Of a DNA stretch of 64,000 nucleotides, positions 1 to 64,000 are shown in pieces. The translations under genes were made by a program, and so were the position numbers. The notes beneath the pieces were generated by a model. That model made no database searches and was not told the origin of the DNA. It saw only the letters and a program-made list of their open reading frames with translations. The stretch comes from Candidatus Neomarinimicrobiota bacterium (GTDB lineage Bacteria > Fidelibacterota > UBA2242 > B5-G15), in NCBI GenBank assembly GCA_017656425.1, contig JACDNV010000002.1, positions 244,170 to 308,169 of the forward strand, written 5' to 3'. The number at the start of each line of letters is the position of its first letter. Position 1 is the stretch's first letter.

Positions 1-368
1 TTATCTGTTTTTATTATTTCTAAAATCTTATCTATTTTCCCATTATCTAAGTCTAATCTCAGTTGAGATAGGTAGCTGAGTTTGTTATTTGGAAATCTTA
101 CACCATACAGACAATTTTTTAAAGTGCTTTTGTTCAAGTTTATAAATGCGTTGGTTTCTTTTATCTTTTTTACCGTTTCCCAGCAGACCCTTGCTTTCGA
201 TTGAGGGGTCAAAATGCAAAATATTAGTTCAAATAAAATTTCATATTTATCAAATCTATCCCAGATATTTTTAAATTCCAGCAGACGGTTATCTATTTGT
301 AGTTTTAGCTTTTTGTATAATTTTTGAAGAGTATCGAATTCACCCACATTATACTCAAAGTTTAACAT
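1..368 (-). CDS. ogg: N-glycosylase/DNA lyase, Ogg2 type (partial, C-terminus beyond window)
   Basis: Reading the minus strand from an ATG at 368 gives an open frame of 122 codons that runs off the left edge. It resembles the N-terminal half of the archaeal/Thermotoga-type 8-oxoguanine DNA glycosylase Ogg2 (HhH-GPD superfamily), with the characteristic CILTPQSKARVCW stretch around residues 51-63 and a VRFPNNKLSYL segment around residue 91. The family excises oxidised guanine and nicks the backbone at the abasic site. The catalytic Lys/Asp of the HhH-GPD region would lie outside the window, so activity cannot be judged. No convincing Shine-Dalgarno site precedes the ATG. The identification rests on remembered family motifs. 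Confidence 0.72.
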   Translation of the reverse strand, partial: MLNFEYNVGEFDTLQKLYKKLKLQIDNRLLEFKNIWDRFDKYEILFELIFCILTPQSKARVCWETVKKIKETNAFINLNKSTLKNCLYGVRFPNNKLSYLSQLRLDLDNGKIDKILEIIKTD

Positions 369-711
369 TAATATTATGAATAAATCACTGATTTATAAAC
401 TTAAAACTGAGCAATCTAAAAATTTATTACTCATTAATCCGAGGATATGATTTAGTTTAAATATTCTCTCAGTATATAATCCCGTGAAGTAAATAGGGGG
501 CTTAAAAATCAAAATGGATATTTCATGTCCTCAAGCTTGACATATGTTTAAATTAGAAATGTTGTAAATGTTGTGTTACTGTAAACCTATACTGGTTTGG
601 ATCAGTTTTGAAAATCTGATGCAATATAATATTATGTACTTTTTATTTTAATTTTTATATTAGCCTATAAAATGAAATCTATGAGTGCTAATATGGAGGA
701 GATGAATAAAA
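369..711. other. Intergenic region between ogg and the small membrane protein gene
   Basis: About 340 bases with no supportable gene. A TATAAT box lies at 625-630 and a TTGACA at 537-542, but neither has a properly spaced partner. The ribosome binding site of the next gene (GGAGGAG) is at 694-700. I see no RNA gene or repeat here. Confidence 0.5.
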
Positions 712-1035
712 ATGAATAGTCGTATAACAATTGGTATAATATTAATAGCGATTGGAATTGTTTTTCTAATTGGAAATTTTGATATTTTTGATTTTGAGAA
801 TATATGGCCAGTTGTGATGACTATCCCGGGTTTTGTTTTATTATATCTTACATTTATGAAAAAAGAAAAAGGTTTTGCTGTACCGGGAACAATACTAACA
901 GTTCTGGGAATATATTTTCTTTACGAATCCTACAATAACTGGAATACTATTGATGAGCTGTGGCCTATCTTTATAATAACACCTGGTCTTGGATTTATAG
1001 TTATGCATTTTGTGGAAAAGATGAAGAAGGATTAA
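712..1035 (+). CDS. Small membrane protein, LiaI/LiaF-like (DUF5668-type) transmembrane region
   Basis: A 107-residue, almost entirely hydrophobic protein with about four predicted membrane segments arranged as two similar hairpins: an N-terminal GIILIAIGIVFLIGN and a second pair around residues 55-98. The IAIGIVFLIGN and WPVVMTIPG patterns recall the LiaI-LiaF-like transmembrane family, found in envelope-stress regulators and as stand-alone small proteins. The start is supported by GGAGGAG 12 bases upstream. Its stop codon overlaps the stop of the convergent response regulator gene by four bases. No catalytic residues are visible, so the role is unknown beyond membrane location. Confidence 0.65.
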   Translation: MNSRITIGIILIAIGIVFLIGNFDIFDFENIWPVVMTIPGFVLLYLTFMKKEKGFAVPGTILTVLGIYFLYESYNNWNTIDELWPIFIITPGLGFIVMHFVEKMKKD

Positions 1036-2375
1036 ACTTCTATGCCAAGCTCATCGATTTTTCTATATAGCGATGAAAGTCCGATTCCTAAAATTTTTGA
1101 TGCTTTCACTTTATCATTTCCTGTTCTTCTCATGATAGCAAGTATATGTTGTCTTTCAAATTGTCTTACAGCGGATTTAAGCTCATCAGGATAGCCTTCA
1201 TGTACCTGACTTGCTGTATGTGGTGGTAAATCTTTCAGTGTAATATAGTCACCTTCACATAAAAGAACTGCGCGTTCTATCATATTTTCCAATTCTCTTA
1301 CCTCACCTTTGTAATTATAGTTCATCAGAACTTTCATTGTTTCGTTATCAACTCCACGTACTTTTCTTTTTAATTCATGGTTGTATTTTCTGATGAAGTG
1401 TTCAATTAGAAGAGGTATGTCCTCTCTTCTTTCGTTCAGTGAAGGAAGATGTATTTCTATAATATTTAATCTATAGTAGAGGTCTTCCCTGAAATTTCCT
1501 TCTTCAATTTCTTTCTTGAGATCCTTGTTGGTTGCAGATAAAACTCTTACATCTACTTTTAATGTTGTATTACTTCCTAGAGGTTTTATTTCCTTTGATT
1601 CAATAGCTCTTAGAAGCTTTACCTGTATATGAATGGGTATTTCTCCAACCTCATCAAGAAAAAGAGTTCCGCCATTAGCAGCACGAAAAACCCCGTCTTT
1701 ATCCATAGTAGCACCGGTGAAGCTACCTTTTTTGAATCCAAACAGCTCGCTTTCAAAGAGATTTTCTGGTATAGCGCCACAATTAATCGGAATAAAAGGT
1801 GCATTCGCTCTCGGACTTGCTTGGTGAATAGCTCTGGCAACCAGTTCTTTCCCGGTTCCACTTTTTCCTGTTATCAATATGTTTGAGTTTGAATTTGCTA
1901 CTTTTTTTATAAGTTGAAATACATTTTGAATTGCGGGACTTTTTCCAATTATTATGTTTTCATTGAATTTAGAATGAATTTCCTTTCTTAGATATTGTAC
2001 TTCAAGATTAAGTTGCTGATATTGCTTTATCCTTTTTACTCTCATAATGACTTCATCGAAGTCCACCGGTTTAATGAGATAATCGACAGCACCGCGTCTT
2101 AGAGCTTCTATTGCAGTTTCTACAGTTGCGTAGGCAGTGATTATTATTGTCAGAGTTTTGGGGCTTATTCTATTGGTTGTTTCTAAAACTTCCATTCCAT
2201 TTTTCTTTGGCATTTTAATATCCACGATCAATATATCGAAATTTTCTTTTTCGATAAGTTTTATTGCCTCTTCTCCATCTGCTGCTGTATTACATTCAAA
2301 TCCTTCTTCAGAGAGTACAGTATACAATGAGTTCCTTAGCTCTCTTTCATCATCAGCTATAAGTATTCTTGTCAT
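1032..2375 (-). CDS. Sigma-54-dependent response regulator, NtrC/AtoC family
   Basis: A 447-residue three-domain regulator. Residues 1-120 are a receiver domain with the acidic DDE near the N-terminus, phospho-acceptor Asp52 (LIVDIKMP) and the KPVD lysine. The centre is an AAA+ sigma-54 activation domain with Walker A GKSGTGKE, the sigma-54-contacting loop as GSFTGA and Walker [10 protein letters not shown]. The last 40 residues are a Fis-type helix-turn-helix ([19 protein letters not shown]). It should remodel RNA polymerase-sigma54 at distant enhancers once phosphorylated. It is encoded downstream of its partner kinase with a four-base overlap, so the two are co-translated. Target genes are not evident; I did not find a clear -24/-12 promoter in the window. 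Confidence 0.93.
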
Positions 2376-3625
2376 TTAATTACCTCACTTTTATCTATTG
2401 GGATATTTATAGTAAACTTTGTGCCTTCACCAGGAGTGCTTTCTACCTTTATATTTCCACCTATACTAGAAATTATACCGTGACTCACAGAGAGACCCAA
2501 TCCAGTGCCGTAGCCGACATCCTTTGTTGTAAAGAACGGTTCAAATATTCTATCAATTATATCAGGATTTATACCTTCACCATCATCAATAATTTCTATT
2601 GAGACATAGCTGTCATTTGCATAAGTGTTTACATGGATATTTCCACTTTCTTTGTCTTTACACGCATCAATAGAATTTAGAAGCATATTCATAACAACCT
2701 GGTGTATCTGATCAGGGACAAGATAAATCAGAGGAACATCCGGGTTTAGATTTATATGAAAATTTATTTTTTCACATCTAACGTCATATTTTAAAAGACC
2801 GACGGCAGAGCTTATTATTTCATTAATCTGAACTTTTGTTTTTTCTCCAGTTGTTGGTCTTGAAAAATCAACGAGCTCTTTTACTATTCTGTTTATTCTA
2901 TTTATGTTTTCTCTAATCTTCTTTAGGCTTTCCTGTATGAAGTTATCAGTGGTTTTTCTTTGTATAAGCTGAACAAGTGACTGAATTGATGATAAAGGAT
3001 TGCTAACCTCATGTGCAACCCCAGCGGCAAGATGGCCAAGAGTTGCAAGTTTTTCTGACTGCATTAGTTTGCCTTCAACAGCAGATATTTCCAGTAAGTC
3101 CCTTATTATTATAATTCTTTCTGAGATTTTTTTCATACTCTTATTAAGAAATATATCAGTTAGTTCCATTCTTCTCATTTTTCCGTTTTTCAATTGCATA
3201 TCTGTTTCACATATTTTTATGCCAGATGGATTTATGGTACAAATTTCTGCGATTACACTACTTGCTTTCCCAGGAAAAAGTATTGAAATATCTTTATTGA
3301 TAATTTCACTCTTTTTCCATCCGAATATTTCTTCAGCCTTTTTATTCCAGAATTTTATATTGTTTTTTTCATTCACCAGTAAAACTCCACATGTAAGGTT
3401 ATCAGCAAGCTGTTCAAATAATTTCATATTATGCAAATTTTTTTGTGGTAGCCTCTTAAAAATGGTCATTATAAAATATAGAAGAGCAGATATCTGGAAT
3501 AGAATCCCTAGTATTAAAAATGTTGGCTCGCTAATTTTTACTTGAAAGAAGTATAGTAATTCTATGGATAAGCCTGAAACAAATAGAACGGTAAAAATTA
3601 TAATGAACGTTTCTTTGACTTTCAT
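2372..3625 (-). CDS. Membrane sensor histidine kinase with PAS domain
   Basis: A 417-residue kinase: two membrane segments (about 8-27 and 33-55) joined by a very short loop, a PAS domain (about 65-185, NLTCGVLLVNEKNNIKFWN), a HisKA H-box with phospho-acceptor His (GVAHEVSNPLSS) and a HATPase_c domain (N-box NMLLNSIDAC, G1 DDGEGI, G2 GTGLGLSVSHGI). The almost absent periplasmic loop suggests sensing within the membrane or through the cytoplasmic PAS domain. It is divergent from uppS, and its stop overlaps the start of the NtrC-type regulator, so they form one two-component operon. It resembles NtrB/AtoS-type kinases that partner sigma-54 activators. Confidence 0.92.
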   Translation of the reverse strand: MKVKETFIIIFTVLFVSGLSIELLYFFQVKISEPTFLILGILFQISALLYFIMTIFKRLPQKNLHNMKLFEQLADNLTCGVLLVNEKNNIKFWNKKAEEIFGWKKSEIINKDISILFPGKASSVIAEICTINPSGIKICETDMQLKNGKMRRMELTDIFLNKSMKKISERIIIIRDLLEISAVEGKLMQSEKLATLGHLAAGVAHEVSNPLSSIQSLVQLIQRKTTDNFIQESLKKIRENINRINRIVKELVDFSRPTTGEKTKVQINEIISSAVGLLKYDVRCEKINFHINLNPDVPLIYLVPDQIHQVVMNMLLNSIDACKDKESGNIHVNTYANDSYVSIEIIDDGEGINPDIIDRIFEPFFTTKDVGYGTGLGLSVSHGIISSIGGNIKVESTPGEGTKFTINIPIDKSEVIK

Positions 3626-3747
3626 ATTACCGCCTAAATTTATTTATTTTTATCATTTTTAAAAATTAAGAAAGCTTAATTTCAACCAGCTTTTTCAGAA
3701 ATGAGATTTCATTGTTTATTGAAAGAGGTATTATAAATTTATTTCCA

Positions 3748-3774
3748 TTGACTTTATAGAGTATTGAATTTAAT
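3748..3774 (+). promoter_or_regulatory. Candidate promoter for the uppS-bamA envelope run
   Basis: TTGACT at 3748-3753 is followed by TTTAAT at 3769-3774 with a 15-base spacer (or TAATTT at 3771 with 17). Transcription would begin only a few bases before the uppS start. The -10 match and spacing are imperfect, so this is a weak candidate. Confidence 0.25.
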
Positions 3775-3790
3775 TTCACAGGGCATTTAG

Positions 3791-4564
3791 GTGATTATGA
3801 GCGAGAAGGAAGAATTAGAAAAACTACGAAAAGAAGTACTTGAGCGAGGCGATCTTCCGCGCCATATTGCTATAATAATGGATGGTAATGGAAGATGGGC
3901 GAAGGAAAGGGGCTTGCCAAGAATAGCCGGGCACAATGAAGGGATAAATTCTGTTCGAGAGGTAACCAGAGAATGTGGACAAATTGGTATTGAAGTCTTA
4001 ACTTTATATACTTTTTCAGTTGAAAATTGGGCAAGACCAAAAAGTGAGGTAAATGCTCTTATGAATCTATTATTGAGAACTATTCAGAATGAGATTGGTG
4101 AGTTGATGGAAAACAATGTTAAACTGGTGACTATAGGGCACTTAGAGGATTTACCTGAAAAACCGAAGCAGGGTTTGCTTGAGGCAATAGAAAAAACCAG
4201 CAATAATACAGGTTTGATTTTAAATCTTGCAATATCCTATGGTGGAAGGCTTGAGATAATCGATGCGGTAAAGCAGATTGCAAAAATGGTTAAAGACGGA
4301 AGGTTGGAACCAGAAGATATTAATGATAACATTTTCTCTCAATATTTGTATACAAGAGACTTGCCTGACCCTGATTTGCTAATTCGGACAAGTGGTGAGT
4401 CAAGGGTCAGTAATTTCCTATTATGGCAAATTGCCTATACGGAGCTATACATAACGCCGGTCTACTGGCCAGCTTTTAGAAGGAAGGAGCTTTTAACTGC
4501 TATTCTTGATTTTCAGAAAAGGGAAAGAAGGTTTGGTAAAATAAGTGAACAACTAAGGCCGTAA
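3791..4564 (+). CDS. uppS: Undecaprenyl diphosphate synthase
   Basis: A 257-residue cis-prenyltransferase that extends farnesyl diphosphate with isopentenyl diphosphate to the C55 lipid carrier for peptidoglycan and O-polysaccharide. Visible hallmarks are IIMDGNGRWA with the catalytic Asp, the RIAGHNEG segment, YTFSVENWARP, and the C-terminal LLIRTSGESRVSNFLLWQ with substrate-binding arginines. Length is typical. I keep the GTG start at 3791 because AGGG at 3780-3783 is spaced seven bases from it; an ATG six bases later is the alternative. The gene heads the envelope run, and its stop TAA directly abuts the bamA ATG. The isoprenoid genes dxr and ispG lie in the same window. Confidence 0.96.
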   Translation: MIMSEKEELEKLRKEVLERGDLPRHIAIIMDGNGRWAKERGLPRIAGHNEGINSVREVTRECGQIGIEVLTLYTFSVENWARPKSEVNALMNLLLRTIQNEIGELMENNVKLVTIGHLEDLPEKPKQGLLEAIEKTSNNTGLILNLAISYGGRLEIIDAVKQIAKMVKDGRLEPEDINDNIFSQYLYTRDLPDPDLLIRTSGESRVSNFLLWQIAYTELYITPVYWPAFRRKELLTAILDFQKRERRFGKISEQLRP

Positions 4565-6910
4565 ATGAAAAGAATTATTTTTGTTATTATTTCAATTTTT
4601 ATTATGTATGCATTTCCACAGGAGAAAGCTAAAATTTTAGGTATTACTGTTAAAGGTAACAAAACCATTAAGGAGGAAAGTATAAAACTTCAATCAGGAT
4701 TATTTGAGGGGAAAAGTATTGGAATTGAGGGTATCCAGAATGCAATAAAGCGATTATGGAATTTAAAGTTATTCTCTGATATTAAAATTTATCTTGATAA
4801 AGCGACAAGTGATGGGGTTTTTCTAATAATAGAGGTTAAAGAATATCCAAGGCTTGGTAATGTAAGTATTACAGGAAATAAAAAAATAAGCAAAAATAAG
4901 ATAAAGGATCAAATAAAACTGATTAAGGGACAGGTATTATCAAATAGTAGAATTTTTTCAGTAAGAAAGAAAATTATTGATCTGTATAAAGAGGAAGGGT
5001 TTTTGAACGCTAAAGTTGAAATTGAGACTAAAAAGACTGCCGATGAAAATGTTGTGGATCTGGTGGTCAGGATAAGAGAAAACAAAAAAGTAAGAATTGG
5101 TGATATAGTATTTACAGGAAATAAAGCTTTTTCCGATTCACGATTAAGAAGGGTGATGAAAGAGACCCACAAAAGGAATCTTTTTCTATTAAGAATTGGT
5201 GAGTTTAAGAAAGATAAGTATGAAGAGGATAAGGAAAATGTTTTAAAATTTTACAGAAATCATGGGTATAGAGATGTTGAAATATTATATGATACAATTA
5301 AGTATGCTAAAAATGGAAAGAGGATGATCATAGAAATAGGGATATATGAAGGTCCTCAGTATAAATACAGAAATTTTGAATTCGTTGGAAATAGACTTTA
5401 TTCGGACAGCGAGCTAATGAGAGTTTTAAATTTAAAGCGAGGTGATGTTTATAATGAAGAAGAATTTCAACGGGCAATTTATGAGAGACTGAACGGTCTA
5501 TATATGGATCAGGGTTATCTATTTTTTCAGGTAGATCCCAAATTAATACCTGTTGATGATGATAGCCTCGATGTAAATATATTCATAACAGAAAATAAAA
5601 TTGTTAAGGTTAATAAGATAAATATATATGGTAATGATAAAACCCATGAGAATGTTATAAGAAGGGAGCTTTTTATTTATCCCGGTGACATTTTTAGGAG
5701 AGATGTCTTAATACGAAGCCAGCGAAATATATTCTTACTTAATTATTTTAGTAATGTTGAGCCAAATATAATACCAGTAGATGAAGATAAGGTTGATCTG
5801 GAAATCAAGGTTGAGGAAAAATCATCTGATAGAGCAAATCTTTCTTTTAGTTATAGTGAACTTTACGGTTTGGTTGGTGGAGGTGGATTAGAGTTTACAA
5901 ATTTTCGAGGTAGAGGACAAAGATTATCTTTAATGTATCAACGGGGAACGGGATATTCTTTTTATACAGGTACAGCTCCAGGATATGAGTCTTTTAGCAT
6001 CAGTTTTACTGAGCCCTATGTTTTTGGGACACCGAATCTTTTCGGATTTTCTATATTTTATTATCAAAGAGGTGGAGGTGCTTACTATTATCCTTTTGAT
6101 CTTGATCAACAGGGATTTTCTTTGAGATGGGGAAGGAGATTCAGATGGCCCGATAGATATTTCAGAGGGACATGGATTCTCAATGTAAGTAAGAAAAAAT
6201 ATAAAAATGTATCTCAATCATACATAGAGAGAGTACTATATGGTGAAGACAATCCCAGAGGAGTTAGCATTACTCAAATTATTAGAAGGGATAGCAGGGA
6301 TAAGCCAGAGTTTCCGACAACAGGTTCCGTTCTGGAGGTTGTAAATACACTCTCTGGTGGTGTACTAGGTGGAAATGAGGAATTTCATAAGCATCAATTT
6401 TCCATAGAGTTTTATACTCCGACTTTCTGGAAACTAGTATTATTTAATCACTTGGAATTTGGTATAATAAAAAGGCTGCATAAGGAGTCTTTTTTGCCAC
6501 CAGATGAAAGGTTTTATTTGGGTGGCTCTGGTATCTACTATGGTATAGCCCTGCGTGGTTATGATGATTTATCAATTGGTCCTCGGCAGAGTTGGGGGGC
6601 GGTTAGTCCATATGGTGGTGAGACATATCTTAAATATACTTTTGAATATAGGATGGGATTGTCAGAGAATCCAACTATATATTTGTTGACGTTTTTTGAA
6701 GCTGGAAATACGTGGAAAAGTCTCTCTGTTACGGATCCTTTTGATTTGAAAAGGTCACTGGGTGTGGGAGTGAGATTTTTTATGCCAGCCATTGGAATGA
6801 TTGGATTTGATTTTGGATATGGATTTGATGATGTAGACGAGCCTGGTACTGAAGGATGGGGTAAGCCAGAGGGCTGGAAGACACATTTTATATTTGGGAT
6901 GCCATTTTAA
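4565..6910 (+). CDS. bamA: Outer membrane protein assembly factor BamA (Omp85)
   Basis: A 781-residue Omp85 protein. A signal peptide (about residues 1-19, ending MYAFPQ) is followed by five POTRA-like repeats (about 23-420), recognisable by repeated I-x-GN motifs (VKGNKTI, ITGNKKIS, FTGNKAF, FVGNRLYS, IYGNDKTHE). A 16-strand barrel follows, with the conserved lid-loop signature ALRGYDD near residue 662 and a C-terminal aromatic residue (FIFGMPF). It folds and inserts outer-membrane beta-barrels. It starts on the base after the uppS stop and is followed by skp and the lpx genes, the usual order in diderms of the Bacteroidota/Proteobacteria kind. Confidence 0.96.
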   Translation: MKRIIFVIISIFIMYAFPQEKAKILGITVKGNKTIKEESIKLQSGLFEGKSIGIEGIQNAIKRLWNLKLFSDIKIYLDKATSDGVFLIIEVKEYPRLGNVSITGNKKISKNKIKDQIKLIKGQVLSNSRIFSVRKKIIDLYKEEGFLNAKVEIETKKTADENVVDLVVRIRENKKVRIGDIVFTGNKAFSDSRLRRVMKETHKRNLFLLRIGEFKKDKYEEDKENVLKFYRNHGYRDVEILYDTIKYAKNGKRMIIEIGIYEGPQYKYRNFEFVGNRLYSDSELMRVLNLKRGDVYNEEEFQRAIYERLNGLYMDQGYLFFQVDPKLIPVDDDSLDVNIFITENKIVKVNKINIYGNDKTHENVIRRELFIYPGDIFRRDVLIRSQRNIFLLNYFSNVEPNIIPVDEDKVDLEIKVEEKSSDRANLSFSYSELYGLVGGGGLEFTNFRGRGQRLSLMYQRGTGYSFYTGTAPGYESFSISFTEPYVFGTPNLFGFSIFYYQRGGGAYYYPFDLDQQGFSLRWGRRFRWPDRYFRGTWILNVSKKKYKNVSQSYIERVLYGEDNPRGVSITQIIRRDSRDKPEFPTTGSVLEVVNTLSGGVLGGNEEFHKHQFSIEFYTPTFWKLVLFNHLEFGIIKRLHKESFLPPDERFYLGGSGIYYGIALRGYDDLSIGPRQSWGAVSPYGGETYLKYTFEYRMGLSENPTIYLLTFFEAGNTWKSLSVTDPFDLKRSLGVGVRFFMPAIGMIGFDFGYGFDDVDEPGTEGWGKPEGWKTHFIFGMPF

Positions 6911-6940
6911 AGAATTAAAATTTATATGAGGAGGTTAAAA

Positions 6941-7465
6941 GTGAAAAGATTTGGATTATTTGCTATTATTGCTATTTGTCTGATAATTCTTGCCGGGAAT
7001 CTAAATGCCCAGTTAAAAATAGGTTATGTTAATTCAGAAGTGATTTTAAAAGAGTATGATGAGGCAAGAGAGGCACAGGCAAAGCTTGATATGGAAGCTA
7101 AGAAGATTCAGGATGAATATCAGAGAATGCTTGCAAAACTTGATAGCTTACAGAGAGAATATGAAAGGCAAAGACTGATAATGAGTGAGGCGCGAAGGAC
7201 TGAGAAAGAAAATGAAATCGCATCTCTTCAGAGAGAAATACAGGAATATCAAATTAAAAAGCTCGGACCTGATGGTGAAATTTATAAAAAGCAGGCAGAG
7301 TATGTCGGTCCTGTGCTTGAAAAGATAAGGAAGGTTATTCAAAAAATCGGTGAAGAGGGAAAATATGATTATATTTTTGATTCGGTAGCTGGGAATATTT
7401 TATTTGCAGATCCTGCTCATGATTTAACTGATCAAGTGTTATATGAATTGAAAAGAATGCAATAG
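6941..7465 (+). CDS. skp: Periplasmic chaperone Skp/OmpH
   Basis: A 174-residue OmpH-family protein: signal peptide (KRFGLFAIIAICLIILAG, cleavage after NLNA), an N-terminal LKIGYVNSEVILKEY strand-helix and a long charged coiled coil (about 40-120), the tentacle of Skp-type chaperones that hold unfolded barrels for BamA. The start is a GTG at 6941. A strong GAGGAGG at 6928-6934 lies six bases before it and falls inside the reading frame of an upstream ATG (6926), which is therefore not the start. It sits 30 bases after bamA and five before lpxD. Confidence 0.9.
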   Translation: MKRFGLFAIIAICLIILAGNLNAQLKIGYVNSEVILKEYDEAREAQAKLDMEAKKIQDEYQRMLAKLDSLQREYERQRLIMSEARRTEKENEIASLQREIQEYQIKKLGPDGEIYKKQAEYVGPVLEKIRKVIQKIGEEGKYDYIFDSVAGNILFADPAHDLTDQVLYELKRMQ

Positions 7466-7470
7466 ATAGT

Positions 7471-8502
7471 ATGAAATTTACATTGGCACAGATTACTGAG
7501 CTTATTAAAGGCAAGCTCGAAGGAGATGAAAATATTGTAATTACAGATGTGGCGGAGATTCAAAACGCTATAGATGGTCAAATAAGCTTTTTACACAATC
7601 CTAAGTATTATAAATACATTGGTGTGACAAAAGCGAGTGCGGTAATTGTCCCCAATAATTTTAAAGGAAGTTATAAGAACCTGATATATGTTGATAATCC
7701 AAACTATGCTTTTTCTCTTTTGATAAAAAAGTTTCGTCCTGAGCCGTCTTTGCCAGAGCCAGATGTGGATAAAACTGCAATTATTAGCAATAAGGCTAGT
7801 GTTTCTAATAAAGCTTATATAGGACCATATGTTGTCATTGAAGAGGATGCGATCATTGAAGATGGTGTGGTAGCTTATGGTCATTCCTACATAGGCAAAG
7901 GGGTATCAATAGGTGCGAATACAGTTATCTATCCAAATGTGACTATTTATAGAAATTGCCATATTGGAAGAAATGTGATGATACACTCGGGAACTGTAAT
8001 AGGTAGTGATGGCTTTGGTTTTACTCAGGTAGGTGGAAGAGTGGAAAAAATCCCTCAGGCTGGTGGGGTGATCATAGAGGATGATGTAGAAATAGGTGCA
8101 AATTGTACTATTGATAGGGCTACTATAGGCAATACTGTCGTAGGAATGGGTACAAAGTTAGATAATTTGATTCAGATAGGTCACAATGTTAAGATTGGCA
8201 AATTTTGTCTTTTTGCTGCGCAGACAGGAATTGCAGGTAGTACAACAATTGAAGACGGAGTGCTATGTGGTGGGCAGGTCGGTATATCTGGCCATCTTCA
8301 CATTGGAAAGGGTGCAAAAATAGCTGCTCAATCAGGTGTTTCGAAGGATATACCACCTGGAGCTACTGTATTTGGATATCCAGCGAGAAATGCAATGAAA
8401 GTAAATAGAGAACTAGCTTATATCAGTTCTCTACCAAATTTGTTTAAAAAAGTTAAAGAAATAGAGGAAAAACTGAAAAAGGGAACTGAAAATGAGAAGT
8501 AA
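7471..8502 (+). CDS. lpxD: UDP-3-O-acylglucosamine N-acyltransferase LpxD
   Basis: A 343-residue trimeric left-handed beta-helix acyltransferase for the third step of lipid A synthesis. An N-terminal uridine-binding domain (1-100) is followed by hexapeptide repeats. The catalytic-His segment LIQIGHNVKIG and the downstream GISGHLHIGKGAKIAAQSGV are present. It begins five bases after the skp stop and overlaps lpxC by 11 bases, which implies translational coupling. Family length is typical; nothing is odd. Confidence 0.95.
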   Translation: MKFTLAQITELIKGKLEGDENIVITDVAEIQNAIDGQISFLHNPKYYKYIGVTKASAVIVPNNFKGSYKNLIYVDNPNYAFSLLIKKFRPEPSLPEPDVDKTAIISNKASVSNKAYIGPYVVIEEDAIIEDGVVAYGHSYIGKGVSIGANTVIYPNVTIYRNCHIGRNVMIHSGTVIGSDGFGFTQVGGRVEKIPQAGGVIIEDDVEIGANCTIDRATIGNTVVGMGTKLDNLIQIGHNVKIGKFCLFAAQTGIAGSTTIEDGVLCGGQVGISGHLHIGKGAKIAAQSGVSKDIPPGATVFGYPARNAMKVNRELAYISSLPNLFKKVKEIEEKLKKGTENEK

Positions 8503-9886
8503 TCAGAGGACCATCAAGAATGAGGTAAGCGTATCTGGTATAGGATTACATACAGGAGTCGAAAGCACTATTACATTTAGACCCTCCCCTGTAAATACAG
8601 GAATAAAGTTTGTACGTACTGATGTTGATGGTTGTCCCGAAATACCAGCGGATATAGATCATGTTGTCGATATATCTCGCGGGACTACAATAGCGCAAAA
8701 TGGTTTTAAAGTTCATACAGTAGAGCATGTTCTGGCAGCTGTTGCAGGGCTTGAGATAGATAATGTATTAATTGAGTTGAATAATATAGAGCCTCCTGTC
8801 TGTGATGGAAGCGCCCTGGAATTTGTTAATGCTTTAAAAAAGGCTGAGATCGTTGAGCAGGATGAAAAGAGAGAGGTTTTAATAATTGATAAGATTATTA
8901 CATACACAGATCCAGAAAACAGAGTTGATATTCATGTATTACCAGCCGATGATTTTCGAATAACTTTTTTAATTGATTATAAATATATAGGGATAGGTAC
9001 TCAGTATTCAGCAATGTACTCTTTGAAGGATGAATTTGAAATAGATTATGCTGCGGCGAGGACTTTTTGCTTTTTAAGTGAAGTGATCTATTTAAAAGAA
9101 AGAGGTTTGATAAAGGGGGGTAGCCTCAATAACGCTTTAGTATTTGCAGATAAAGAATTAACACCTGAGGAAAAAAGAAAAATTAAAGATCTCTTTGGAC
9201 TTTCGGAGGATATTATAATAGGTCCTAACGGATTAATCGGCAGTTCTGATCTAAGGTACTATAACGAACCTGTACGACATAAAATTTTAGATTTAATAGG
9301 GGATCTTGCGCTTCTGGGAATGCCAATTAAAGGACATGTTATAGCAGCAAGAAGTGGCCACTCTCATAATGTCAATCTTGTTAAGAAAATAAAGAAAGAA
9401 TATGAGAAGCAACTGATTAAGCAGAAGTTTCAGAGGGAAGAGATAAAAGGTGCTCTATTCGATATTTCGACTATTGAGTCTGTTCTTCCGCACCGTTATC
9501 CTTTTCTATTAGTGGATAGGATAGTTGACCTTGTGCCAAGGGAACATGTCATAGCTATTAAAAATGTTACAGTTAATGAACCCTATTTTGTTGGTCATTT
9601 CCCCGTAAAGAAAATAATGCCCGGTGTACTGATTGTAGAGGCACTTGCACAGGCGGGAGCATTTCTACTTTTGAATACAATTGAAGATCATGATAAAAAA
9701 CTTGCTTATTTTGCGGCAATAGATAATGTAAGGTTTAAAAGACCTGTGATACCAGGTGATCAGCTCCGACTTGAAGTAAAGATGCTTAATTATAAATTAT
9801 CCACGTGTAAAATGCATGGACAGGCGTTTGTTGATGGAGAGCTGGCAGCTGAAGCAGTAATGATTGCCTCAATAGTAAATAGGTAA
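8492..9886 (+). CDS. lpxC-fabZ: Fused LpxC deacetylase - FabZ dehydratase
   Basis: A 464-residue fusion. Residues 1-about 305 are LpxC, the zinc deacetylase that commits to lipid A: zinc/catalytic motifs TVEHVLAAVAG, RHKILDLIGDLAL and ARSGHSHNVNL are intact. Residues about 318-464 are FabZ, the 3-hydroxyacyl-ACP dehydratase, with its catalytic His (PHRYPFLLVDR) and Glu (PGVLIVEALAQAG). The fusion ties the 3-hydroxyacyl pool to lipid A and is known from Bacteroidota and relatives, which supports an FCB-type affiliation. It overlaps lpxD by 11 bases and is followed ten bases later by lpxA, which uses the same 3-hydroxyacyl-ACP. Confidence 0.96.
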   Translation: MRSNQRTIKNEVSVSGIGLHTGVESTITFRPSPVNTGIKFVRTDVDGCPEIPADIDHVVDISRGTTIAQNGFKVHTVEHVLAAVAGLEIDNVLIELNNIEPPVCDGSALEFVNALKKAEIVEQDEKREVLIIDKIITYTDPENRVDIHVLPADDFRITFLIDYKYIGIGTQYSAMYSLKDEFEIDYAAARTFCFLSEVIYLKERGLIKGGSLNNALVFADKELTPEEKRKIKDLFGLSEDIIIGPNGLIGSSDLRYYNEPVRHKILDLIGDLALLGMPIKGHVIAARSGHSHNVNLVKKIKKEYEKQLIKQKFQREEIKGALFDISTIESVLPHRYPFLLVDRIVDLVPREHVIAIKNVTVNEPYFVGHFPVKKIMPGVLIVEALAQAGAFLLLNTIEDHDKKLAYFAAIDNVRFKRPVIPGDQLRLEVKMLNYKLSTCKMHGQAFVDGELAAEAVMIASIVNR

Positions 9887-9896
9887 AAGTACAATT

Positions 9897-10658
9897 GTGA
9901 TAGATAAATCAGCAATAGTAAGTCATTGTGCGAAAATTGGTAAGAACGTGGGAATTGGTCCGTATGCATATATAATGGATAATGTAGAAATCGGTGATGG
10001 AACTCAAATTGGTGCCCATGCAGTTATTGCATCTGGAGTAAGAATTGGGAAGAATTGCAGGATATTTCATCATGCAGTAATTGGAGAGGTCCCACAGGAT
10101 TTAAAATTTGAAGGTGAAGAGACAGTAGTTGAAGTTGGTGATAATACTACTATAAGGGAATTTGTTACAATAAATAGGGGGACAAAAGCTACTGGTAAAA
10201 CTATTGTGGGGTCTAATTGCTTTTTGATGGCTTATGTACATGTTGCCCATGATTGTAGAGTTGGGGATAATTCAATACTCGCAAATGCGGTGAATCTTGG
10301 TGGACATGTTGAAATGGATGATTGGGTTGTTATTGGTGGTTTGGTTGGTGTGCATCAGTTTGTAAAAATAGGTAAACATAGCTTTATTGGTGGTGGTTTC
10401 AGAGTTACAAAGGATGTTCCACCATATGTCCTTGCTGCAGGTGAACCTTTGAGGTTCGAAGGGCTGAATGTCGTTGGACTGAGAAGGAGAGGTTTTAGTT
10501 CTGAGCAGATAAAGAAAATAAAGGACGCTTATAAAGTAATTTATAATACTAATCTTAATGTGTTAGATGCTGTTAAAAAGCTGGAAAAAGACCCATCGGA
10601 TGAGGTAAAAACCATAATTGAATTTATAAAAAGCAGCTCAAGAGGCATAATAAGATAG
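9897..10658 (+). CDS. lpxA: Acyl-ACP--UDP-N-acetylglucosamine O-acyltransferase LpxA
   Basis: A 253-residue left-handed beta-helix enzyme for the first lipid A step. The catalytic His lies in MAYVHVAHDCRVGD (about residue 123), and the acyl-chain ruler region GGLVGVHQFVKIG and the GLRRRGFS C-terminal helix are typical. It uses a GTG start at 9897 ten bases after lpxC-fabZ. LpxB and LpxK are not in the window, so the pathway must be completed elsewhere. Confidence 0.95.
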   Translation: MIDKSAIVSHCAKIGKNVGIGPYAYIMDNVEIGDGTQIGAHAVIASGVRIGKNCRIFHHAVIGEVPQDLKFEGEETVVEVGDNTTIREFVTINRGTKATGKTIVGSNCFLMAYVHVAHDCRVGDNSILANAVNLGGHVEMDDWVVIGGLVGVHQFVKIGKHSFIGGGFRVTKDVPPYVLAAGEPLRFEGLNVVGLRRRGFSSEQIKKIKDAYKVIYNTNLNVLDAVKKLEKDPSDEVKTIIEFIKSSSRGIIR

Positions 10659-10665
10659 AACTGTT

Positions 10666-11361
10666 TTGAAAATAAAGATTCTAATCTTTAGAGCTATATT
10701 TACACTAATCGTAGTGCATAATATTTTATATCCTTTGTCATTAAAGTTGGGTGAGAAAGGGAATGCCAGGGTGGTAGTGATGCCACTGGCAAGAATTATT
10801 AAAGCACAATCCTTACTATTTTCTGATCTGGTCGCTTCCGGTCGAGATCCTGATATTCTACTTACCTTTGGTTTGCCATCCATTATTTTACAAAATGGAA
10901 ATAAAATTGTGCACGGTTACCCTACCTTTAGTGGAATGCTGGATCTATCTCTACATGTAAGTCTCGGAGTTTCATTTTTTTCGGGAAGGTACTATGATGA
11001 CAATATCAATATAATTAATCCACGTTTTATGGTTAGTGTTAATAATGAACTGATTTCCGAAGGTTTTGTTATAGTAAATTTTATACGAACGATTGGGCCT
11101 GATGATTTTCGGTTTTTCTCCCGGGATATTTCGTTTATAAAAAGATTTGAAATGGAAGGATATAGTCTATTTCTCGGGATGACTTTTGGGGAACTGGAGT
11201 GTAGAAATGAAAAGCTGATGCCATTTTCTTTTAAGGAAACAGTTGTTGATTTTCAAAGCGGGGTCTTAACAAGGCTAAATAGTAATATTTTCACAGGATT
11301 TGAATTTAAAGCTGGTAAAAATTTTCTTTACTTTAATTTAAACTTCATCATAATTATATGA
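10666..11361 (+). CDS. Unknown protein between lpxA and dxr, probably exported
   Basis: I do not recognise this 231-residue protein. It begins with a TTG (no strong ribosome binding site) and a hydrophobic leader (ILIFRAIFTLIVVHNILYPL) that could be a signal peptide. The rest alternates hydrophobic and polar residues with many aromatics and ends on a hydrophobic strand (YFNLNFIIII), compatible with a small beta-barrel or a barrel-like envelope protein. Its tight placement, eight bases from both lpxA and dxr, suggests co-transcription with the lipid A/isoprenoid genes. An envelope role is inferred from context only. Confidence 0.55.
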   Translation: MKIKILIFRAIFTLIVVHNILYPLSLKLGEKGNARVVVMPLARIIKAQSLLFSDLVASGRDPDILLTFGLPSIILQNGNKIVHGYPTFSGMLDLSLHVSLGVSFFSGRYYDDNINIINPRFMVSVNNELISEGFVIVNFIRTIGPDDFRFFSRDISFIKRFEMEGYSLFLGMTFGELECRNEKLMPFSFKETVVDFQSGVLTRLNSNIFTGFEFKAGKNFLYFNLNFIIII

Positions 11362-11368
11362 GAATAAA

Positions 11369-12514
11369 ATGAAGAGAATAGGCATATTTGGTTCAACAGG
11401 GTCAATTGGAAAAAACACTATCAGGATAATTAGGGAATTTCCCGATAAGTTTCGGGTAATATATCTTGCATGTGGGAAAAACTATAGAGAATTAATTGAT
11501 CAGGCGAAATTATTGAAGCCTAAAATGGTTGCAATATATGATGAGAATTTTGTTGATATTGTGAAAAGTGAGCTTTCTTCTTATGGTATAAAGATACTCT
11601 CGGGAAATAATGGTATTAGGGAGCTTGCAGAATGCAAAGAGGTAGATCTTGTGGTAAATGCAATAGTGGGGTTTAAAGGTCTGGAACCTACATATATTTG
11701 TGTCAAAAATGGAGTGAATATTGCCCTTTCTAACAAAGAATCCATTGTGATGGCAGGTGAAATAATTACTTCAATTGTTAAAGATAAAGGGATTAATTTA
11801 CATCCTATTGATAGTGAGCATAGTGCTATATGGCAATGTATTATTGGCGAGGATAAAAATTTTATAAAGAGAATTATTTTAACAGGGTCAGGTGGTCCAT
11901 TTAGGCAAATACAGAAAGAATGTTTTGCGAATATAACACCTGAGCAGGCATTGAAACATCCTACATGGAGTATGGGCAAGAAGATTACTATTGACTCTGC
12001 AACCATGATGAATAAAGGGTTGGAAGTAATAGAAGCCAGATGGCTTTTCGACATTCCAGCAGAGAAAATAGATATACTGATACATCCTCAGTCAATAGTA
12101 CATTCACTTGTCGAATTTGTTGATGGTTCGGTTAAGGCACAACTTGGGGTTCCGGATATGAAACTTCCAATACAATTTGCTCTTTCATATCCAGAAAGAT
12201 TTGATAAAGCCTGGGAGAAATTGAACCTAGAAAATATTGGGACATTAACATTTGAACAGCCTGATATAGAAAAATTCCCCTGTATAAGACTTGCATATGA
12301 GTCAATTAGTATAGGGGGTAACGCACCTGCCATATTGAATGTAGCCAATGAACTTGCCGTTTATGCTTTTCTTGATAGAAAGATTAAATTTAACGAAATT
12401 TCTGTGTTAATTGAGAAAGCACTAAAGGAGATTGATATTATAAAAAATCCTTCGATAGAAGATATATTTTTAACGGAGAAAGAAGTATCGAAGTATATAA
12501 ATTTGTTAATTTAA
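11369..12514 (+). CDS. dxr: 1-deoxy-D-xylulose 5-phosphate reductoisomerase
   Basis: A 381-residue NADPH-dependent enzyme making 2-C-methyl-D-erythritol 4-phosphate, the committed MEP-pathway step. The NADPH-binding GSTGSIGKNT at the N-terminus, metal/substrate motifs IDSEHSAIWQ and LTGSGGPFR, and the MGKKITIDSATMMNKGLE signature are complete. Length is normal. With ispG at 24370 it shows that isoprenoids for the undecaprenyl carrier come from the MEP route. It precedes rseP by 19 bases, a common pairing. Confidence 0.96.
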   Translation: MKRIGIFGSTGSIGKNTIRIIREFPDKFRVIYLACGKNYRELIDQAKLLKPKMVAIYDENFVDIVKSELSSYGIKILSGNNGIRELAECKEVDLVVNAIVGFKGLEPTYICVKNGVNIALSNKESIVMAGEIITSIVKDKGINLHPIDSEHSAIWQCIIGEDKNFIKRIILTGSGGPFRQIQKECFANITPEQALKHPTWSMGKKITIDSATMMNKGLEVIEARWLFDIPAEKIDILIHPQSIVHSLVEFVDGSVKAQLGVPDMKLPIQFALSYPERFDKAWEKLNLENIGTLTFEQPDIEKFPCIRLAYESISIGGNAPAILNVANELAVYAFLDRKIKFNEISVLIEKALKEIDIIKNPSIEDIFLTEKEVSKYINLLI

Positions 12515-12533
12515 TAAAGGAATAAAGAGAGAA

Positions 12534-13598
12534 ATGCTAACGATAATTTCTGTATTGGTGGTTATAGGTGGGGTTGTATTGGCTCATGAATTGGGACATT
12601 TTGTGTTTGCAAAACTTACTGGTATGAGGGTAGAGATTTTTTCTATCGGTTTTCCGCCTAAATTGTTTGGTAAAAAGATAGGAGAAACTGAATATAGAAT
12701 ATCTGCAATACCGCTTGGTGGATATGTAAAGGTATCTGGTGTAGTAGATGAATCTATGGATACAGAAATAAAAGGTGAGCCATGGGAGTTTCAGTCGAAA
12801 AATATTGTGCAGAAATTACTTTTTATATCCGGAGGTGTGCTTTTTAATCTTTTATTCGCTGTTTTTATTTTCAGCATACTAACGGGGTTATCTGGGATAT
12901 ATGAGGCAGATAATTCTCCTGTAATTGGTGAGGTTATGGGAAAATTCCCTGCTGATTCGATTGGTCTTATTGCAGGTGATAGAATTTTAGCTGTAAATGG
13001 TATCCCAACCAACAGCTGGAATGAAATCACAGAGATTATACATTCCTATCCAGATACAATAATTAGAATAAAATGGGAGAGGGACGGAGAAGTTTTTGAA
13101 AAGGAAGTTCACACCCTTAAAAATAGGATTTTAAAAGGTAGCAAATTTGTAGAAGTAGGTTTGGTGGGTATATCACCGATATTGCATTGTAAGAAAGCTA
13201 CCTTTTTTAGTGCGATAGGGAGAGGATTCGAGAATACATTTTACTGGTTGAAAGTAACTATTATTTCTGTTAAGCTTTTAATTACGGGACAGGAATCTAT
13301 AAGAAATATTGGAGGACCAATTTTTATCGCACAACTTGCTGGTCAAACAGCAAGAACAGGTGGTCTGAGCGCTCTGGCTGGATTAATGGCAATAATAAAT
13401 ATTAATTTAGGACTTATAAATATTTTACCACTTCCTGCCCTTGATGGGGGTCATTTCTTAATTACATTGATTGAAGGTATAAAAGGTAAACCTTTAACTA
13501 CAAGAACGAAATTAATAATCCAACAGATTGGAATAGCTATAATTATACTTTTGACTATTCTTGTTTTCTACAATGATATATCCAGGTTATTTAGGTAG
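12534..13598 (+). CDS. rseP: Site-2 intramembrane zinc protease RseP
   Basis: A 354-residue polytopic protease that cleaves membrane-bound anti-sigma factors or signal-peptide remnants. The zinc site HELGH is in the first membrane segment (VLAHELGHFVFAK) and the third ligand region is LINILPLPALDGGH near residue 303. One PDZ domain lies between (about 115-200; E. coli RseP has two). The C-terminus has the final membrane helix (IIQQIGIAIIILLTILVFY). The dxr-rseP pairing is widespread. No cognate anti-sigma gene is visible nearby. Confidence 0.95.
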   Translation: MLTIISVLVVIGGVVLAHELGHFVFAKLTGMRVEIFSIGFPPKLFGKKIGETEYRISAIPLGGYVKVSGVVDESMDTEIKGEPWEFQSKNIVQKLLFISGGVLFNLLFAVFIFSILTGLSGIYEADNSPVIGEVMGKFPADSIGLIAGDRILAVNGIPTNSWNEITEIIHSYPDTIIRIKWERDGEVFEKEVHTLKNRILKGSKFVEVGLVGISPILHCKKATFFSAIGRGFENTFYWLKVTIISVKLLITGQESIRNIGGPIFIAQLAGQTARTGGLSALAGLMAIININLGLINILPLPALDGGHFLITLIEGIKGKPLTTRTKLIIQQIGIAIIILLTILVFYNDISRLFR

Positions 13599-13615
13599 CG
13601 TAAAGGAAGAAACAT

Positions 13616-14806
13616 ATGGCTAATGATATTAAAATATACAAATCAAGGTGGATCGTACCAGTATCGAAACATCCCTTAAAAGATTCCTATATTATTGTTA
13701 GTGAAGATAAGATTCATAGTGTGGTTACAGAATTACAGGAAGAGTATAAAGACTATGAAGTTGTAGATCTCGGTAATTCAGTTGTTTTTCCAGCATTTGT
13801 TAATACTCACATACACCTCGAACACTCTTCGCCGGTATTTGTCCCCACAAATTTTAAAGAATATTTATTTAAATGCTATGAAGAGGAGCGAGAACCTGAC
13901 GATATCAGAAAGAATACTATAAATGAAAATATTAAAGATGTTTTAGGATATGGTACTATAGCAGTGGCTGATTTTAGCTCAGATGGAATTTCAGTAAATC
14001 CTTTAATAGAAAGTGAATTGTTTGCCAGGGTCTTTATTGAAATAAAAGGATTTAGAAGATTGCAGAAAGATTTTATTCTTAAAAGGTATAAAGATATAAT
14101 AGATTTTTTGCCGGTAAGTAAAAAAGTTACATGTCATTTTACCCCTTCTTCGCTTGCCCTTACAAATGAAGAACTCCTCAGGGCGATTTTTTACAGAGAG
14201 AAACATATTGCTATGCATTTTGGATTTGAAGAGTGTGAAAGGCAGTTGCTCTTGAATTGTAACGGGTTATTGAAACAATATTTGCTTAGTGTTGAAGATT
14301 ATGACTTTGACTGGAAATGTCCGGGAAAGAGCCCTGTGAATTATATGATGGAAAATATGCTATATACAAAGCACAACTTATTAGTCCACTGCTGTGATCT
14401 AACGGAAGAGGAGATTGAAAGACTAAAAGAGTTACCGGAAAAAATAAATATTAGTATTGCACCACGAGTTTATGATTCATTATCAATCAAACCTCCTGAC
14501 ATTCATAAATTGATTGAGAATGGATTTAACATATGTCTTGGTACTGAAAGTAGAGTGGTTAACAATGATCTGGACTTAAGAAATGAAATGATTAGATGCG
14601 TCACGAAATTCAAGGTTAGTTATGATAATGCTTTAAAATTTGCTACATTGAATGGTGCTTATGCTATCGGATTTCACAGGGAAGTAGGTAGCTTAGAACC
14701 AGGTAAAGTGGCAAAATGTCTTGTCATAAAGAATATAGATGAGGAAATTGATGATCCATATAAACCTATATTTAATCCTGATTATAAAATAGAGTGGTTA
14801 TTATAA
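13616..14806 (+). CDS. Amidohydrolase-superfamily protein (nucleoside deaminase-like) with altered active site
   Basis: A 396-residue TIM-barrel amidohydrolase most like the SAH/MTA/aminofutalosine deaminase group: small N-terminal beta domain, then NTHIHLEH (His65/His67 metal ligands), LLVHCCD (His258), and GTESRVVNNDLDLRNEM near 309, where relatives have GTDS. Two expected residues differ: the HxxE motif reads HFGF at 201 (Glu displaced by one), and the metal/catalytic Asp of GTD is Glu311. It may act on an unusual substrate or be impaired. It follows rseP by 17 bases in the same run, with no clear functional link to it. Confidence 0.75.
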   Translation: MANDIKIYKSRWIVPVSKHPLKDSYIIVSEDKIHSVVTELQEEYKDYEVVDLGNSVVFPAFVNTHIHLEHSSPVFVPTNFKEYLFKCYEEEREPDDIRKNTINENIKDVLGYGTIAVADFSSDGISVNPLIESELFARVFIEIKGFRRLQKDFILKRYKDIIDFLPVSKKVTCHFTPSSLALTNEELLRAIFYREKHIAMHFGFEECERQLLLNCNGLLKQYLLSVEDYDFDWKCPGKSPVNYMMENMLYTKHNLLVHCCDLTEEEIERLKELPEKINISIAPRVYDSLSIKPPDIHKLIENGFNICLGTESRVVNNDLDLRNEMIRCVTKFKVSYDNALKFATLNGAYAIGFHREVGSLEPGKVAKCLVIKNIDEEIDDPYKPIFNPDYKIEWLL

Positions 14807-14932
14807 TATTTTTTATTTTGCTATTGAAAAATTCAAAAAGATTCATTAATAAAAAATTAGATGTTTTATTATCGCAATTATAAAAGTATCAATTATATAA
14901 AAATCGGGGTTTTATAAAACTGGAGGAAAAAG

Positions 14933-16069
14933 ATGGGTGAATTTAGCCTGTTACGAGATTTTTTGAAAATCAAGACAAAGAGATTCCCTGTTACTACGGC
15001 CTACCTTACCAAGAATATTGTAGGGCGAGGGAAGATGAGTTATATGACGGAATTGAAGAAATTAATTCGGTACAAGCAAAATAAGTCCTATTATAGAGAG
15101 TTAAGTGAGGAGGAAAGGAATTTTGTTTCTCAAGATTTTGAAAGAATTTTAAAATTTGCAAATGAGGATTTTCCTATTAATGGCAAACTTACAAGTGTTT
15201 GTTTTTCTTCAGTAGGAGAAAACTTGTGGGAAGTGGTAAATTTTGATGTTCCATTTATGACAGAAGTAGAAGTTCAGCCTTTTGTATATATTAAGCCTTT
15301 AGCAAAATTGTACAGTCATTACAGGAATTATGGATTAGTATTGGTGGATAAAGCTAAAGCAAAAATATTTGAAAGAAGACTTGGTAGCAATATTGAGCAT
15401 TTCCAGGTAAGAAGTAATCAGGTAGAGTCTATTAAATATGGTGGTTATAAGGGTAGGGATGAAAGAAGCGTTGAGAGGAATATTCACAACATAATATTAG
15501 GTCATTACAAAGAGGTTTCCAAAAAGGTTTCTGAATTAGATAGCAAGTTGAATTTCAATTGGATTATACTTGGAGGACACAGAGATGTATTAAATGAGTT
15601 TAAAAAATATCTAAAAGATGACATCTTATGTAAAGTACTTGGTGAAATGATAATAGGCCCTGAAGTGCCTACTGACGATGCTTTCAAGAAAGTTGAATCG
15701 ATGGAGGATATTATAAAGGCTGAATATGAGAAAAGATTGATTCAAAAGGTGAGGGAACTATCAACAGAAAATTATGCTGTAGAGGGTATACAAGCTGTTA
15801 TTATTTCTAGCAGGAAAAGAGCAGTAAAAACACTTTTATTCGCAGAAGATTTTATTCAAAAGGGTCATTATTGTAAAGATTGTGGTTTAATTGATACCGG
15901 GGATGCTACTAAATGTCCCGATTGTGGTAATAACCTAATGATAACAAACGATGTAACAGAAAATTTGATACATTCCGTTCTGGAAAATGGTGGTAATATA
16001 GAAGTCATTGAGAAAGAAAAAGATAAAATCCCTGGAATAGCAGCAATTTTATATTTTCCAATTGTATAA
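14933..16069 (+). CDS. Bacterial archaeo-eukaryotic release factor-like protein (baeRF family 10 type)
   Basis: A 378-residue protein resembling archaeo-eukaryotic eRF1. Residues about 100-250 fit an eRF1 domain 2-like fold (GLVLVDKAKAKIFERRLG) with a glycine/arginine loop YGGYKGRDERSVERN in the position of the GGQ tip. Residues about 270-378 fit domain 3, with AVKTLLFAEDF and a zinc ribbon of two CxxC pairs (CKDC, CPDC). Bacterial homologues have been proposed to act in peptidyl-tRNA release or ribosome rescue; this is family inference. GGAGG at 14922 supports the start. It stands apart from its neighbours by gaps on both sides. Confidence 0.7.
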   Translation: MGEFSLLRDFLKIKTKRFPVTTAYLTKNIVGRGKMSYMTELKKLIRYKQNKSYYRELSEEERNFVSQDFERILKFANEDFPINGKLTSVCFSSVGENLWEVVNFDVPFMTEVEVQPFVYIKPLAKLYSHYRNYGLVLVDKAKAKIFERRLGSNIEHFQVRSNQVESIKYGGYKGRDERSVERNIHNIILGHYKEVSKKVSELDSKLNFNWIILGGHRDVLNEFKKYLKDDILCKVLGEMIIGPEVPTDDAFKKVESMEDIIKAEYEKRLIQKVRELSTENYAVEGIQAVIISSRKRAVKTLLFAEDFIQKGHYCKDCGLIDTGDATKCPDCGNNLMITNDVTENLIHSVLENGGNIEVIEKEKDKIPGIAAILYFPIV

Positions 16070-16135
16070 AAAGATTTGGTTTTTAATATTTGTTTAAATT
16101 ACCAGAAAATAGAGATAAATGTTTTGATTTTTAAC

Positions 16136-16164
16136 TTGACTAACAGGCATTAGTTAAATATATT
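16136..16164 (+). promoter_or_regulatory. Strong sigma-70-like promoter for the motor operon
   Basis: TTGACT at 16136-16141 and TATATT at 16159-16164 are separated by exactly 17 bases. Transcription would start about 16171, giving a leader of about 60 bases before the lipoprotein gene. All genes from 16231 to at least 24380 run in the same direction with small gaps, apart from one of 213 bases before 18126. Confidence 0.5.
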
Positions 16165-16230
16165 TACAGAAGCAAGGTTAGTTTTGAATTATGTTAATAA
16201 ACTTAAAAAATTTTCCGAAGGGTGGGAATA

Positions 16231-17151
16231 ATGAAACAAAAATTTATAATCATTCTATCCGCTTTTATATTTATAGTTTCCTATAGTTGCGGGATTTTTA
16301 AAGAGGTAAAAAGAGAAGAACCTGTTAAAGAGTTGCCAATAGAAGAAAAGGAAATTCAAGAGCCTACTGAAGAGACTACTCGCGTTGGGTTAAAAATTCC
16401 AGAGCAAGTTTCAGATAAAGAAAAAGAAGAAGTAATTAAGGAACTGTCTTTTGAAGTTAAAAAACTAACCGCAAAGGTCTCATCACTTGCTAACGATTTA
16501 AACGAATTAAAAGCAAGAGCTCAAATATGGCAGAATCCATTTTCTTTTTATGACAAAGAAATAATACTAACCAATGGGACATCTATTTTCGGGAAGATAA
16601 TATACCAAGATGATGAGATTATCAAAGTGGAGACACTTATTGGTTATCTGGTTGTAAAAAGAGATGAAATTGTAAGGATTGTGTCGAATACAGTAGCTCA
16701 GGCAACAGAATATGTAATTCCTGAAGAGGTAGAAAAACGAATGGAGTCTCAGGCCCCAACCACCCAGACGCAAACAGTCTTAATTCCTAAAACTCAAACT
16801 AAGGTTTCTGCTATAGGCACTGGACAGGCAAATTGTGTACTGATGGGATCAGTTAAAGAAAGAAAAACATCAACGGGTAACCTGGTTCTTTATGGAGAGG
16901 TTAAAAATATTGGGACAAGAAGAGCAGATTTTGTCAAGATTAATTTTGTTTTTCGTAGGGATTGGAGCGGAACAAAGGATATAAAAACGGTTTTTGTAGA
17001 AGGTTCTAGTTATACATTTAAAAAAACAGGGATTACTACCAGTAATTCACTTCAGCCCGGGGAAACTGGGAAGTTTGAGCTAATATTACCTAAAAATTTC
17101 GGGACATTTGTTAGCTATAGTTATAATATTGAATGGGAGTATTTTGATTAA
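16231..17151 (+). CDS. Exported lipoprotein-like protein with coiled coil and C-terminal FxLYD-type domain
   Basis: A 306-residue protein. A hydrophobic leader ends in SYSC (Cys20), a non-canonical lipobox, so it may be lipidated. A Glu/Lys-rich stretch and a short coiled coil (about 65-95) follow, then a small beta domain (IILTNGTSIFGKIIY...YLVVKRDEIVRIV, about 108-150). A C-terminal beta-sandwich (about 195-306) has LVLYGEVKNIGT, typical of FxLYD-type domains. The true start is ATG 16231 with GGGTGGGA just upstream. It shares one base with the next gene and heads the motor operon, so it may be an envelope anchor; that role is inference. Confidence 0.65.
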   Translation: MKQKFIIILSAFIFIVSYSCGIFKEVKREEPVKELPIEEKEIQEPTEETTRVGLKIPEQVSDKEKEEVIKELSFEVKKLTAKVSSLANDLNELKARAQIWQNPFSFYDKEIILTNGTSIFGKIIYQDDEIIKVETLIGYLVVKRDEIVRIVSNTVAQATEYVIPEEVEKRMESQAPTTQTQTVLIPKTQTKVSAIGTGQANCVLMGSVKERKTSTGNLVLYGEVKNIGTRRADFVKINFVFRRDWSGTKDIKTVFVEGSSYTFKKTGITTSNSLQPGETGKFELILPKNFGTFVSYSYNIEWEYFD

Positions 17152-17912
17152 TGAATAGAATATATTTATTAATTGTAATGATAATATTTGTTTGTTTAAG
17201 TAATCTACAAGCTCAGGATGTAAATAAAGAGCTTGAAGAGAAAAGAAAAGAGCTTGAAAAAAAGGCTGTAGAAATTCTTGATTTACGCTCTGCTCTTATA
17301 ATCCAGCAAGCAGAGCTTAATCAGTTAAGGAAAGAACTTGAAAAGTTGAGAATTCAAAATGAGATTTTAAATGACTCGCTAAGGAGGAAGGAATCAAAGA
17401 TTAAAAATCTCGAAGAGCTTCTAAAAACAGTAAAAGAAGATAAAGAGCTGTCCACGGCGATAATTAGGAATATAAGATCATCTGCAGATACTCTTTCAGA
17501 AGAAAAAAGTATAGTCGATTCTGTTTTGACCGATGAGGAGTATATTTCAATATATAATAATGCTCTATCGATGTACTTTAATAAAGAGTATAGAGCCAGT
17601 ATGGATAAATTTGAATATCTTGTGGTTGCTAACAGTAAGCATCCGTTAGCCGATAATGCTCAATACTGGTTGGGAGAATGCTATTATTCAATGGAAAGGT
17701 ACCAAGATGCTATTGAAGCATTTCAGAGGGTATTAGATCTTGGTGATGGTAATAAGTCTGATGCAGCTATTTTTAAGATCGGATTGAGCTATCTAAAACT
17801 TGGGAATAAGATAAAAGCACATGAGATATTTGTAGATCTTGAAAAGAGATATCCTGACAGTGAACTGGTTGAAAAAGCAAAAGAGTATATGAAATTAGAT
17901 ACAAGTTTTTAA
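17151..17912 (+). CDS. CpoB/YbgF-like periplasmic coiled-coil TPR protein
   Basis: A 253-residue protein with a signal peptide (cleavage near LQAQ), an N-terminal coiled coil (about 24-105, heptads rich in Glu/Lys/Leu) and C-terminal TPR repeats (about 128-250) with ADNAQYWLGECYYSMERY, the pattern of CpoB/YbgF. In E. coli CpoB works with Tol-Pal, an ion-driven MotAB/ExbBD-family system, in coordinating envelope constriction. Here no tol or pal genes are adjacent, and MotAB lies two genes downstream. Its ATG overlaps the upstream stop by one base. Confidence 0.75.
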   Translation: MNRIYLLIVMIIFVCLSNLQAQDVNKELEEKRKELEKKAVEILDLRSALIIQQAELNQLRKELEKLRIQNEILNDSLRRKESKIKNLEELLKTVKEDKELSTAIIRNIRSSADTLSEEKSIVDSVLTDEEYISIYNNALSMYFNKEYRASMDKFEYLVVANSKHPLADNAQYWLGECYYSMERYQDAIEAFQRVLDLGDGNKSDAAIFKIGLSYLKLGNKIKAHEIFVDLEKRYPDSELVEKAKEYMKLDTSF

Positions 17913-18125
17913 TGATACTGTTTACCGGCATTAAATATTGTTATGAAAATCTTGAGGAATATATAATTCCATATAATAAATGCATTGTTTTAACAAATTG
18001 GTGCTATTATATATTTCAAAGTCTCACTTTTTATCACAATTTAACTTATAAGTTTAACAAAAGTGAAAATTTTACAATTGGAAAAGTGAAAAAAGAATAG
18101 TTAATTATGTACTGAGGGAACAGGA

Positions 18126-19472
18126 ATGATATTGAGGAAAACAATATACCCTATTGTAATACTCATTTTGGAAATGGTCTGTCTGGCGTTTACTAGAGGC
18201 ATAACCAGAGTTTCATTTACAAGACCTAGTTATATGATGAAAATTCCAATCAGTAGTAAAGAAATAAGCCCGTATGTATTTAGAACGGGATTATCAACAG
18301 AGATGTTTGATTTTTCCGACATAGTTGTAAATACAGAAGCTGTATATTTTGAGACAGATTTGACAGCATCTTTTAAATTAGGAGTGACTACCATTCAGGG
18401 TGTTGCTGGTGATTCGCCAGTAGAGATTGGTTTGCATTTTCAGAAAAAGTTTTTTGAATATAGCGATGTAAGTTTTTCTGCTGGATTATATGATTTTGTA
18501 TTTCAGCAAGGTAGCAGTAAGATGTCCCTTGATACCAGAAGTTTATCTCTTTTCGGTGTTTTAGGAAATGAGAAAGAATTTGAAAATTATAAGCTAAATA
18601 CTTATATAGGTATAGGCACAGGTGGATTTTCAAAAGAGAATGTGAGGAGTGATTCAGCCCGTGGTAATCAACTTGGTTTTTTTGCAGGAATAATGTTGAA
18701 TACATCTGCAATGCAGGAAAAGGGTGGTATTGATTTCATTGCAGAGTATGATGGGACAGGTGTAAATATGGGAATTAGAGTACCAATTGGTTCAAATTAT
18801 AAAATTAATTTTGGTGTAATACATATGGAGAATCTTCCGAAATTTGGGAAGTCCTACCGATGGGATTCTCCAGCTTTTGTTGTGAGTCTTGATTTTGTAG
18901 TTCCCAGAATTAAGGAAATAAAAACCGAAAAACCTGGAATGCAGGTTCCTCAGAGGCAATCTACTATTAAGGAATTAAATGCTCAGGAGTATTATGAACA
19001 AAAGATAGATTCGATATTAAAAGCATGCGATATCATTATAGCCGGTTTGCGAGATTCAATAGAATTTTATGAAAGTCAAATTAAATATTTGTCTAATGAA
19101 ATTACATACTTGAGGCAGAAAATTGGTGTATTAGAGGATTCTGTTAGAAGTGTTAAACTGGCAAAATATGCAATGGAGAGAAATACCAATATGGCATTGA
19201 GGCATCTATCTAAATCACTGAGGTACTTTTATGAGGGGGATTATATAGGAGCGTTGAAGGAGGTTGAAAAAGCGATTGAATTAAATCCAAATCTTGCTCT
19301 TGCTTATGCAAGAAGGGGATCGATTTATTACAAGTTAGGCGATATAGAAAGGGCAACTTTAAACTGGAATCTTGCCCTAAGGCTTGACCCGGATTATGAA
19401 GATGTGAGGAATATTTTAAAGGCAATGAGCGAGTATAGATTAAAAAGTGTGAAAGGATTGGGGAAGGAATAG
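18126..19472 (+). CDS. Exported protein with beta-rich N-terminus, coiled coil and TPR tail
   Basis: A 448-residue protein with three regions: signal peptide (about 1-24), a beta-rich segment (about 30-265) with alternating strands and GIGTGGF/GFFAGIML hairpins that suggest an outer-membrane barrel, a coiled coil (about 285-350, YYEQKIDSILKAC...) and a TPR tail (about 355-440, LRYFYEGDYIGALKEVEKAIELNPN). GAGGGAACAGGA upstream supports the ATG. It ends eight bases before motA. I do not know a named family with this arrangement. It could link an outer-membrane element to periplasmic partners of the motor. Confidence 0.65.
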   Translation: MILRKTIYPIVILILEMVCLAFTRGITRVSFTRPSYMMKIPISSKEISPYVFRTGLSTEMFDFSDIVVNTEAVYFETDLTASFKLGVTTIQGVAGDSPVEIGLHFQKKFFEYSDVSFSAGLYDFVFQQGSSKMSLDTRSLSLFGVLGNEKEFENYKLNTYIGIGTGGFSKENVRSDSARGNQLGFFAGIMLNTSAMQEKGGIDFIAEYDGTGVNMGIRVPIGSNYKINFGVIHMENLPKFGKSYRWDSPAFVVSLDFVVPRIKEIKTEKPGMQVPQRQSTIKELNAQEYYEQKIDSILKACDIIIAGLRDSIEFYESQIKYLSNEITYLRQKIGVLEDSVRSVKLAKYAMERNTNMALRHLSKSLRYFYEGDYIGALKEVEKAIELNPNLALAYARRGSIYYKLGDIERATLNWNLALRLDPDYEDVRNILKAMSEYRLKSVKGLGKE

Positions 19473-19479
19473 GTAAAAG

Positions 19480-20274
19480 ATGGACATTGCAAGTTTATTA
19501 GGGATAATAGCAGGTACTGGATTAATTTTAATGGGGATATATCAATTAACCCCTGATTTTATAATTTTCGTGAGTTTACCCAGCTTTTTAATTGTAGTAG
19601 GCGGATCTCTTGCTGCAACGATGATAAGTTTCTCAATGGGAGAAGTGTTGGGGATTATTAAGTCTGCAATTGCTGTTTTCCGTAGGGAAAAAATAAAGAT
19701 GGCGGCAATAGTAGATACCATTGTAGAACTTGCACCTATAGCTAGAAGAAGCATGCAGGATTTGGAGAAGGAGATTCCCCGTATTTCAGAACCATTTTTA
19801 AGAGACGGAATTCAGATGATTGTTGATGGGTATAACAGAAATGAAATCAGAACAATACTCGAAACGAGAATCATAAATAGGGCACAGAGAGAGAAGGCTG
19901 AAGCTAATGTTTTGAAAACAATGGGTAAATTTTCACCTGCTTTCGGTATGATCGGGACACTAATTGGACTCGTAGTTATGTTATATGGTATGAGTGAATT
20001 TTCTGCGGCCGGTGAGGACCCAATGAAAACTCTTGGTGCAGGTATGGGTGCTGCATTGATAACCACATTTTACGGAGTGATATTAGCTAATTTAATTTTT
20101 AATCCAATGGCTGTAAAATTCGAATCGAGAATTGAGAAAAGAAATATGCTTCAGAGGATGCTTATAGAGGGTATATTGCTTTTACATGAAAGAAAACACC
20201 CTCTTATTATCAGGGAAAGATTAAATTCTTATCTTAGACCGAGGGAATGGAAAAGAGAAGAGGAAGCAAGATAA
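19480..20274 (+). CDS. motA: Flagellar-type stator protein MotA
   Basis: A 264-residue inner-membrane stator subunit with four membrane helices and a large cytoplasmic loop between helices 2 and 3. Pro153 (FSPAFGMIGTLIGLVV) and Pro209 (FNPMAV) match the two functionally important prolines of E. coli MotA (Pro173, Pro222), and the loop keeps the charged ARRSMQDLEKE segment that in flagella faces FliG. With MotB it forms the ion channel converting ion flow into rotation. The gene is followed four bases later by motB. Its similarity is to flagellar MotA/PomA rather than TolQ/ExbB. Confidence 0.93.
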   Translation: MDIASLLGIIAGTGLILMGIYQLTPDFIIFVSLPSFLIVVGGSLAATMISFSMGEVLGIIKSAIAVFRREKIKMAAIVDTIVELAPIARRSMQDLEKEIPRISEPFLRDGIQMIVDGYNRNEIRTILETRIINRAQREKAEANVLKTMGKFSPAFGMIGTLIGLVVMLYGMSEFSAAGEDPMKTLGAGMGAALITTFYGVILANLIFNPMAVKFESRIEKRNMLQRMLIEGILLLHERKHPLIIRERLNSYLRPREWKREEEAR

Positions 20275-20277
20275 AAA

Positions 20278-20955
20278 ATGTATGAAGGTAATGATATAGA
20301 GAAATTTGCGGTTGAAAAACCAGCTGAGGAGGAGCAGCCGTGGTTATTGACCTACGGTGATATGATGACTCTTCTTCTGACGTTTTTTGTTCTATTGTTT
20401 TCAATGTCTACAATTGATCCTGTTAAGCTTGAGATGTTCAGTAATTCCGTTGGTAAGGCACTTGGAATAAAAAAGGCAAAGACATATTCTTTAAGTGAGA
20501 TTTATCGAGAAGTTGTTCGAGTTGTTGAAGAAGAAAATTTAAAGAAAGTAATTGAAGTGCAGACGAGTGCACGTGGAGTAGCAATAAAAATACCGAGTGA
20601 GATAAGCTTTGAATCGGGTTCAGCAGAGCTTGATCCAAGAATTTATCCAATTTTAAATAAAATTGAGCCCATGATGAGACGGTCTGTATTCCCTATTGCT
20701 ATTGAGGGGCATACAGATAATGTTCCAATTTCGTCGGGAAATTATCCATCAAACTGGGAGCTTTCATCAGCTCGAGCTTGTAGAGTTGTAAGATATTATA
20801 TTAATAGGGGATTGGATCCTTCGCGTTTCCGTGCAATTGGATATGCATCTACACGTCCACGTGCCCCAGGGAGAACGGTTGAAGAAGCGAATGATACTCC
20901 CCAAAAAAGGGCTCAAAATAGAAGAGTTGAGATTGTATTTTTAACAGTTGAATGA
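20278..20955 (+). CDS. motB: Flagellar-type stator protein MotB with peptidoglycan-binding domain
   Basis: A 225-residue protein with one membrane helix carrying the ion-binding Asp28 (TYGDMMTLLLTFFVLLFSM, equivalent to E. coli Asp32), a short plug/linker, and an OmpA-like domain (about 95-222) with IEGHTDNVPISSG and RAQNRRVEIVFL, which grips peptidoglycan and immobilises the stator. All key residues for ion-driven torque are present. Directly after motA and 16 bases before the FliF-like gene. Confidence 0.94.
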   Translation: MYEGNDIEKFAVEKPAEEEQPWLLTYGDMMTLLLTFFVLLFSMSTIDPVKLEMFSNSVGKALGIKKAKTYSLSEIYREVVRVVEEENLKKVIEVQTSARGVAIKIPSEISFESGSAELDPRIYPILNKIEPMMRRSVFPIAIEGHTDNVPISSGNYPSNWELSSARACRVVRYYINRGLDPSRFRAIGYASTRPRAPGRTVEEANDTPQKRAQNRRVEIVFLTVE

Positions 20956-20971
20956 TAAAGGAGTAAATAAA

Positions 20972-22243
20972 ATGAGGTATCTAAAAATTTTAATAGTAGT
21001 TTTTGTATTTGTGCCATTTATTCTACCTCAGGTCTCACATTTATCTTACTATTCACAAAAAATTATGCTTGAGAATGCAATAAAAGATAGAATAAACGAA
21101 GCTTTAAATAAAATTCTTGAGGATATAAAATTTGTTGTAGATGTAAATATTGAATTGGATTACCAAACCAGTCAGCAAGAGATTCGGTCAAAAGAAGAGG
21201 TTGGTGAAAAGCCTACTACCGAAAGCAAATATTTACCTTTACCAGGATTTGAAACTCCCAGTGATCTTACTATAGAGGAACAGCAAGAAGCCACCAGTGT
21301 AGAACAACAAAAAACAGTTACACCTCCTTCTGGTGTGCCTATTATAAAAAAGCAAACAATAAATATTATACTGGAAGAAGGGATATCGTCAGAACTGATA
21401 CAAAGTGTCAGAGAGGTTGCAAGCGTTGCAGCACATCTTGATAAAACAAGGGGTGATGAGCTAATTATAAAAACAGCCCCATTTACAAAACAGAAAGGCG
21501 ATGCTGAGGCGCTGATTTTGAAAAATATAGCAGAAAAGATAGATGAAATAGATAAAAGGCAAAAAGATATTGAAGGAAAAGCGAGACTTGAGGAGGAGAA
21601 AAGGAGAGAAAGGGAAAGGATAGTACAGGATTCTTTAAGAATAGCACAATTGGAGGAAGAGTTACAAAGGCTTAAAGAAATATTGGCAACGCAACAGTTG
21701 ACTGAGGCACAAAGGAGGATTACAGAGGATCAGGCAACAGAGAGGGAGCGACAAATTGATACATTGAAGGCACAGCTTGAGGAAAGTAATCGGAAGCTAC
21801 AAGAACTTGAAAAAAGTTTGGCCGGGACTCCGCCCAGAGGGTTCTTATCTCTGGGTAATAATTATTTGATGTACTTAATATTAGGTGTATTAGTATTACT
21901 ATTGATTATAGCACTTATATTGATTCTTACAATGAGACGTTCTGTTAAACCAAATTCAGTGGTAACTGAAAGGGTTGAAGAGCCAGTTGTTATAAAACCC
22001 CAGTCCAAACAACAGGTAGTTACCCAACCTCAGATAGAGGTAGAAAAAGCTGTAAATGAAACTAAACTAAGGCAAGAAGAGGAGCGTTTGAAAAAACTTG
22101 AAGAGTTGGAGCAGCAGAAAGAAGAGTTAAAATCGTTGAAACAGTCGGTCATTTCTATGAGTGTTGGGCAACCGGATGCGGCTACAAGAATATTAAGGGA
22201 ATGGTTAAAAGTTTCAAAGTCAACAGAATCTGAAGAAGAATGA
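20972..22243 (+). CDS. Shortened FliF-like rotor ring protein with periplasmic coiled coil
   Basis: A 423-residue protein. A hydrophobic N-terminus (4-19) is followed by a region like the FliF third ring-building motif (about 27-172): SYYSQKIMLENAIKDRINEA, a Gln/Glu/Pro-rich insertion with SGVP, and VREVASVAAHLDKTRGDELI. Then come a coiled coil (about 178-283), a membrane helix (about 298-320), a second coiled coil (362-392) and a C-terminal QPDAATRILREWL like the FliG-binding tail of FliF. The first two ring-building motifs of flagellar FliF (about 560 residues) are absent. ATG 20972 has AAGGAG eight bases upstream. Confidence 0.82.
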   Translation: MRYLKILIVVFVFVPFILPQVSHLSYYSQKIMLENAIKDRINEALNKILEDIKFVVDVNIELDYQTSQQEIRSKEEVGEKPTTESKYLPLPGFETPSDLTIEEQQEATSVEQQKTVTPPSGVPIIKKQTINIILEEGISSELIQSVREVASVAAHLDKTRGDELIIKTAPFTKQKGDAEALILKNIAEKIDEIDKRQKDIEGKARLEEEKRRERERIVQDSLRIAQLEEELQRLKEILATQQLTEAQRRITEDQATERERQIDTLKAQLEESNRKLQELEKSLAGTPPRGFLSLGNNYLMYLILGVLVLLLIIALILILTMRRSVKPNSVVTERVEEPVVIKPQSKQQVVTQPQIEVEKAVNETKLRQEEERLKKLEELEQQKEELKSLKQSVISMSVGQPDAATRILREWLKVSKSTESEEE

Positions 22244-22262
22244 AAATATTTTGGAGGATATA

Positions 22263-23195
22263 ATGGCTGAAGAGAAGGTTTATGATGGTATTGATAAAGT
22301 AGCGATTTTATTTAAAACGCTAGGCTTTCATCTGGCGGCACAGCTTTTTAAAGGGATATCACCACAGGATTTGCATAGAATAAAGCTGCGTATGGAGGCA
22401 ATAGGGGAAGTACCTTTTAAAGTGAAAAGGTCAATTCTTGAAGAATTTTATGTTACATTCATCCAGGAGAAAGTAAAGCCAGCGGGTAAGGAGACAAGAA
22501 AACCTTTTGAATTCCTTGAGAGGTTAACTGATGAACAAGTTGCTTATCTAATTTCCAATGAACCACCGAGAATAATGGCTTTGACAATTGCACAGCTGGA
22601 TGTCGATAGACAATCAAAAGTTATACAATTACTCGATCCTACCATACAACCAAAGGTGTTGACTGAGATGGGAAATCTTGACGATATTCCCCTTGAGGGT
22701 GTTGTTAGTATAGCGTCTGAGTTGAAGGAAAAAGCCAATTTTCTGCCCAAGGAATCTGAATTTTCCAGAGGTGGTGGAAAGAGTGTCGCTGGTATTTTAT
22801 CCCGTTTGAGACCAAGTGATGAGAAAAGATTTCTGGAATATCTTGAGAAGGAAGCTCCTGAACTTGTCAAAGAAGTAAAAAGGTATTATATAACTTTTGA
22901 AGATCTCGTGAAATTGCCATCAGGTATTCTGGCAGATGTTTTGAAGTCTGTCGAGGTCTCTGATATTGCTTATGCACTTAAGGGGCAGCCAGATAATATT
23001 CAGGAAAAGTTTATAAACGTATTGCCCCAAAGAACCAGGATAATCCTTGAAGACGAAATGAAGCTTATTGAGGGACCACAGCCCAGGAGAAAAGTAGAAG
23101 CTGCTCAAAAAAAGATTGTAGATAAAGCAAGAGAGCTTGAGCGAGAAGGCCGATTTAGTCTGCAGGATCTGTTAGAAGAAGACGTTATAGAATAA
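22263..23195 (+). CDS. fliG: FliG-like rotor protein with torque-helix charges
   Basis: A 310-residue three-domain FliG homologue. Residues 1-75 match FliG-N, which binds the FliF tail; 80-160 match the middle domain, with NEPPRIMALTIAQL replacing the canonical EHPQ form; 175-300 match the C-terminal domain. Aligning by eye with E. coli FliG, Lys240, Arg257, Asp264 and Glu265 correspond to Lys264, Arg281, Asp288 and Asp289; the Arg297 position is shifted (Pro274/Arg275). So the stator-facing surface looks functional. ATG 22263 is chosen because GGAGG lies five bases upstream. No fliM or fliN follows. Confidence 0.88.
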   Translation: MAEEKVYDGIDKVAILFKTLGFHLAAQLFKGISPQDLHRIKLRMEAIGEVPFKVKRSILEEFYVTFIQEKVKPAGKETRKPFEFLERLTDEQVAYLISNEPPRIMALTIAQLDVDRQSKVIQLLDPTIQPKVLTEMGNLDDIPLEGVVSIASELKEKANFLPKESEFSRGGGKSVAGILSRLRPSDEKRFLEYLEKEAPELVKEVKRYYITFEDLVKLPSGILADVLKSVEVSDIAYALKGQPDNIQEKFINVLPQRTRIILEDEMKLIEGPQPRRKVEAAQKKIVDKARELEREGRFSLQDLLEEDVIE

Positions 23196-23237
23196 TCTAT
23201 TTTTTATTCATAAATATAATAGGATTGTGGGATATTA

Positions 23238-24380
23238 ATGAGATTGAAGACTGTTTTATATGTATTTATTAATATAATCATACTTTATAGACTTGTGAAC
23301 TCAAATGAGTTAATTGAAGATAATACCGACGAGATACTAGAAGGCGTAAAATCAATATATAGACTTGACTATAATAGGTCTTATGAAATTTTTCTGGAAA
23401 ATTTTGAAACCCATCCATTATCACCATTTGGGTTAATAGCTGTAGAGTGGTTGAAAAACCAACAGATTGAATCCATGAAAAGAGCAAATGACAAACTCGA
23501 ACAGGACATAAAAAGAGTCGCTTCTTATTATAAAGAGAAATTAGAAAATAATAGAGAAGATTATTATAGTTTGTTCTATTATGGATTGACTCTGGGATTA
23601 AAAGCAAGATTATCGCTTGCAAAAAAGGATTGGCTTGGGATTCTAATAAATGGATATAAAAGTGTGAAATATATGAAGAGAGCTATAGATAATATTAAAG
23701 ATGATTATGATGTATATCTACCTGTAGGTCTATTTAGTTATTATGTCGGAATATCTTCTTCTTATATGAAAATTGCTTCTTACATATTAGATATTGCAGG
23801 TTCAAAGGAAGAGGGATTAGAATATATGAAATTGACAGCTGATAATGGTAAATACGGGAAATATGAAGCTCAGGGAATTCTTGCTTTTGTATATTTATAT
23901 ATTGAGGGCAATTATAATGAATCATTAAAATATTCTAGGCTATTATCAGAAGAATTTGACGAAAATCCGTACTATAAGTATCTTATGGCAGAGGCATATT
24001 TAGAGATAGGCCAACTAGATAAGGTAATAGAATTAACTAAGGGAATCGAAAAATATTTGCCCAATCTAAATAACAGAGTCAAAAGGGAAAACGAATTTCG
24101 CTATAATCTTCTCAAGGGTAGTATATACCTTTATACGAACCAGTTGTATGACTCAGAGAAATTTTTAACGAAATGTTTAAATTTTGACGATTTTGATCTG
24201 GATTATGAACTTGGGAATTTGTATTTAAGGCTTGGTTTTTTATATGACATGTTGGGAAAGCGTACTAATGCAAAATTCTGGTATCGAAAGGCAATTGAAT
24301 CTGATAATAGAAGTATTACAGTTAAGAGGGCAAAATATTATTTGAATACTCCATTTAATTTAGAAAAAAATGGTGGATAG
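23238..24380 (+). CDS. Exported TPR-repeat protein downstream of the motor genes
   Basis: A 380-residue protein with a hydrophobic leader (TVLYVFINIIILY), then helical repeats over its whole length, including clear TPRs near the C-terminus (LYLRLGFLYDMLGKRTNAKFWYRKAI). The layout with two long helices near residues 105-180 recalls TTC39/Iml2-type TPR proteins, but the match is loose. It follows fliG by 42 bases and overlaps ispG by 11, so it may be the last member of the motor cassette or belong with ispG. Function unknown. Confidence 0.65.
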   Translation: MRLKTVLYVFINIIILYRLVNSNELIEDNTDEILEGVKSIYRLDYNRSYEIFLENFETHPLSPFGLIAVEWLKNQQIESMKRANDKLEQDIKRVASYYKEKLENNREDYYSLFYYGLTLGLKARLSLAKKDWLGILINGYKSVKYMKRAIDNIKDDYDVYLPVGLFSYYVGISSSYMKIASYILDIAGSKEEGLEYMKLTADNGKYGKYEAQGILAFVYLYIEGNYNESLKYSRLLSEEFDENPYYKYLMAEAYLEIGQLDKVIELTKGIEKYLPNLNNRVKRENEFRYNLLKGSIYLYTNQLYDSEKFLTKCLNFDDFDLDYELGNLYLRLGFLYDMLGKRTNAKFWYRKAIESDNRSITVKRAKYYLNTPFNLEKNGG

Positions 24381-25440
24381 GCAGAAAAGAAGAAGAACAA
24401 GGAAAATAAAAGTTGGTGATATCTATATTGGTGGAGATTCACCGATTTCCGTTCAATCTATGACAAAGTCGAAGACATGGGATTTGGAGAATTTATATAA
24501 GGAGATTGATGAACTTGTCAATGAGGATTGCCAGATCATAAGAATAACTGTACCAGATGATAAGTCCGCCTCCGTTTTGAAAAAAATCAGAAAATATACG
24601 ACCAGACCACTTGTAGCGGATATCCATTATGATTACAGAATGGCAATAAAGGCTATCGAGGCTGGCTTTGATAAAATTAGAATAAATCCTGGCAATATTG
24701 GTGACAGCTGGAAAGTAAAAGAGATTATAAAATGTGCAATAGATCACAACATTCCAATTAGAATAGGTGTAAACTCGGGCTCAATCCCCAGAAAAATATT
24801 GGAAAAATATTCTCGTCCAACTGCAAAAGGAATGATGGAAACAGTTGATGAATATATTAAATTTTTTAACGATAATGGTTTTTTTGATATAGTTGTTTCA
24901 TTAAAATCAAGTGATGTTAAGTTGACTATACAGGCAAATACTTTATTTTCCAAGAAGTATGACTATCCACTACATATAGGATTGACCGAGGCAGGACCTG
25001 GAATGAAGGGAATAATTAAATCTTCTATTGCGATTGGATATTTGCTTCTAAACGGTATTGGGGATACGATTAGAGTGTCTTTAACAGGAAGCTCAGCAGA
25101 AGAAGTGAGGGCTGGCTACTATATTTTAAAATCCATCGGTTTTAAAATACCTGGAATAAATATTATTTCATGTCCTACCTGTGGCAGGACTCAGGTGAAT
25201 CTTGTTGAAATGGTTAATCTATTTGAGAAAAAAACACGAAGAATAAAGAAAGACCTCACAGTAGCCATTATGGGATGTGTTGTGAATGGTCCCGGGGAGG
25301 CACGAGAAGCGGATGTAGGAGTGGCTTTTGGTAAAAGCGATGCTGTTTTATTTAAAAGAGGTGAGATTATTGAAAAAATTAGGGGAGATCAAGCAGTGAA
25401 TAGGTTGATAGAAGAGGTAAAAAAATTTGATGAGGAATGA
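24370..25440 (+). CDS. ispG: 4-hydroxy-3-methylbut-2-enyl diphosphate synthase
   Basis: A 356-residue MEP-pathway enzyme reducing MEcPP to HMBPP with a [4Fe-4S] cluster. The N-terminal TIM barrel carries GGDSPISVQSMTKSKT and the C-terminal domain has the cluster ligands SCPTCGRT and MGCVVNGPGEA (two Cys, one Cys, Glu). Length fits the short bacterial form. It overlaps the upstream TPR gene by 11 bases and precedes a small secreted protein. Confidence 0.95.
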   Translation: MVDRQKRRRTRKIKVGDIYIGGDSPISVQSMTKSKTWDLENLYKEIDELVNEDCQIIRITVPDDKSASVLKKIRKYTTRPLVADIHYDYRMAIKAIEAGFDKIRINPGNIGDSWKVKEIIKCAIDHNIPIRIGVNSGSIPRKILEKYSRPTAKGMMETVDEYIKFFNDNGFFDIVVSLKSSDVKLTIQANTLFSKKYDYPLHIGLTEAGPGMKGIIKSSIAIGYLLLNGIGDTIRVSLTGSSAEEVRAGYYILKSIGFKIPGINIISCPTCGRTQVNLVEMVNLFEKKTRRIKKDLTVAIMGCVVNGPGEAREADVGVAFGKSDAVLFKRGEIIEKIRGDQAVNRLIEEVKKFDEE

Positions 25441-25444
25441 GTCC

Positions 25445-25888
25445 ATGGGAAAGAAAGCATCTTTATTATTAATAATTGCGTTGTTTTTCTATGGCATATG
25501 CATTGGGCAGGTTAGTAAAGACAATACACCACTTGCAACTGCTATCTACTGGAAACTTCTTGATCGGGACAGTAAAAAAGCCTTTTTATATGCTTATCTT
25601 TACAGAACACACGAGGTTTATCGTCAGATAGAGGCTAAAGATTCGAAAGGGGACTGCCTTATATTTTATCGAGAGTTTATTTCATATCCTCTTTATGAGA
25701 TTTACACAACTTTTAAAGATAATACAAAAGATGAAATGATAAAGTATATCGATAAGTTTTATAAAATGGAGTTTAACTATTCTGAGCCGTTTTATAAAGC
25801 TATTGAATACGCTTGCGAAATGGTAAAGGTAGGTGATAAAACTTTAAAAGAACTTGTAGAGTATTATATTCAGAAACAATCAAGATGA
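25445..25888 (+). CDS. Small secreted protein of unknown function
   Basis: A 147-residue protein with a signal peptide (KKASLLLIIALFFYGICIG, then Gln). The mature part (about 125 residues) is helical and charged, with a central YREFISYPLYEIYTTF. I recognise no family. ATG 25445 is preferred because AGGA at 25433 precedes it by eight bases; earlier TTG/ATG codons at 25427/25430 overlap ispG. It shares an ATGA stop/start with the acyltransferase gene, so the two are co-translated; a periplasmic role is possible. Confidence 0.6.
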   Translation: MGKKASLLLIIALFFYGICIGQVSKDNTPLATAIYWKLLDRDSKKAFLYAYLYRTHEVYRQIEAKDSKGDCLIFYREFISYPLYEIYTTFKDNTKDEMIKYIDKFYKMEFNYSEPFYKAIEYACEMVKVGDKTLKELVEYYIQKQSR

Positions 25889-26760
25889 TATTCCCTTCTA
25901 TAAAAATTTGGCTATCTTTTTCCCTTTTGAGCCTTTTAAAAAAAATACTATTGGGTATCGGTGAGACAGGTCGTAGAAATCTTTCCCTTTTTGTAGGCAA
26001 GCTCTTTTTTTTCATATTAAAGAAAAGAAAGAAGGATGTTTTAAATAATTTAAAGATAGCTTTTCCTGATAAAGGGGAATATTGGAGAAAAAGAATATGT
26101 TACAAGACATACCTTCACTTTTCGCAAGTTTTTCTTGATTTTTTACCCCTTTATTTTGCAAGTGATAAATGGATAAAGGGGAAAATAGTAATTAATAATT
26201 TGGATACAGTTAAGGATTTAACGACAGATACCGGATGTGTTATTGTCGGCTTTCATTTTGGTAACTGGGAAATAATACCAGAGGTACTGGTAAGGAGAAG
26301 ATTTAATCTAGCATCAGTTGCAAAGTCTTTAAAGAATAGAGCTATTAACGATATTGTCAGGGATATTCGCATAAGAAATGGAATGAAGATTATAGATATG
26401 AATGATAGTGTATTAAAAATGGTTTCTCATGTAAAGAGAGGCGGAATTCTTTATATAATTCCAGATCAATATGCAGGAAGAAGGGGCAGAGATTTGGATT
26501 TTTTTGGGATTAAGACGAAAGTATTTATTGGTCCATCGAGATTATCTCTGAAATTGAACGTTCCTATGATACTTGCCACCTGTAATTTGGTAAATGGGAA
26601 ATATTATGTTAATTTTGATGCGTTAAAATTTGATAAACATGATTATTCTGAGGAGAATGTTTTAAAACTAACCGGAATCTATTTTAGGTATTATGAGGAG
26701 AAAATATGTAAAAATCCGGAACAGTATTTCTGGTTCCATAGGAGGTGGAAAAAGAGATGA
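25885..26760 (+). CDS. lpxL: LpxL/HtrB-like lipid A late acyltransferase
   Basis: A 291-residue inner-membrane acyltransferase of the LPLAT lysophospholipid acyltransferase family. It has an N-terminal membrane anchor, the HX4E catalytic motif (GFHFGNWE), the conserved PDQYAGRRGRD block and the C-terminal FWFHRRWKKR. The family adds a secondary acyl chain to Kdo-lipid A or to a related lipid. It overlaps the upstream gene and tsaC by four bases each. It is the only late acyltransferase here; substrate and chain length cannot be told. Confidence 0.88.
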   Translation: MIFPSIKIWLSFSLLSLLKKILLGIGETGRRNLSLFVGKLFFFILKKRKKDVLNNLKIAFPDKGEYWRKRICYKTYLHFSQVFLDFLPLYFASDKWIKGKIVINNLDTVKDLTTDTGCVIVGFHFGNWEIIPEVLVRRRFNLASVAKSLKNRAINDIVRDIRIRNGMKIIDMNDSVLKMVSHVKRGGILYIIPDQYAGRRGRDLDFFGIKTKVFIGPSRLSLKLNVPMILATCNLVNGKYYVNFDALKFDKHDYSEENVLKLTGIYFRYYEEKICKNPEQYFWFHRRWKKR

Positions 26761-27392
26761 CTCAGGTAATTAAGGCAAAAGATTTAAAAGGTGATATCAT
26801 TCAAAAAATATACAATTCACTTAGGAATGGTGAAGTGATAGCTTATCCAACGGATACGATTTATGGACTTGGCGTTGACGTATTTTCTCAAGAAGGGATA
26901 GAGAGACTATCCATTCTAAAAGGAAGGGATGTAAATAAACCATTCAGTGTTTTATATAAATCCAAAGGAGAATTATTAAAAGATTTTGATGGTGTTTTAA
27001 ATTTTTATCAGAAGGAGTTTGTCGAGAAGTTGTTACCAGGCAAGATTACTCTCGTTCTTCCAGTTCCAGAGAATAAGAAATTTCCACAGGAGCTTATTAA
27101 AGATGGTTTTATTGGCGTGAGAGTTGTGAATGTCTCTGTAGTAAGTGAATTACTGCGTGATTTTGAAAACCCGATTACCACGACGAGTGTTAATCCAGCT
27201 GGAAAACCCCCAGCAAAAAATTTGACGGAGATTCTTAAATACTTTGATAAAAAGCTTTCCTTTGTTATATATACTGGTTATGTTAGAAAGCCCTCCGTTT
27301 CTACAGTGATAAAAGTGACGGAAAGCGATTTCCAGATTTTGAGGGAAGGGGCAGTAAGTATATTTGAAATAATAAACAAGATAAAAAAATAA
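26757..27392 (+). CDS. tsaC: Threonylcarbamoyl-AMP synthase (TsaC/YrdC)
   Basis: A 211-residue YrdC-fold protein making threonylcarbamoyl-AMP for the t6A37 modification of ANN-decoding tRNAs. Visible are YPTDTIYGLG, the KGRDVNKPFSVL loop, LPGKITLVLP, and PITTTSVNPAGKPPA. The start is ATG 26757; a GTG at 26745 coincides with the AGGAGG at 26740-26745 and so is not used. The length corresponds to the short YrdC form without the Sua5 extension. The partner genes tsaB, tsaD and tsaE are not in the window. Confidence 0.93.
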   Translation: MTQVIKAKDLKGDIIQKIYNSLRNGEVIAYPTDTIYGLGVDVFSQEGIERLSILKGRDVNKPFSVLYKSKGELLKDFDGVLNFYQKEFVEKLLPGKITLVLPVPENKKFPQELIKDGFIGVRVVNVSVVSELLRDFENPITTTSVNPAGKPPAKNLTEILKYFDKKLSFVIYTGYVRKPSVSTVIKVTESDFQILREGAVSIFEIINKIKK

Positions 27393-27398
27393 TTAAAA

Positions 27399-29219
27399 AT
27401 GTATCTTCGAGTTGCTCGAATTTTTGTACCATATTGGAAGTATATTGTTATAGGTTTTATTGCCTCCTTACTGTATGTTGCATTTAATAGCGCATCTGTA
27501 TGGATGACGGCATCTTTTATTAATGTAATTTTCCCGGCAGAGAGAACATCTAATATCGAAAAAAGAGAAACAGTAAATAATTCTTTAAATGAAAAACTAA
27601 AATATTATACGAATAAAATCATTATAAATAAGAATCCTTATATTTCCCTGAGGAATCTATGTGTTTTTATATTTATTGCATTTTTTCTTAAAAATATATT
27701 CTTTTATTTAAAGGGAATATCCTTTTCATATGCTCAGTTGAAATTTATAACAGATTTGCGAAATAAAGTTTATTCACACATTCAGGATATGTCATTGTCC
27801 TTTTTTAAAAAAGTTAAGGCTGGAGAGATAACATCGATAATTATAAATGATGTCGAGGTGTTAAGAAGAACGTTTGGCGTAAGTCTTAATAAATTGATTG
27901 TAGAGCCTATCAACATATTGACATTTGCCATATTGCTTTTCATAATTTCATGGAAATTAACACTGATATCGCTGATAATACTTCCAGTTTCTGGATATGC
28001 TATTATTAAGATAGGTCAAAGTATAAGGAGAAAATCATTTCGAAGTTCAAAACAAATAGCTGGTATTATGTCTATTCTAAATGAAACAACGAATGGCATC
28101 AGAGTTGTAAAAGCCTTTGCAATGGAAGAGTTTGAAAAAAGAAGGTTTTTTAGAGAAACGTTAAAATATTTCAGACTGCTTTTCAAAAGGGCAAGGTTGA
28201 GAATGATTTCTACACCTGTTTCGGAAACCATAGGAGTTTCTATAGGGGTAATTCTATTATGGTTTGGTGGTAAACAGGTGCTTTCAGGTTCAGGATTATC
28301 TGCTGAAGATTTTGTAAGATATATTCTTTTACTATTTGCAATTCTAAATCCGATAAAAAATTTGAATAATGTAAATGTAGATATTCAACAGGGGATGGCA
28401 TCTGCTGGTAGAGTTTTTTCATTGCTTGATGAGAAATGTGATATAATCGAAATAGAAAGACCGGTGCATATTGAGGACTTTGAATCAGAAATTATTTATG
28501 ATCACGTATATTTTAAATATGAGGAAAATAAAGACTATATACTAAAAGACATTAACTTAACAGTAAAGAAGGGGGAGGTTGTTGCAATTGTTGGTTTCAG
28601 CGGAGCCGGGAAGTCTACATTGGTTGATCTCCTGCCTCGATTTTACGACCCCGTAAAAGGAAAAATATTGATAGATGGAGTTGATATAAAAAATATTTCA
28701 TTAAAGTCATTGAGATCATTAATGGGTATTGTCACGCAGGAAGTAATACTTTTCAATGATACTATATATAATAACATAGCCTATGGTCTTGAGAATATTG
28801 ATTTTAGTAGGGTAGTGAGTGCGGCAAAGGCAGCCAATGCATATGAATTTATTAATAAATTGCCAGATAAATGGGATACAATAATAGGAGATAGAGGTAC
28901 AAGACTATCTGGTGGTGAGGCACAAAGAATAGCAATAGCGAGAGCTCTGTTGAAAAATCCTCCAATTCTAATACTTGACGAAGCTACATCCAATCTTGAT
29001 GTTGAATCTGAACGAAAAGTGCAGGATGCCATAGAAAAACTTATGAAAGATCGAACTGTGCTTGTAATAGCTCATAGACTATCCACTGTCGTGGGTGCTG
29101 ATAAAATTATTGTACTGGAGAATGGCTCTATAGTTGAAATAGGTAATCATAATGAACTTATAGAAAAAAAAGATGGGCTTTATTATCATTTCTATAACAT
29201 GCAGAGTTTGGGTGATTGA
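27399..29219 (+). CDS. msbA: MsbA-like lipid exporter, ABC half-transporter
   Basis: A 606-residue type IV ABC exporter: six membrane helices (about 1-330) fused to an ATPase domain (about 365-600) with Walker A FSGAGKSTL, Q-loop VTQEVILF, signature LSGGEAQRIAIARALL and Walker B ILILDEATSNLD. Context (lipid A acyltransferase upstream, core/surface genes downstream) favours lipid A-core flipping, as MsbA does. It could instead be a general lipid or drug exporter; sequence alone cannot separate these. The next gene starts on the last base of its stop codon. Confidence 0.87.
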   Translation: MYLRVARIFVPYWKYIVIGFIASLLYVAFNSASVWMTASFINVIFPAERTSNIEKRETVNNSLNEKLKYYTNKIIINKNPYISLRNLCVFIFIAFFLKNIFFYLKGISFSYAQLKFITDLRNKVYSHIQDMSLSFFKKVKAGEITSIIINDVEVLRRTFGVSLNKLIVEPINILTFAILLFIISWKLTLISLIILPVSGYAIIKIGQSIRRKSFRSSKQIAGIMSILNETTNGIRVVKAFAMEEFEKRRFFRETLKYFRLLFKRARLRMISTPVSETIGVSIGVILLWFGGKQVLSGSGLSAEDFVRYILLLFAILNPIKNLNNVNVDIQQGMASAGRVFSLLDEKCDIIEIERPVHIEDFESEIIYDHVYFKYEENKDYILKDINLTVKKGEVVAIVGFSGAGKSTLVDLLPRFYDPVKGKILIDGVDIKNISLKSLRSLMGIVTQEVILFNDTIYNNIAYGLENIDFSRVVSAAKAANAYEFINKLPDKWDTIIGDRGTRLSGGEAQRIAIARALLKNPPILILDEATSNLDVESERKVQDAIEKLMKDRTVLVIAHRLSTVVGADKIIVLENGSIVEIGNHNELIEKKDGLYYHFYNMQSLGD

Positions 29220-29608
29220 TGGTCGGGAATAAGAAATATAAAGTTATTTTTGATATATACCATCTGTGTCATTTACCACAATTTGAACCTGTTATAGAAA
29301 TGCTAAAGGATACTGAAGATTTTAAAATTTTTTATTCGATATCGAATTCTATTTCCGAATGTGAATATAAAATTACACTGAAAGTTTTGAAAAATAAGAA
29401 TGGTGATGAGTTGATATTAGCAAAGGATGAAGAAGAGAGAAAACAAAAATTAAAAAATTCAAATTTCGATGTATTCATTTCTGGGTGGTCAAGATATCCA
29501 ATTCAGAAATTTGTATCCGATAACATTGTCTGTGCTATGATATATCATGGTATTGGAATAAAGCCACTTGCCGAATACCTGATTAACTATCTGAGCGAAA
29601 GAAAATAA
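29219..29608 (+). pseudogene. Truncated paralogue of the CDP-glycerol glycerophosphotransferase-like protein
   Basis: A 129-residue open frame matching only the N-terminal part of the full-length gene at 31372: FDIYHLCHLPQFEPVIEML versus FNVEYIYYLPQFLPVAKEM, FKIFYSISNS versus FEIFFTASNS, and IYHGIGIKPL versus LYHGIGFKKC. After that it diverges and stops, so the C-terminal nucleotide-binding domain is missing. It probably remains from a duplication that lost its 3' part, although a stand-alone N-terminal domain cannot be excluded. The ATG overlaps the msbA stop by one base. Confidence 0.6.
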
Positions 29609-29619
29609 AGGAGGTAGTT

Positions 29620-30360
29620 ATGATAGCTGTTATACTTGCGGCAGGAGCTTCGAGAAGATTAGGTAATATTACGGATGGTTTACCAAAGACAATGATTAGA
29701 TTTGGTGATAAGCCATTACTACAATACCAGATGGAATCTTTATTGGGCTCAGATGTTGATAAAGTTTATATTGTTGTGGGATATAAGAAAGATATTATAA
29801 TTGATTATTTCGGGAATAGATTTGCAGATTTGCAATTAGACTATATTGAGAATAGGGAATATATGAATACGAATACAATTTATTCTCTCTGGCTTGCAAA
29901 GGAATACTTTATTAATAATGACTTTATTTACTTTAATGCCGATGTGCTTTGTCATCCTGATGTCCCGAAGAGGGTTTTAAAGTCGGCTCACTCAAATGTC
30001 ATGGCTATTGAAGAAAAGGATTGCGGTGAGGAGGAAGTAAAGGTAATCTGTGATCATAATGGTAAAATTTTAAGAATTGGTAAAGATATTAATCCCGATA
30101 AATGCAAAGGAGAATTTATAGGTATAGCTAAGTTTAGTTCGGATTTAACGGAGGACTTTGCTGATTGTATGGAAAGGATAATATCAGCTGGAGGAGAAAA
30201 AAATTTCTTTGAAAAAGCGGTGGATAAGCTTCTTGATAAATTTGATTTTTATATTGAAAATATAACTGGTCTTCCAGTGATTGAAATAGATTTTCCAGAG
30301 GACCTTGAAAGAGCAAGGTTGGAAGTATACAATAGAATTATTAGTGAATATAACTGGTGA
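29620..30360 (+). CDS. Sugar/polyol-phosphate nucleotidyltransferase (LicC/IPCT-like)
   Basis: A 246-residue Rossmann nucleotidyltransferase: AVILAAGASRRLG, TDGLPKTM with the substrate Lys, and NTNTIYSLWLAKE with FNADVLC as in phosphocholine and inositol-1-phosphate cytidylyltransferases. It should activate a small phosphate compound as a CDP or UDP conjugate. A strong AAAGGAGG precedes the ATG. The genes that follow include CDP-glycerol-type transferases, so it probably makes the CDP-donor they use. The substrate (choline, inositol, glycerol or a sugar phosphate) is not determined. Confidence 0.78.
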   Translation: MIAVILAAGASRRLGNITDGLPKTMIRFGDKPLLQYQMESLLGSDVDKVYIVVGYKKDIIIDYFGNRFADLQLDYIENREYMNTNTIYSLWLAKEYFINNDFIYFNADVLCHPDVPKRVLKSAHSNVMAIEEKDCGEEEVKVICDHNGKILRIGKDINPDKCKGEFIGIAKFSSDLTEDFADCMERIISAGGEKNFFEKAVDKLLDKFDFYIENITGLPVIEIDFPEDLERARLEVYNRIISEYNW

Positions 30361-31382
30361 TGTATAAAAGTTTTTTGATTCTTATTCCAAAAAGGTTCGG
30401 GGAAATAGTTCTGGCTACTCCTATTTTCAGGAATATAAAAAGTAACCTACCAGAATCAATTATAACTGTAACAATATACGATAGATATAAATCAATAATT
30501 GAAAATAACCCTTATATTGACCATATAATAAGCTTAGACGAAAAAAGATTTGTTTCAGAATTTTTAAAAAGTTTATTTAAGGAGAGAAATAACTATGATG
30601 TTACTATAGATATCCTGTCTTTACCATCAACAGCTCTTATTACATGGTATATAAATTCCCCTATTAGAATTGGATTAAATAAAAGAGTGAGAAAATATTT
30701 TTATAATTTGCACTACAATGAACAAAGACTAAACAATACTCCTTATATGGCTGATTTCCGGTTAAATTCTATACGCTTAATGTCAATGAAAGTAGATTCA
30801 GTAAAAAGGGATATATTTATTGATGATATATCATTTGAACAGGCGATGAAAATACTTTCAGTATCTGGTGTGAACGAGGATGAAAAATATATAACAATCA
30901 CTCCCATATCACCTGCTTTCTATAAACTATGGCCGCATAGGTATTATGCCAGACTTATTGAACGTATTTATTGTCATTTAAAATATAAAATTATACTATT
31001 ATGTGGTCCAGGGGAGTACTGGCATCTGGAGCAGATAGGACATATGATGGGTGGAAAGTACGACGTGGCGAGACTTGAGATTGATGGTATAAAAAAGATA
31101 GCAGCAATTATTTCAAAATCCAGCTTACATATAGGGAATGATGGCGGCTTGAACCATATTGCTCAATCTTTAAATATTCCCACAATAACAATTTTTGGTC
31201 CGACCGATTATAGGATATGGAATGCACCTGAGGAGCATTGTATTGCTGTATCTAAAGAAGTTAATTGTAGGAGGAGAAAGTGTTATTTAAATTGTACTAA
31301 TAATCTTTTTTGCTTACGGAAGATTACACCTGAGGAAGTATTTGAAAAGGTAAAATTTTTATTATCAAAATATGCTAATTAA
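30360..31382 (+). CDS. Glycosyltransferase family 9 (heptosyltransferase-like)
   Basis: A 340-residue GT-B enzyme. The N-terminal LILIPKRFGEIVLATPIFRN is the usual GT9 opening, and the donor-binding half has GNDGGLNHIAQSLNIPTITIFGPTD. A Cys-rich tail (NCRRRKCYLNC...CLRKITPEEVFEKV) is typical of the family. GT9 members add heptose to the LPS inner core. Its ATG overlaps the upstream stop by one base and it overlaps the next gene by 11. Placement with a WaaP-like kinase supports a core LPS role. Confidence 0.87.
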   Translation: MYKSFLILIPKRFGEIVLATPIFRNIKSNLPESIITVTIYDRYKSIIENNPYIDHIISLDEKRFVSEFLKSLFKERNNYDVTIDILSLPSTALITWYINSPIRIGLNKRVRKYFYNLHYNEQRLNNTPYMADFRLNSIRLMSMKVDSVKRDIFIDDISFEQAMKILSVSGVNEDEKYITITPISPAFYKLWPHRYYARLIERIYCHLKYKIILLCGPGEYWHLEQIGHMMGGKYDVARLEIDGIKKIAAIISKSSLHIGNDGGLNHIAQSLNIPTITIFGPTDYRIWNAPEEHCIAVSKEVNCRRRKCYLNCTNNLFCLRKITPEEVFEKVKFLLSKYAN

Positions 31383-32445
31383 AGTACTTTTTAATGTAGA
31401 ATATATATATTACCTACCACAATTTTTACCTGTGGCAAAAGAGATGGAAAAATCTGGTGAATTTGAGATATTTTTTACTGCTTCTAACAGTAAATTCGTA
31501 GATTACGCAATGATTAAAAAGATAGTTCATGGAAATAGATATCATTTTATTGAATCTGAGAGCGAAGGGGATAAGATAAAGAAAATTAGATCTGAGAATT
31601 TTGATGTGACTGTGTTTGGTAGAAGTGCCCACGCAAAAAAATATTGCTCAGAGAAAACCATGGCGGTTTTACTTTATCACGGGATAGGTTTCAAGAAATG
31701 TTATTATACCGATTATGACTCCAGAATAGATGTTAGATATGTTGAAAGTGAATATAGACGGGAGCAACTTCTAAAATATAATTATAGATATGATATAGTT
31801 GTTACAGGATTTCCGAAGCTTGATCTGCTTTTGGATTCCAGTGTTACTGCTGATATTAAAATAAATAACCAGAAGCCAGTTCTTTTGTATGCTCCGACAT
31901 TTTACCCAAGCTCAATAGAGCATGTCGCAAAGTATCTCCCTTTTCTATCTGATGTTTACAATGTTGTTATCAAGCCCCACCAGTTCACATTTACTATGAA
32001 AAAATATGAGAAGCAGAAGAATATTTTGATAGATGTGTCGAAAAAAGGAAAAGATATATACCTTATTGATTATGGTGAGTTTAACATTATACCTTACTAT
32101 AAAATATCAGATGTTTTATTATCTGATTACTCATCCACTGTATTTGAATATCTGGCTACCGAGAAACCAATAATACTGTGTGATTTTTATAAGCCAAGAT
32201 GGAAACACAGAATATTTCGAAGTTTTTTCTGGTCATCAAGAATGGACAAAGAAATTTTTAAATATATAGATTTCGCTTTTGTTCTGAAAAAGCCCGAGGA
32301 TATTTATAAAGTGGTTGATTCATTAACAGAATTTGAGACAAAAAAACTTGATAGGATTAGAGAAAGAAAAGAAATGTTTCTTGGTAAAGTAGATGGTAAA
32401 ACTTCTATAAGGATTGTGGAAGATATAATAAAAAGAGTTAAATGA
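31372..32445 (+). CDS. CDP-glycerol glycerophosphotransferase-like protein, copy 1
   Basis: A 357-residue GT-B fold enzyme of the TagB/TagF (CDP-glycerol:glycerophosphate transferase) superfamily. Supporting motifs are VTGFPKLDLLL, PVLLYAPTFYPS, VVIKPHQFT and SDVLLSDYSSTVFEYLATEKPIIL. The family transfers glycerol-phosphate or similar units from a CDP-donor, as in wall teichoic acids; Gram-negative relatives decorate LPS or capsules. The gene overlaps both neighbours and is paralogous to the truncated gene at 29219 and more distantly to 32442. Confidence 0.82.
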   Translation: MLIKVLFNVEYIYYLPQFLPVAKEMEKSGEFEIFFTASNSKFVDYAMIKKIVHGNRYHFIESESEGDKIKKIRSENFDVTVFGRSAHAKKYCSEKTMAVLLYHGIGFKKCYYTDYDSRIDVRYVESEYRREQLLKYNYRYDIVVTGFPKLDLLLDSSVTADIKINNQKPVLLYAPTFYPSSIEHVAKYLPFLSDVYNVVIKPHQFTFTMKKYEKQKNILIDVSKKGKDIYLIDYGEFNIIPYYKISDVLLSDYSSTVFEYLATEKPIILCDFYKPRWKHRIFRSFFWSSRMDKEIFKYIDFAFVLKKPEDIYKVVDSLTEFETKKLDRIRERKEMFLGKVDGKTSIRIVEDIIKRVK

Positions 32446-33476
32446 AGAGATACTTACACTTTGTAACTAAGCCATATTCATTCCCTGTTATAAAACCATT
32501 ACTTGAAACAATTAATAATTATAAAAAGGGAGAAAGTCTTGTCTATGTACATAAAAGTATTTTAGATAAGGTTCCTTCATACGTCAGTTCGAATGTCACC
32601 GACTCCATCTATGATGCAATCAAATTTAAGCCTGATATAGTCTTTATCCCGGGCAATATTGTTCATCCTAATTTACCAGGGATCAAAGTTCAGGTATTTC
32701 ATGGTCTTTGTGAGGAAAAAGGTGGGCATTATAAGATTACTGGATTTTTTGATATCTATTGTACAAGTGGTCCTTTGATTACCAGCAAATTTAAGAGGTT
32801 GGAGAAAAAATATGGGCATTTTGTAGTAGTTGAGACAGGCTGGCCAAAGGTTGATTACATATTAAGTTACGAGCTTGATCAGAAGTACAGAGAGAAAATA
32901 GTAGGCAATACAAGTATGAAAGTAATATTGTATGCTCCAACTTTTAGTCCAAAATTTAAATCAACAAGCAAACTAATGCCTGTTTTATCCAGTATTATAA
33001 GAGATGATGAAATAGTAATTGTGAAATTTCATGATCTTGCAAGAAGAGAAGAAATTAATGAGGCAAAAAAAATTGGAGACAATAGGATAATTGTTTTGAA
33101 AGATGCTGATAACGTCCCTTTATTGCACCTTGCTGATATTTTGATTTCAGATACATCGTCAATCGTTTATGAATTTTTATTATTGGGGAAACCAGTGATA
33201 ACAATTGGAGCAAAGGTCAGGCAAGAGAAGGGTATCAATTTAAAGGATGTCAATTTGTTAAGAGCTGCGATAGATAAGCTTAGAGAAAACCCTGACTTGA
33301 ATTTGGAGGCTAGAGATAAAATAATTACTCAAGTACAGGCATATCGCGATACAAAAAATAGTTTAAGAGTGATAGAATCAGTAGATAAAATAATAGAATC
33401 GGGTGCTTTGAGTAAATTAAGAAAAAAACCCTTAAACTTTTTTAGAAAGTATCAGGCTTATAGGTTCTTTAATTAA
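32442..33476 (+). CDS. CDP-glycerol glycerophosphotransferase-like protein, copy 2
   Basis: A 344-residue member of the same superfamily as 31372 (VETGWPKVDYI, VILYAPTFSPKF, VIVKFHDLA, ADILISDTSSIVYEFLLLGKPVITIG). It differs clearly from copy 1, with a shorter N-terminal half (VFIPGNIVHPNLPG), so the two probably act at different steps, for example priming and extension. Overlaps copy 1 by four bases. Acceptor and donor are not determinable. Confidence 0.78.
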   Translation: MKRYLHFVTKPYSFPVIKPLLETINNYKKGESLVYVHKSILDKVPSYVSSNVTDSIYDAIKFKPDIVFIPGNIVHPNLPGIKVQVFHGLCEEKGGHYKITGFFDIYCTSGPLITSKFKRLEKKYGHFVVVETGWPKVDYILSYELDQKYREKIVGNTSMKVILYAPTFSPKFKSTSKLMPVLSSIIRDDEIVIVKFHDLARREEINEAKKIGDNRIIVLKDADNVPLLHLADILISDTSSIVYEFLLLGKPVITIGAKVRQEKGINLKDVNLLRAAIDKLRENPDLNLEARDKIITQVQAYRDTKNSLRVIESVDKIIESGALSKLRKKPLNFFRKYQAYRFFN

Positions 33477-33492
33477 TTTTAATGTCGTTTTG

Positions 33493-34269
33493 ATGATAAG
33501 CGAAGAATACATTGGGAAAGAAATAAATATTAATATTTTGAATAATTTAAAATCAAGGCAGTGGATTGAATTAAATGCGGAAAAAATTTACAAAAACAAA
33601 GTAAATATTGTCGCATCATTAAAACTTAATTTAGATGGTACAATAAAAAATTATGTTATCAAATATTTTGGCTGGAGAAACAAAATATCCTACATGTTAA
33701 GTCCTTTTATGAGGTCAAGAGCAAAAAAAACATATGATAATTCGCTATTACTGTTAGAAAATGGTGTTAATGTGCCTAAACCTATAGCTGTATATACAGA
33801 AAGGAAACTTGGGTTTATAATGACTAATTTTATTATTATGGAAGAAATTGAAAATTATAGATTAGCTAGGTCAGTGCTAAGGGATATTAGTGTAAATTTT
33901 GAAGATAAAATAAAAATAGTAAAAAAGATTGCTGAATTCGTGAAAACAATTCACAATATGGGCTTTACCCACAATGATTTAACCCTTGGTAATTTTTTAA
34001 TAGATAGTAATGGGAAGGTATTTATTGTGGACTTAAATAGGATGAAGAGAAAGGTATTTCTATCATCGTATTTTAGAATGTATGACATATCTAAATTGAA
34101 TTTGTGTAATTGTAGGCTTGAGTATGAGCATGATAATTGTTTATATAGGGAATTTTTAAAAGAATATTCAATTCAACCAGAAAAAGATGTTGGAAAGTTG
34201 CAAAAGGCTATAAAAAATAACCTTTTAAGGCATAACACAAAAAGGTTTTTCAGGCAGTACAGGAGGTAA
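33493..34269 (+). CDS. WaaP-like lipopolysaccharide core kinase
   Basis: A 258-residue small protein kinase-like fold. The catalytic loop HNDLTLGNFL and the metal-binding VDLNRMKR are visible, and the N-terminus has the YVIKYFGW lysine strand. It is most like LPS core kinases (WaaP/KdkA/RfaP), which phosphorylate core sugars or Kdo on the cytoplasmic side. It follows two CDP-glycerol-type transferases by 16 bases and precedes a DUF3108 gene. The ATG at 33493 follows a TTG by one codon; either may be used. Confidence 0.75.
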   Translation: MISEEYIGKEININILNNLKSRQWIELNAEKIYKNKVNIVASLKLNLDGTIKNYVIKYFGWRNKISYMLSPFMRSRAKKTYDNSLLLLENGVNVPKPIAVYTERKLGFIMTNFIIMEEIENYRLARSVLRDISVNFEDKIKIVKKIAEFVKTIHNMGFTHNDLTLGNFLIDSNGKVFIVDLNRMKRKVFLSSYFRMYDISKLNLCNCRLEYEHDNCLYREFLKEYSIQPEKDVGKLQKAIKNNLLRHNTKRFFRQYRR

Positions 34270-34271
34270 TT

Positions 34272-35015
34272 TTGAGAAGATACTTATTGCTGGTTGTTTT
34301 AACTATTATTCTTATATGTCGATTATACTCCCAAAACGGGTTTGGTATTGGAGAAAAACTTGAGTTTTCAATGTGGTACAATTTTATAAAAGCTGGATAT
34401 GCAGAAATGAGTGTAGATTCTTTAATAAAGACCAGAAATGGTTTTGCATACATAATTTCATATAAAGCTATCTCAACAGGAATTTTTGAAAAAATATATA
34501 AAGTCAGGGATTATATGATATCAATTGTTGATGCAGATAAGTTTTATTCTTGTGGATTTAAAAAAAATATTCGGGAGGGAAGTTATAGGAAAAATTATAA
34601 GGTTGATTTTGATTATGTTAATATGGAAGCCAGAAGTAACAGTGATACGATATCTCTCAATGGATATGTTAATGATCCAGTGTCAATTTTTTATTATGTG
34701 AGAAGATTGGATCTTAATCCTGGAGAAGAATATTCCGTTGAGAGTTTTGATAATAGTAAAATAAGTAAATATAAGTTAATAGTTAGTGATGTTAAAACCA
34801 TCAGTACTATATTTGGAGACCAGAATTGTCTAGTTATAAAGCCAATTGGATTTGATAATAAACCTTTCAAGTACGGTGGACAGGCGGTCATCTATCTGTC
34901 TATTGATAAAAGGGTTCCTGTCCTGATTGAAACATCTTTTAAATTCGGTAAAGTAAAAATGCGATTGGAAAAATACTATCCTTCTAACAATAATAATCGA
35001 ATGAAAATGGAGTAA
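34272..35015 (+). CDS. DUF3108-type exported protein
   Basis: A 247-residue protein with a signal peptide (RRYLLLVVLTIILICRLYS) and a mature beta-rich domain (FGIGEKLEFSMWYNFIKAGYAEM...) like the DUF3108 family, which is often encoded near LPS/envelope genes and has no agreed role. The TTG start at 34272 has AGGAGG five bases upstream. It ends three bases before wecB. Confidence 0.7.
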   Translation: MRRYLLLVVLTIILICRLYSQNGFGIGEKLEFSMWYNFIKAGYAEMSVDSLIKTRNGFAYIISYKAISTGIFEKIYKVRDYMISIVDADKFYSCGFKKNIREGSYRKNYKVDFDYVNMEARSNSDTISLNGYVNDPVSIFYYVRRLDLNPGEEYSVESFDNSKISKYKLIVSDVKTISTIFGDQNCLVIKPIGFDNKPFKYGGQAVIYLSIDKRVPVLIETSFKFGKVKMRLEKYYPSNNNNRMKME

Positions 35016-35017
35016 GT

Positions 35018-36085
35018 ATGGCGGCAAAGATTGTATCAATTGTTGGAGCAAGACCGAATTTTATTAAAGCATTTTCTGTTTCAAGGGAAATTAGAAAGGA
35101 ATTTAAAGAAGTAATAGTTCATACAGGTCAGCACTATGATTATTTAATGAACAAGGTCTTTTTTGATGAGCTTGGGATGCCAGAGGTTGATTATCATTTG
35201 GGTGTTGGATCTGGTTCACATGCTTACCAGACTGGTGAGATGCTGAAAAGAATTGAAGAGGTATTAATCAATGAAAACCCTGATCTGGTTTTGGTCTATG
35301 GTGATACCAACACAACGCTAGCTGGAGCTCTGGCAGCTTCAAAGTTGCACATTAAAATAGCTCATATAGAGGCTGGTTTGAGGAGTTTTGATAAATCAAT
35401 GCCTGAGGAGATAAATAGAATCCTAACCGATCATTGCTCGGATTATTTGTTCTGTCCAACACAGACTGCAGTTAATAATCTTAAAAACGAATCTATTGTT
35501 GAAAATGTGTTCATGACTGGCGATGTAATGGTTGACGCTCTAAAAAGTTGTATAAATATTATTGATGAAGAAAATATTTTATCAAAAATTGATGTAACAC
35601 CGGGAGATTATTATCTTGCAACAATTCACCGTGCAGAGAATACCGATAATATTGAAAGACTATCTAATATATTAAGAGCATTTAAAGAACTTGGAAATAT
35701 TGTATTTCCAGTACACCCGAGAACTAAGGGAGCTTTAGAAAATATTCCCTTAAGTAGAGATATTATAAACGGAATAAAAATAATTGAACCAGTAGGATAT
35801 CTTGATATGCTGGCGTTGGAAAAAAATGCAAAAAAAATTATAACTGATTCAGGAGGTGTACAGAAGGAAGCATATATTCTGGGCATACCATGTATTACTA
35901 TACGTAATAATACTGAATGGGTAGAAACATTAGAAGAAGGATGGAATATTTTGGTAGAGGCAGAGACAGAGAAAATTTTCGAAGTGGTATCAAAATTTAA
36001 TCCTACAAAACAGAGAAGTAATTTATTTGGTAATGGAGAAGCAAGTAAAAGAATCAAGGAGATTTTAACCGACATATATCACTAA
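35018..36085 (+). CDS. wecB: UDP-N-acetylglucosamine 2-epimerase (non-hydrolysing)
   Basis: A 355-residue GT-B-like epimerase interconverting UDP-GlcNAc and UDP-ManNAc for surface polysaccharides. SIVGARPNFIKAFSVSRE, HTGQHYDYLMNKVFF, VYGDTNTTLAG, HIEAGLRSFDKSMPEEINR and ITDSGGVQKEAYILG, including the catalytic Asp/Glu/His residues, are all present. It is the last gene of this surface block. No ManNAc dehydrogenase (wecC) follows; the downstream kilobase is a dead pckA gene. Confidence 0.95.
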   Translation: MAAKIVSIVGARPNFIKAFSVSREIRKEFKEVIVHTGQHYDYLMNKVFFDELGMPEVDYHLGVGSGSHAYQTGEMLKRIEEVLINENPDLVLVYGDTNTTLAGALAASKLHIKIAHIEAGLRSFDKSMPEEINRILTDHCSDYLFCPTQTAVNNLKNESIVENVFMTGDVMVDALKSCINIIDEENILSKIDVTPGDYYLATIHRAENTDNIERLSNILRAFKELGNIVFPVHPRTKGALENIPLSRDIINGIKIIEPVGYLDMLALEKNAKKIITDSGGVQKEAYILGIPCITIRNNTEWVETLEEGWNILVEAETEKIFEVVSKFNPTKQRSNLFGNGEASKRIKEILTDIYH

Positions 36086-36270
36086 AGGAGTTTTGGTTTA
36101 CTGAACTCGCCAAATTTGCAATTTAATAAATAAAATTATTATACAACTTTACCTTTAATATATTAACACATTAAAATATTAATAGGTTAATGACGCTCTG
36201 ATACTAAGACGTTATAATTTTTAGAAGATATTAAACAACTCTTTACTAAGTTGATTATGATGTGATAACC

Positions 36271-36919
36271 GAAAAAATTAATCTCAGTAGTGATCGATTA
36301 ACCGAGAATTGCAGAGCTTCATATCCTTTGTATTTTATAGATAATACGAAATTGGACAGGAAAGGGCCCACATCCAAAGCACATAATATTTTTAACCTGT
36401 AATGCATTTGGTGTTATGCCTCCTGTAGCAAAGCTTGATTTAAATTAAGTGGTGTATCATTTTATGTTTGGGTAGACTTCTAAAATTTGTGGTACTGAAG
36501 GAGGGCAGGATAAAAAGCCTATTCCAACTTTCAGCAACTGTTTCGGTGCACCTTTTATAGTTATATATCTGTTGAAATATGCATTAACGCTTAAGGAGAA
36601 TGTAAAAAAGTACAAATCGGAAGTGTGGCTTGTGAATACAGAATAGATTGTTGGTCCTTATGGATTAGGGAATCTGTAGGTATAAAATACACCAGAGAAA
36701 TTTTAAAAAAATATACTAAATGGCAAATTTAATAAAGTAAAATTTATAGCCGATCCAATTTTTGATTATAAAATTCCTGCTGAATGTGATGGTATCCCTT
36801 TGGATATTTTATTTTCTGAGAGAAATTGGGATGATAAAAATAAATATTTGACCAAATATAAGGAACTTGCTAAATATTTTATTGAAAATATTAAGAGATT
36901 TGGGAGTACAATTTCATAA
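36271..36919 (+). pseudogene. pckA: Decayed phosphoenolpyruvate carboxykinase (ATP) gene, C-terminal part
   Basis: Pieces of PckA can be read in three frames: [14 protein letters not shown] (36304 onward), [22 protein letters not shown] (36371 onward) with KICGTEGG and PTFSNCFGAPF, VGIKYTREILK (from about 36679), and FIADPIFDYKIPAECDGIP...ILFSERNWDDKNKY up to a TAA at 36917. At least three in-frame stops (including Gln-to-TAA and Trp-to-TAG at conserved positions) and three frameshifts interrupt it. The N-terminal half, with the nucleotide-binding loop, is not recognisable. This is a genuine relic rather than an assembly slip. Confidence 0.85.
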
Positions 36920-37113
36920 TATATACCCAAAGGTGGACCTTTCATTTGAGATGTCAAAAGTAATTCACGAATAATTATAATTGAATCCATATTTATTGTA
37001 CTATTAAAATAATCATTTCAAATAATTAAGTACAAATTACTTTTGTTGCAGTTAATTAGTCTTGAGGTTAAATTAGAGCAACATGAATGGAATTGAATTG
37101 AGGGAGAAATATT

Positions 37114-38298
37114 ATGGACATTTTTGAAAAGTGTTACAGGTTTCATGATGCTCAAATAGCAAGAGAGCAGGGCTGGTATCCCTATTTTGTTCCTTTTACA
37201 GGTGGTGATGGAACCGTCGTTGAGTATAACGGAAAAAATATTATTATGATCGGTTCCAATAATTATCTTGGATTAACAAATCATCCAAGGTTAATTGAGG
37301 CAGCTGAAAATGCATTGAGGAAGTACGGGACGGGAAGAACTGGGAGTCGCTTTTTAAATGGGACAATTGATATTCATTTGGAATTCGAAAAAGAACTGGC
37401 AGAGTTTGTTGGAAAAGAATCGGCATTAATCTTCTCAACCGGTTATCTTGTAAATCTTGGTGTAATCTCTACACTGCTTGGAAAGAATGATGTAGTGGTT
37501 ATAGACAGACTTGACCATGCAAGTATAGTTGACGGTTGTCTTCTTTCCAGAGCTGAAATATTAAGGTTCAGACATAATGATATAGAGAATTTGAAGCAAG
37601 TTATTTTTAGAATTCCAAAAGATAAGGGAGTCCTGGTTGTTGTAGATGGTATTTTTTCTATGGAAGGGGATATCGCTAAGCTGCCGGAAATTGTTGAAAT
37701 AGTGAAAAATAGAAAAGGTGCAAGGTTAATGGTGGATGATGCCCATTCTTTAGGTGTATTGGGACCAAAGGGAAGCGGTACTTCTTCTCATTTCGGACTT
37801 ACAGAGCATGTAGATTTGATAATGGGGACGTTTTCAAAATCCTTTGCAGCTGTCGGTGGATTTATAGCTGGAGATGAATATGTTATAGATTATATCAGGC
37901 ATCATACGAGAAGTTTTATTTTTACCGCAAGCCTTCCGCCTAGCGTCGTTGCATCCACAAGGGAAGCTTTAAAAATAATAAAAGAAGATGACCAGAGGCG
38001 TGAAAATCTTTGGAAAATAAGTAATTATATGAGAGATTCTTTCAAGAGTTTAGGATTCGATACTTCAACAAGTGAGACCCCGATTATACCTATAGTTATC
38101 GGGGATAGTATCAAGACTTTCCTATTTTGGAAGAAGCTATTTCAGGAGGGTGTATATACAAATGCAGTTGTTGCACCTGCCGTTCCTGAAAATTCTGCAC
38201 GATTGAGAACCAGCTATATCGCTACTCATACATTTGAGCAGATGGATTATGTTTTAAGTAAGTTTGAGAAAGTAGGCAAAGAGCTGGGAATAATATAA
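37114..38298 (+). CDS. spt: Serine palmitoyltransferase-like alpha-oxoamine synthase
   Basis: A 394-residue PLP enzyme of the alpha-oxoamine synthase family. The core motifs are GTGRTGSRFLNGTIDIHLEFE, DRLDHASIVDGC, VVDGIFSMEGD, VDDAHSLGVLG and the PLP lysine in GTFSKSFAAVGGF. The close fit to Bacteroidota serine palmitoyltransferase over its whole length suggests 3-ketosphinganine synthesis for sphingolipids, rather than KBL or BioF activity; those remain alternatives. GAGGGAG precedes the ATG. It stands alone between the pckA relic and a lipoprotein gene. Confidence 0.82.
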   Translation: MDIFEKCYRFHDAQIAREQGWYPYFVPFTGGDGTVVEYNGKNIIMIGSNNYLGLTNHPRLIEAAENALRKYGTGRTGSRFLNGTIDIHLEFEKELAEFVGKESALIFSTGYLVNLGVISTLLGKNDVVVIDRLDHASIVDGCLLSRAEILRFRHNDIENLKQVIFRIPKDKGVLVVVDGIFSMEGDIAKLPEIVEIVKNRKGARLMVDDAHSLGVLGPKGSGTSSHFGLTEHVDLIMGTFSKSFAAVGGFIAGDEYVIDYIRHHTRSFIFTASLPPSVVASTREALKIIKEDDQRRENLWKISNYMRDSFKSLGFDTSTSETPIIPIVIGDSIKTFLFWKKLFQEGVYTNAVVAPAVPENSARLRTSYIATHTFEQMDYVLSKFEKVGKELGII

Positions 38299-38314
38299 TT
38301 AGAATTGGTAAAAT

Positions 38315-40009
38315 GTGATAAATTTCCATTATAACAGATTTTTATTGACAGGTTCTGCGGTTTATATAGTTTTAGTGTTAGCTATTTTTATAGGTTGTGC
38401 TGCTATATCACCTCCTACTGGTGGTCCAGAGGACAAAAGGGGACCAGTTTTAATATCAACAATACCTGAAAATCAGTCGACAAATATATCGGACCTCGAT
38501 TATATAGAATTTATTTTCGATGAGCACATCCAAATTAGGAATCCTGAGGTTTATCTTTCTATCACGCCAAGTTTAGATTATAAACCTGAGATAAAGGTTA
38601 AGAAAAAGAGAATAATAATTGAAAATTTGAAAAGTTTAAAAGATAATACAACTTATGTATTTTCCTTTGGAAGGTCTGTACAGGATGTTCATGGAAACTT
38701 TGTTGATAAGGAAGTTAAACTTGCATTTTCAACGGGAGAGGAGTTAAACAAGGCTGAAATAAGAGGGAAAATTTATAATATTCCGGAAAAAATGAAATGT
38801 TTTGTTCTCGCTTATAATATGGATAGGATATCAGTAGATACCTTGCTTAATTATTCATGGGATTATATTGTGGAAACGGAAAAGGATGGGAATTTTGTTC
38901 TAAATTATATAGCTCCAGGTAGATATAGACTTTTATCTATTTGTACCAAAAGAAGCTATTATAAAGCTGGACAGGTTATAAGATTTGCAGGTGTATCAAT
39001 CTTTAACGAATTGAAAGTGTTTCATAAAGATCAGGTAATAGGTGGTATTAAGTTTTACGTTACTGAATTTGATATTGAACCTTTGAAAGTTACTGGGATG
39101 AATATCGACAGTTTTGGAGTAATAAAATTAAATTTTAATAAGCCACTGAAGGAAGATTCAGTAAGAAATTTTCTGTTATATTGTAGTGATAACTCATTAA
39201 AAAGGTATGATATATTGGCAAGATGGGTTGAAAGTGAGGGTAAGAACCTTAACGTCATTGTTAATGGTAAGATTTTGGAAAGGGGTGGAAAACTTTATTA
39301 TAAAAACGTAAGGGATATTTATGGTAATAAGTCAGGAGGAGAAATTAAAATTAACGCGAAGGAAGTTTTAGCAGATACTATCCCACCTGCAATCAGTAGA
39401 ATGTATCCCTCGAGTAAGTCATCTAGAGTTAATCCTAAATTTGATTTTATAAGAGTGGATTTTTCTGAGGCTGTTATGTTAATGCCTGGATATATGATTT
39501 TAAAGGTGGATAACGATACCATGAGGTATAGTGATATTAAAATAGATGATAATACCGTTTTAATTTATCCATCTATTAGTCCATTAGTTGGTAAAACTAT
39601 TGAATTAATTTTTAATGGAAATAAAATTACAGATGTGAATAATAATATTATGGGAGATACATTAGTAATTTATCATTTTAAAACTGTTGAAGAGAATAAT
39701 ACCGGATCAGTTTCGGGTAAAATCAGTTCTGATTTCAAAGATAAAAATAAGTTGAGAATTCGCTTAGTAAATGTTGATGATAATTACACAATGACAACAC
39801 GAGTCGGGGAAAATGCAGAATTTTATATAAACTATCTATTGCCAGGAGATTATTCTATTTTTGTCTGGTATGATGTCAATGAAAACGGGGTATTTGATAC
39901 TGGAAGTCTGATACCATACAGGGAGTGTGAACCGTTCTGGTTTATTCCTGGTAAAGTAAGTGTTAGAGCAAGGTGGGAAACAGCAGGATTGGAGATATCC
40001 CTTGATTGA
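38315..40009 (+). CDS. Ig-like (SbsA-type) outer lipoprotein
   Basis: A 564-residue lipoprotein with a lipobox ending IFIGC after a hydrophobic leader, then ISPPTGGPEDKRGPVL, the usual opening of Bacteroidota-type Ig-like SbsA domain lipoproteins. Ig-like domains follow (about 45-140 and 355-460), with a carboxypeptidase-regulatory-like segment near the end (GDYSIFVWYDVNENGVFD). It uses a GTG start. The function is unknown; members are thought to be surface or periplasmic lipoproteins. Its 3' end overlaps the dapF start by eight bases. Confidence 0.72.
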   Translation: MINFHYNRFLLTGSAVYIVLVLAIFIGCAAISPPTGGPEDKRGPVLISTIPENQSTNISDLDYIEFIFDEHIQIRNPEVYLSITPSLDYKPEIKVKKKRIIIENLKSLKDNTTYVFSFGRSVQDVHGNFVDKEVKLAFSTGEELNKAEIRGKIYNIPEKMKCFVLAYNMDRISVDTLLNYSWDYIVETEKDGNFVLNYIAPGRYRLLSICTKRSYYKAGQVIRFAGVSIFNELKVFHKDQVIGGIKFYVTEFDIEPLKVTGMNIDSFGVIKLNFNKPLKEDSVRNFLLYCSDNSLKRYDILARWVESEGKNLNVIVNGKILERGGKLYYKNVRDIYGNKSGGEIKINAKEVLADTIPPAISRMYPSSKSSRVNPKFDFIRVDFSEAVMLMPGYMILKVDNDTMRYSDIKIDDNTVLIYPSISPLVGKTIELIFNGNKITDVNNNIMGDTLVIYHFKTVEENNTGSVSGKISSDFKDKNKLRIRLVNVDDNYTMTTRVGENAEFYINYLLPGDYSIFVWYDVNENGVFDTGSLIPYRECEPFWFIPGKVSVRARWETAGLEISLD

Positions 40010-40772
40010 GATTAATTTCTGGAAAGTACAGGCTTGCGGAAATGATTTTATAATGATAGATAATATGCAAGAGGCATTAAGTGGGGAATTTTTTAAGAAA
40101 ATTACGCCATTCCTATGTGATCGGAGATTTGGAATTGGAGCTGACGGCGTTATATTTATAAATAAGGCAGAAGGTTTTGATTATGAAATGCGCTATTATA
40201 ACAGTGACGGATCAGGTCCTGTTATGTGTGGTAATGGTGGAAGAGCGTCTGTATTATTTGTGTTTGAGAAACCAATTGTGAGAAAAAAATGTTATAAGTT
40301 TCTGTCAATCGATGGCGAGCATACTGGTATTTATAGTAATAGAGCGGTTTCTGTAACTGTTAGAGGTGGTGAAGTGGAATGTCTGGATAATGAAAGAGAA
40401 AAAATATTTTTTGTTAACACTGGTGTACCGCACATTGTGATAGTTAAGGATGAAATTGACAATATTGATATCGATGAGTATGCACAGGGGTTTAGAAGAA
40501 AGTATGATGCCAATGTAAACTTGATAGAGAGGGAAAAGTTATCCCATTGGAAAATAAGGACATATGAGAGAGGAGTTGAAGGAGAAACCTATTCTTGCGG
40601 TACAGGCACTGTGGCGTCTGCTCTAGTAGTGAGCAGAATTTTTAATGAAAATTTCCCTATTAGATTAAAGGCATTAGGTGGTGATCTGGAAGTGGACTTT
40701 ATTGACGATCAATACTGGCTAAGTGGTGAAGTAAAAAAGGTTTTTGAAGGTAAAATAACCTGTGAGGTATAA
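40002..40772 (+). CDS. dapF: Diaminopimelate epimerase
   Basis: A 256-residue PLP-independent racemase converting LL- to meso-diaminopimelate for lysine and peptidoglycan. Both catalytic cysteines are seen (SGPVMCGNGGR and YSCGTGT), with the N-terminal ACGNDFIMID. The start is assigned to TTG 40002, because GGAG at 39991 is seven bases upstream and the N-terminus then matches the family; the longer GTG frame from 39960 adds an unrelated 14 residues inside the lipoprotein gene. It precedes manC by two bases. Confidence 0.92.
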   Translation: MIEINFWKVQACGNDFIMIDNMQEALSGEFFKKITPFLCDRRFGIGADGVIFINKAEGFDYEMRYYNSDGSGPVMCGNGGRASVLFVFEKPIVRKKCYKFLSIDGEHTGIYSNRAVSVTVRGGEVECLDNEREKIFFVNTGVPHIVIVKDEIDNIDIDEYAQGFRRKYDANVNLIEREKLSHWKIRTYERGVEGETYSCGTGTVASALVVSRIFNENFPIRLKALGGDLEVDFIDDQYWLSGEVKKVFEGKITCEV

Positions 40773-40774
40773 AA

Positions 40775-41842
40775 ATGTATGTGGTGATATTAGCTGGAGG
40801 TGCTGGTAAAAGATTCTGGCCATTGAGCAGGAGAGAAAATCCGAAACAATTTCTGGATATTATTGAGAAGAATAGGTCTATGTTGCGTCTGACATATGAT
40901 AGGCTAAAAAATATAACAGGAATCGAAAATATTTATCTGGTAGCTGGAAGTCAGTTTTTTGAAAAGACACTTGATGATTTGCCAGAGTTTCCACAGGAAA
41001 ATTATATAATGGAACCGAGCGGTAAAAACACTGCTCCATGTATAGGACTTGCGGCTATTCATTTAATGAAAAAGGATCCAGAGGCTGTAATGGGTGTTTT
41101 CCCTGCAGATCATCACATATTAAACACAGATGAATTTATTGAGACCGTAAAACTGGGAGAGAATATTGCTAGAGAAAAGAATGGGCTTGTTACCTTTGGA
41201 ATCAATCCAACCAAACCTGCTACTGGTTATGGGTACATTCAAATCGATAAGAGAAATGAGTTTATTAAGAATAAGGTTTATAAGGTTAAGACATTTGCAG
41301 AAAAGCCGAACCTTGAAACGGCTGTTAAATTCTTAGAAACCAGAGAATTTTTATGGAACAGTGGTATGTTCGTGTGGAAGGTAAGCGTAATTATGAATGC
41401 ACTCAGGGTATACATGCCTGAATTGTATGAAAGTTTGATGCGTATTCATGATGCAATAGACAAACCCAGGTATGAACATGTATTAAAAACCGAATGGGCA
41501 TTAATTCATCCTGAATCAATTGACTATGGTGTGATGGAAAAAGCAGGAAATGTATTTGTTGTAAAAAGCGATTTCTTCTGGAGTGATGTGGGCTCATGGG
41601 ATTCAGTGTATGAGTTGAGTAAAAAAGACGAAAGTGGCAACGTTGCATCGGATAAGTTTGTAGAGATAGATACAGAAGGATGTTTGATATCTTCAAAAAA
41701 ATTAGTGGCTACTGTTGGAGTTAAAGATTTGATAATAATTCAGTCAGGTGATGCAGTTTTGATAGCGAAACGTGGTGAATCTGAGAAAGTGAAACAGATA
41801 GTCGAAAAACTTGAAAAAATGGGATTGAATAAATACTTATGA
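40775..41842 (+). CDS. manC: Mannose-1-phosphate guanylyltransferase
   Basis: A 355-residue nucleotidyltransferase making GDP-mannose from GTP and mannose-1-phosphate. Motifs are VVILAGGAGKRFWPLSR, ENPKQFL, FPADHHI, LWNSGMFVW and SDFFWSDVGSWDSVYE. It lacks the C-terminal phosphomannose isomerase cupin of fused ManC/AlgA, so it is the monofunctional form. The product could supply the second polysaccharide block. It overlaps the next small gene by four bases. Confidence 0.93.
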   Translation: MYVVILAGGAGKRFWPLSRRENPKQFLDIIEKNRSMLRLTYDRLKNITGIENIYLVAGSQFFEKTLDDLPEFPQENYIMEPSGKNTAPCIGLAAIHLMKKDPEAVMGVFPADHHILNTDEFIETVKLGENIAREKNGLVTFGINPTKPATGYGYIQIDKRNEFIKNKVYKVKTFAEKPNLETAVKFLETREFLWNSGMFVWKVSVIMNALRVYMPELYESLMRIHDAIDKPRYEHVLKTEWALIHPESIDYGVMEKAGNVFVVKSDFFWSDVGSWDSVYELSKKDESGNVASDKFVEIDTEGCLISSKKLVATVGVKDLIIIQSGDAVLIAKRGESEKVKQIVEKLEKMGLNKYL

Positions 41843-42117
41843 AGCTATCTCGTCTTGCTGGATATAAAAAAAGAGAGCTAAGGAATCAACTTGTAGAGGT
41901 ACTTGAAAAATTGGGTTATGCAGTGATTTTTGATAGAGGTGATTTTTCAAATGGTGCATGCAAAGTTTATGAGGATAACAGGGTAGTAATTAATAAATTT
42001 TTCCCCATCGATGTCCATTTAGAGTTTTTACTGGACTTCTTAAGTGAGAAGGACCTTTCTAAAATATATCTTTTACCCTCAGTTAGGGAATTGATCGAGA
42101 GCCGAGTAAAGAAATAA
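41839..42117 (+). CDS. Conserved small protein of unknown function
   Basis: A 92-residue charged protein. The segments NGACKVYEDNRVVINKFFPID and IYLLPSVRELIES recall a family of small proteins of about 90 residues found in Bacteroidota and Deinococcota-like genomes that has no known role. There is no signal peptide. Its ATG overlaps manC by four bases and its stop is followed directly by the Ste24-like gene, so it is probably translated with both. Function unknown. Confidence 0.6.
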   Translation: MKLSRLAGYKKRELRNQLVEVLEKLGYAVIFDRGDFSNGACKVYEDNRVVINKFFPIDVHLEFLLDFLSEKDLSKIYLLPSVRELIESRVKK

Positions 42118-42118
42118 T

Positions 42119-43237
42119 ATGCGAAACAACGATAAAAAAGAGAAACAATATGAATTATGGAAGCTCAGTATCGGCATTATAGAGTTTGTTCTTGTTATAA
42201 TTTTACTAATAGCTATTGTTGCTTCTGATTTCAGCTTTTTTCTTGAGAATATTTTCTATAAAGTTTTTTCGAATAAGTACATTATATTTGTTGGATTTTC
42301 ACTGGTTTTGGCTATAGTTCTGGGTATTATACTCTTTCCGTTTAATTTTATTTCGTCCTATATAATAGAACGTAAATACGGATTAAGCAATCAGTCTCTT
42401 GTAAAATGGATAATTGAGGAGACAAAGTCTATTGGTATTGGTTTGCCAATTCTTTTGCTAATTCTATTAGTTTTTTATGCTATTATCGTCAATTTTCAAA
42501 AGATGTGGTGGATTTTATTTGCTACAGCAATGATATTGTTTTCATTGTTAATTAACTATATAGCACCTGTTATTATTATGCCGATATTTTATAAGTTTGA
42601 AAAGGTAGGTGATGAAGGTCTGGTGGATGAGATAAAAGAGTTTTGTAAGAAGATGGGTTTCAAGATTGGAAATATCTATAGATTTAATCTCAGCAAGACG
42701 ACAAGGAAAGCAAATGCAGGATTTACAGGAATAGGTAAGACAAAGCGAGTAATTATTGCCGACAATCTTATTGACAATTTCGGAAAAGGCGAGATATTAA
42801 GTGTAATTGCTCACGAGATAGGACATTATAAATTGGGTCATATTTGGAAGAATTTTCTATTTCAGATTTTAATTGTTTTCTCTCTGCTATTTGTTGCTGA
42901 CCAGGTGTATTTTAAAATAATTTTTTCAATGGGAATATCTGATAAGTCAAGAATAGCGCTATTACCTATCCTTTACGTGATAATTATAATTGTTCAATTT
43001 ATTATATCGCCTGTTGTGAATAGTTTTTCGCGTTATCTGGAGTTTGAAGCTGATGAATTTGTGCTTCGTAAAGCCGGAATGGTAGATTCTTTCATATCTT
43101 CTTTGAATAAACTTTCAGAAATAAACCTTATTGATCGACGGCCTCAAAAGATTGTGGAGTTCTTTTTTCATTCCCATCCATCTGTTGAGCGAAGAATAAA
43201 AAGAATCAAAACGTTAGCTGAGAAAGGTTTAAATTGA
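42119..43237 (+). CDS. Ste24-like M48 zinc metalloprotease (CAAX-prenyl protease type)
   Basis: A 372-residue polytopic protease with several N-terminal membrane helices, the zinc motif HEIGH (VIAHEIGHYKLGH, about residue 240) and a third ligand in LEFEADEFVLRKAG. The N-terminal half matches Ste24 (IERKYGLSNQSL). Family members cleave membrane proteins; quality control is more likely than CAAX processing in a bacterium. It overlaps the pcm gene by four bases. Confidence 0.9.
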   Translation: MRNNDKKEKQYELWKLSIGIIEFVLVIILLIAIVASDFSFFLENIFYKVFSNKYIIFVGFSLVLAIVLGIILFPFNFISSYIIERKYGLSNQSLVKWIIEETKSIGIGLPILLLILLVFYAIIVNFQKMWWILFATAMILFSLLINYIAPVIIMPIFYKFEKVGDEGLVDEIKEFCKKMGFKIGNIYRFNLSKTTRKANAGFTGIGKTKRVIIADNLIDNFGKGEILSVIAHEIGHYKLGHIWKNFLFQILIVFSLLFVADQVYFKIIFSMGISDKSRIALLPILYVIIIIVQFIISPVVNSFSRYLEFEADEFVLRKAGMVDSFISSLNKLSEINLIDRRPQKIVEFFFHSHPSVERRIKRIKTLAEKGLN

Positions 43238-43947
43238 GATTTAAAAAACTATATTCAGTTTTGACTGCCTTTTTATGTTTATCCGTTTCATTCTGCAGAT
43301 GCGGTGAAAAGGATTTTGTCAGCCTGAGGAAACGAATGGTGACTACTCAAATAATTGCACGAGGAATCATAGATAAAAAGATCATAGATGCGATGATGAA
43401 AGTTCCAAGACATCTTTTTGTTCCAGCGGAGTATGTAAGCGAAGCCTATAATGACTGTCCGTTACCGATAGGGTATAGGCAGACGATTTCGCAGCCATAT
43501 ATCGTTGCATTTATGACCGAAAAATTGGAATTGGATGGTGATGATAAGGTATTGGAGATAGGGACTGGTTCTGGTTATCAGGCAGCTGTGCTTGCCGAAA
43601 TTGTAGACTCTGTGTTTACTGTAGAAATTATTAAGGCACTTAGTAAAAGAGCACAAGAGGTGATAAAGAAATTGGGTTATAAAAATGTACTCTTTAAAGT
43701 GGGGAATGGATGGTTTGGCTGGAAAGAGCATGCTCCTTATGATGCAATAATTGTTACCGCTGCAGCTGATACGATACCCGTAGAACTTGTGAATCAGTTA
43801 AAAAACGGTGGTAGAATGGTAATTCCAATAGGTCCTCAATTCTCATTGCAGTTTCTCTATCTAATAGAGAAAAAATTGAATAGGATAAGTATTAAGAATC
43901 TTTTACCTGTAAGATTTGTCCCGCTTATTAAAGAAAGTGAAGAGTAA
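43234..43947 (+). CDS. pcm: Exported protein-L-isoaspartate O-methyltransferase
   Basis: A 237-residue Rossmann methyltransferase repairing isoaspartyl residues with SAM. The family core is clear: MTTQIIARGI-type opening (RMVTTQIIARGIID), AYNDCPLPIGYRQTISQPYIVA, LEIGTGSGYQAAVLAEI and GGRMVIPIG. The N-terminus is unusual: a hydrophobic leader followed by FCRCGEK looks like a lipoprotein or secretory signal, so the enzyme may be periplasmic. It starts with TTG at 43234, overlapping the Ste24 gene. Confidence 0.88.
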   Translation: MRFKKLYSVLTAFLCLSVSFCRCGEKDFVSLRKRMVTTQIIARGIIDKKIIDAMMKVPRHLFVPAEYVSEAYNDCPLPIGYRQTISQPYIVAFMTEKLELDGDDKVLEIGTGSGYQAAVLAEIVDSVFTVEIIKALSKRAQEVIKKLGYKNVLFKVGNGWFGWKEHAPYDAIIVTAAADTIPVELVNQLKNGGRMVIPIGPQFSLQFLYLIEKKLNRISIKNLLPVRFVPLIKESEE

Positions 43948-43965
43948 ACCTTTTGAAGGGTGAAG

Positions 43966-44561
43966 ATGAAGAGGAGAGATTTTTTTAAATGGCTGTCTTT
44001 TAGCACTGGTTTCTTTTTTATCACAAAGGGAGTAAAAGGATTGGAGTATTATCCAAATCCATCGGATAAAAAGTGGGCAATATTATATAGTACCTGGTGT
44101 GGTACTGCAAGGGATGCTGCGGTATGGATTTCGGAAGGTATGGGTGGTATTGCCAATGTATTTGATATAAGAGAAGAGGTTAATTTAAATCCTTATGATC
44201 ATATTATTGTTGGTGGAGCTATTAGATATGGGCGGACGTCAGATAGGCTTGAGAAGTATTTAAGAGAAAATAGCGACTGGCTGTCGAAAAAATTATGCGG
44301 GTTATTTGTTGTCTGTGGTAATATGCAAAGACCTGTGACACCTGAAGTTCATCGAAAATTATTGATAACTATCTTGCAATTATCTGTAAGGTTGGCGGTG
44401 TTCCATCGAGGGTATTTCTTGGAAGAATGACACTAGTTTTACTAGAACCTGAATTAAGGAAGATGATAAAACCCTTTAGTGAATATGATAACCTGAAAAG
44501 AAAAGAATGTATGGAATTTGGTGCTGAGGTTTATAACTATGTTAACTCGGTAAAAAAATAG
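43966..44561 (+). pseudogene. Tat-signal flavodoxin-like protein with a frameshift
   Basis: The first part (from ATG 43966, with AAGGG five bases before) has a twin-arginine signal (KRRDFFKWL) and a flavodoxin-like domain (ILYSTWCGTARDAA, HIIVGGAIRYG, CGLFVVCGN). Around 44355 the frame is lost at an A-run: one extra A would continue the protein as IIDNYLAIICKVGG...FLGRMTLVLLEPELRK to a TAG at 44559-44561, giving about 198 residues. In the native frame it ends early, at 44430. It is either a single-base deletion (broken gene) or a sequencing error. HemG-like flavodoxins are the nearest match. Confidence 0.72.
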
Positions 44562-44601
44562 GAAATGATTACTTCTATCTAATGTTCAAGAACGATTAAC
44601 T

Positions 44602-45651
44602 TTGAGTGTTTTAAAGCGAATTTTAAATAATAAAATTTTTTTGAAAACAGGGGTAAAAAATATAAATTTTTTTATGGTTGCTTCTCTTGATTTCGAAGAC
44701 TACAACGAATCATATAGATACAAGTGGGACGAATTTGTTGAAAATAGTGCCAATGGTACAATTTTTCATCTTAGAAAATTTCTTTCATACCATCCTCCTG
44801 ATCGATTCAATGATTCTTCGATTGTAATCAAGAAAAATGATCAGATATTTGCGTTATTTCCTGCAGTGAGTGTTGATTATATGGGGAAAAGGGCGCTTTT
44901 TTCTCATCGTGGAGCGAGCTATGGGGGTTTTGTTTATAATGCTACTCTTTCGATATCTTCTGCGTTCAGTATGGTGAGACGCCTTGTGGATTATGCTTAT
45001 GAAAAGGGATTTGAGAAGATAGTTATTACAATACCCCCGATAATATATAGTAAAAGACCTTCGCAATATATAGATTTTTCACTGTTGAAAAATGGTTTCA
45101 AATATTTAAAAAAAGAGCTTTCAAGTATTCTTTTTCTTGAGGAGAGTATCGAGGAAAATGTGAAAAAATTTAAGCAGGTGAACAGGACTGCTTTTAGAAA
45201 AGCTATGAAGCTGGGAGTTGAGGTTCGAGAGAGTGAGGATTGGGAGGTTTTCTATGACATTTTAAAAAATAATTTAAAAATCAGGCACAATGTAAAGCCA
45301 ACGCACTCCCTTGAAGAATTACTGAAATTGAAAAATATTTTTCCCGATAGAATTCGACTTTATGGTGCATATTTAAGAGATGAAATGATAGCTGGTGTTG
45401 TGATGTTTGATTGTAATTCTCAAGTTTCACTTGCTTTTTATATTAGTCATCGAGAGGATATGCAGCAATATCGTGGTGTGAATTTATTATTTTACTATAT
45501 AATAGAGGATTCAATTAAGAGGGGATTTAAGTATCTAGATTTTGGAATTTTCACTGTTAATATGGAGCCAAATTTTGGATTGGGGAGATTTAAAGAAGGA
45601 TTTGGAGCCACTGGAATTTTTAGAGATACTTTCTATATTGACCTAAAATAA
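44602..45651 (+). CDS. FemAB-like GNAT acyltransferase
   Basis: A 349-residue protein of the FemAB/BioF2-like GNAT group, which add amino acids or acyl groups to peptidoglycan or polysaccharide precursors. The C-terminal GNAT half is recognisable (RLYGAYLRDEMIAGVVMF, YRGVNLLFYYIIEDSIKRG, YLDFGIF). The start is uncertain: TTG 44602 gives the length shown, while ATG 44674 is in frame but has no close Shine-Dalgarno. It begins the second polysaccharide block, just before two flippases. Confidence 0.72.
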   Translation: MSVLKRILNNKIFLKTGVKNINFFMVASLDFEDYNESYRYKWDEFVENSANGTIFHLRKFLSYHPPDRFNDSSIVIKKNDQIFALFPAVSVDYMGKRALFSHRGASYGGFVYNATLSISSAFSMVRRLVDYAYEKGFEKIVITIPPIIYSKRPSQYIDFSLLKNGFKYLKKELSSILFLEESIEENVKKFKQVNRTAFRKAMKLGVEVRESEDWEVFYDILKNNLKIRHNVKPTHSLEELLKLKNIFPDRIRLYGAYLRDEMIAGVVMFDCNSQVSLAFYISHREDMQQYRGVNLLFYYIIEDSIKRGFKYLDFGIFTVNMEPNFGLGRFKEGFGATGIFRDTFYIDLK

Positions 45652-45672
45652 AATTATAATCCTGAGCTAAAA

Positions 45673-47124
45673 ATGTCGATGAGCATAAGAAGTTTAACAA
45701 AGCAGACACTTATTTATGGCGTTGGGACTATTCTGGCAAGATTTGTTACATTTCTTCTATTACCTTTGTATACAAACATATTATCCCCAGAAGATTATGG
45801 TCTTACATCGCTTGTATTTGCCTTTCTGGGTTTTATGAATATTATATATAACTATGGTCTGGACTCTGCAATGATGAGGTTTTACTCGGATGATTCAAAT
45901 ACAAAGGATAAAGATATTATATTTTCAACATCGGTGTTTTTATCTATTCTAACAAGTTTAATTTTTACTATGCTGATTTTATTCTCCTGTAGGTATTTAA
46001 GTGGTATGCTTCTCTCCTCTAAAGAATATAGTGTTCTTATAAAATACGCAGCTTTTATATTACTTTTTGACTGTCTTGCACATCTGCCTTATGCGTTATT
46101 GCGTCTGAAAGAGAAGGCTCTCCTTTTTATGTCAATACGGATTGCAAATGTTGTTATTGTCTTTACACTGAATATTTATCTAGTAGCTATGCTAAGGAAA
46201 GGTGTAGAGGGGATATTTTTAAGTAATCTTGTGACTAGTGTTGTTACTACCATAATTCTTTATCTGCTCATTTTAAGAGAGATTAAACCATTATTTTCAT
46301 TTATGCATGTGAAGCAGTTAATTCTTTTTGGACTTCCCTTCGTTCCTGCTGGACTTGCCTCTGTAACAATGGAAATGCTGAATAGGTATATCATAAGTCA
46401 TATGCTTGATTTAAAAGCGGTTGGTATTTTCAGTGCGGGTTTTAAACTCGGGATTTTTATGTTGCTTTTGACCACTGCATTTTATTATGCCTGGCAACCT
46501 TTTTTTTTAAAAGCGGGAAAGAAGGAGAGCTCGAAAGTTTTATTTTCAAAGGTTTTTAACTATTTTGTGCTTGTCGCAATGTCGACCTGGCTTATCCTGA
46601 CAATTTTCATAAAGGAAATTGTTAATTTTCATATTGGTAATATTTATCTGGTTGGCAAAGAATATCAATCGTGTATTTCAATTGTTCCATACATACTACT
46701 GGGATATGTTTTTTATGGAATTAATATAGTATTTCTACCTGGAATCTATTTTGAAAAAAAGACCAAGTTTATTGCTATAAATACACTAATTTCAGCAGCT
46801 ATAAATGTTGCATTTAATTTTATTCTAATACCTTATCTTGGTATTGTAGGATCGGCGATTGCCAGCCTTATTGGATATGTTACGCTTGCAATATTAACTT
46901 TTTTTACATCGCAAAGATGTTTTAAAATAAATTACAATTTTAGAAGAGTGTTTGTAACTTTATTAATTTCCATTGTAATAGGTTACATTTTATTTGTTAC
47001 TCAGCCCTCATCAATTATTAAAATTCTATCAATCATTGTTTATGCAATGTTACTTATAATTTTTGGCTCAATTAAAAAAGAAGAAATAAATTCAATAATA
47101 AGTGCCTTTAAAAAATATCTATGA
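45673..47124 (+). CDS. Polysaccharide flippase (Wzx/MVF family), copy 1
   Basis: A 483-residue membrane protein with about 12-14 helices. The amphipathic N-terminus IRSLTKQTLIYGVGTILARFV and TNILSPEDYGL are standard for the Wzx/RfbX polysaccharide flippases of the MOP superfamily, which move undecaprenyl-linked units across the inner membrane. It overlaps copy 2 by four bases. The undecaprenyl carrier would come from uppS at 3791. Confidence 0.88.
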   Translation: MSMSIRSLTKQTLIYGVGTILARFVTFLLLPLYTNILSPEDYGLTSLVFAFLGFMNIIYNYGLDSAMMRFYSDDSNTKDKDIIFSTSVFLSILTSLIFTMLILFSCRYLSGMLLSSKEYSVLIKYAAFILLFDCLAHLPYALLRLKEKALLFMSIRIANVVIVFTLNIYLVAMLRKGVEGIFLSNLVTSVVTTIILYLLILREIKPLFSFMHVKQLILFGLPFVPAGLASVTMEMLNRYIISHMLDLKAVGIFSAGFKLGIFMLLLTTAFYYAWQPFFLKAGKKESSKVLFSKVFNYFVLVAMSTWLILTIFIKEIVNFHIGNIYLVGKEYQSCISIVPYILLGYVFYGINIVFLPGIYFEKKTKFIAINTLISAAINVAFNFILIPYLGIVGSAIASLIGYVTLAILTFFTSQRCFKINYNFRRVFVTLLISIVIGYILFVTQPSSIIKILSIIVYAMLLIIFGSIKKEEINSIISAFKKYL

Positions 47125-48545
47125 TTAAGGATGGACAAAATATTTTTAGATTGTTTAAAACGTCATTTGTTTATATAGCTGCAACGGTTATTTCACGATT
47201 TATTACTTTTGCCCTTCTTCCTGTTTTTACAAATTTTTTAACAGCAGAAGAATTTGGTATTTTCTCTCTGATAATTGCTTTTATCAGCTTTGTGGCAGTT
47301 TTAGTACCAGTTGGTACTGATTCCGCATTATTGAACTACTACATAAAATTTCCTGAACAAAAAAAGTCATATTTTAGCGTTGCCTACTTCATGACTTTAT
47401 TCAACCTGCTTTTATTCTCTTTATTGTTTTTTTTGTTGAGAAAATTTATTATGCGATTTGTTATTCCAGATGAAAATTTTTTTACAGTATTTTTAGTGTT
47501 ACTACTGGTAGTAATAGAGGTTCTTAATATCTTTCCACGACTAATATTTAGGGCGGAGAATAAAGCCATCCTGTTTTTTCTCGTAAGTGTCATTCATTCA
47601 ATATTCATGTTTACCCTTTGTTATTTATTTGTAGCAAAATCCAATATGGGGGTAAGAGGAATAATTCTTGGCTTTTTGCTATCTGATGTTACTGTATTCA
47701 TTTTTACGTTACCCTCTATTTTTAAAAATATTCACTTTAGAATTCCGATAGAAGTTGTAAAGAAGATAATTACGTTTTCTTTCCCATTTGCAGTTTCTGC
47801 GGTATTTGGAATGTTGCTCGAAGTATCTGATAGATTTATACTGAAATTTTTTTCAGATTTAAAGGCAGTAGGGTTATACAGTGCTGGATACAGAGTCGGG
47901 TCTTTAATGAATATTTTAGTTATAGGATTCAATCTAGCATGGTATCCGTATTTTTTAAATATTATTAATAAAGAAGATGCAAAAAGGAGACTATCCAATA
48001 CAGTGACTATCGTAATTACCGTGTTTTTATATTTATGGTTTCTTATCTATTTATGGATAGCAGATTTTTTAAAAATAAGAGTATTTGGTGTTTATTTAAT
48101 GGGTGGAGATTACTGGCCTGCTATATCTATTATCCCGATAATTGCCCTTGGGTATATATTTCTTTTATTTTATAACCTTCAAATACCTGGTATCTTTCAG
48201 CTTGAAAAGACTAAATATGTACCCATAGCCTATGGAGTTGCCACTACTATTAACATCATTCTGAATATAATATTGATTCCCATATTAGGTTACAGTGGAG
48301 CTGCTATATCAACGTGTATATCCTACTTTGTACTCAGTTTTGTTATATATATTGTTAATAATAAAATATATCCGATGCAGTATCAATGGAGTAAAATAAC
48401 TTTAAATGTATTTTTTATAGGATTAATGATTTTGTTTGTATCTTTTTATAAATCTATAACCATAAAGGTCTTAATAACGGTATTCGTCTCTGTCCTGCAC
48501 TGTTTCTATATTAGGAGGGTTTTATCTATAAAGAGACAAAATTGA
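47121..48545 (+). CDS. Polysaccharide flippase (Wzx/MVF family), copy 2
   Basis: A 474-residue flippase of the same family (KTSFVYIAATVISRFITFALL, LTAEEFGIFSLIIAFISF). It is only moderately similar to copy 1 and directly follows it, so the pair may serve two glycans, or one may be redundant. Its 3' end overlaps the convergent glycosyltransferase gene by 24 bases. Confidence 0.86.
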   Translation: MIKDGQNIFRLFKTSFVYIAATVISRFITFALLPVFTNFLTAEEFGIFSLIIAFISFVAVLVPVGTDSALLNYYIKFPEQKKSYFSVAYFMTLFNLLLFSLLFFLLRKFIMRFVIPDENFFTVFLVLLLVVIEVLNIFPRLIFRAENKAILFFLVSVIHSIFMFTLCYLFVAKSNMGVRGIILGFLLSDVTVFIFTLPSIFKNIHFRIPIEVVKKIITFSFPFAVSAVFGMLLEVSDRFILKFFSDLKAVGLYSAGYRVGSLMNILVIGFNLAWYPYFLNIINKEDAKRRLSNTVTIVITVFLYLWFLIYLWIADFLKIRVFGVYLMGGDYWPAISIIPIIALGYIFLLFYNLQIPGIFQLEKTKYVPIAYGVATTINIILNIILIPILGYSGAAISTCISYFVLSFVIYIVNNKIYPMQYQWSKITLNVFFIGLMILFVSFYKSITIKVLITVFVSVLHCFYIRRVLSIKRQN

Positions 48546-49676
48546 TCTAGCAAATATTTCGGAGTTAAAATTTTTGATGATGTAATTTCTTATTGTCTCT
48601 GGATTGTATTTATTGTAGTCATAGATAATTCTCAGCATTGCATCAATAAGGTTTTTATAATTATTTATATCAACTAAAATACCATTGTTTTTGTTTATAA
48701 AATCTTCTGGTCCTCCACATTTAGTTGAAATTACTGGCAAGCCAAGAGCCATCGCTTCCACTATTGACATTCCGAAAGTTTCAACTCGACTGGTTTGTAT
48801 ATATGCGTGACATTTCTGCAATATTTTTATTATTTCTTCTTTGCTTAGATAGCCAGTCAATGTAATAAACTTTTTAACGTTTAATTTGTTAATCAAACGA
48901 AATATGTTATTTTTTTCAGGACCATCCCCAATTATTACCAGTCTTAAATTTTGTCTTTCTCTAACCAGTTCTTTAAAAGCTTTTATTAACCAATTAATCC
49001 TTTTTTCTGGTCTGAATAGTGAGACGGTGACAAACTTAAATTCAGATATGTCTTTTTTATGTACTATTTCAGCCGTTAGGAATGCCTCGTCAACGGGGTT
49101 TGGAATTACTGTTACTTTTTCTCTATCCTGATGAAATTTTTTCAAAATAGACTTTTTCATTGCGGAACTCGGTACTATAATCTTATCTACAAATTGATAG
49201 GTTTTTTTGATTAGGTTTTTTTGAAATTTAGAAAAGCCATTATCGAGTAAAAATTCCTTTAAGTGTTCAGAGATGAATATAGGTACTTTGTTTTTTATAC
49301 AGTAATCTACTACTGATGCGCCTGACCAGATTGAAGAGTAGGAAATGATAAAATCTGGTTTACCAAATTCTGTTAGAGCTTTTTTAAGCATCTTGATGAT
49401 ACTTGTTTTATTAGAGTAATAATACATTCTCTGGATTTTAGGTAATGGCGGGAATTTTTCTTCTCTAATGACATTAAGTCCATTTTCAACAAATAGTCCC
49501 TTTTTGAATTTTCTTAATTTTGAGATACTAAATTCCTTTGGTGAATATATAAGTGATGAAATTACCACCAAATTATCAACATAGTTTTTTAATATTTTAG
49601 CCTGTTGTTCAAAAAATGTACCCGAATGTGGATAAATTTCCGAAGGGTACCAGCTTGGGATTACAAAAAGGTTCAT
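48522..49676 (-). CDS. Glycosyltransferase family 4
   Basis: A 384-residue GT-B retaining glycosyltransferase. The N-terminus VIPSWYPSEIYPHSGTFFEQ and the donor-site EX7E pattern in ETFGMSIVEAMALGLPVIS are typical, with FRPEKRINWLIKAF and VIIGDGPEKN. ATG 49676 is preferred over a TTG at 49694. It is the only minus-strand gene of this block and converges on the flippase. The sugar it transfers is not determinable. Confidence 0.87.
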   Translation of the reverse strand: MNLFVIPSWYPSEIYPHSGTFFEQQAKILKNYVDNLVVISSLIYSPKEFSISKLRKFKKGLFVENGLNVIREEKFPPLPKIQRMYYYSNKTSIIKMLKKALTEFGKPDFIISYSSIWSGASVVDYCIKNKVPIFISEHLKEFLLDNGFSKFQKNLIKKTYQFVDKIIVPSSAMKKSILKKFHQDREKVTVIPNPVDEAFLTAEIVHKKDISEFKFVTVSLFRPEKRINWLIKAFKELVRERQNLRLVIIGDGPEKNNIFRLINKLNVKKFITLTGYLSKEEIIKILQKCHAYIQTSRVETFGMSIVEAMALGLPVISTKCGGPEDFINKNNGILVDINNYKNLIDAMLRIIYDYNKYNPETIRNYIIKNFNSEIFARSILSLYR

Positions 49677-49774
49677 TTTATAAAAAATTCTCAATTTAAA
49701 TTAATTTCCGTCTAAATATAGTAAAATATATGTGGAAATACTATATTAAGCAGGTATTATTGAATTAAGTAAAA

Positions 49775-50863
49775 ATGCTAAAAATTTTATACATATCGCC
49801 AGAAAATACAGTTGGAGTCTTATCTATATGGAAAAGAGCTCATGAGGAAATGGGTAACTATTGTAGGTTTGTTACTTTTTATCACCACAAAGCCGATTAT
49901 GAGGAAGATATATGTTTGAACTTACCGCTTATATCTACTTCTGAGTTTTTTATCAAATTCAGAGAAATTTTCAGTAAAGTTCTAGAAAAAAGGGACTACT
50001 GGGATGAGCTTGAAGGCTATCCTCCCTATTGGAATCCACCTCACTGGAAGAGGGTATTGTTTGGCCTCAGAGATAAGATATGGGAACCAAAGGTGAAAAG
50101 GGCAATAAAAGAATACAGTCTTGAAGATTTTGATGTTTATCATTTTGAATGGGGTATTGACTTTTTCCGTGATTGTAGATTTGCAAAAAGATTGGAGAGA
50201 ATGGGTAAAAAAATTATCTGTCATTATCATGGTAAAGATATTCGCAATAGGGGAGTGATAAGGGAGCTTGATGATATTAGTGATTTGAATTTGACTAATG
50301 AACTTGATTTACTCTATAAACACCCAAAGATGAAATATCTATTTTTACCATTTGATGTAAGATCTTTTAAAGTAAAAGATAAAATAGGTGACCCAATAAC
50401 AATAGTTCATGCCCCCACGAATAGAAAAATTAAAGGGACTGAGTTTATATTAGAGGCTATTTCAAAACTTAAGAAAAAATATAGATTTAATTTTATTATT
50501 CTTGAAAATATGCCTTACCCTGAGGTATTAAAGATAAAAAAGAAAGCCGATCTGGTTATTGACCAAGTTACAGACCTTGCGTGGGGATACGGCATGAATT
50601 CAATTGAGGCTCTGTCTATGGGTATTGCCTGTGCCACATATTTAAATCCAACATATGAAGAATTTATCCCTGATCACCCGTTTATTAATATTTATAAGGA
50701 TGAGCTTGAGAGTAAACTGGAAGAAATTCTCAAAAATCCAGAAATTTTAGCTGAAAAAGGCAGGCAGGGGCGTGCCTGGGTTGAAAAATACCATGATTAT
50801 AGAAATGTGGTAAGAAAGTTATATGAGTACTATAAGACTGACTTAAATATTAGGGGGATTTAA
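49775..50863 (+). CDS. Glycosyltransferase family 4/1-like protein
   Basis: A 362-residue protein with GT-B features: an N-terminal ILYISPENTVGVLSIWKRAHEE, a mid-protein KKIICHYHGKDIRNRG, and a C-terminal IVHAPTNRKIKGTEFILEAISKL plus GYGMNSIEALSMGIACATY, a diverged donor site. It probably transfers a sugar in the surface polysaccharide. It is one base from the next unknown gene. Confidence 0.72.
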   Translation: MLKILYISPENTVGVLSIWKRAHEEMGNYCRFVTFYHHKADYEEDICLNLPLISTSEFFIKFREIFSKVLEKRDYWDELEGYPPYWNPPHWKRVLFGLRDKIWEPKVKRAIKEYSLEDFDVYHFEWGIDFFRDCRFAKRLERMGKKIICHYHGKDIRNRGVIRELDDISDLNLTNELDLLYKHPKMKYLFLPFDVRSFKVKDKIGDPITIVHAPTNRKIKGTEFILEAISKLKKKYRFNFIILENMPYPEVLKIKKKADLVIDQVTDLAWGYGMNSIEALSMGIACATYLNPTYEEFIPDHPFINIYKDELESKLEEILKNPEILAEKGRQGRAWVEKYHDYRNVVRKLYEYYKTDLNIRGI

Positions 50864-50864
50864 G

Positions 50865-51245
50865 GTGAAAATTCTGTTCTTAATTGATAAGAAAGATTCT
50901 AATGGTTTTATAAAGTTTATTGAGTCCAGGATTTCCGCAGACTATGAAAATAAAATTGTTATAATAACTGATGACAAAAATTGTATATATAAATTTTCTA
51001 AAATTCCAGCGATGGTAAGTATTTATCATGTCAGGAAGATTTTACCAAAATATCTATTTGAGTCTGACAAGGTAGTTTTATCGAATCCCAGTCTGGCTAA
51101 AAAGTTGAAAAAGTCTGTCCACAATTATCAGAAGATATGCGTTTTTTCTAAAAATGGTACGGGAAATGTAAGGAATTTTAATATAAAAATTCTCAAAAAT
51201 TTCTCTGAGCTTGAGAAAGAATTATATAAAAATCATGATAGATAG
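50865..51245 (+). CDS. Small protein of unknown function in the polysaccharide block
   Basis: A 126-residue cytoplasmic-looking alpha/beta protein (no signal peptide; KILFLIDKKDSNGFIKFIES opening, ending ELEKELYKNHDR). I recognise no family; the opening has a Rossmann-like strand. The GTG start at 50865 has GGGGG eight bases before. It overlaps the next glycosyltransferase gene by 11 bases, so it is probably translated. Role unknown. Confidence 0.5.
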   Translation: MKILFLIDKKDSNGFIKFIESRISADYENKIVIITDDKNCIYKFSKIPAMVSIYHVRKILPKYLFESDKVVLSNPSLAKKLKKSVHNYQKICVFSKNGTGNVRNFNIKILKNFSELEKELYKNHDR

Positions 51246-52176
51246 TAATAGGTATAGGTTTATCTCTATAATCGTTCCATGCTATAATTCGAAGAAAACA
51301 ATTAAAGAATGTGTCAGTAGTATTGTCAGTCAGGATTATCCAGAAGATTCATTTGAAATATTGATCATAGATGATGGGTCAAATGATGGGACGAGAGATA
51401 TTTTGAAGGAAATTGGCAGGGGGAAAAATATTAAATTATTTTTCCATGCAGAAAATAGGGGGCTTGCTGCTGCAAGAAATACCGGTATTGGAAATGCTAA
51501 TGGTGAAATATTACTATTTGTCGATTCGGATATGATCCTTAGTGAAAGATTTTTGCAAAAGGTTAACAATTTATTTGCAAGGGATGATATAATAGGGGTT
51601 ATCGGGAAAAGGATTTCGCATCATACTGTTAAAATGGATAAATATCAAAGATATCGCAATGAATACAAGAGAATAAAAAATTGGTCTAAACCAATACCAT
51701 TTTATTATTTTCTATTCAATCTTACTGCGGTTAGAAAAGAGGTGATTGAGGAAGTGGGTTATTTTAATGAGACGTATAAAATCTGGGGTGGCGAAGATAA
51801 TGATCTGGCTTATAGAATTTATAAGAAATATCCTGCAGGTTTATACTTCAATCCTGAACTGATTGGCTATCACAGGCACTATAAACCTCTGAAAAACGAG
51901 CTTGAAAATATATATAAATTTGCTATGATAAACCTACCCATGCTTGTAAGGGGAGGGGAAGAAATGGTTAAGGCTTATAAATTGGAGTATTCCACGGCAT
52001 ATACTGGTTCAAATTTCTTAAAAGCATGGGTCGGTAGATTTCTTATAACAGGGTTGGTAAAAAAAGCTGGAATTTTCTTTTATGAGATTTCTTTTTATCC
52101 CCTATCAAATATTTTTTTAAAGCTTTTATTTGCAAATTATCTATTACGAGGTTTTTCTAAAAGTGCCAATAAGTGA
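51235..52176 (+). CDS. Glycosyltransferase family 2
   Basis: A 313-residue GT-A enzyme with VPCYNSKKTIKECVSSI, EILIIDDGSNDGT, ENRGLAAARNTGIGNANGE and a DxD-like LFVDSDMIL metal site. A C-terminal tail carries hydrophobic stretches that could anchor it to the membrane. ATG 51235 is preferred over a TTG 24 bases earlier. It probably transfers a nucleotide-activated sugar. It overlaps the DUF72 gene by 14 bases. Confidence 0.87.
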   Translation: MIDSNRYRFISIIVPCYNSKKTIKECVSSIVSQDYPEDSFEILIIDDGSNDGTRDILKEIGRGKNIKLFFHAENRGLAAARNTGIGNANGEILLFVDSDMILSERFLQKVNNLFARDDIIGVIGKRISHHTVKMDKYQRYRNEYKRIKNWSKPIPFYYFLFNLTAVRKEVIEEVGYFNETYKIWGGEDNDLAYRIYKKYPAGLYFNPELIGYHRHYKPLKNELENIYKFAMINLPMLVRGGEEMVKAYKLEYSTAYTGSNFLKAWVGRFLITGLVKKAGIFFYEISFYPLSNIFLKLLFANYLLRGFSKSANK

Positions 52177-52966
52177 GAAAATAGTAGTTGGTACTTCAGG
52201 TTATAGTTATTATGATTGGAAAGGTGTGTTTTATCCTGCTGATATTAAGAGCAGTGAGATGCTGGCGTTTTATTGTACAAAATTTAATGGGTTGGAGATT
52301 AATTCATCTTTTTATAAACTTCATATATATAGATTTTATAAAAATCTTGATGAGAAGACACCTGATTATTTTCAGTTTATAGTAAAAATTTTTAGGGATA
52401 TAACGCATAAAAGGAGAGAGATAGACGAGGCTCTCAGGAAATCGAAGCAGGCAGTGGAACCTCTCATAGCTAAAGGTAAATTTGGGGGTTTTTTAGCCCA
52501 GTTTCCACCTTCATTCTCATTTAGTCAGATCAATTTAGACTATATAAAAAATGTTAAAGAAGCACTTGTTGATTTGCCTCTATTTATTGAGTTTAGAAAT
52601 CCATCCTGGTGCAGGGAAGAAACTTATATAAGTTTTCAGAAGAGTGATATTTCTTATGTGTGTGTTGACGGACCAAAACTACCTGAGCTTATGCCAAGAC
52701 AGGATATAGTTACCACAAAGTTTGCTTATATGCGGTTTCACGGTAGGAATAAAGAGGCATGGATGAAACCGCCCATGGGTAAGAAATATAACTACAATTA
52801 TAGCTATGAAGAGTTGATTGAGTGTAAGGATAAAATTAAGAAAATGCTGGATAAGTGTAATAAGATATTTATTTTCTTTAATAACGGAATTAATGGCTAT
52901 GCTCCAAAAAATGCTTTACAATTAATGGAGATGCTGGGACTGAAAAGTGAGAGTTGCTGTAATTGA
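52163..52966 (+). CDS. DUF72 (YecE-like) TIM-barrel protein
   Basis: A 267-residue protein of the DUF72 family: GTSGYSYYDWKGVFYP, LEINSSFYKL, FIVKIFRDITH, FLAQFPPSF, FIEFRNPSW and MRFHGRN are the conserved blocks. The fold is a TIM barrel; the function is not established. GTG 52163 is used as start, matching the family N-terminus, with GAGG upstream. It overlaps the preceding glycosyltransferase and the following Ppx/GppA gene. Confidence 0.86.
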   Translation: MPISEKIVVGTSGYSYYDWKGVFYPADIKSSEMLAFYCTKFNGLEINSSFYKLHIYRFYKNLDEKTPDYFQFIVKIFRDITHKRREIDEALRKSKQAVEPLIAKGKFGGFLAQFPPSFSFSQINLDYIKNVKEALVDLPLFIEFRNPSWCREETYISFQKSDISYVCVDGPKLPELMPRQDIVTTKFAYMRFHGRNKEAWMKPPMGKKYNYNYSYEELIECKDKIKKMLDKCNKIFIFFNNGINGYAPKNALQLMEMLGLKSESCCN

Positions 52967-53849
52967 TCTCGGAAGCAATTCAGTAATTCTTTCTATTGCC
53001 GAGAGAATCAATAATCATATCAAGGCATTATATGAAGAATCGATTATTACAAGGATTGGGAGGAATATTGAAAAACATCGAAACCTTAATCCCGATTCTA
53101 GGAATAATACAATTGATGTTTTAAAAAAGTATAAAGAGATCGCCGATAACCTGGTTGTAGACATAATCATTTGTTTTGCTACCGATGCTTTAAGAGATGC
53201 AGAGGATTCGCAGGATTTCCTTGATGAAGTATATGAAAAAACCGGGATTGAGATAAAAATTATTTCAGGAGAGGAAGAGGCAGAGCTGACATTTTACTCT
53301 GTTAAAATAGAATTTGGAGATATATGCAATAAATTCTTTTCTATAGATGCAGGTGGAGGTAGTGTAGAGCTTGCTAATGGTACTGATAAAAATATAGAGT
53401 TTGCTAATAGTCTAAAGATAGGGGCAGTCAGGATTAAGAATAAATTCCGAATTCAGGATAATATAGATCATAATACATTTGTAGAAGTTAATAGATTTAT
53501 TAAAAGCCAGTTACCAAAGATCATAATCGATGATGGTTATTTAACTGTTGCGACTGGCGGTACTATCACTACTCTTCAAGCAATAAATTTGGGGTTAGAA
53601 AAATTCGAACATGAGAAAGTACATAAGAGCAAGATAACATATGAACAGATGCGGATTTTATTTGACTATTTAAACAGAATAACCTTTACAGAAAGACTGA
53701 ATATACCGTGCCTGGATCCGGGTAGAGCGGATATTATTCACATAGGAGCTTTAATATTTCTATCTATTATGGAAAAATATAATATTAAAAATATGTTTGT
53801 TTCAAATCGTGGAGTACGGTGGGGTTTTATATATAAATTGCTGGATTAA
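52947..53849 (+). CDS. ppx: Ppx/GppA phosphatase family protein
   Basis: A 300-residue ASKHA-fold phosphatase acting on polyphosphate or pppGpp. The glycine-rich phosphate loops are VIDLGSNSVILSI and IDAGGGSVELA, with ATDALRDAED and VATGGTITTLQA. It has the short form, without the C-terminal HD domain of E. coli Ppx. The GTG start overlaps the DUF72 gene by 20 bases. The last base of its stop is next-but-one to the convergent rhomboid stop. Confidence 0.88.
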   Translation: MRVAVIDLGSNSVILSIAERINNHIKALYEESIITRIGRNIEKHRNLNPDSRNNTIDVLKKYKEIADNLVVDIIICFATDALRDAEDSQDFLDEVYEKTGIEIKIISGEEEAELTFYSVKIEFGDICNKFFSIDAGGGSVELANGTDKNIEFANSLKIGAVRIKNKFRIQDNIDHNTFVEVNRFIKSQLPKIIIDDGYLTVATGGTITTLQAINLGLEKFEHEKVHKSKITYEQMRILFDYLNRITFTERLNIPCLDPGRADIIHIGALIFLSIMEKYNIKNMFVSNRGVRWGFIYKLLD

Positions 53850-53850
53850 T

Positions 53851-54717
53851 CTATTTTTTATCCTTTTTTGCAAAATACTCACTCGCTAGTAGTAGTAATT
53901 TCTTTTCTTCATCTGTAAGGCTATCATAGCCACTTTTGCTGATTTTGTCAAGTATCCTGTCGACTTCCTCTCTTAAGGTTTCGTCTGTATCGTAGGCATC
54001 AAAATGTTTTGTGGATTTGTTTATAGGTCTGGCAAATTTTTTAACAAAACTTTTGAAATTTATATTTGGAGTGTATCTTTTTAATCTGAATATTATCCAT
54101 TCTTTTTTCAAATAAATATAACCAATTATTAACCCTCCGAGATGGGTAAGGTGACTTATATTGCTATAACCGGGACTTAAGGAAGATATAAATGTCATTA
54201 TTCCGATAAATATGACAAAGTATTTCGCCTTGATTGGTATAAGGAAATAGAAGTAGATGTATCTATTTGGAAACATCATACCAAAGGCTAGTAGTATCCC
54301 ATAAATAGCACCACTAGCACCTACAACCGGTACTGTAGAATTAATATTGAATAAAAAGGTAATTATCCCAGCTCCAATGCCTGTTATAAAATAATATTTG
54401 ATGAATTCTCGCCTCCCCCAATAGTTCTCAATTTCAGTTCCGAACATCCAGAGGACAAACATATTCCAGAAAATATGCCAGAAGCCACCATGAACAAACA
54501 TATAGGTAGCCAGTTGCCATATATAACCTCTTGATAATATATAATGAGGAACAAGTCCAAAAAACCTGTGAAAGAAACTCTGAATTCCAAACAAAAGTCC
54601 AAAAAGGTAAACGGCAACATTTATAATTATTATTGTTCGTATTGCTCCACCGCTAAAAAGTCTTGGCCTGAAATAACCGTAATCATAATTGCTCCAATAC
54701 CCTCGATAATATCTCAT
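53851..54717 (-). CDS. Rhomboid intramembrane serine protease
   Basis: A 288-residue rhomboid with six membrane helices. The catalytic Ser is in GASGAIYGI and the His in HLTHLGGLIIG, with the HGGFWHIFWNM helix-2 motif. A C-terminal helical tail (VDRILDKISKSGYDSLTDEEKKLLLLASEYF) is the small domain often attached to Bacteroidota-type rhomboids. It cleaves transmembrane substrates. Its ATG overlaps the recO stop by four bases, closing the minus-strand operon. Confidence 0.93.
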   Translation of the reverse strand: MRYYRGYWSNYDYGYFRPRLFSGGAIRTIIIINVAVYLFGLLFGIQSFFHRFFGLVPHYILSRGYIWQLATYMFVHGGFWHIFWNMFVLWMFGTEIENYWGRREFIKYYFITGIGAGIITFLFNINSTVPVVGASGAIYGILLAFGMMFPNRYIYFYFLIPIKAKYFVIFIGIMTFISSLSPGYSNISHLTHLGGLIIGYIYLKKEWIIFRLKRYTPNINFKSFVKKFARPINKSTKHFDAYDTDETLREEVDRILDKISKSGYDSLTDEEKKLLLLASEYFAKKDKK

Positions 54718-55484
54718 TTTGCTTCTCCAATTCTCTTACTTATCATACTAAAAACTTTAAAACTTTTCAACTCCAATTTTATATCGATATTAAAAAATAA
54801 CCATTTTAATAAAAACTCAATGGTTTTAATTTCATCAGATTTTGATTCGTACTTGGTTTCCTTGGTTACAGGATATTTAGACAAACTATTAATCAAATTT
54901 ATCATTTTTTCACTAATCATTATAAAATCATCTACCATATAACAGCATTCCTCGCAATAACATTCACCTGATTTGGTATCAAAATATGCTATTTTTAGTT
55001 TTTTCCCACAGTTTTTACATTTTATTATTTCAACTTTATATCCATGTAGTTGTGAGAATTCAATTAAAAATTTTATAAGGCACAACTCAGCATGTTCAGG
55101 ATGTGTTTCCATACTTGAAAATGTATCGACGATTAGATTATAAACGGGTTCTGCATCATCTTCGGAGGTGGGAATTTTTTCAACAAGTTCTATAATTAAA
55201 TAGGGAATGAATAGTTTTTCAAGATCGTCTATGTTTTTGAAAAAAGACCTTTTTAGCTCAGAAGATGATAGAGTTTGAATATCGCGTGTGCTTTTATAAT
55301 AATAAATTACCTCAATTTGATTGAAGGTCTCGAGATTACCTCTAAAAGGGCTTTTTATCCTCCTTGCCCCTTTTGCTATTACTGTTGCTAAGCCATGTTT
55401 TTGGGTAAATAGTTTGACAATGCTACTTGACTCGTGATAGGGGTGAGTCCTTAAGACGATAGCCTCTGTTTTTAATATTGACAT
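54714..55484 (-). CDS. recO: DNA repair protein RecO
   Basis: A 256-residue RecO: N-terminal OB-fold (TEAIVLRTHPYHESSSIVKLFT and GARRIKSPFRGNLE) and a helical C-terminal domain with a zinc site (CKNCGKK ... CYCEECC). It anneals ssDNA and loads RecA with RecR. The stop overlaps the rhomboid start, and the proS stop lies 18 bases upstream. All family features are in place. Confidence 0.92.
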   Translation of the reverse strand: MSILKTEAIVLRTHPYHESSSIVKLFTQKHGLATVIAKGARRIKSPFRGNLETFNQIEVIYYYKSTRDIQTLSSSELKRSFFKNIDDLEKLFIPYLIIELVEKIPTSEDDAEPVYNLIVDTFSSMETHPEHAELCLIKFLIEFSQLHGYKVEIIKCKNCGKKLKIAYFDTKSGECYCEECCYMVDDFIMISEKMINLINSLSKYPVTKETKYESKSDEIKTIEFLLKWLFFNIDIKLELKSFKVFSMISKRIGEAK

Positions 55485-55502
55485 AGATTACCTGAGTTGG
55501 AA

Positions 55503-56939
55503 CTAATAAGCACGAGCAAAGATGACTTGAGTTGAGGTTTCTTTCCCGGTGAAGATACATTTACCTTTGCCTGATTGATTAAATGGGACGCATCTTATCG
55601 TAGCTTTAGTCTCTTCCTGGATTCTTTTTTCATCTTCTGAACTGCCAGCCCAGAAAGCTTTTGCAAATCCACCTTTTTCCATTATTTCCTTTAACTCTTC
55701 ATAGGAGGTGATATTGTATGTATTTTCTTCCCTGAATTTTAGAGCATTATAAAATAGGTTTTTCTGAATTTGTATCAGTTTTTCTTTTACTATTTCGATG
55801 ATATTATCTATTGATGCCTGTTCTTTACCAGCTTCATCGCGTCTTACAAGGACAACCGCGTTGTTTGTTACTTCTCTTGGTCCAACCTCAATTCTTAAAG
55901 GTACTCCTCGCATTTCCCATTCGTTGAATTTCCATCCCGGGGTAACCTGTTCGTTATTGTCAAAATAGTATCTTATGCCTGCTTCTTTTAGTCTGGATAT
56001 AAGTTTTTCGTTTATAAAATCAATGACGGCTTGTTTGTCAGTGTCTTTTTTCCATATAGGGACGATGACAACCTGATATGGTGCAACTTCAGGAGGAATT
56101 ACTAATCCCTTATCATCGCCATGCACCATAATAACAGCGCCTATGAGTCTCGTACTTATCCCCCAGCTGGTAGCATATACATATTCTAGCTCGTTGTTTT
56201 CATTCAGAAATTTTACATCAAAAGCTTTTGCAAAATTTTGACCCAGATTGTGAGAAGTGCCTGCCTGTAATGCTTTTTTATCACCGGTCATAGCCTCCAC
56301 TGTGTAGGTATGTACTGCACCAGCAAACTTTTCATTTTCTGTTTTCTTACCAACTATTACGGGTATGGCAAGATAATCTTCGAGGAGTTTTCTATAGATT
56401 TCGATCATTCTTCGTGCTTCTTCTTCAGCTTCTTCGAAAGTGGCATGAGCTGTGTGTCCTTCTTGCCATAAAAATTCTGTTGTTCGAAGAAAAAGCCTTG
56501 TTCTCATTTCCCAGCGTACTACATTCGCCCATTGATTTATAAGCAGTGGCAGGTCTCTATAGGATTTTATCCATTTTTTGTACATTGCCCAGATAATAGT
56601 TTCGGAAGTAGGTCGTACGTAAAGAGGCTCTTCCAGCTCTTTGCCTCCACCGTGAGTAATTACAGCACATTCTGGTGCGAACCCTTCGACATGCTCAGCT
56701 TCTTTCTTCATAAAACTTTCCGGTATAAACATCGGAAAGTAGGCATTTACATGACCGGTCTCTTTGAACATTCTATCAGCAATCTTTTGTATATTCTCCC
56801 ATATTGCGTATCCGTACGGTCTTATTACCATTGTTCCTTTGACGGGACCGTAGTCTGCAAGCTCACAGCGTATTATTACGTCAGTATACCATTTAGAAAA
56901 GTCTTCGCTCTTCTTTGTTACAGCCCTTTCATTGCTCAT
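55503..56939 (-). CDS. proS: Prolyl-tRNA synthetase, archaeal/eukaryotic-type
   Basis: A 478-residue class II synthetase charging tRNA-Pro. The class II motifs are motif 2 [24 protein letters not shown] and motif 3 near [11 protein letters not shown], with the HVEGF and TSET blocks of the ProS type 3 (archaeal/eukaryote-like) form, which lacks the editing insertion. This shorter type occurs in many bacteria. Its start overlaps the PhoU-domain gene by 11 bases. Confidence 0.95.
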
Positions 56940-57612
56940 TTTGATTTTTCCCTTTTTCTATATATCCTATTCTGTGGAATGGATTTACTACACTGGTACA
57001 AATATTATGTAGGTGTGCTGCAATTCTTTTTAAGTAGCGCAAATAAAGAGCCAAGGTAACAGCATCAGAAGGGGTAAACTCATTCGCATCTTCTATAAGT
57101 GAGTTTATTGTCCTATCGCAGTAACCTGATATTTTTTTATAATCTATCATTACTAGTCTTGCGGTATCCCTATTTGACTTCGAAAATGCATCAATAGTCA
57201 TATCGAAAAATTGGGTTACTTTAGATTCTTTATTTTTTAACTCTTTTTCGAAGGAACCAGCGTGGAGTTTCGTCTTATGGGCAAGTGCTAAGTCCATTAT
57301 ATTTTTTGTGTAATCTCCTATGCGTTCTATATCTATAACTATGCTTACAAGTACAAGACCTGATGGGATTTCAATTTTGCCTGACATTACGAGATGTGTT
57401 AATACTTTCTTTCGTACGTCCCTCTGATATTTGTTTATCAGTTTGTCCTTATTGAATACATCTTCGGCATATTCTCCTGTGTCGCTTGTTCTGAGAGATT
57501 TTACAGCTTCTTCAAACATCTCTTTGTCTACTTTTAACATTTCCACAGACTCTTCAAAAGCCTGAGAAAACAAATCTTTTTTCTTCCATATTGATAATAT
57601 TTCTTTAAACAT
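56929..57612 (-). CDS. PhoU-domain protein
   Basis: A 227-residue helical protein with the PhoU pattern [17 protein letters not shown] and [19 protein letters not shown], both carrying the conserved acidic and His residues that bind metal clusters. It lies three bases after the Na/Pi symporter gene, so it probably regulates phosphate uptake by that transporter. In many genomes the two are fused; here they are separate genes. Confidence 0.87.
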
Positions 57613-57615
57613 TGC

Positions 57616-58704
57616 TTACTCCACCAATAAAATTAAGATAAATGGTATTAAAAAAAATGCAATAATTATATATAAAATTGGTAATAATTTGTTCCTCATG
57701 GAGATTTTACTGAAAAATTTTGCCATACTAATTGGGATTTTCCTTAGGGGTAAAAATATAGCTGTACCTATGATATTGAAAAACAGGTGACAGAAAGCGA
57801 CAGTAATTGCCGATATCTCGCCAGTTGCAAGAGCTGCAAGAAGAGCTGTAATGGTTGTCCCGATGTTCGCCCCAAGAGTATATGGAAATATTTTTTCAAT
57901 AGTCAGAATACCAGCGCCAGCGAGAGGAACAGCAAGTGATGTTGTAATGGAACTGCTCTGGACTAATACTGTAAAGATAAGACCGAGCAAGAGAGCCCTT
58001 AGAGTGGTTTTGAACAAGTATTTATTAAAGTAAATTTCAATTTTTCTTATCACTATCTTTTTCATAAATAAAACAATATATCTGAGAGAGAAAAACAGTA
58101 GAGCTAATGATAATATTACACCTAACCATGGGGTCTGTTCAATAGTGTGTAGTATTAGCTTGGAAGTAGGGTTAAGAATGGTAGATAAAGGGTTGAAGAC
58201 TTTCAAACCTCCAACGTTCTGAAATAAATTAGCTGTTCCAGTAGCAAGGATTCCAAGAAAGTTAAAGAAGTATTGTAAAGGGAATAAAATTAATACATTT
58301 AAAAAGTTAAAAAAATCGTGGACTATGCTAGCAGAAAAGGCTCTTTCAAATTCTATAGAGTTTCTGATGTGTCCCAGGGAAACTATTATATTTGTAATGG
58401 TAGTACCTATATTGGCTCCTATTACTATTGGTATAGCGATATAGATCGGCATAACTCCAGTAGCGACAAGGCCGACTACCAGCGAGGTTGTCATGGAAGA
58501 GCTTTGTACAATGCTTGTGGTTAGTATTCCAATGAATAAACCTGCAAAGGGGTTGCTTGTGGTTTTGATTAGTGTTTCTGCAAAGCCCTTGCCCATGAGT
58601 TTAAATGATCCACCTATTAGTTTTATACTTAGAAGAAATAAGTATAGTAAAGCAAAAAAAGTAAACAATTTCAGTATACGACGGAATATCTTTTTGATGT
58701 CCAT
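57616..58704 (-). CDS. Na+/phosphate symporter (NptA/PNaS family)
   Basis: A 362-residue transporter with two inverted repeats, each with the QSSS motif (TTSIVQSSSMTTSLVV and TVLVQSSSITTSLAVPL) and GANIGTT loops. It imports phosphate with sodium. It lacks the C-terminal PhoU extension, which is supplied by the next gene. It heads a five-gene minus-strand operon (symporter, PhoU, proS, recO, rhomboid); its promoter should lie in 58705-58860, but I see no clear consensus. Confidence 0.92.
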   Translation of the reverse strand: MDIKKIFRRILKLFTFFALLYLFLLSIKLIGGSFKLMGKGFAETLIKTTSNPFAGLFIGILTTSIVQSSSMTTSLVVGLVATGVMPIYIAIPIVIGANIGTTITNIIVSLGHIRNSIEFERAFSASIVHDFFNFLNVLILFPLQYFFNFLGILATGTANLFQNVGGLKVFNPLSTILNPTSKLILHTIEQTPWLGVILSLALLFFSLRYIVLFMKKIVIRKIEIYFNKYLFKTTLRALLLGLIFTVLVQSSSITTSLAVPLAGAGILTIEKIFPYTLGANIGTTITALLAALATGEISAITVAFCHLFFNIIGTAIFLPLRKIPISMAKFFSKISMRNKLLPILYIIIAFFLIPFILILLVE

Positions 58705-58857
58705 TAACTTAATCCTACTTAGCCAAAAAATAGCGTTTAAATTAAAAATAAAAAGGTAAAATTCATTGAAAAAATTGGATGTCTGGTAATATAATTATTT
58801 GTCGGCAGGATTTTATGAATAGCGTATATAAGTAAGCTATGAGGTGATCTATCCACT

Positions 58858-58905
58858 GTCATTGCGAGCGTAGCGTAAGCGAAGCGAAGCAATCTCATCT
58901 GATTG
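58858..58905. repeat. REP-like palindromic repeat, partial copy 1
   Basis: Begins GTCATTGCGAGCG and continues with AGCGAAGCAATCTC, the start of the element seen again at 59199 and 59335. It is followed by a small ATCTCATCTGATTGAGAT hairpin, then directly by the first 8-bp array. Confidence 0.7.
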
Positions 58906-58914
58906 AGATGGCGA

Positions 58915-59026
58915 GATGGCTAGATAGCTAGATGGCTGTATAGCTTGATGGCTAAGTAGCTAGATGGCTAGATAGCTGGATAGCTGGATAGCTAGATGGC
59001 TGGGTAGCTAGATAGCCGGATGGCTA
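58915..59026. repeat. 8-bp tandem repeat, 14 copies
   Basis: Fourteen degenerate copies of GATRGCTA in strict 8-bp register. GCT or GCC recurs every eight bases without a slip while the other positions vary. It is not a multiple of three and carries no open frame of interest, so it is a satellite rather than a coding repeat. Confidence 0.9.
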
Positions 59027-59040
59027 AGAGGTAAGTGGTC

Positions 59041-59160
59041 TAACTGGCTGTTAAACTATCAAACTAACTGGCTAACAAGCTAACCAGCCAACAAGCTAAC
59101 AGGCTGTCAGACTAGCAAGCCAGTAAGCTGGCCAGCCAGCAGGCTAACAAGCTAACCAGC
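59041..59160. repeat. 8-bp tandem repeat, 15 copies, opposite-looking consensus
   Basis: Fifteen degenerate copies of TAACWRGC-like octamers in strict register. The reverse complement (GCTGGTTA, GCTTGTTA) resembles a shifted unit of the first array (GCTAGATA), so the two arrays are roughly inverted relative to each other, separated by 14 bases. Confidence 0.88.
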
Positions 59161-59198
59161 TAGAAAATTAACTTAGTGTAACTACTTCAGTAGCCCCT

Positions 59199-59322
59199 GT
59201 CATTGCGAGCGAGCGTAAGCGAGCGTGGCAATCTCATCTGATCAGGTGGAGATGGTACATTTTGAGTGTCGAGTCTCTTCTGAAGCAGATCGCTTCGTCG
59301 CCTTTGGCTTCCTCGCGATGAC
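59199..59322. repeat. REP/MITE-like palindromic element, copy 2
   Basis: Starts GTCATTGCGAGCGAGCG and ends CCTCGCGATGAC, the imperfect inverted complement. About 124 bases with GCAATCTC and CAGATCGCTTCGTCGC as inner arms. No coding capacity is convincing. Confidence 0.8.
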
Positions 59323-59334
59323 CTACCTGGTACT

Positions 59335-59465
59335 GTCATTGCGAGCGAGCGCAAGCGAGCGTGGCAATCTCTTTTGTATAAGCGAAGTAGTATATATTTA
59401 TAGCTTCAATTATTTTATAAAGCAGATTGCCATGTCGCTCACCGACGTTCGCTCCTCGCAATGAC
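59335..59465. repeat. REP/MITE-like palindromic element, copy 3
   Basis: Starts GTCATTGCGAGCGAGCGCAAG and ends GCTCCTCGCAATGAC; inner arms GGCAATCT (59362-59369) and AGATTGCC (59424-59431) also pair. It is the best-preserved copy, with about 35-45 base arms around an AT-rich centre. Confidence 0.82.
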
Positions 59466-59474
59466 GTGTCGATT

Positions 59475-59502
59475 GTCGCTGCGAGCGATGGCGAAGCAGT
59501 CT
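59475..59502. repeat. REP-like palindromic repeat, fragment copy 4
   Basis: GTCGCTGCGAGCGATGGCGAAGCAGTCT fits the left arm of the same element with several changes and no partner arm. The remaining bases to 59750 (about 250) hold nothing I can identify. Confidence 0.55.
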
Positions 59503-59750
59503 ATAATGAAGAGAGTAATTAGAACTCAGAATACTCTATGGATGTTTATATTTAAAGAAATAGTGCGCAGTATAAATTCCTAATAGTCTCCTCGAAGCAA
59601 CTCATTATAGAAACATGAAAAGACATTTCTCCTTACATTCTCCTAGAGGTTTGATATATAACTATGGAATCATTTTTTTTAATTCGGCTAATGGATGGAG
59701 CAAGCAACTTTTAAATATCAAATTGCTATGTTTAGTTTAATCTACTTTAA

Positions 59751-61163
59751 CTATCTTATAGGAAAAAATATAAATACTGAGAATAGACTTCCGCCACGGT
59801 GTGATATTTTTCTATCGGGATATTTTTTTCTGAGACTTATTTTGCTCTTATCCAATCGATGAATAATAGGTATAAATTGATTGCAGGTGAAATTTATATT
59901 TGTTTTTCTAATAGATATAGAAATGTTATAATTTAACTCCAGAAGTTGTATCCTGTATTTTAAATGAGTATCTATTGGAGTGGAAATAAGCCCAAATAAA
60001 AGTTTTGCATCTCCTTCTATAGGCGTTAAAAGATAGCCATAAGAATACGATATTTTGAATGTATTATTAAATAGAATTATTTTGTGTTTGTTTTTTATAA
60101 TAAGGTGAAAAAAGTAGGTATTACCGTTTTTTATATTGCCAGTAATTCCGTGTGATATTGGAAATATCTTCGAAAAATATCCCATTACTGGAGTGTGCAT
60201 ATCTAAGTTTGCATTAAAAATATATCCTGAGAATCCAGGTTCAATTGTAGTTTTCAATATCTTGTATGCTGATGAGAAAAACATCCCTATACGATAAAAT
60301 TTGAAATATCCAAGGCTCTTGAAGTCTGTAGATGAAGGAGGGTTATTATCAGTATTAAGCAATATTTTATCTTCAAAAATTGAAAGACTGAGCATATCTA
60401 ATCTGAGGGAGGGTTTAATATACAATGTAAGCATAGATGAATTAATGTTAATTGGGACTGTCAGTTTTCTTTTACCCGCTAACTCAGGTCTGTTTGAAGT
60501 GTTGGTATAGTTAATGTTAGTGCTGCTATTTACTATTGTTTTTGAAATCAAAACACCGGGTTTTAAGTGACGAGTTTTATTAGCTAGTATAGTAGTTATA
60601 TTAAAATTGAAAAAGTCGATAGAAGTTATTAATTCCCTACCAAATGCTGGCTCCAGCCAGTCATAAAAGAATTTATTAACAGGTACATCATTTGATCTTG
60701 GATAGTTATTTATGTGAAATGTTCCTTTTGAGCTTGATATTCCATAGCTTATTTCAGCCTGAAAAATATTTCTTTTAAAAGGTAATAGCATTTTAAATTT
60801 GGTCCCATTAAAGCTGATAGGATAATTGGTAACAACAGACACATGATCTTTTCCATTATTAAACTTTAGCTCTTCATGTACAAAGTCCAGTTTGAATCGT
60901 GTTTTATTATTTTTAAATAAAGGTAGATTCAATGAAAAAAAGGATTGGTTTTCGTAGATAGATAGAGACTTTATACCATTTGTTCGTTTTCTATAAATAT
61001 CAAAGAATGTTAATCTGAATTCGTTATATGGGTTGGCAGCCGGCAGGTGAGAGAGAGGAGTTTTATATCCTGTTATATTTTTTAGAAGTTTTGTTAACCC
61101 TGCCTGCTGCGCAAATGTAAAAGAGCAAATCAATAAAAAAACCAGCGGTATTTTCTTCTTCAA
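59751..61163 (-). CDS. Exported putative outer-membrane beta-barrel protein
   Basis: A 470-residue protein with a signal peptide (KKKIPLVFLLICSFTFAQQ). The mature chain alternates hydrophobic and polar residues in many short strands (for example FKMLLPFKRNIFQAEISYGIS) and ends FSVFIFFPIR, compatible with an outer-membrane barrel. I recognise no family. It starts three bases after the stop of the large secreted protein, so the pair is co-transcribed and may act together, as a surface protein and its outer-membrane partner. Confidence 0.6.
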   Translation of the reverse strand: MKKKIPLVFLLICSFTFAQQAGLTKLLKNITGYKTPLSHLPAANPYNEFRLTFFDIYRKRTNGIKSLSIYENQSFFSLNLPLFKNNKTRFKLDFVHEELKFNNGKDHVSVVTNYPISFNGTKFKMLLPFKRNIFQAEISYGISSSKGTFHINNYPRSNDVPVNKFFYDWLEPAFGRELITSIDFFNFNITTILANKTRHLKPGVLISKTIVNSSTNINYTNTSNRPELAGKRKLTVPININSSMLTLYIKPSLRLDMLSLSIFEDKILLNTDNNPPSSTDFKSLGYFKFYRIGMFFSSAYKILKTTIEPGFSGYIFNANLDMHTPVMGYFSKIFPISHGITGNIKNGNTYFFHLIIKNKHKIILFNNTFKISYSYGYLLTPIEGDAKLLFGLISTPIDTHLKYRIQLLELNYNISISIRKTNINFTCNQFIPIIHRLDKSKISLRKKYPDRKISHRGGSLFSVFIFFPIR

Positions 61164-61165
61164 TT

Positions 61166-63511
61166 CTACTTCAACAGCGTCAATTTCCTTGTAAATACTC
61201 TGTTATCAGCTTTTAAAACACAGATATAAGTACCAGATGGCAAGTTATCGGGTTTCCAGATGTAAGTTTTTCTTCCAGCATTCAGTCTGTTATTTTCCAG
61301 TCTAACTACTATTTCCCCTCTTAGGTTAACAATTGTGAGCTCTACATGTGATTGCTTTGGTAGATCAAACGAAATGAAAGCAACAGGATTAAACGGATTT
61401 GGATAAATGGGCGATAGTTTGAACTCAGCTGGTACAGGTTTTTCTGCAACCGTACCTACTTTAAATCTGTCAGGGAATAGACCTCCGAGTGTAGAATCTA
61501 TTCCATATACATAATCTTTCCACATCTGCAGAAAACTTGTTGGTGGGTTATCAAACCATGCTGATAGATTGACTCTCTCTCCGTCGATTGTAATAGTTGA
61601 ATCAGGCTCTTTAAAATCAATATAAATTGCGTTGGTGATATCTTTTGCCATTAGCATTTGAAATTCGAATTCATCACCATCGATACCAAAGTCATCCTGA
61701 TATGGATAAACTGCAACGGAAAGATCATGCATATTCTCAAAGAAATGACTTATTTCACCGAAAGCACTTTCAAGCCAATCGCCGATTTCAATGAACTTCT
61801 GTCTTCCATAATCTGTCAATGTAAGAAAATCAGGATTTGCTCTTTCTAATATTGCAATAATGTCTGAATCGCTTTCAGCTTCCGAAAAATCCAGTTCATC
61901 TGGATTTAGATCAAGAATAAATATTTTATCTATTTCGTTATAGAAATCAACAGCTGCATCAGCGATTTGTTGTAAGCCGTTGCATATAAGGTCTACCGTA
62001 TTTACGACAAGTTTAACCTGAGGTTTTAATAAAACGATAAATTCAAAATTATCGTCTGCATCAATCATATACGGATGTCCATCGTCGTCGTAGTCTTTCA
62101 CAAGTATTACAAAATTTGTGACCTCACCGGAGTTTATATATTGATCAATATGATATCTTATTTCTTTAATTTCAGCAGAGTAATTGAAGTTTTCCCAATC
62201 GTAGTAGAATAATAGACTGTCTATTCTACCCTGTTCAAGATAAAACAGGACGTTTTCAATATCGGCATATATATTTTCATCCGTTAATAGTTTAATAAGT
62301 TTAATTAAACCGATGCCTAGATGTTCATCAGGTTCTATTGGCTCCTGTGACCAATGATTGAGAAGAGTATCCAGCCTTGCCATAAAGGCTTCAAAATCGT
62401 CTTCTGAGTACAGTACCGCATCAGATTTTATCATTGAATACATATTATTTGTAATACCGTTTGGAAATATTCCACCGAAAGTATATGCCAGATCTTCACC
62501 TGCTCTATAAAAATCTTTGAATAATTCTTCAAAACTCCTACCAGGCATATTCTCAATTATAGCTAATGGTTTAATGGTTTTACCTTCAGATTCATCCCCT
62601 ATCGGATATTCTTTCCCACCTAGAAGTGTGTCGATTTCAGCAATAAAAGATTTTAAAGAGTCTAAACCACTAACATTCAGCTCCAGCGGTGCAAAAGGTT
62701 GATGATTCAGCATATATTTTACTGTATCAATCATCAATGAAATGTAATCCAGTCCCGTTCTGAATGATACTATTGCGGGAGCTACATCTCCATTTTCTAC
62801 GTCTACTATAGAATCCATTTTTGCAAAACCATCGTTGAACGAAGAGTCTATTTTCGTGCCGATACAATCAATATCTATCAGTAGATTAAAGAAATCACGA
62901 GATATGATGAATACTGTATCCTCATAGGCTGATCCCATTATTTTAAATACGAAATCAAAGTCCGTTGTGGAGTTAAATACACTATCGATGCTGAGGCCTA
63001 CCTCTTCAAAGTATAAATCGACCTCATTGAAGAATTTGTACAGCTCGCTATCAATATTTTCAATATTCTGACTGACCGAGAGAAATAGATTTTCTAATGA
63101 ATCTCTAAAGGTCTCATAGTCACCATTATTGAAGAAATTGATTAGATAATCGAAAAACTCATCCTGATTCTGTGCTGTAATTAGAGGATAAATAGTTTCA
63201 GTAGTTATGTCAATTGCTATAGATAAATCGTTTTCTAATCTATTTCCCAGACTGTCAATAGCAGTAAAAGAAGAATTTGCCTGAATATTGGCTTTTGCAA
63301 GCTGGATAAGAGCGATACCGATATATGCTTTCATAATTGATTCGTCATTTGAACTTTGCAGTATAGTATCATTAAAAACTGTCTCCATACTATCAAGATA
63401 ATCGATGTAATCTTCAGTAATATTTGTTTGCAGAATTAAATCTGGCACCTGTTGTGGATAAACCAGTGTTATTATTAAAAATAGCATTAATAGTCCATTA
63501 ACAACTTTCAT
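61166..63511 (-). CDS. Large secreted protein with type IX-style C-terminal sorting domain
   Basis: A 781-residue protein with a signal peptide (VVNGLLMLFLIITLVYPQ) and a long Asp/Glu- and Phe-rich helical body that I cannot assign. The last 80 residues are the Por/FlgD-like sorting domain: KLSPIYPNPFNPVAFISFDLP, LTIVNLRGEIV, LPSGTYICVLKADN. Such tails direct type IX secretion or surface attachment in FCB bacteria. A DYDDDGHPYMIDADDN segment looks calcium-binding. ATG 63511 is chosen because AGGAGG (63526-63521) precedes it by nine bases; the longer frame from 63538 adds nine residues. Confidence 0.75.
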   Translation of the reverse strand: MKVVNGLLMLFLIITLVYPQQVPDLILQTNITEDYIDYLDSMETVFNDTILQSSNDESIMKAYIGIALIQLAKANIQANSSFTAIDSLGNRLENDLSIAIDITTETIYPLITAQNQDEFFDYLINFFNNGDYETFRDSLENLFLSVSQNIENIDSELYKFFNEVDLYFEEVGLSIDSVFNSTTDFDFVFKIMGSAYEDTVFIISRDFFNLLIDIDCIGTKIDSSFNDGFAKMDSIVDVENGDVAPAIVSFRTGLDYISLMIDTVKYMLNHQPFAPLELNVSGLDSLKSFIAEIDTLLGGKEYPIGDESEGKTIKPLAIIENMPGRSFEELFKDFYRAGEDLAYTFGGIFPNGITNNMYSMIKSDAVLYSEDDFEAFMARLDTLLNHWSQEPIEPDEHLGIGLIKLIKLLTDENIYADIENVLFYLEQGRIDSLLFYYDWENFNYSAEIKEIRYHIDQYINSGEVTNFVILVKDYDDDGHPYMIDADDNFEFIVLLKPQVKLVVNTVDLICNGLQQIADAAVDFYNEIDKIFILDLNPDELDFSEAESDSDIIAILERANPDFLTLTDYGRQKFIEIGDWLESAFGEISHFFENMHDLSVAVYPYQDDFGIDGDEFEFQMLMAKDITNAIYIDFKEPDSTITIDGERVNLSAWFDNPPTSFLQMWKDYVYGIDSTLGGLFPDRFKVGTVAEKPVPAEFKLSPIYPNPFNPVAFISFDLPKQSHVELTIVNLRGEIVVRLENNRLNAGRKTYIWKPDNLPSGTYICVLKADNRVFTRKLTLLK

Positions 63512-63713
63512 AGTCTCAATCCTCCTTTTAATAATCACAAATAAAATATAGCAGGAAATTTTTTATATTACCTTGCTATAAATCACACATTTCCGTAATC
63601 TAATATACGGCATAATAGTGTTAATTTATAGCCCTTTTTGGTAAAGAATTATAATTTACTTTGATAACGTTGCTACTTAATTAATAATGGATTAAATTTA
63701 CACGCTTTTGAAT

Positions 63714-63786
63714 GCCCCGATAGCTTAATTGGTAGAGCAGCGGCCTCTTAAGCCGACGGTTCCAGGTTCGAGTCCTGGTCGGGGCA
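63714..63786 (+). tRNA. tRNA-Lys (anticodon CTT)
   Basis: Seven-base acceptor stem GCCCCGA/TCGGGGC, D stem GCTT/GAGC, anticodon loop CTCTTAA with CTT at 63747-63749, T stem CCAGG/CCTGG with loop TTCGAGT and discriminator A. The base of the anticodon stem has one G-A mismatch. CCA is not encoded. All other stems pair. Confidence 0.93.
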
Positions 63787-64000
63787 CAAACTCAGTGGTG
63801 TGTTATAGAGATGGTTAATTGGTAGGTTAGTTTCTCTTAAGCCGACGGTTCTCCCGGAGGGATCCCTATGGGACAGGTTTGAGTCCTGGTCGGGGCACAA
63901 ACTCAGTGGTGTGTTGTAGAGATGGTTAATTGGTAGGATAGTTTTTCTTAAGCCGACGGTTCTCCCGGAGGGATCCCTATGGGACAGGTTTGAGTCCTGG
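63787..64000 (+). repeat. Tandem 111-bp tRNA-Lys-derived repeats (continue past window)
   Basis: Two head-to-tail copies with a 111-base period (63787 and 63898, the second cut by the window edge). Each keeps tRNA-Lys blocks TTAATTGGTAG, TCTTAAGCCGACGGTT and GAGTCCTGGTCGGGGCA but has lost the 5' acceptor strand. An inserted segment of about 24 bases with self-complementary TCCC/GGGA around GGATCC sits in the variable region. They cannot fold as normal tRNAs. Confidence 0.85.

Follow-up and report, generated by a model that had tools for sequence, protein, structure and literature searches.

To our knowledge, FliF and FliG are otherwise regarded as parts of the flagellum. A review of MotAB-family motors lists MotAB, ExbBD, TolQR, AglRQS and GldLM, with FliF and FliG outside flagella going unmentioned in the part of its text considered here; the same part describes the AglRQS gliding motor of Myxococcus as a MotAB-family motor that acts on outer-membrane proteins across the cell wall (PMC9389320). 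Zorya ZorAB is reported to be a MotAB-family 5:2 motor that stands alone outside flagella (PMC11890865). Here, we describe a cassette in which MotA, MotB, a relative of FliF, and FliG are encoded together with outer-membrane proteins, and for which no description was found in the open-licence PMC literature (main texts). We consider it likely that this cassette specifies a non-flagellar, ion-driven rotary motor of the cell envelope, which lacks a switch and passes its torque to the outer membrane.

Gene content and layout of the cassette

The window, i.e., the whole 64,000-nt stretch of DNA that was analysed, is C2:244170-308169 of a 2.8-Mb genome that is 99.7% complete and belongs to the Neomarinimicrobiota (SAR406). 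The cassette occupies window positions 16231-23195 and runs in a single direction, encoding, by open reading frames (ORFs) and Pfam, a lipoprotein, a CpoB-like TPR protein, a barrel/coiled-coil/TPR protein, MotA, MotB, the FliF relative, and FliG, with the lipoprotein as the first gene of the conserved unit and FliG as the last. The features are as follows:

16136..16164, + strand, candidate promoter of the sigma-70 type 5' of the operon, agreeing with the consensus at 10/12 positions with a 17-nt spacer
16231..17151, + strand, lipoprotein that opens the conserved operon, with a lipobox-type signal peptide (SYSC), an Lpp-like coiled coil, and a C-terminal beta-rich domain (lipobox and C-terminal domain by sequence inspection)
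17151..17912, + strand, exported coiled-coil and TPR protein of the CpoB/YbgF type (Pfam, neighbourhood comparison)
18126..19472, + strand, outer-membrane beta-barrel/helix/TPR protein, with a signal peptide, a barrel of ~12 strands, an 84-residue helix, and a C-terminal TPR
19480..20274, + strand, MotA-type stator subunit (Pfam MotA_ExbB 7.9e-28)
20278..20955, + strand, MotB-type stator subunit, with a plug and a peptidoglycan-binding domain of the OmpA type (MotB_plug 2.8e-18, OmpA 2.5e-16)
20972..22243, + strand, minimal FliF, with a signal peptide, RBM3, coiled-coil stalk, one transmembrane (TM) helix, and FliG-binding C-tail
22251..23195, + strand, FliG with N, M, and C domains, likely start 22263 (FliG_C 1.6e-28, FliG_N 7.8e-14, FliG_M 8.2e-14)
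23238..24380, + strand, exported TPR protein 3' of the cassette

A first-pass annotation, made from the sequence alone, had placed motA, motB, a fliF-like gene and a fliG-like gene side by side and co-directional, behind a good promoter and among exported coiled-coil/TPR proteins. The ORF list confirms the arrangement, with the four genes nearly contiguous at the positions above, and the neighbours are indeed lipoprotein, coiled-coil, and TPR proteins. The promoter fared less well: a promoter-like site does lie at 16136-16164, but such sites are only slightly over-represented (45 found versus 31 expected by chance), so we regard it as a weak candidate. The TPR gene at the 3' end falls outside the phylum-wide core, following the cassette only in the window and in some relatives of the same order. 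On the 5' side, window positions 14933-16069 encode a homologue of bacterial archaeo-eukaryotic release factor family 10 (baeRF); most loci of the order have it immediately 5' of the operon, and families f8 and f10 have it nearby.

Stator subunits and FliG

The proton-path residues of the stator subunits are conserved. The equivalents of MotA E98, P173, and P222 and of MotB D32 are invariant in the alignment of cassette sequences (21 of 21), and the peptidoglycan-binding motifs of MotB are retained; an arginine of cassette MotA, R89, is also invariant, near R90 but one alignment column off. Profile comparison placed cassette MotA with flagellar MotA (2.7e-67) far ahead of TolQ (5e-5). Aligned pairwise by BLAST with their flagellar counterparts in the window genome, cassette MotA is 39% identical, MotB 37%, and FliG 27%. 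A third MotAB-type pair, separate from the flagellar and cassette sets, adjoins eno in the window genome (L143:7765-9277, G000:C1), and in genome G036 such a pair, with two MotB-like genes, lies ~10 kb from the cassette (L156:4148-6358).

In FliG, whose FliG_N profile matches FliG_N chains in the PDB, the equivalent of the key torque lysine K264 is invariant (21 of 21 sequences) and that of R281 is arginine or lysine in the 21 compared. D288 persists in 15 of 21; about a quarter of the sequences have lost the acidic pair D288/D289, and all 21 have another residue in place of R297. The FliM-binding EHPQR motif is degraded, with only its E invariant across the 21 sequences. In the FliG tree, a branch with 100/100 support sets the cassette sequences apart from flagellar FliGs, including the copy in the same genome, and sequences from one family or order mostly cluster, as would be expected under old vertical inheritance. 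The tree gives neither the date nor the direction of the split, because long branches divide the clades and the sole outside row, E. coli, is itself long-branched. Some genomes of family f24 hold two cassette-type FliG genes (G145:C52 and C7; G165:C25 and C27), and perhaps two cassettes. Plasmid FliG homologues, among the matches listed, are ordinary flagellar FliG at ~27% identity.

A cut-down FliF

The first-pass annotation had also called a FliF homologue, which in Pfam alone falls below the cut-off (PF08345, E = 0.015) but is recovered by profile search against PDB FliF (7.7e-7), by profile-profile comparison (3.6e-6), and by predicted fold. Pairwise BLAST with the flagellar FliF that the window genome also encodes gave no match; the kinship is visible by profiles and fold only. 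Structurally, the AlphaFold2 model (mean pLDDT 75, above 90 in the core of the ring domain) comprises an alpha-beta-beta-alpha-beta domain at residues 20-169, long helices at 177-285, a TM helix near 297-324 and, after it, two C-terminal helices. Foldseek of this model returned FliF for all of the best 16 PDB matches, nearly all of them S-ring/RBM3, and VIA-align superposed it on the FliF S-ring with Z 15.3 at 1.8 A over 101 residues. The stalk is a coiled coil of ~105 residues, the single TM helix spans ~291-327, and the N-terminus resembles a signal peptide more than TM1. RBM1 and RBM2 are absent, and the protein is not a full FliF with RBM1-3 and two TM helices. In flagella, these two domains surround the export gate, so their loss suits a machine without export.

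The C-terminal tail was compared with the flagellar FliF tail using a profile of the latter. Run on 44 cassette tails, it scored up to 23 bits, against 8.0 bits for the best shuffled control, which most of the 44 outscored, and the best match was C-terminal in 43 of 44. Across families, the protein ranges from ~390 to 670 residues in length, with most of the variation in linkers and stalk.

Proteins on the outer-membrane side

The AlphaFold2 model of the 18126-19472 protein has a mean pLDDT of 81 and a pTM of 0.52, and because of the latter, the arrangement of its barrel, helix, and TPR parts relative to one another is uncertain. Its best PDB matches in Foldseek were the 12-stranded barrels FapF and KdgM, and TPR proteins. 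By simple arithmetic, the predicted 84-residue helix, if straight, would measure ~12.6 nm, enough to reach deep into the periplasm. The CpoB-like gene is single in the window and often paired in relatives; a 214-bp gap at window 17912-18126 lies where many relatives hold the second copy.

Gene order and distribution across the phylum

The order lipoprotein, CpoB-like (one or two), barrel/TPR, MotA, MotB, FliF, FliG recurs in 20 genomes, which represent more than ten families and differ in what surrounds the cassette. A scan of genome contigs returned nothing with a single-sequence query and matches with an alignment query. Among the best 80 of 124 FliG-related loci, the barrel-MotA-MotB-FliF-FliG order holds wherever the contig permits; of the 47 loci in which the upstream end could be tested, 46 open the operon with a lipoprotein homologue. 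Nearly all of these best 80 loci are labelled Marinimicrobia/Neomarinimicrobiota (SAR406; Fidelibacterota), the exceptions being two labelled "bacterium", one "FCB group", and one short SAR86-labelled contig. The last (L141, JAKUUL010000067.1) is 4 kb long, carries a cassette FliG and part of FliF, and is probably misbinned.

Across the phylum, 171 of the 245 species genomes gave a FliG profile match. In 16 of them, every match was of the flagellar type, intermediate, or a fragment; without these, ~155 genomes carry cassette FliG by a hand count. FlhA is above cut-off in 42 of 245, of which ~31 also have the cassette, so that ~124 genomes carry the cassette but not FlhA; 22 of these reach 95% completeness or more (hand counts). 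As most genomes are drafts, some FlhA absences may be gaps. FliM/FliN (FliMN_C) domains, among 40 relatives, were found solely in FlhA-bearing genomes. The clearest case is G036, a single contig of 2,788,509 bp that carries the cassette and in which profile searches found neither FlhA nor FliM/N. Gene order around the four genes in clade members without flagella, a comparison suggested in the first pass, thus came out positive. The smallest genomes of the phylum (family f9, 0.7-1.0 Mb) gave no match to the cassette, which is therefore non-essential. One genome, 96% complete, encodes a flagellar-type FliG (G034:C13:22090-22743) and FliF as well (L145), and searches for FlhA and FliM/N detected neither there, reflecting either an assembly gap or partial loss. 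A link to peptidoglycan was considered separately and rejected: MraY is almost universal (226 of 245 genomes of the phylum), so cassette presence does not track loss of wall synthesis.

In the window genome, a complete flagellar cluster lies on a different contig from the cassette, C3 (at ~126.7-175 kb). Profile matches identify its FlhA and FliM/FliN-type genes, and its translated ORFs were read as FlhB, FliPQR, rod, hook, and chemotaxis genes. The first-pass annotation had noted that a full regulon elsewhere, with these four genes as its only motor parts, would make the locus an ordinary split one. A full regulon was found, but it owns MotA, MotB, FliF (534 aa), FliG, FliM, and FliN, so the cassette is a second, dedicated set. 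Together with synteny in genomes without FlhA, this supports the earlier suggestion of a stand-alone, non-flagellar, ion-driven trans-envelope motor.

Proposed machine and alternative explanations

We posit that MotA5MotB2 stators, anchored to peptidoglycan by MotB, would push a FliG ring beneath a ring of the FliF relative. The latter, having lost RBM1/RBM2, would retain only what a rotor needs, i.e., an RBM3 ring in the periplasm, a stalk of coiled coil, a single membrane helix, and the tail that binds FliG. With neither FliM/FliN nor the FliM-binding motif left, rotation should be switchless. The stalked RBM3 ring may then carry torque to the outer-membrane barrel with its ~12-nm helix and TPR domain, assisted by the CpoB-like TPR proteins and the lipoprotein, such that a component within or at the surface of the outer membrane would move relative to the cell wall. 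The genes, their domains and conserved residues, their synteny, and their presence without flagellar genes are observed; ring assembly, rotation, and coupling to the outer membrane we infer. On balance, we favour a new machine, old, phylum-wide, and independent of flagella, that would drive an outer-membrane assembly with the torque generation kept from a flagellar-type rotor and stator, having shed export gate, switch, and filament. Our guess as to the output is, tentatively, movement of the surface or outer membrane, then, less probably, envelope work of the Tol-Pal kind, with a type IX secretion system (T9SS) drive and anything else both unlikely to a similar degree.

What counts against a rotary motor is that FliG R297 is never kept, that the D288/D289 pair is lost in part of the sequences, and that the only cultured member of the phylum, Fidelibacter multiformis IA91 (genome 2.79 Mb), is described as non-motile (PMC11652737). 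The loss of certain torque residues would suit a complex that does not rotate, its parts kept for mechanosensing, as an ion channel, or as a static scaffold of the envelope; we find this improbable, since the MotA/MotB ion-path residues and FliG K264 stay invariant over deep divergence and a static scaffold would have no need of them. That the cassette is an alternative rotor and stator for the ordinary flagellum, in a split flagellar locus, is so improbable that we reject it: the window genome is flagellated, but contig C3 already holds a separate flagellar motor set, ~124 genomes have the cassette without FlhA, the FliF relative is without RBM1/RBM2, and single-contig G036 contradicts it directly.

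Two other explanations concern the output. With the same motor as we propose, the cassette could be a Tol-Pal counterpart, in which an ion-driven motor of the inner membrane would act via the barrel, CpoB-like, and lipoprotein components to tether the outer membrane and to constrict or stabilise it. The CpoB-like TPR proteins and Lpp-like lipoprotein of the operon favour this, as do the non-motility of the cultured member, the pairing of the window genome's sole ExbB/TolQ-type gene with ExbD and TonB, and TolB itself, which is above cut-off in just 2 of 120 relatives and not in the window genome. A FliG/FliF rotor ring, however, exceeds what Tol needs, a few cassette carriers (G004, G008, G022) have long TolB-like matches, and some genomes are without both TolB and cassette; we rate this output as rather unlikely. 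Less plausible again is that the cassette drives the T9SS, standing in for GldLM in a SprA-bearing phylum. The translocon protein SprA is present in 40 of 41 genomes (the window genome, G000:C8:82593-88520, and 39 of 40 relatives), unlinked to the cassette, while GldM matched in 0 of 41, in a search without a positive control in which no control genome matched either, and Por-type sorting domains have been reported in SAR406 (PMC5596340). Yet SprA also occurs in G027, G031, and G040, where no cassette FliG was found, and the third MotAB pair is another candidate drive.

If the proposed rotary envelope motor is real, a flagellar rotor-stator module can work independently of type III export, a point of relevance to the origin of flagella. 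This phylum carries FliF/FliG and MotAB largely without flagella, and the question would become what use SAR406 cells, which abound in the dark ocean, make of the set; a single-contig genome that carries the cassette without flagellum genes makes the proposal testable.

Comparison with known systems

Compared with the bacterial flagellar motor, the cassette has a homologous stator, MS-ring protein (RBM3 and FliG-binding tail), and FliG, with ion-path and main torque residues kept, but has no FliM/FliN, export apparatus, rod, hook, or filament; its FliF is an RBM3 on a coiled-coil stalk, and its genes lie in a fixed operon with an outer-membrane barrel, a lipoprotein, and CpoB-like proteins. 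In its manner of working, it may be likened to GldLM, the motor of type IX secretion and gliding, as an ion-driven rotary motor without a flagellum that is coupled to the outer membrane, whereas its parts are true MotA/MotB/FliF/FliG homologues and GldM was not detected (in the uncontrolled search). With Tol-Pal, it shares a MotAB-family motor, a CpoB-like protein, and an outer-membrane lipoprotein, but its MotA is nearer to flagellar MotA than to TolQ by the profile values above, FliF and FliG are present, and the operon is without TolA, TolB, and Pal. For AglRQS, a FliF or FliG rotor goes unmentioned in the part of the review cited (PMC9389320). Zorya, finally, serves anti-phage defence, whereas the cassette has FliF/FliG as its rotor and envelope proteins as its partners.
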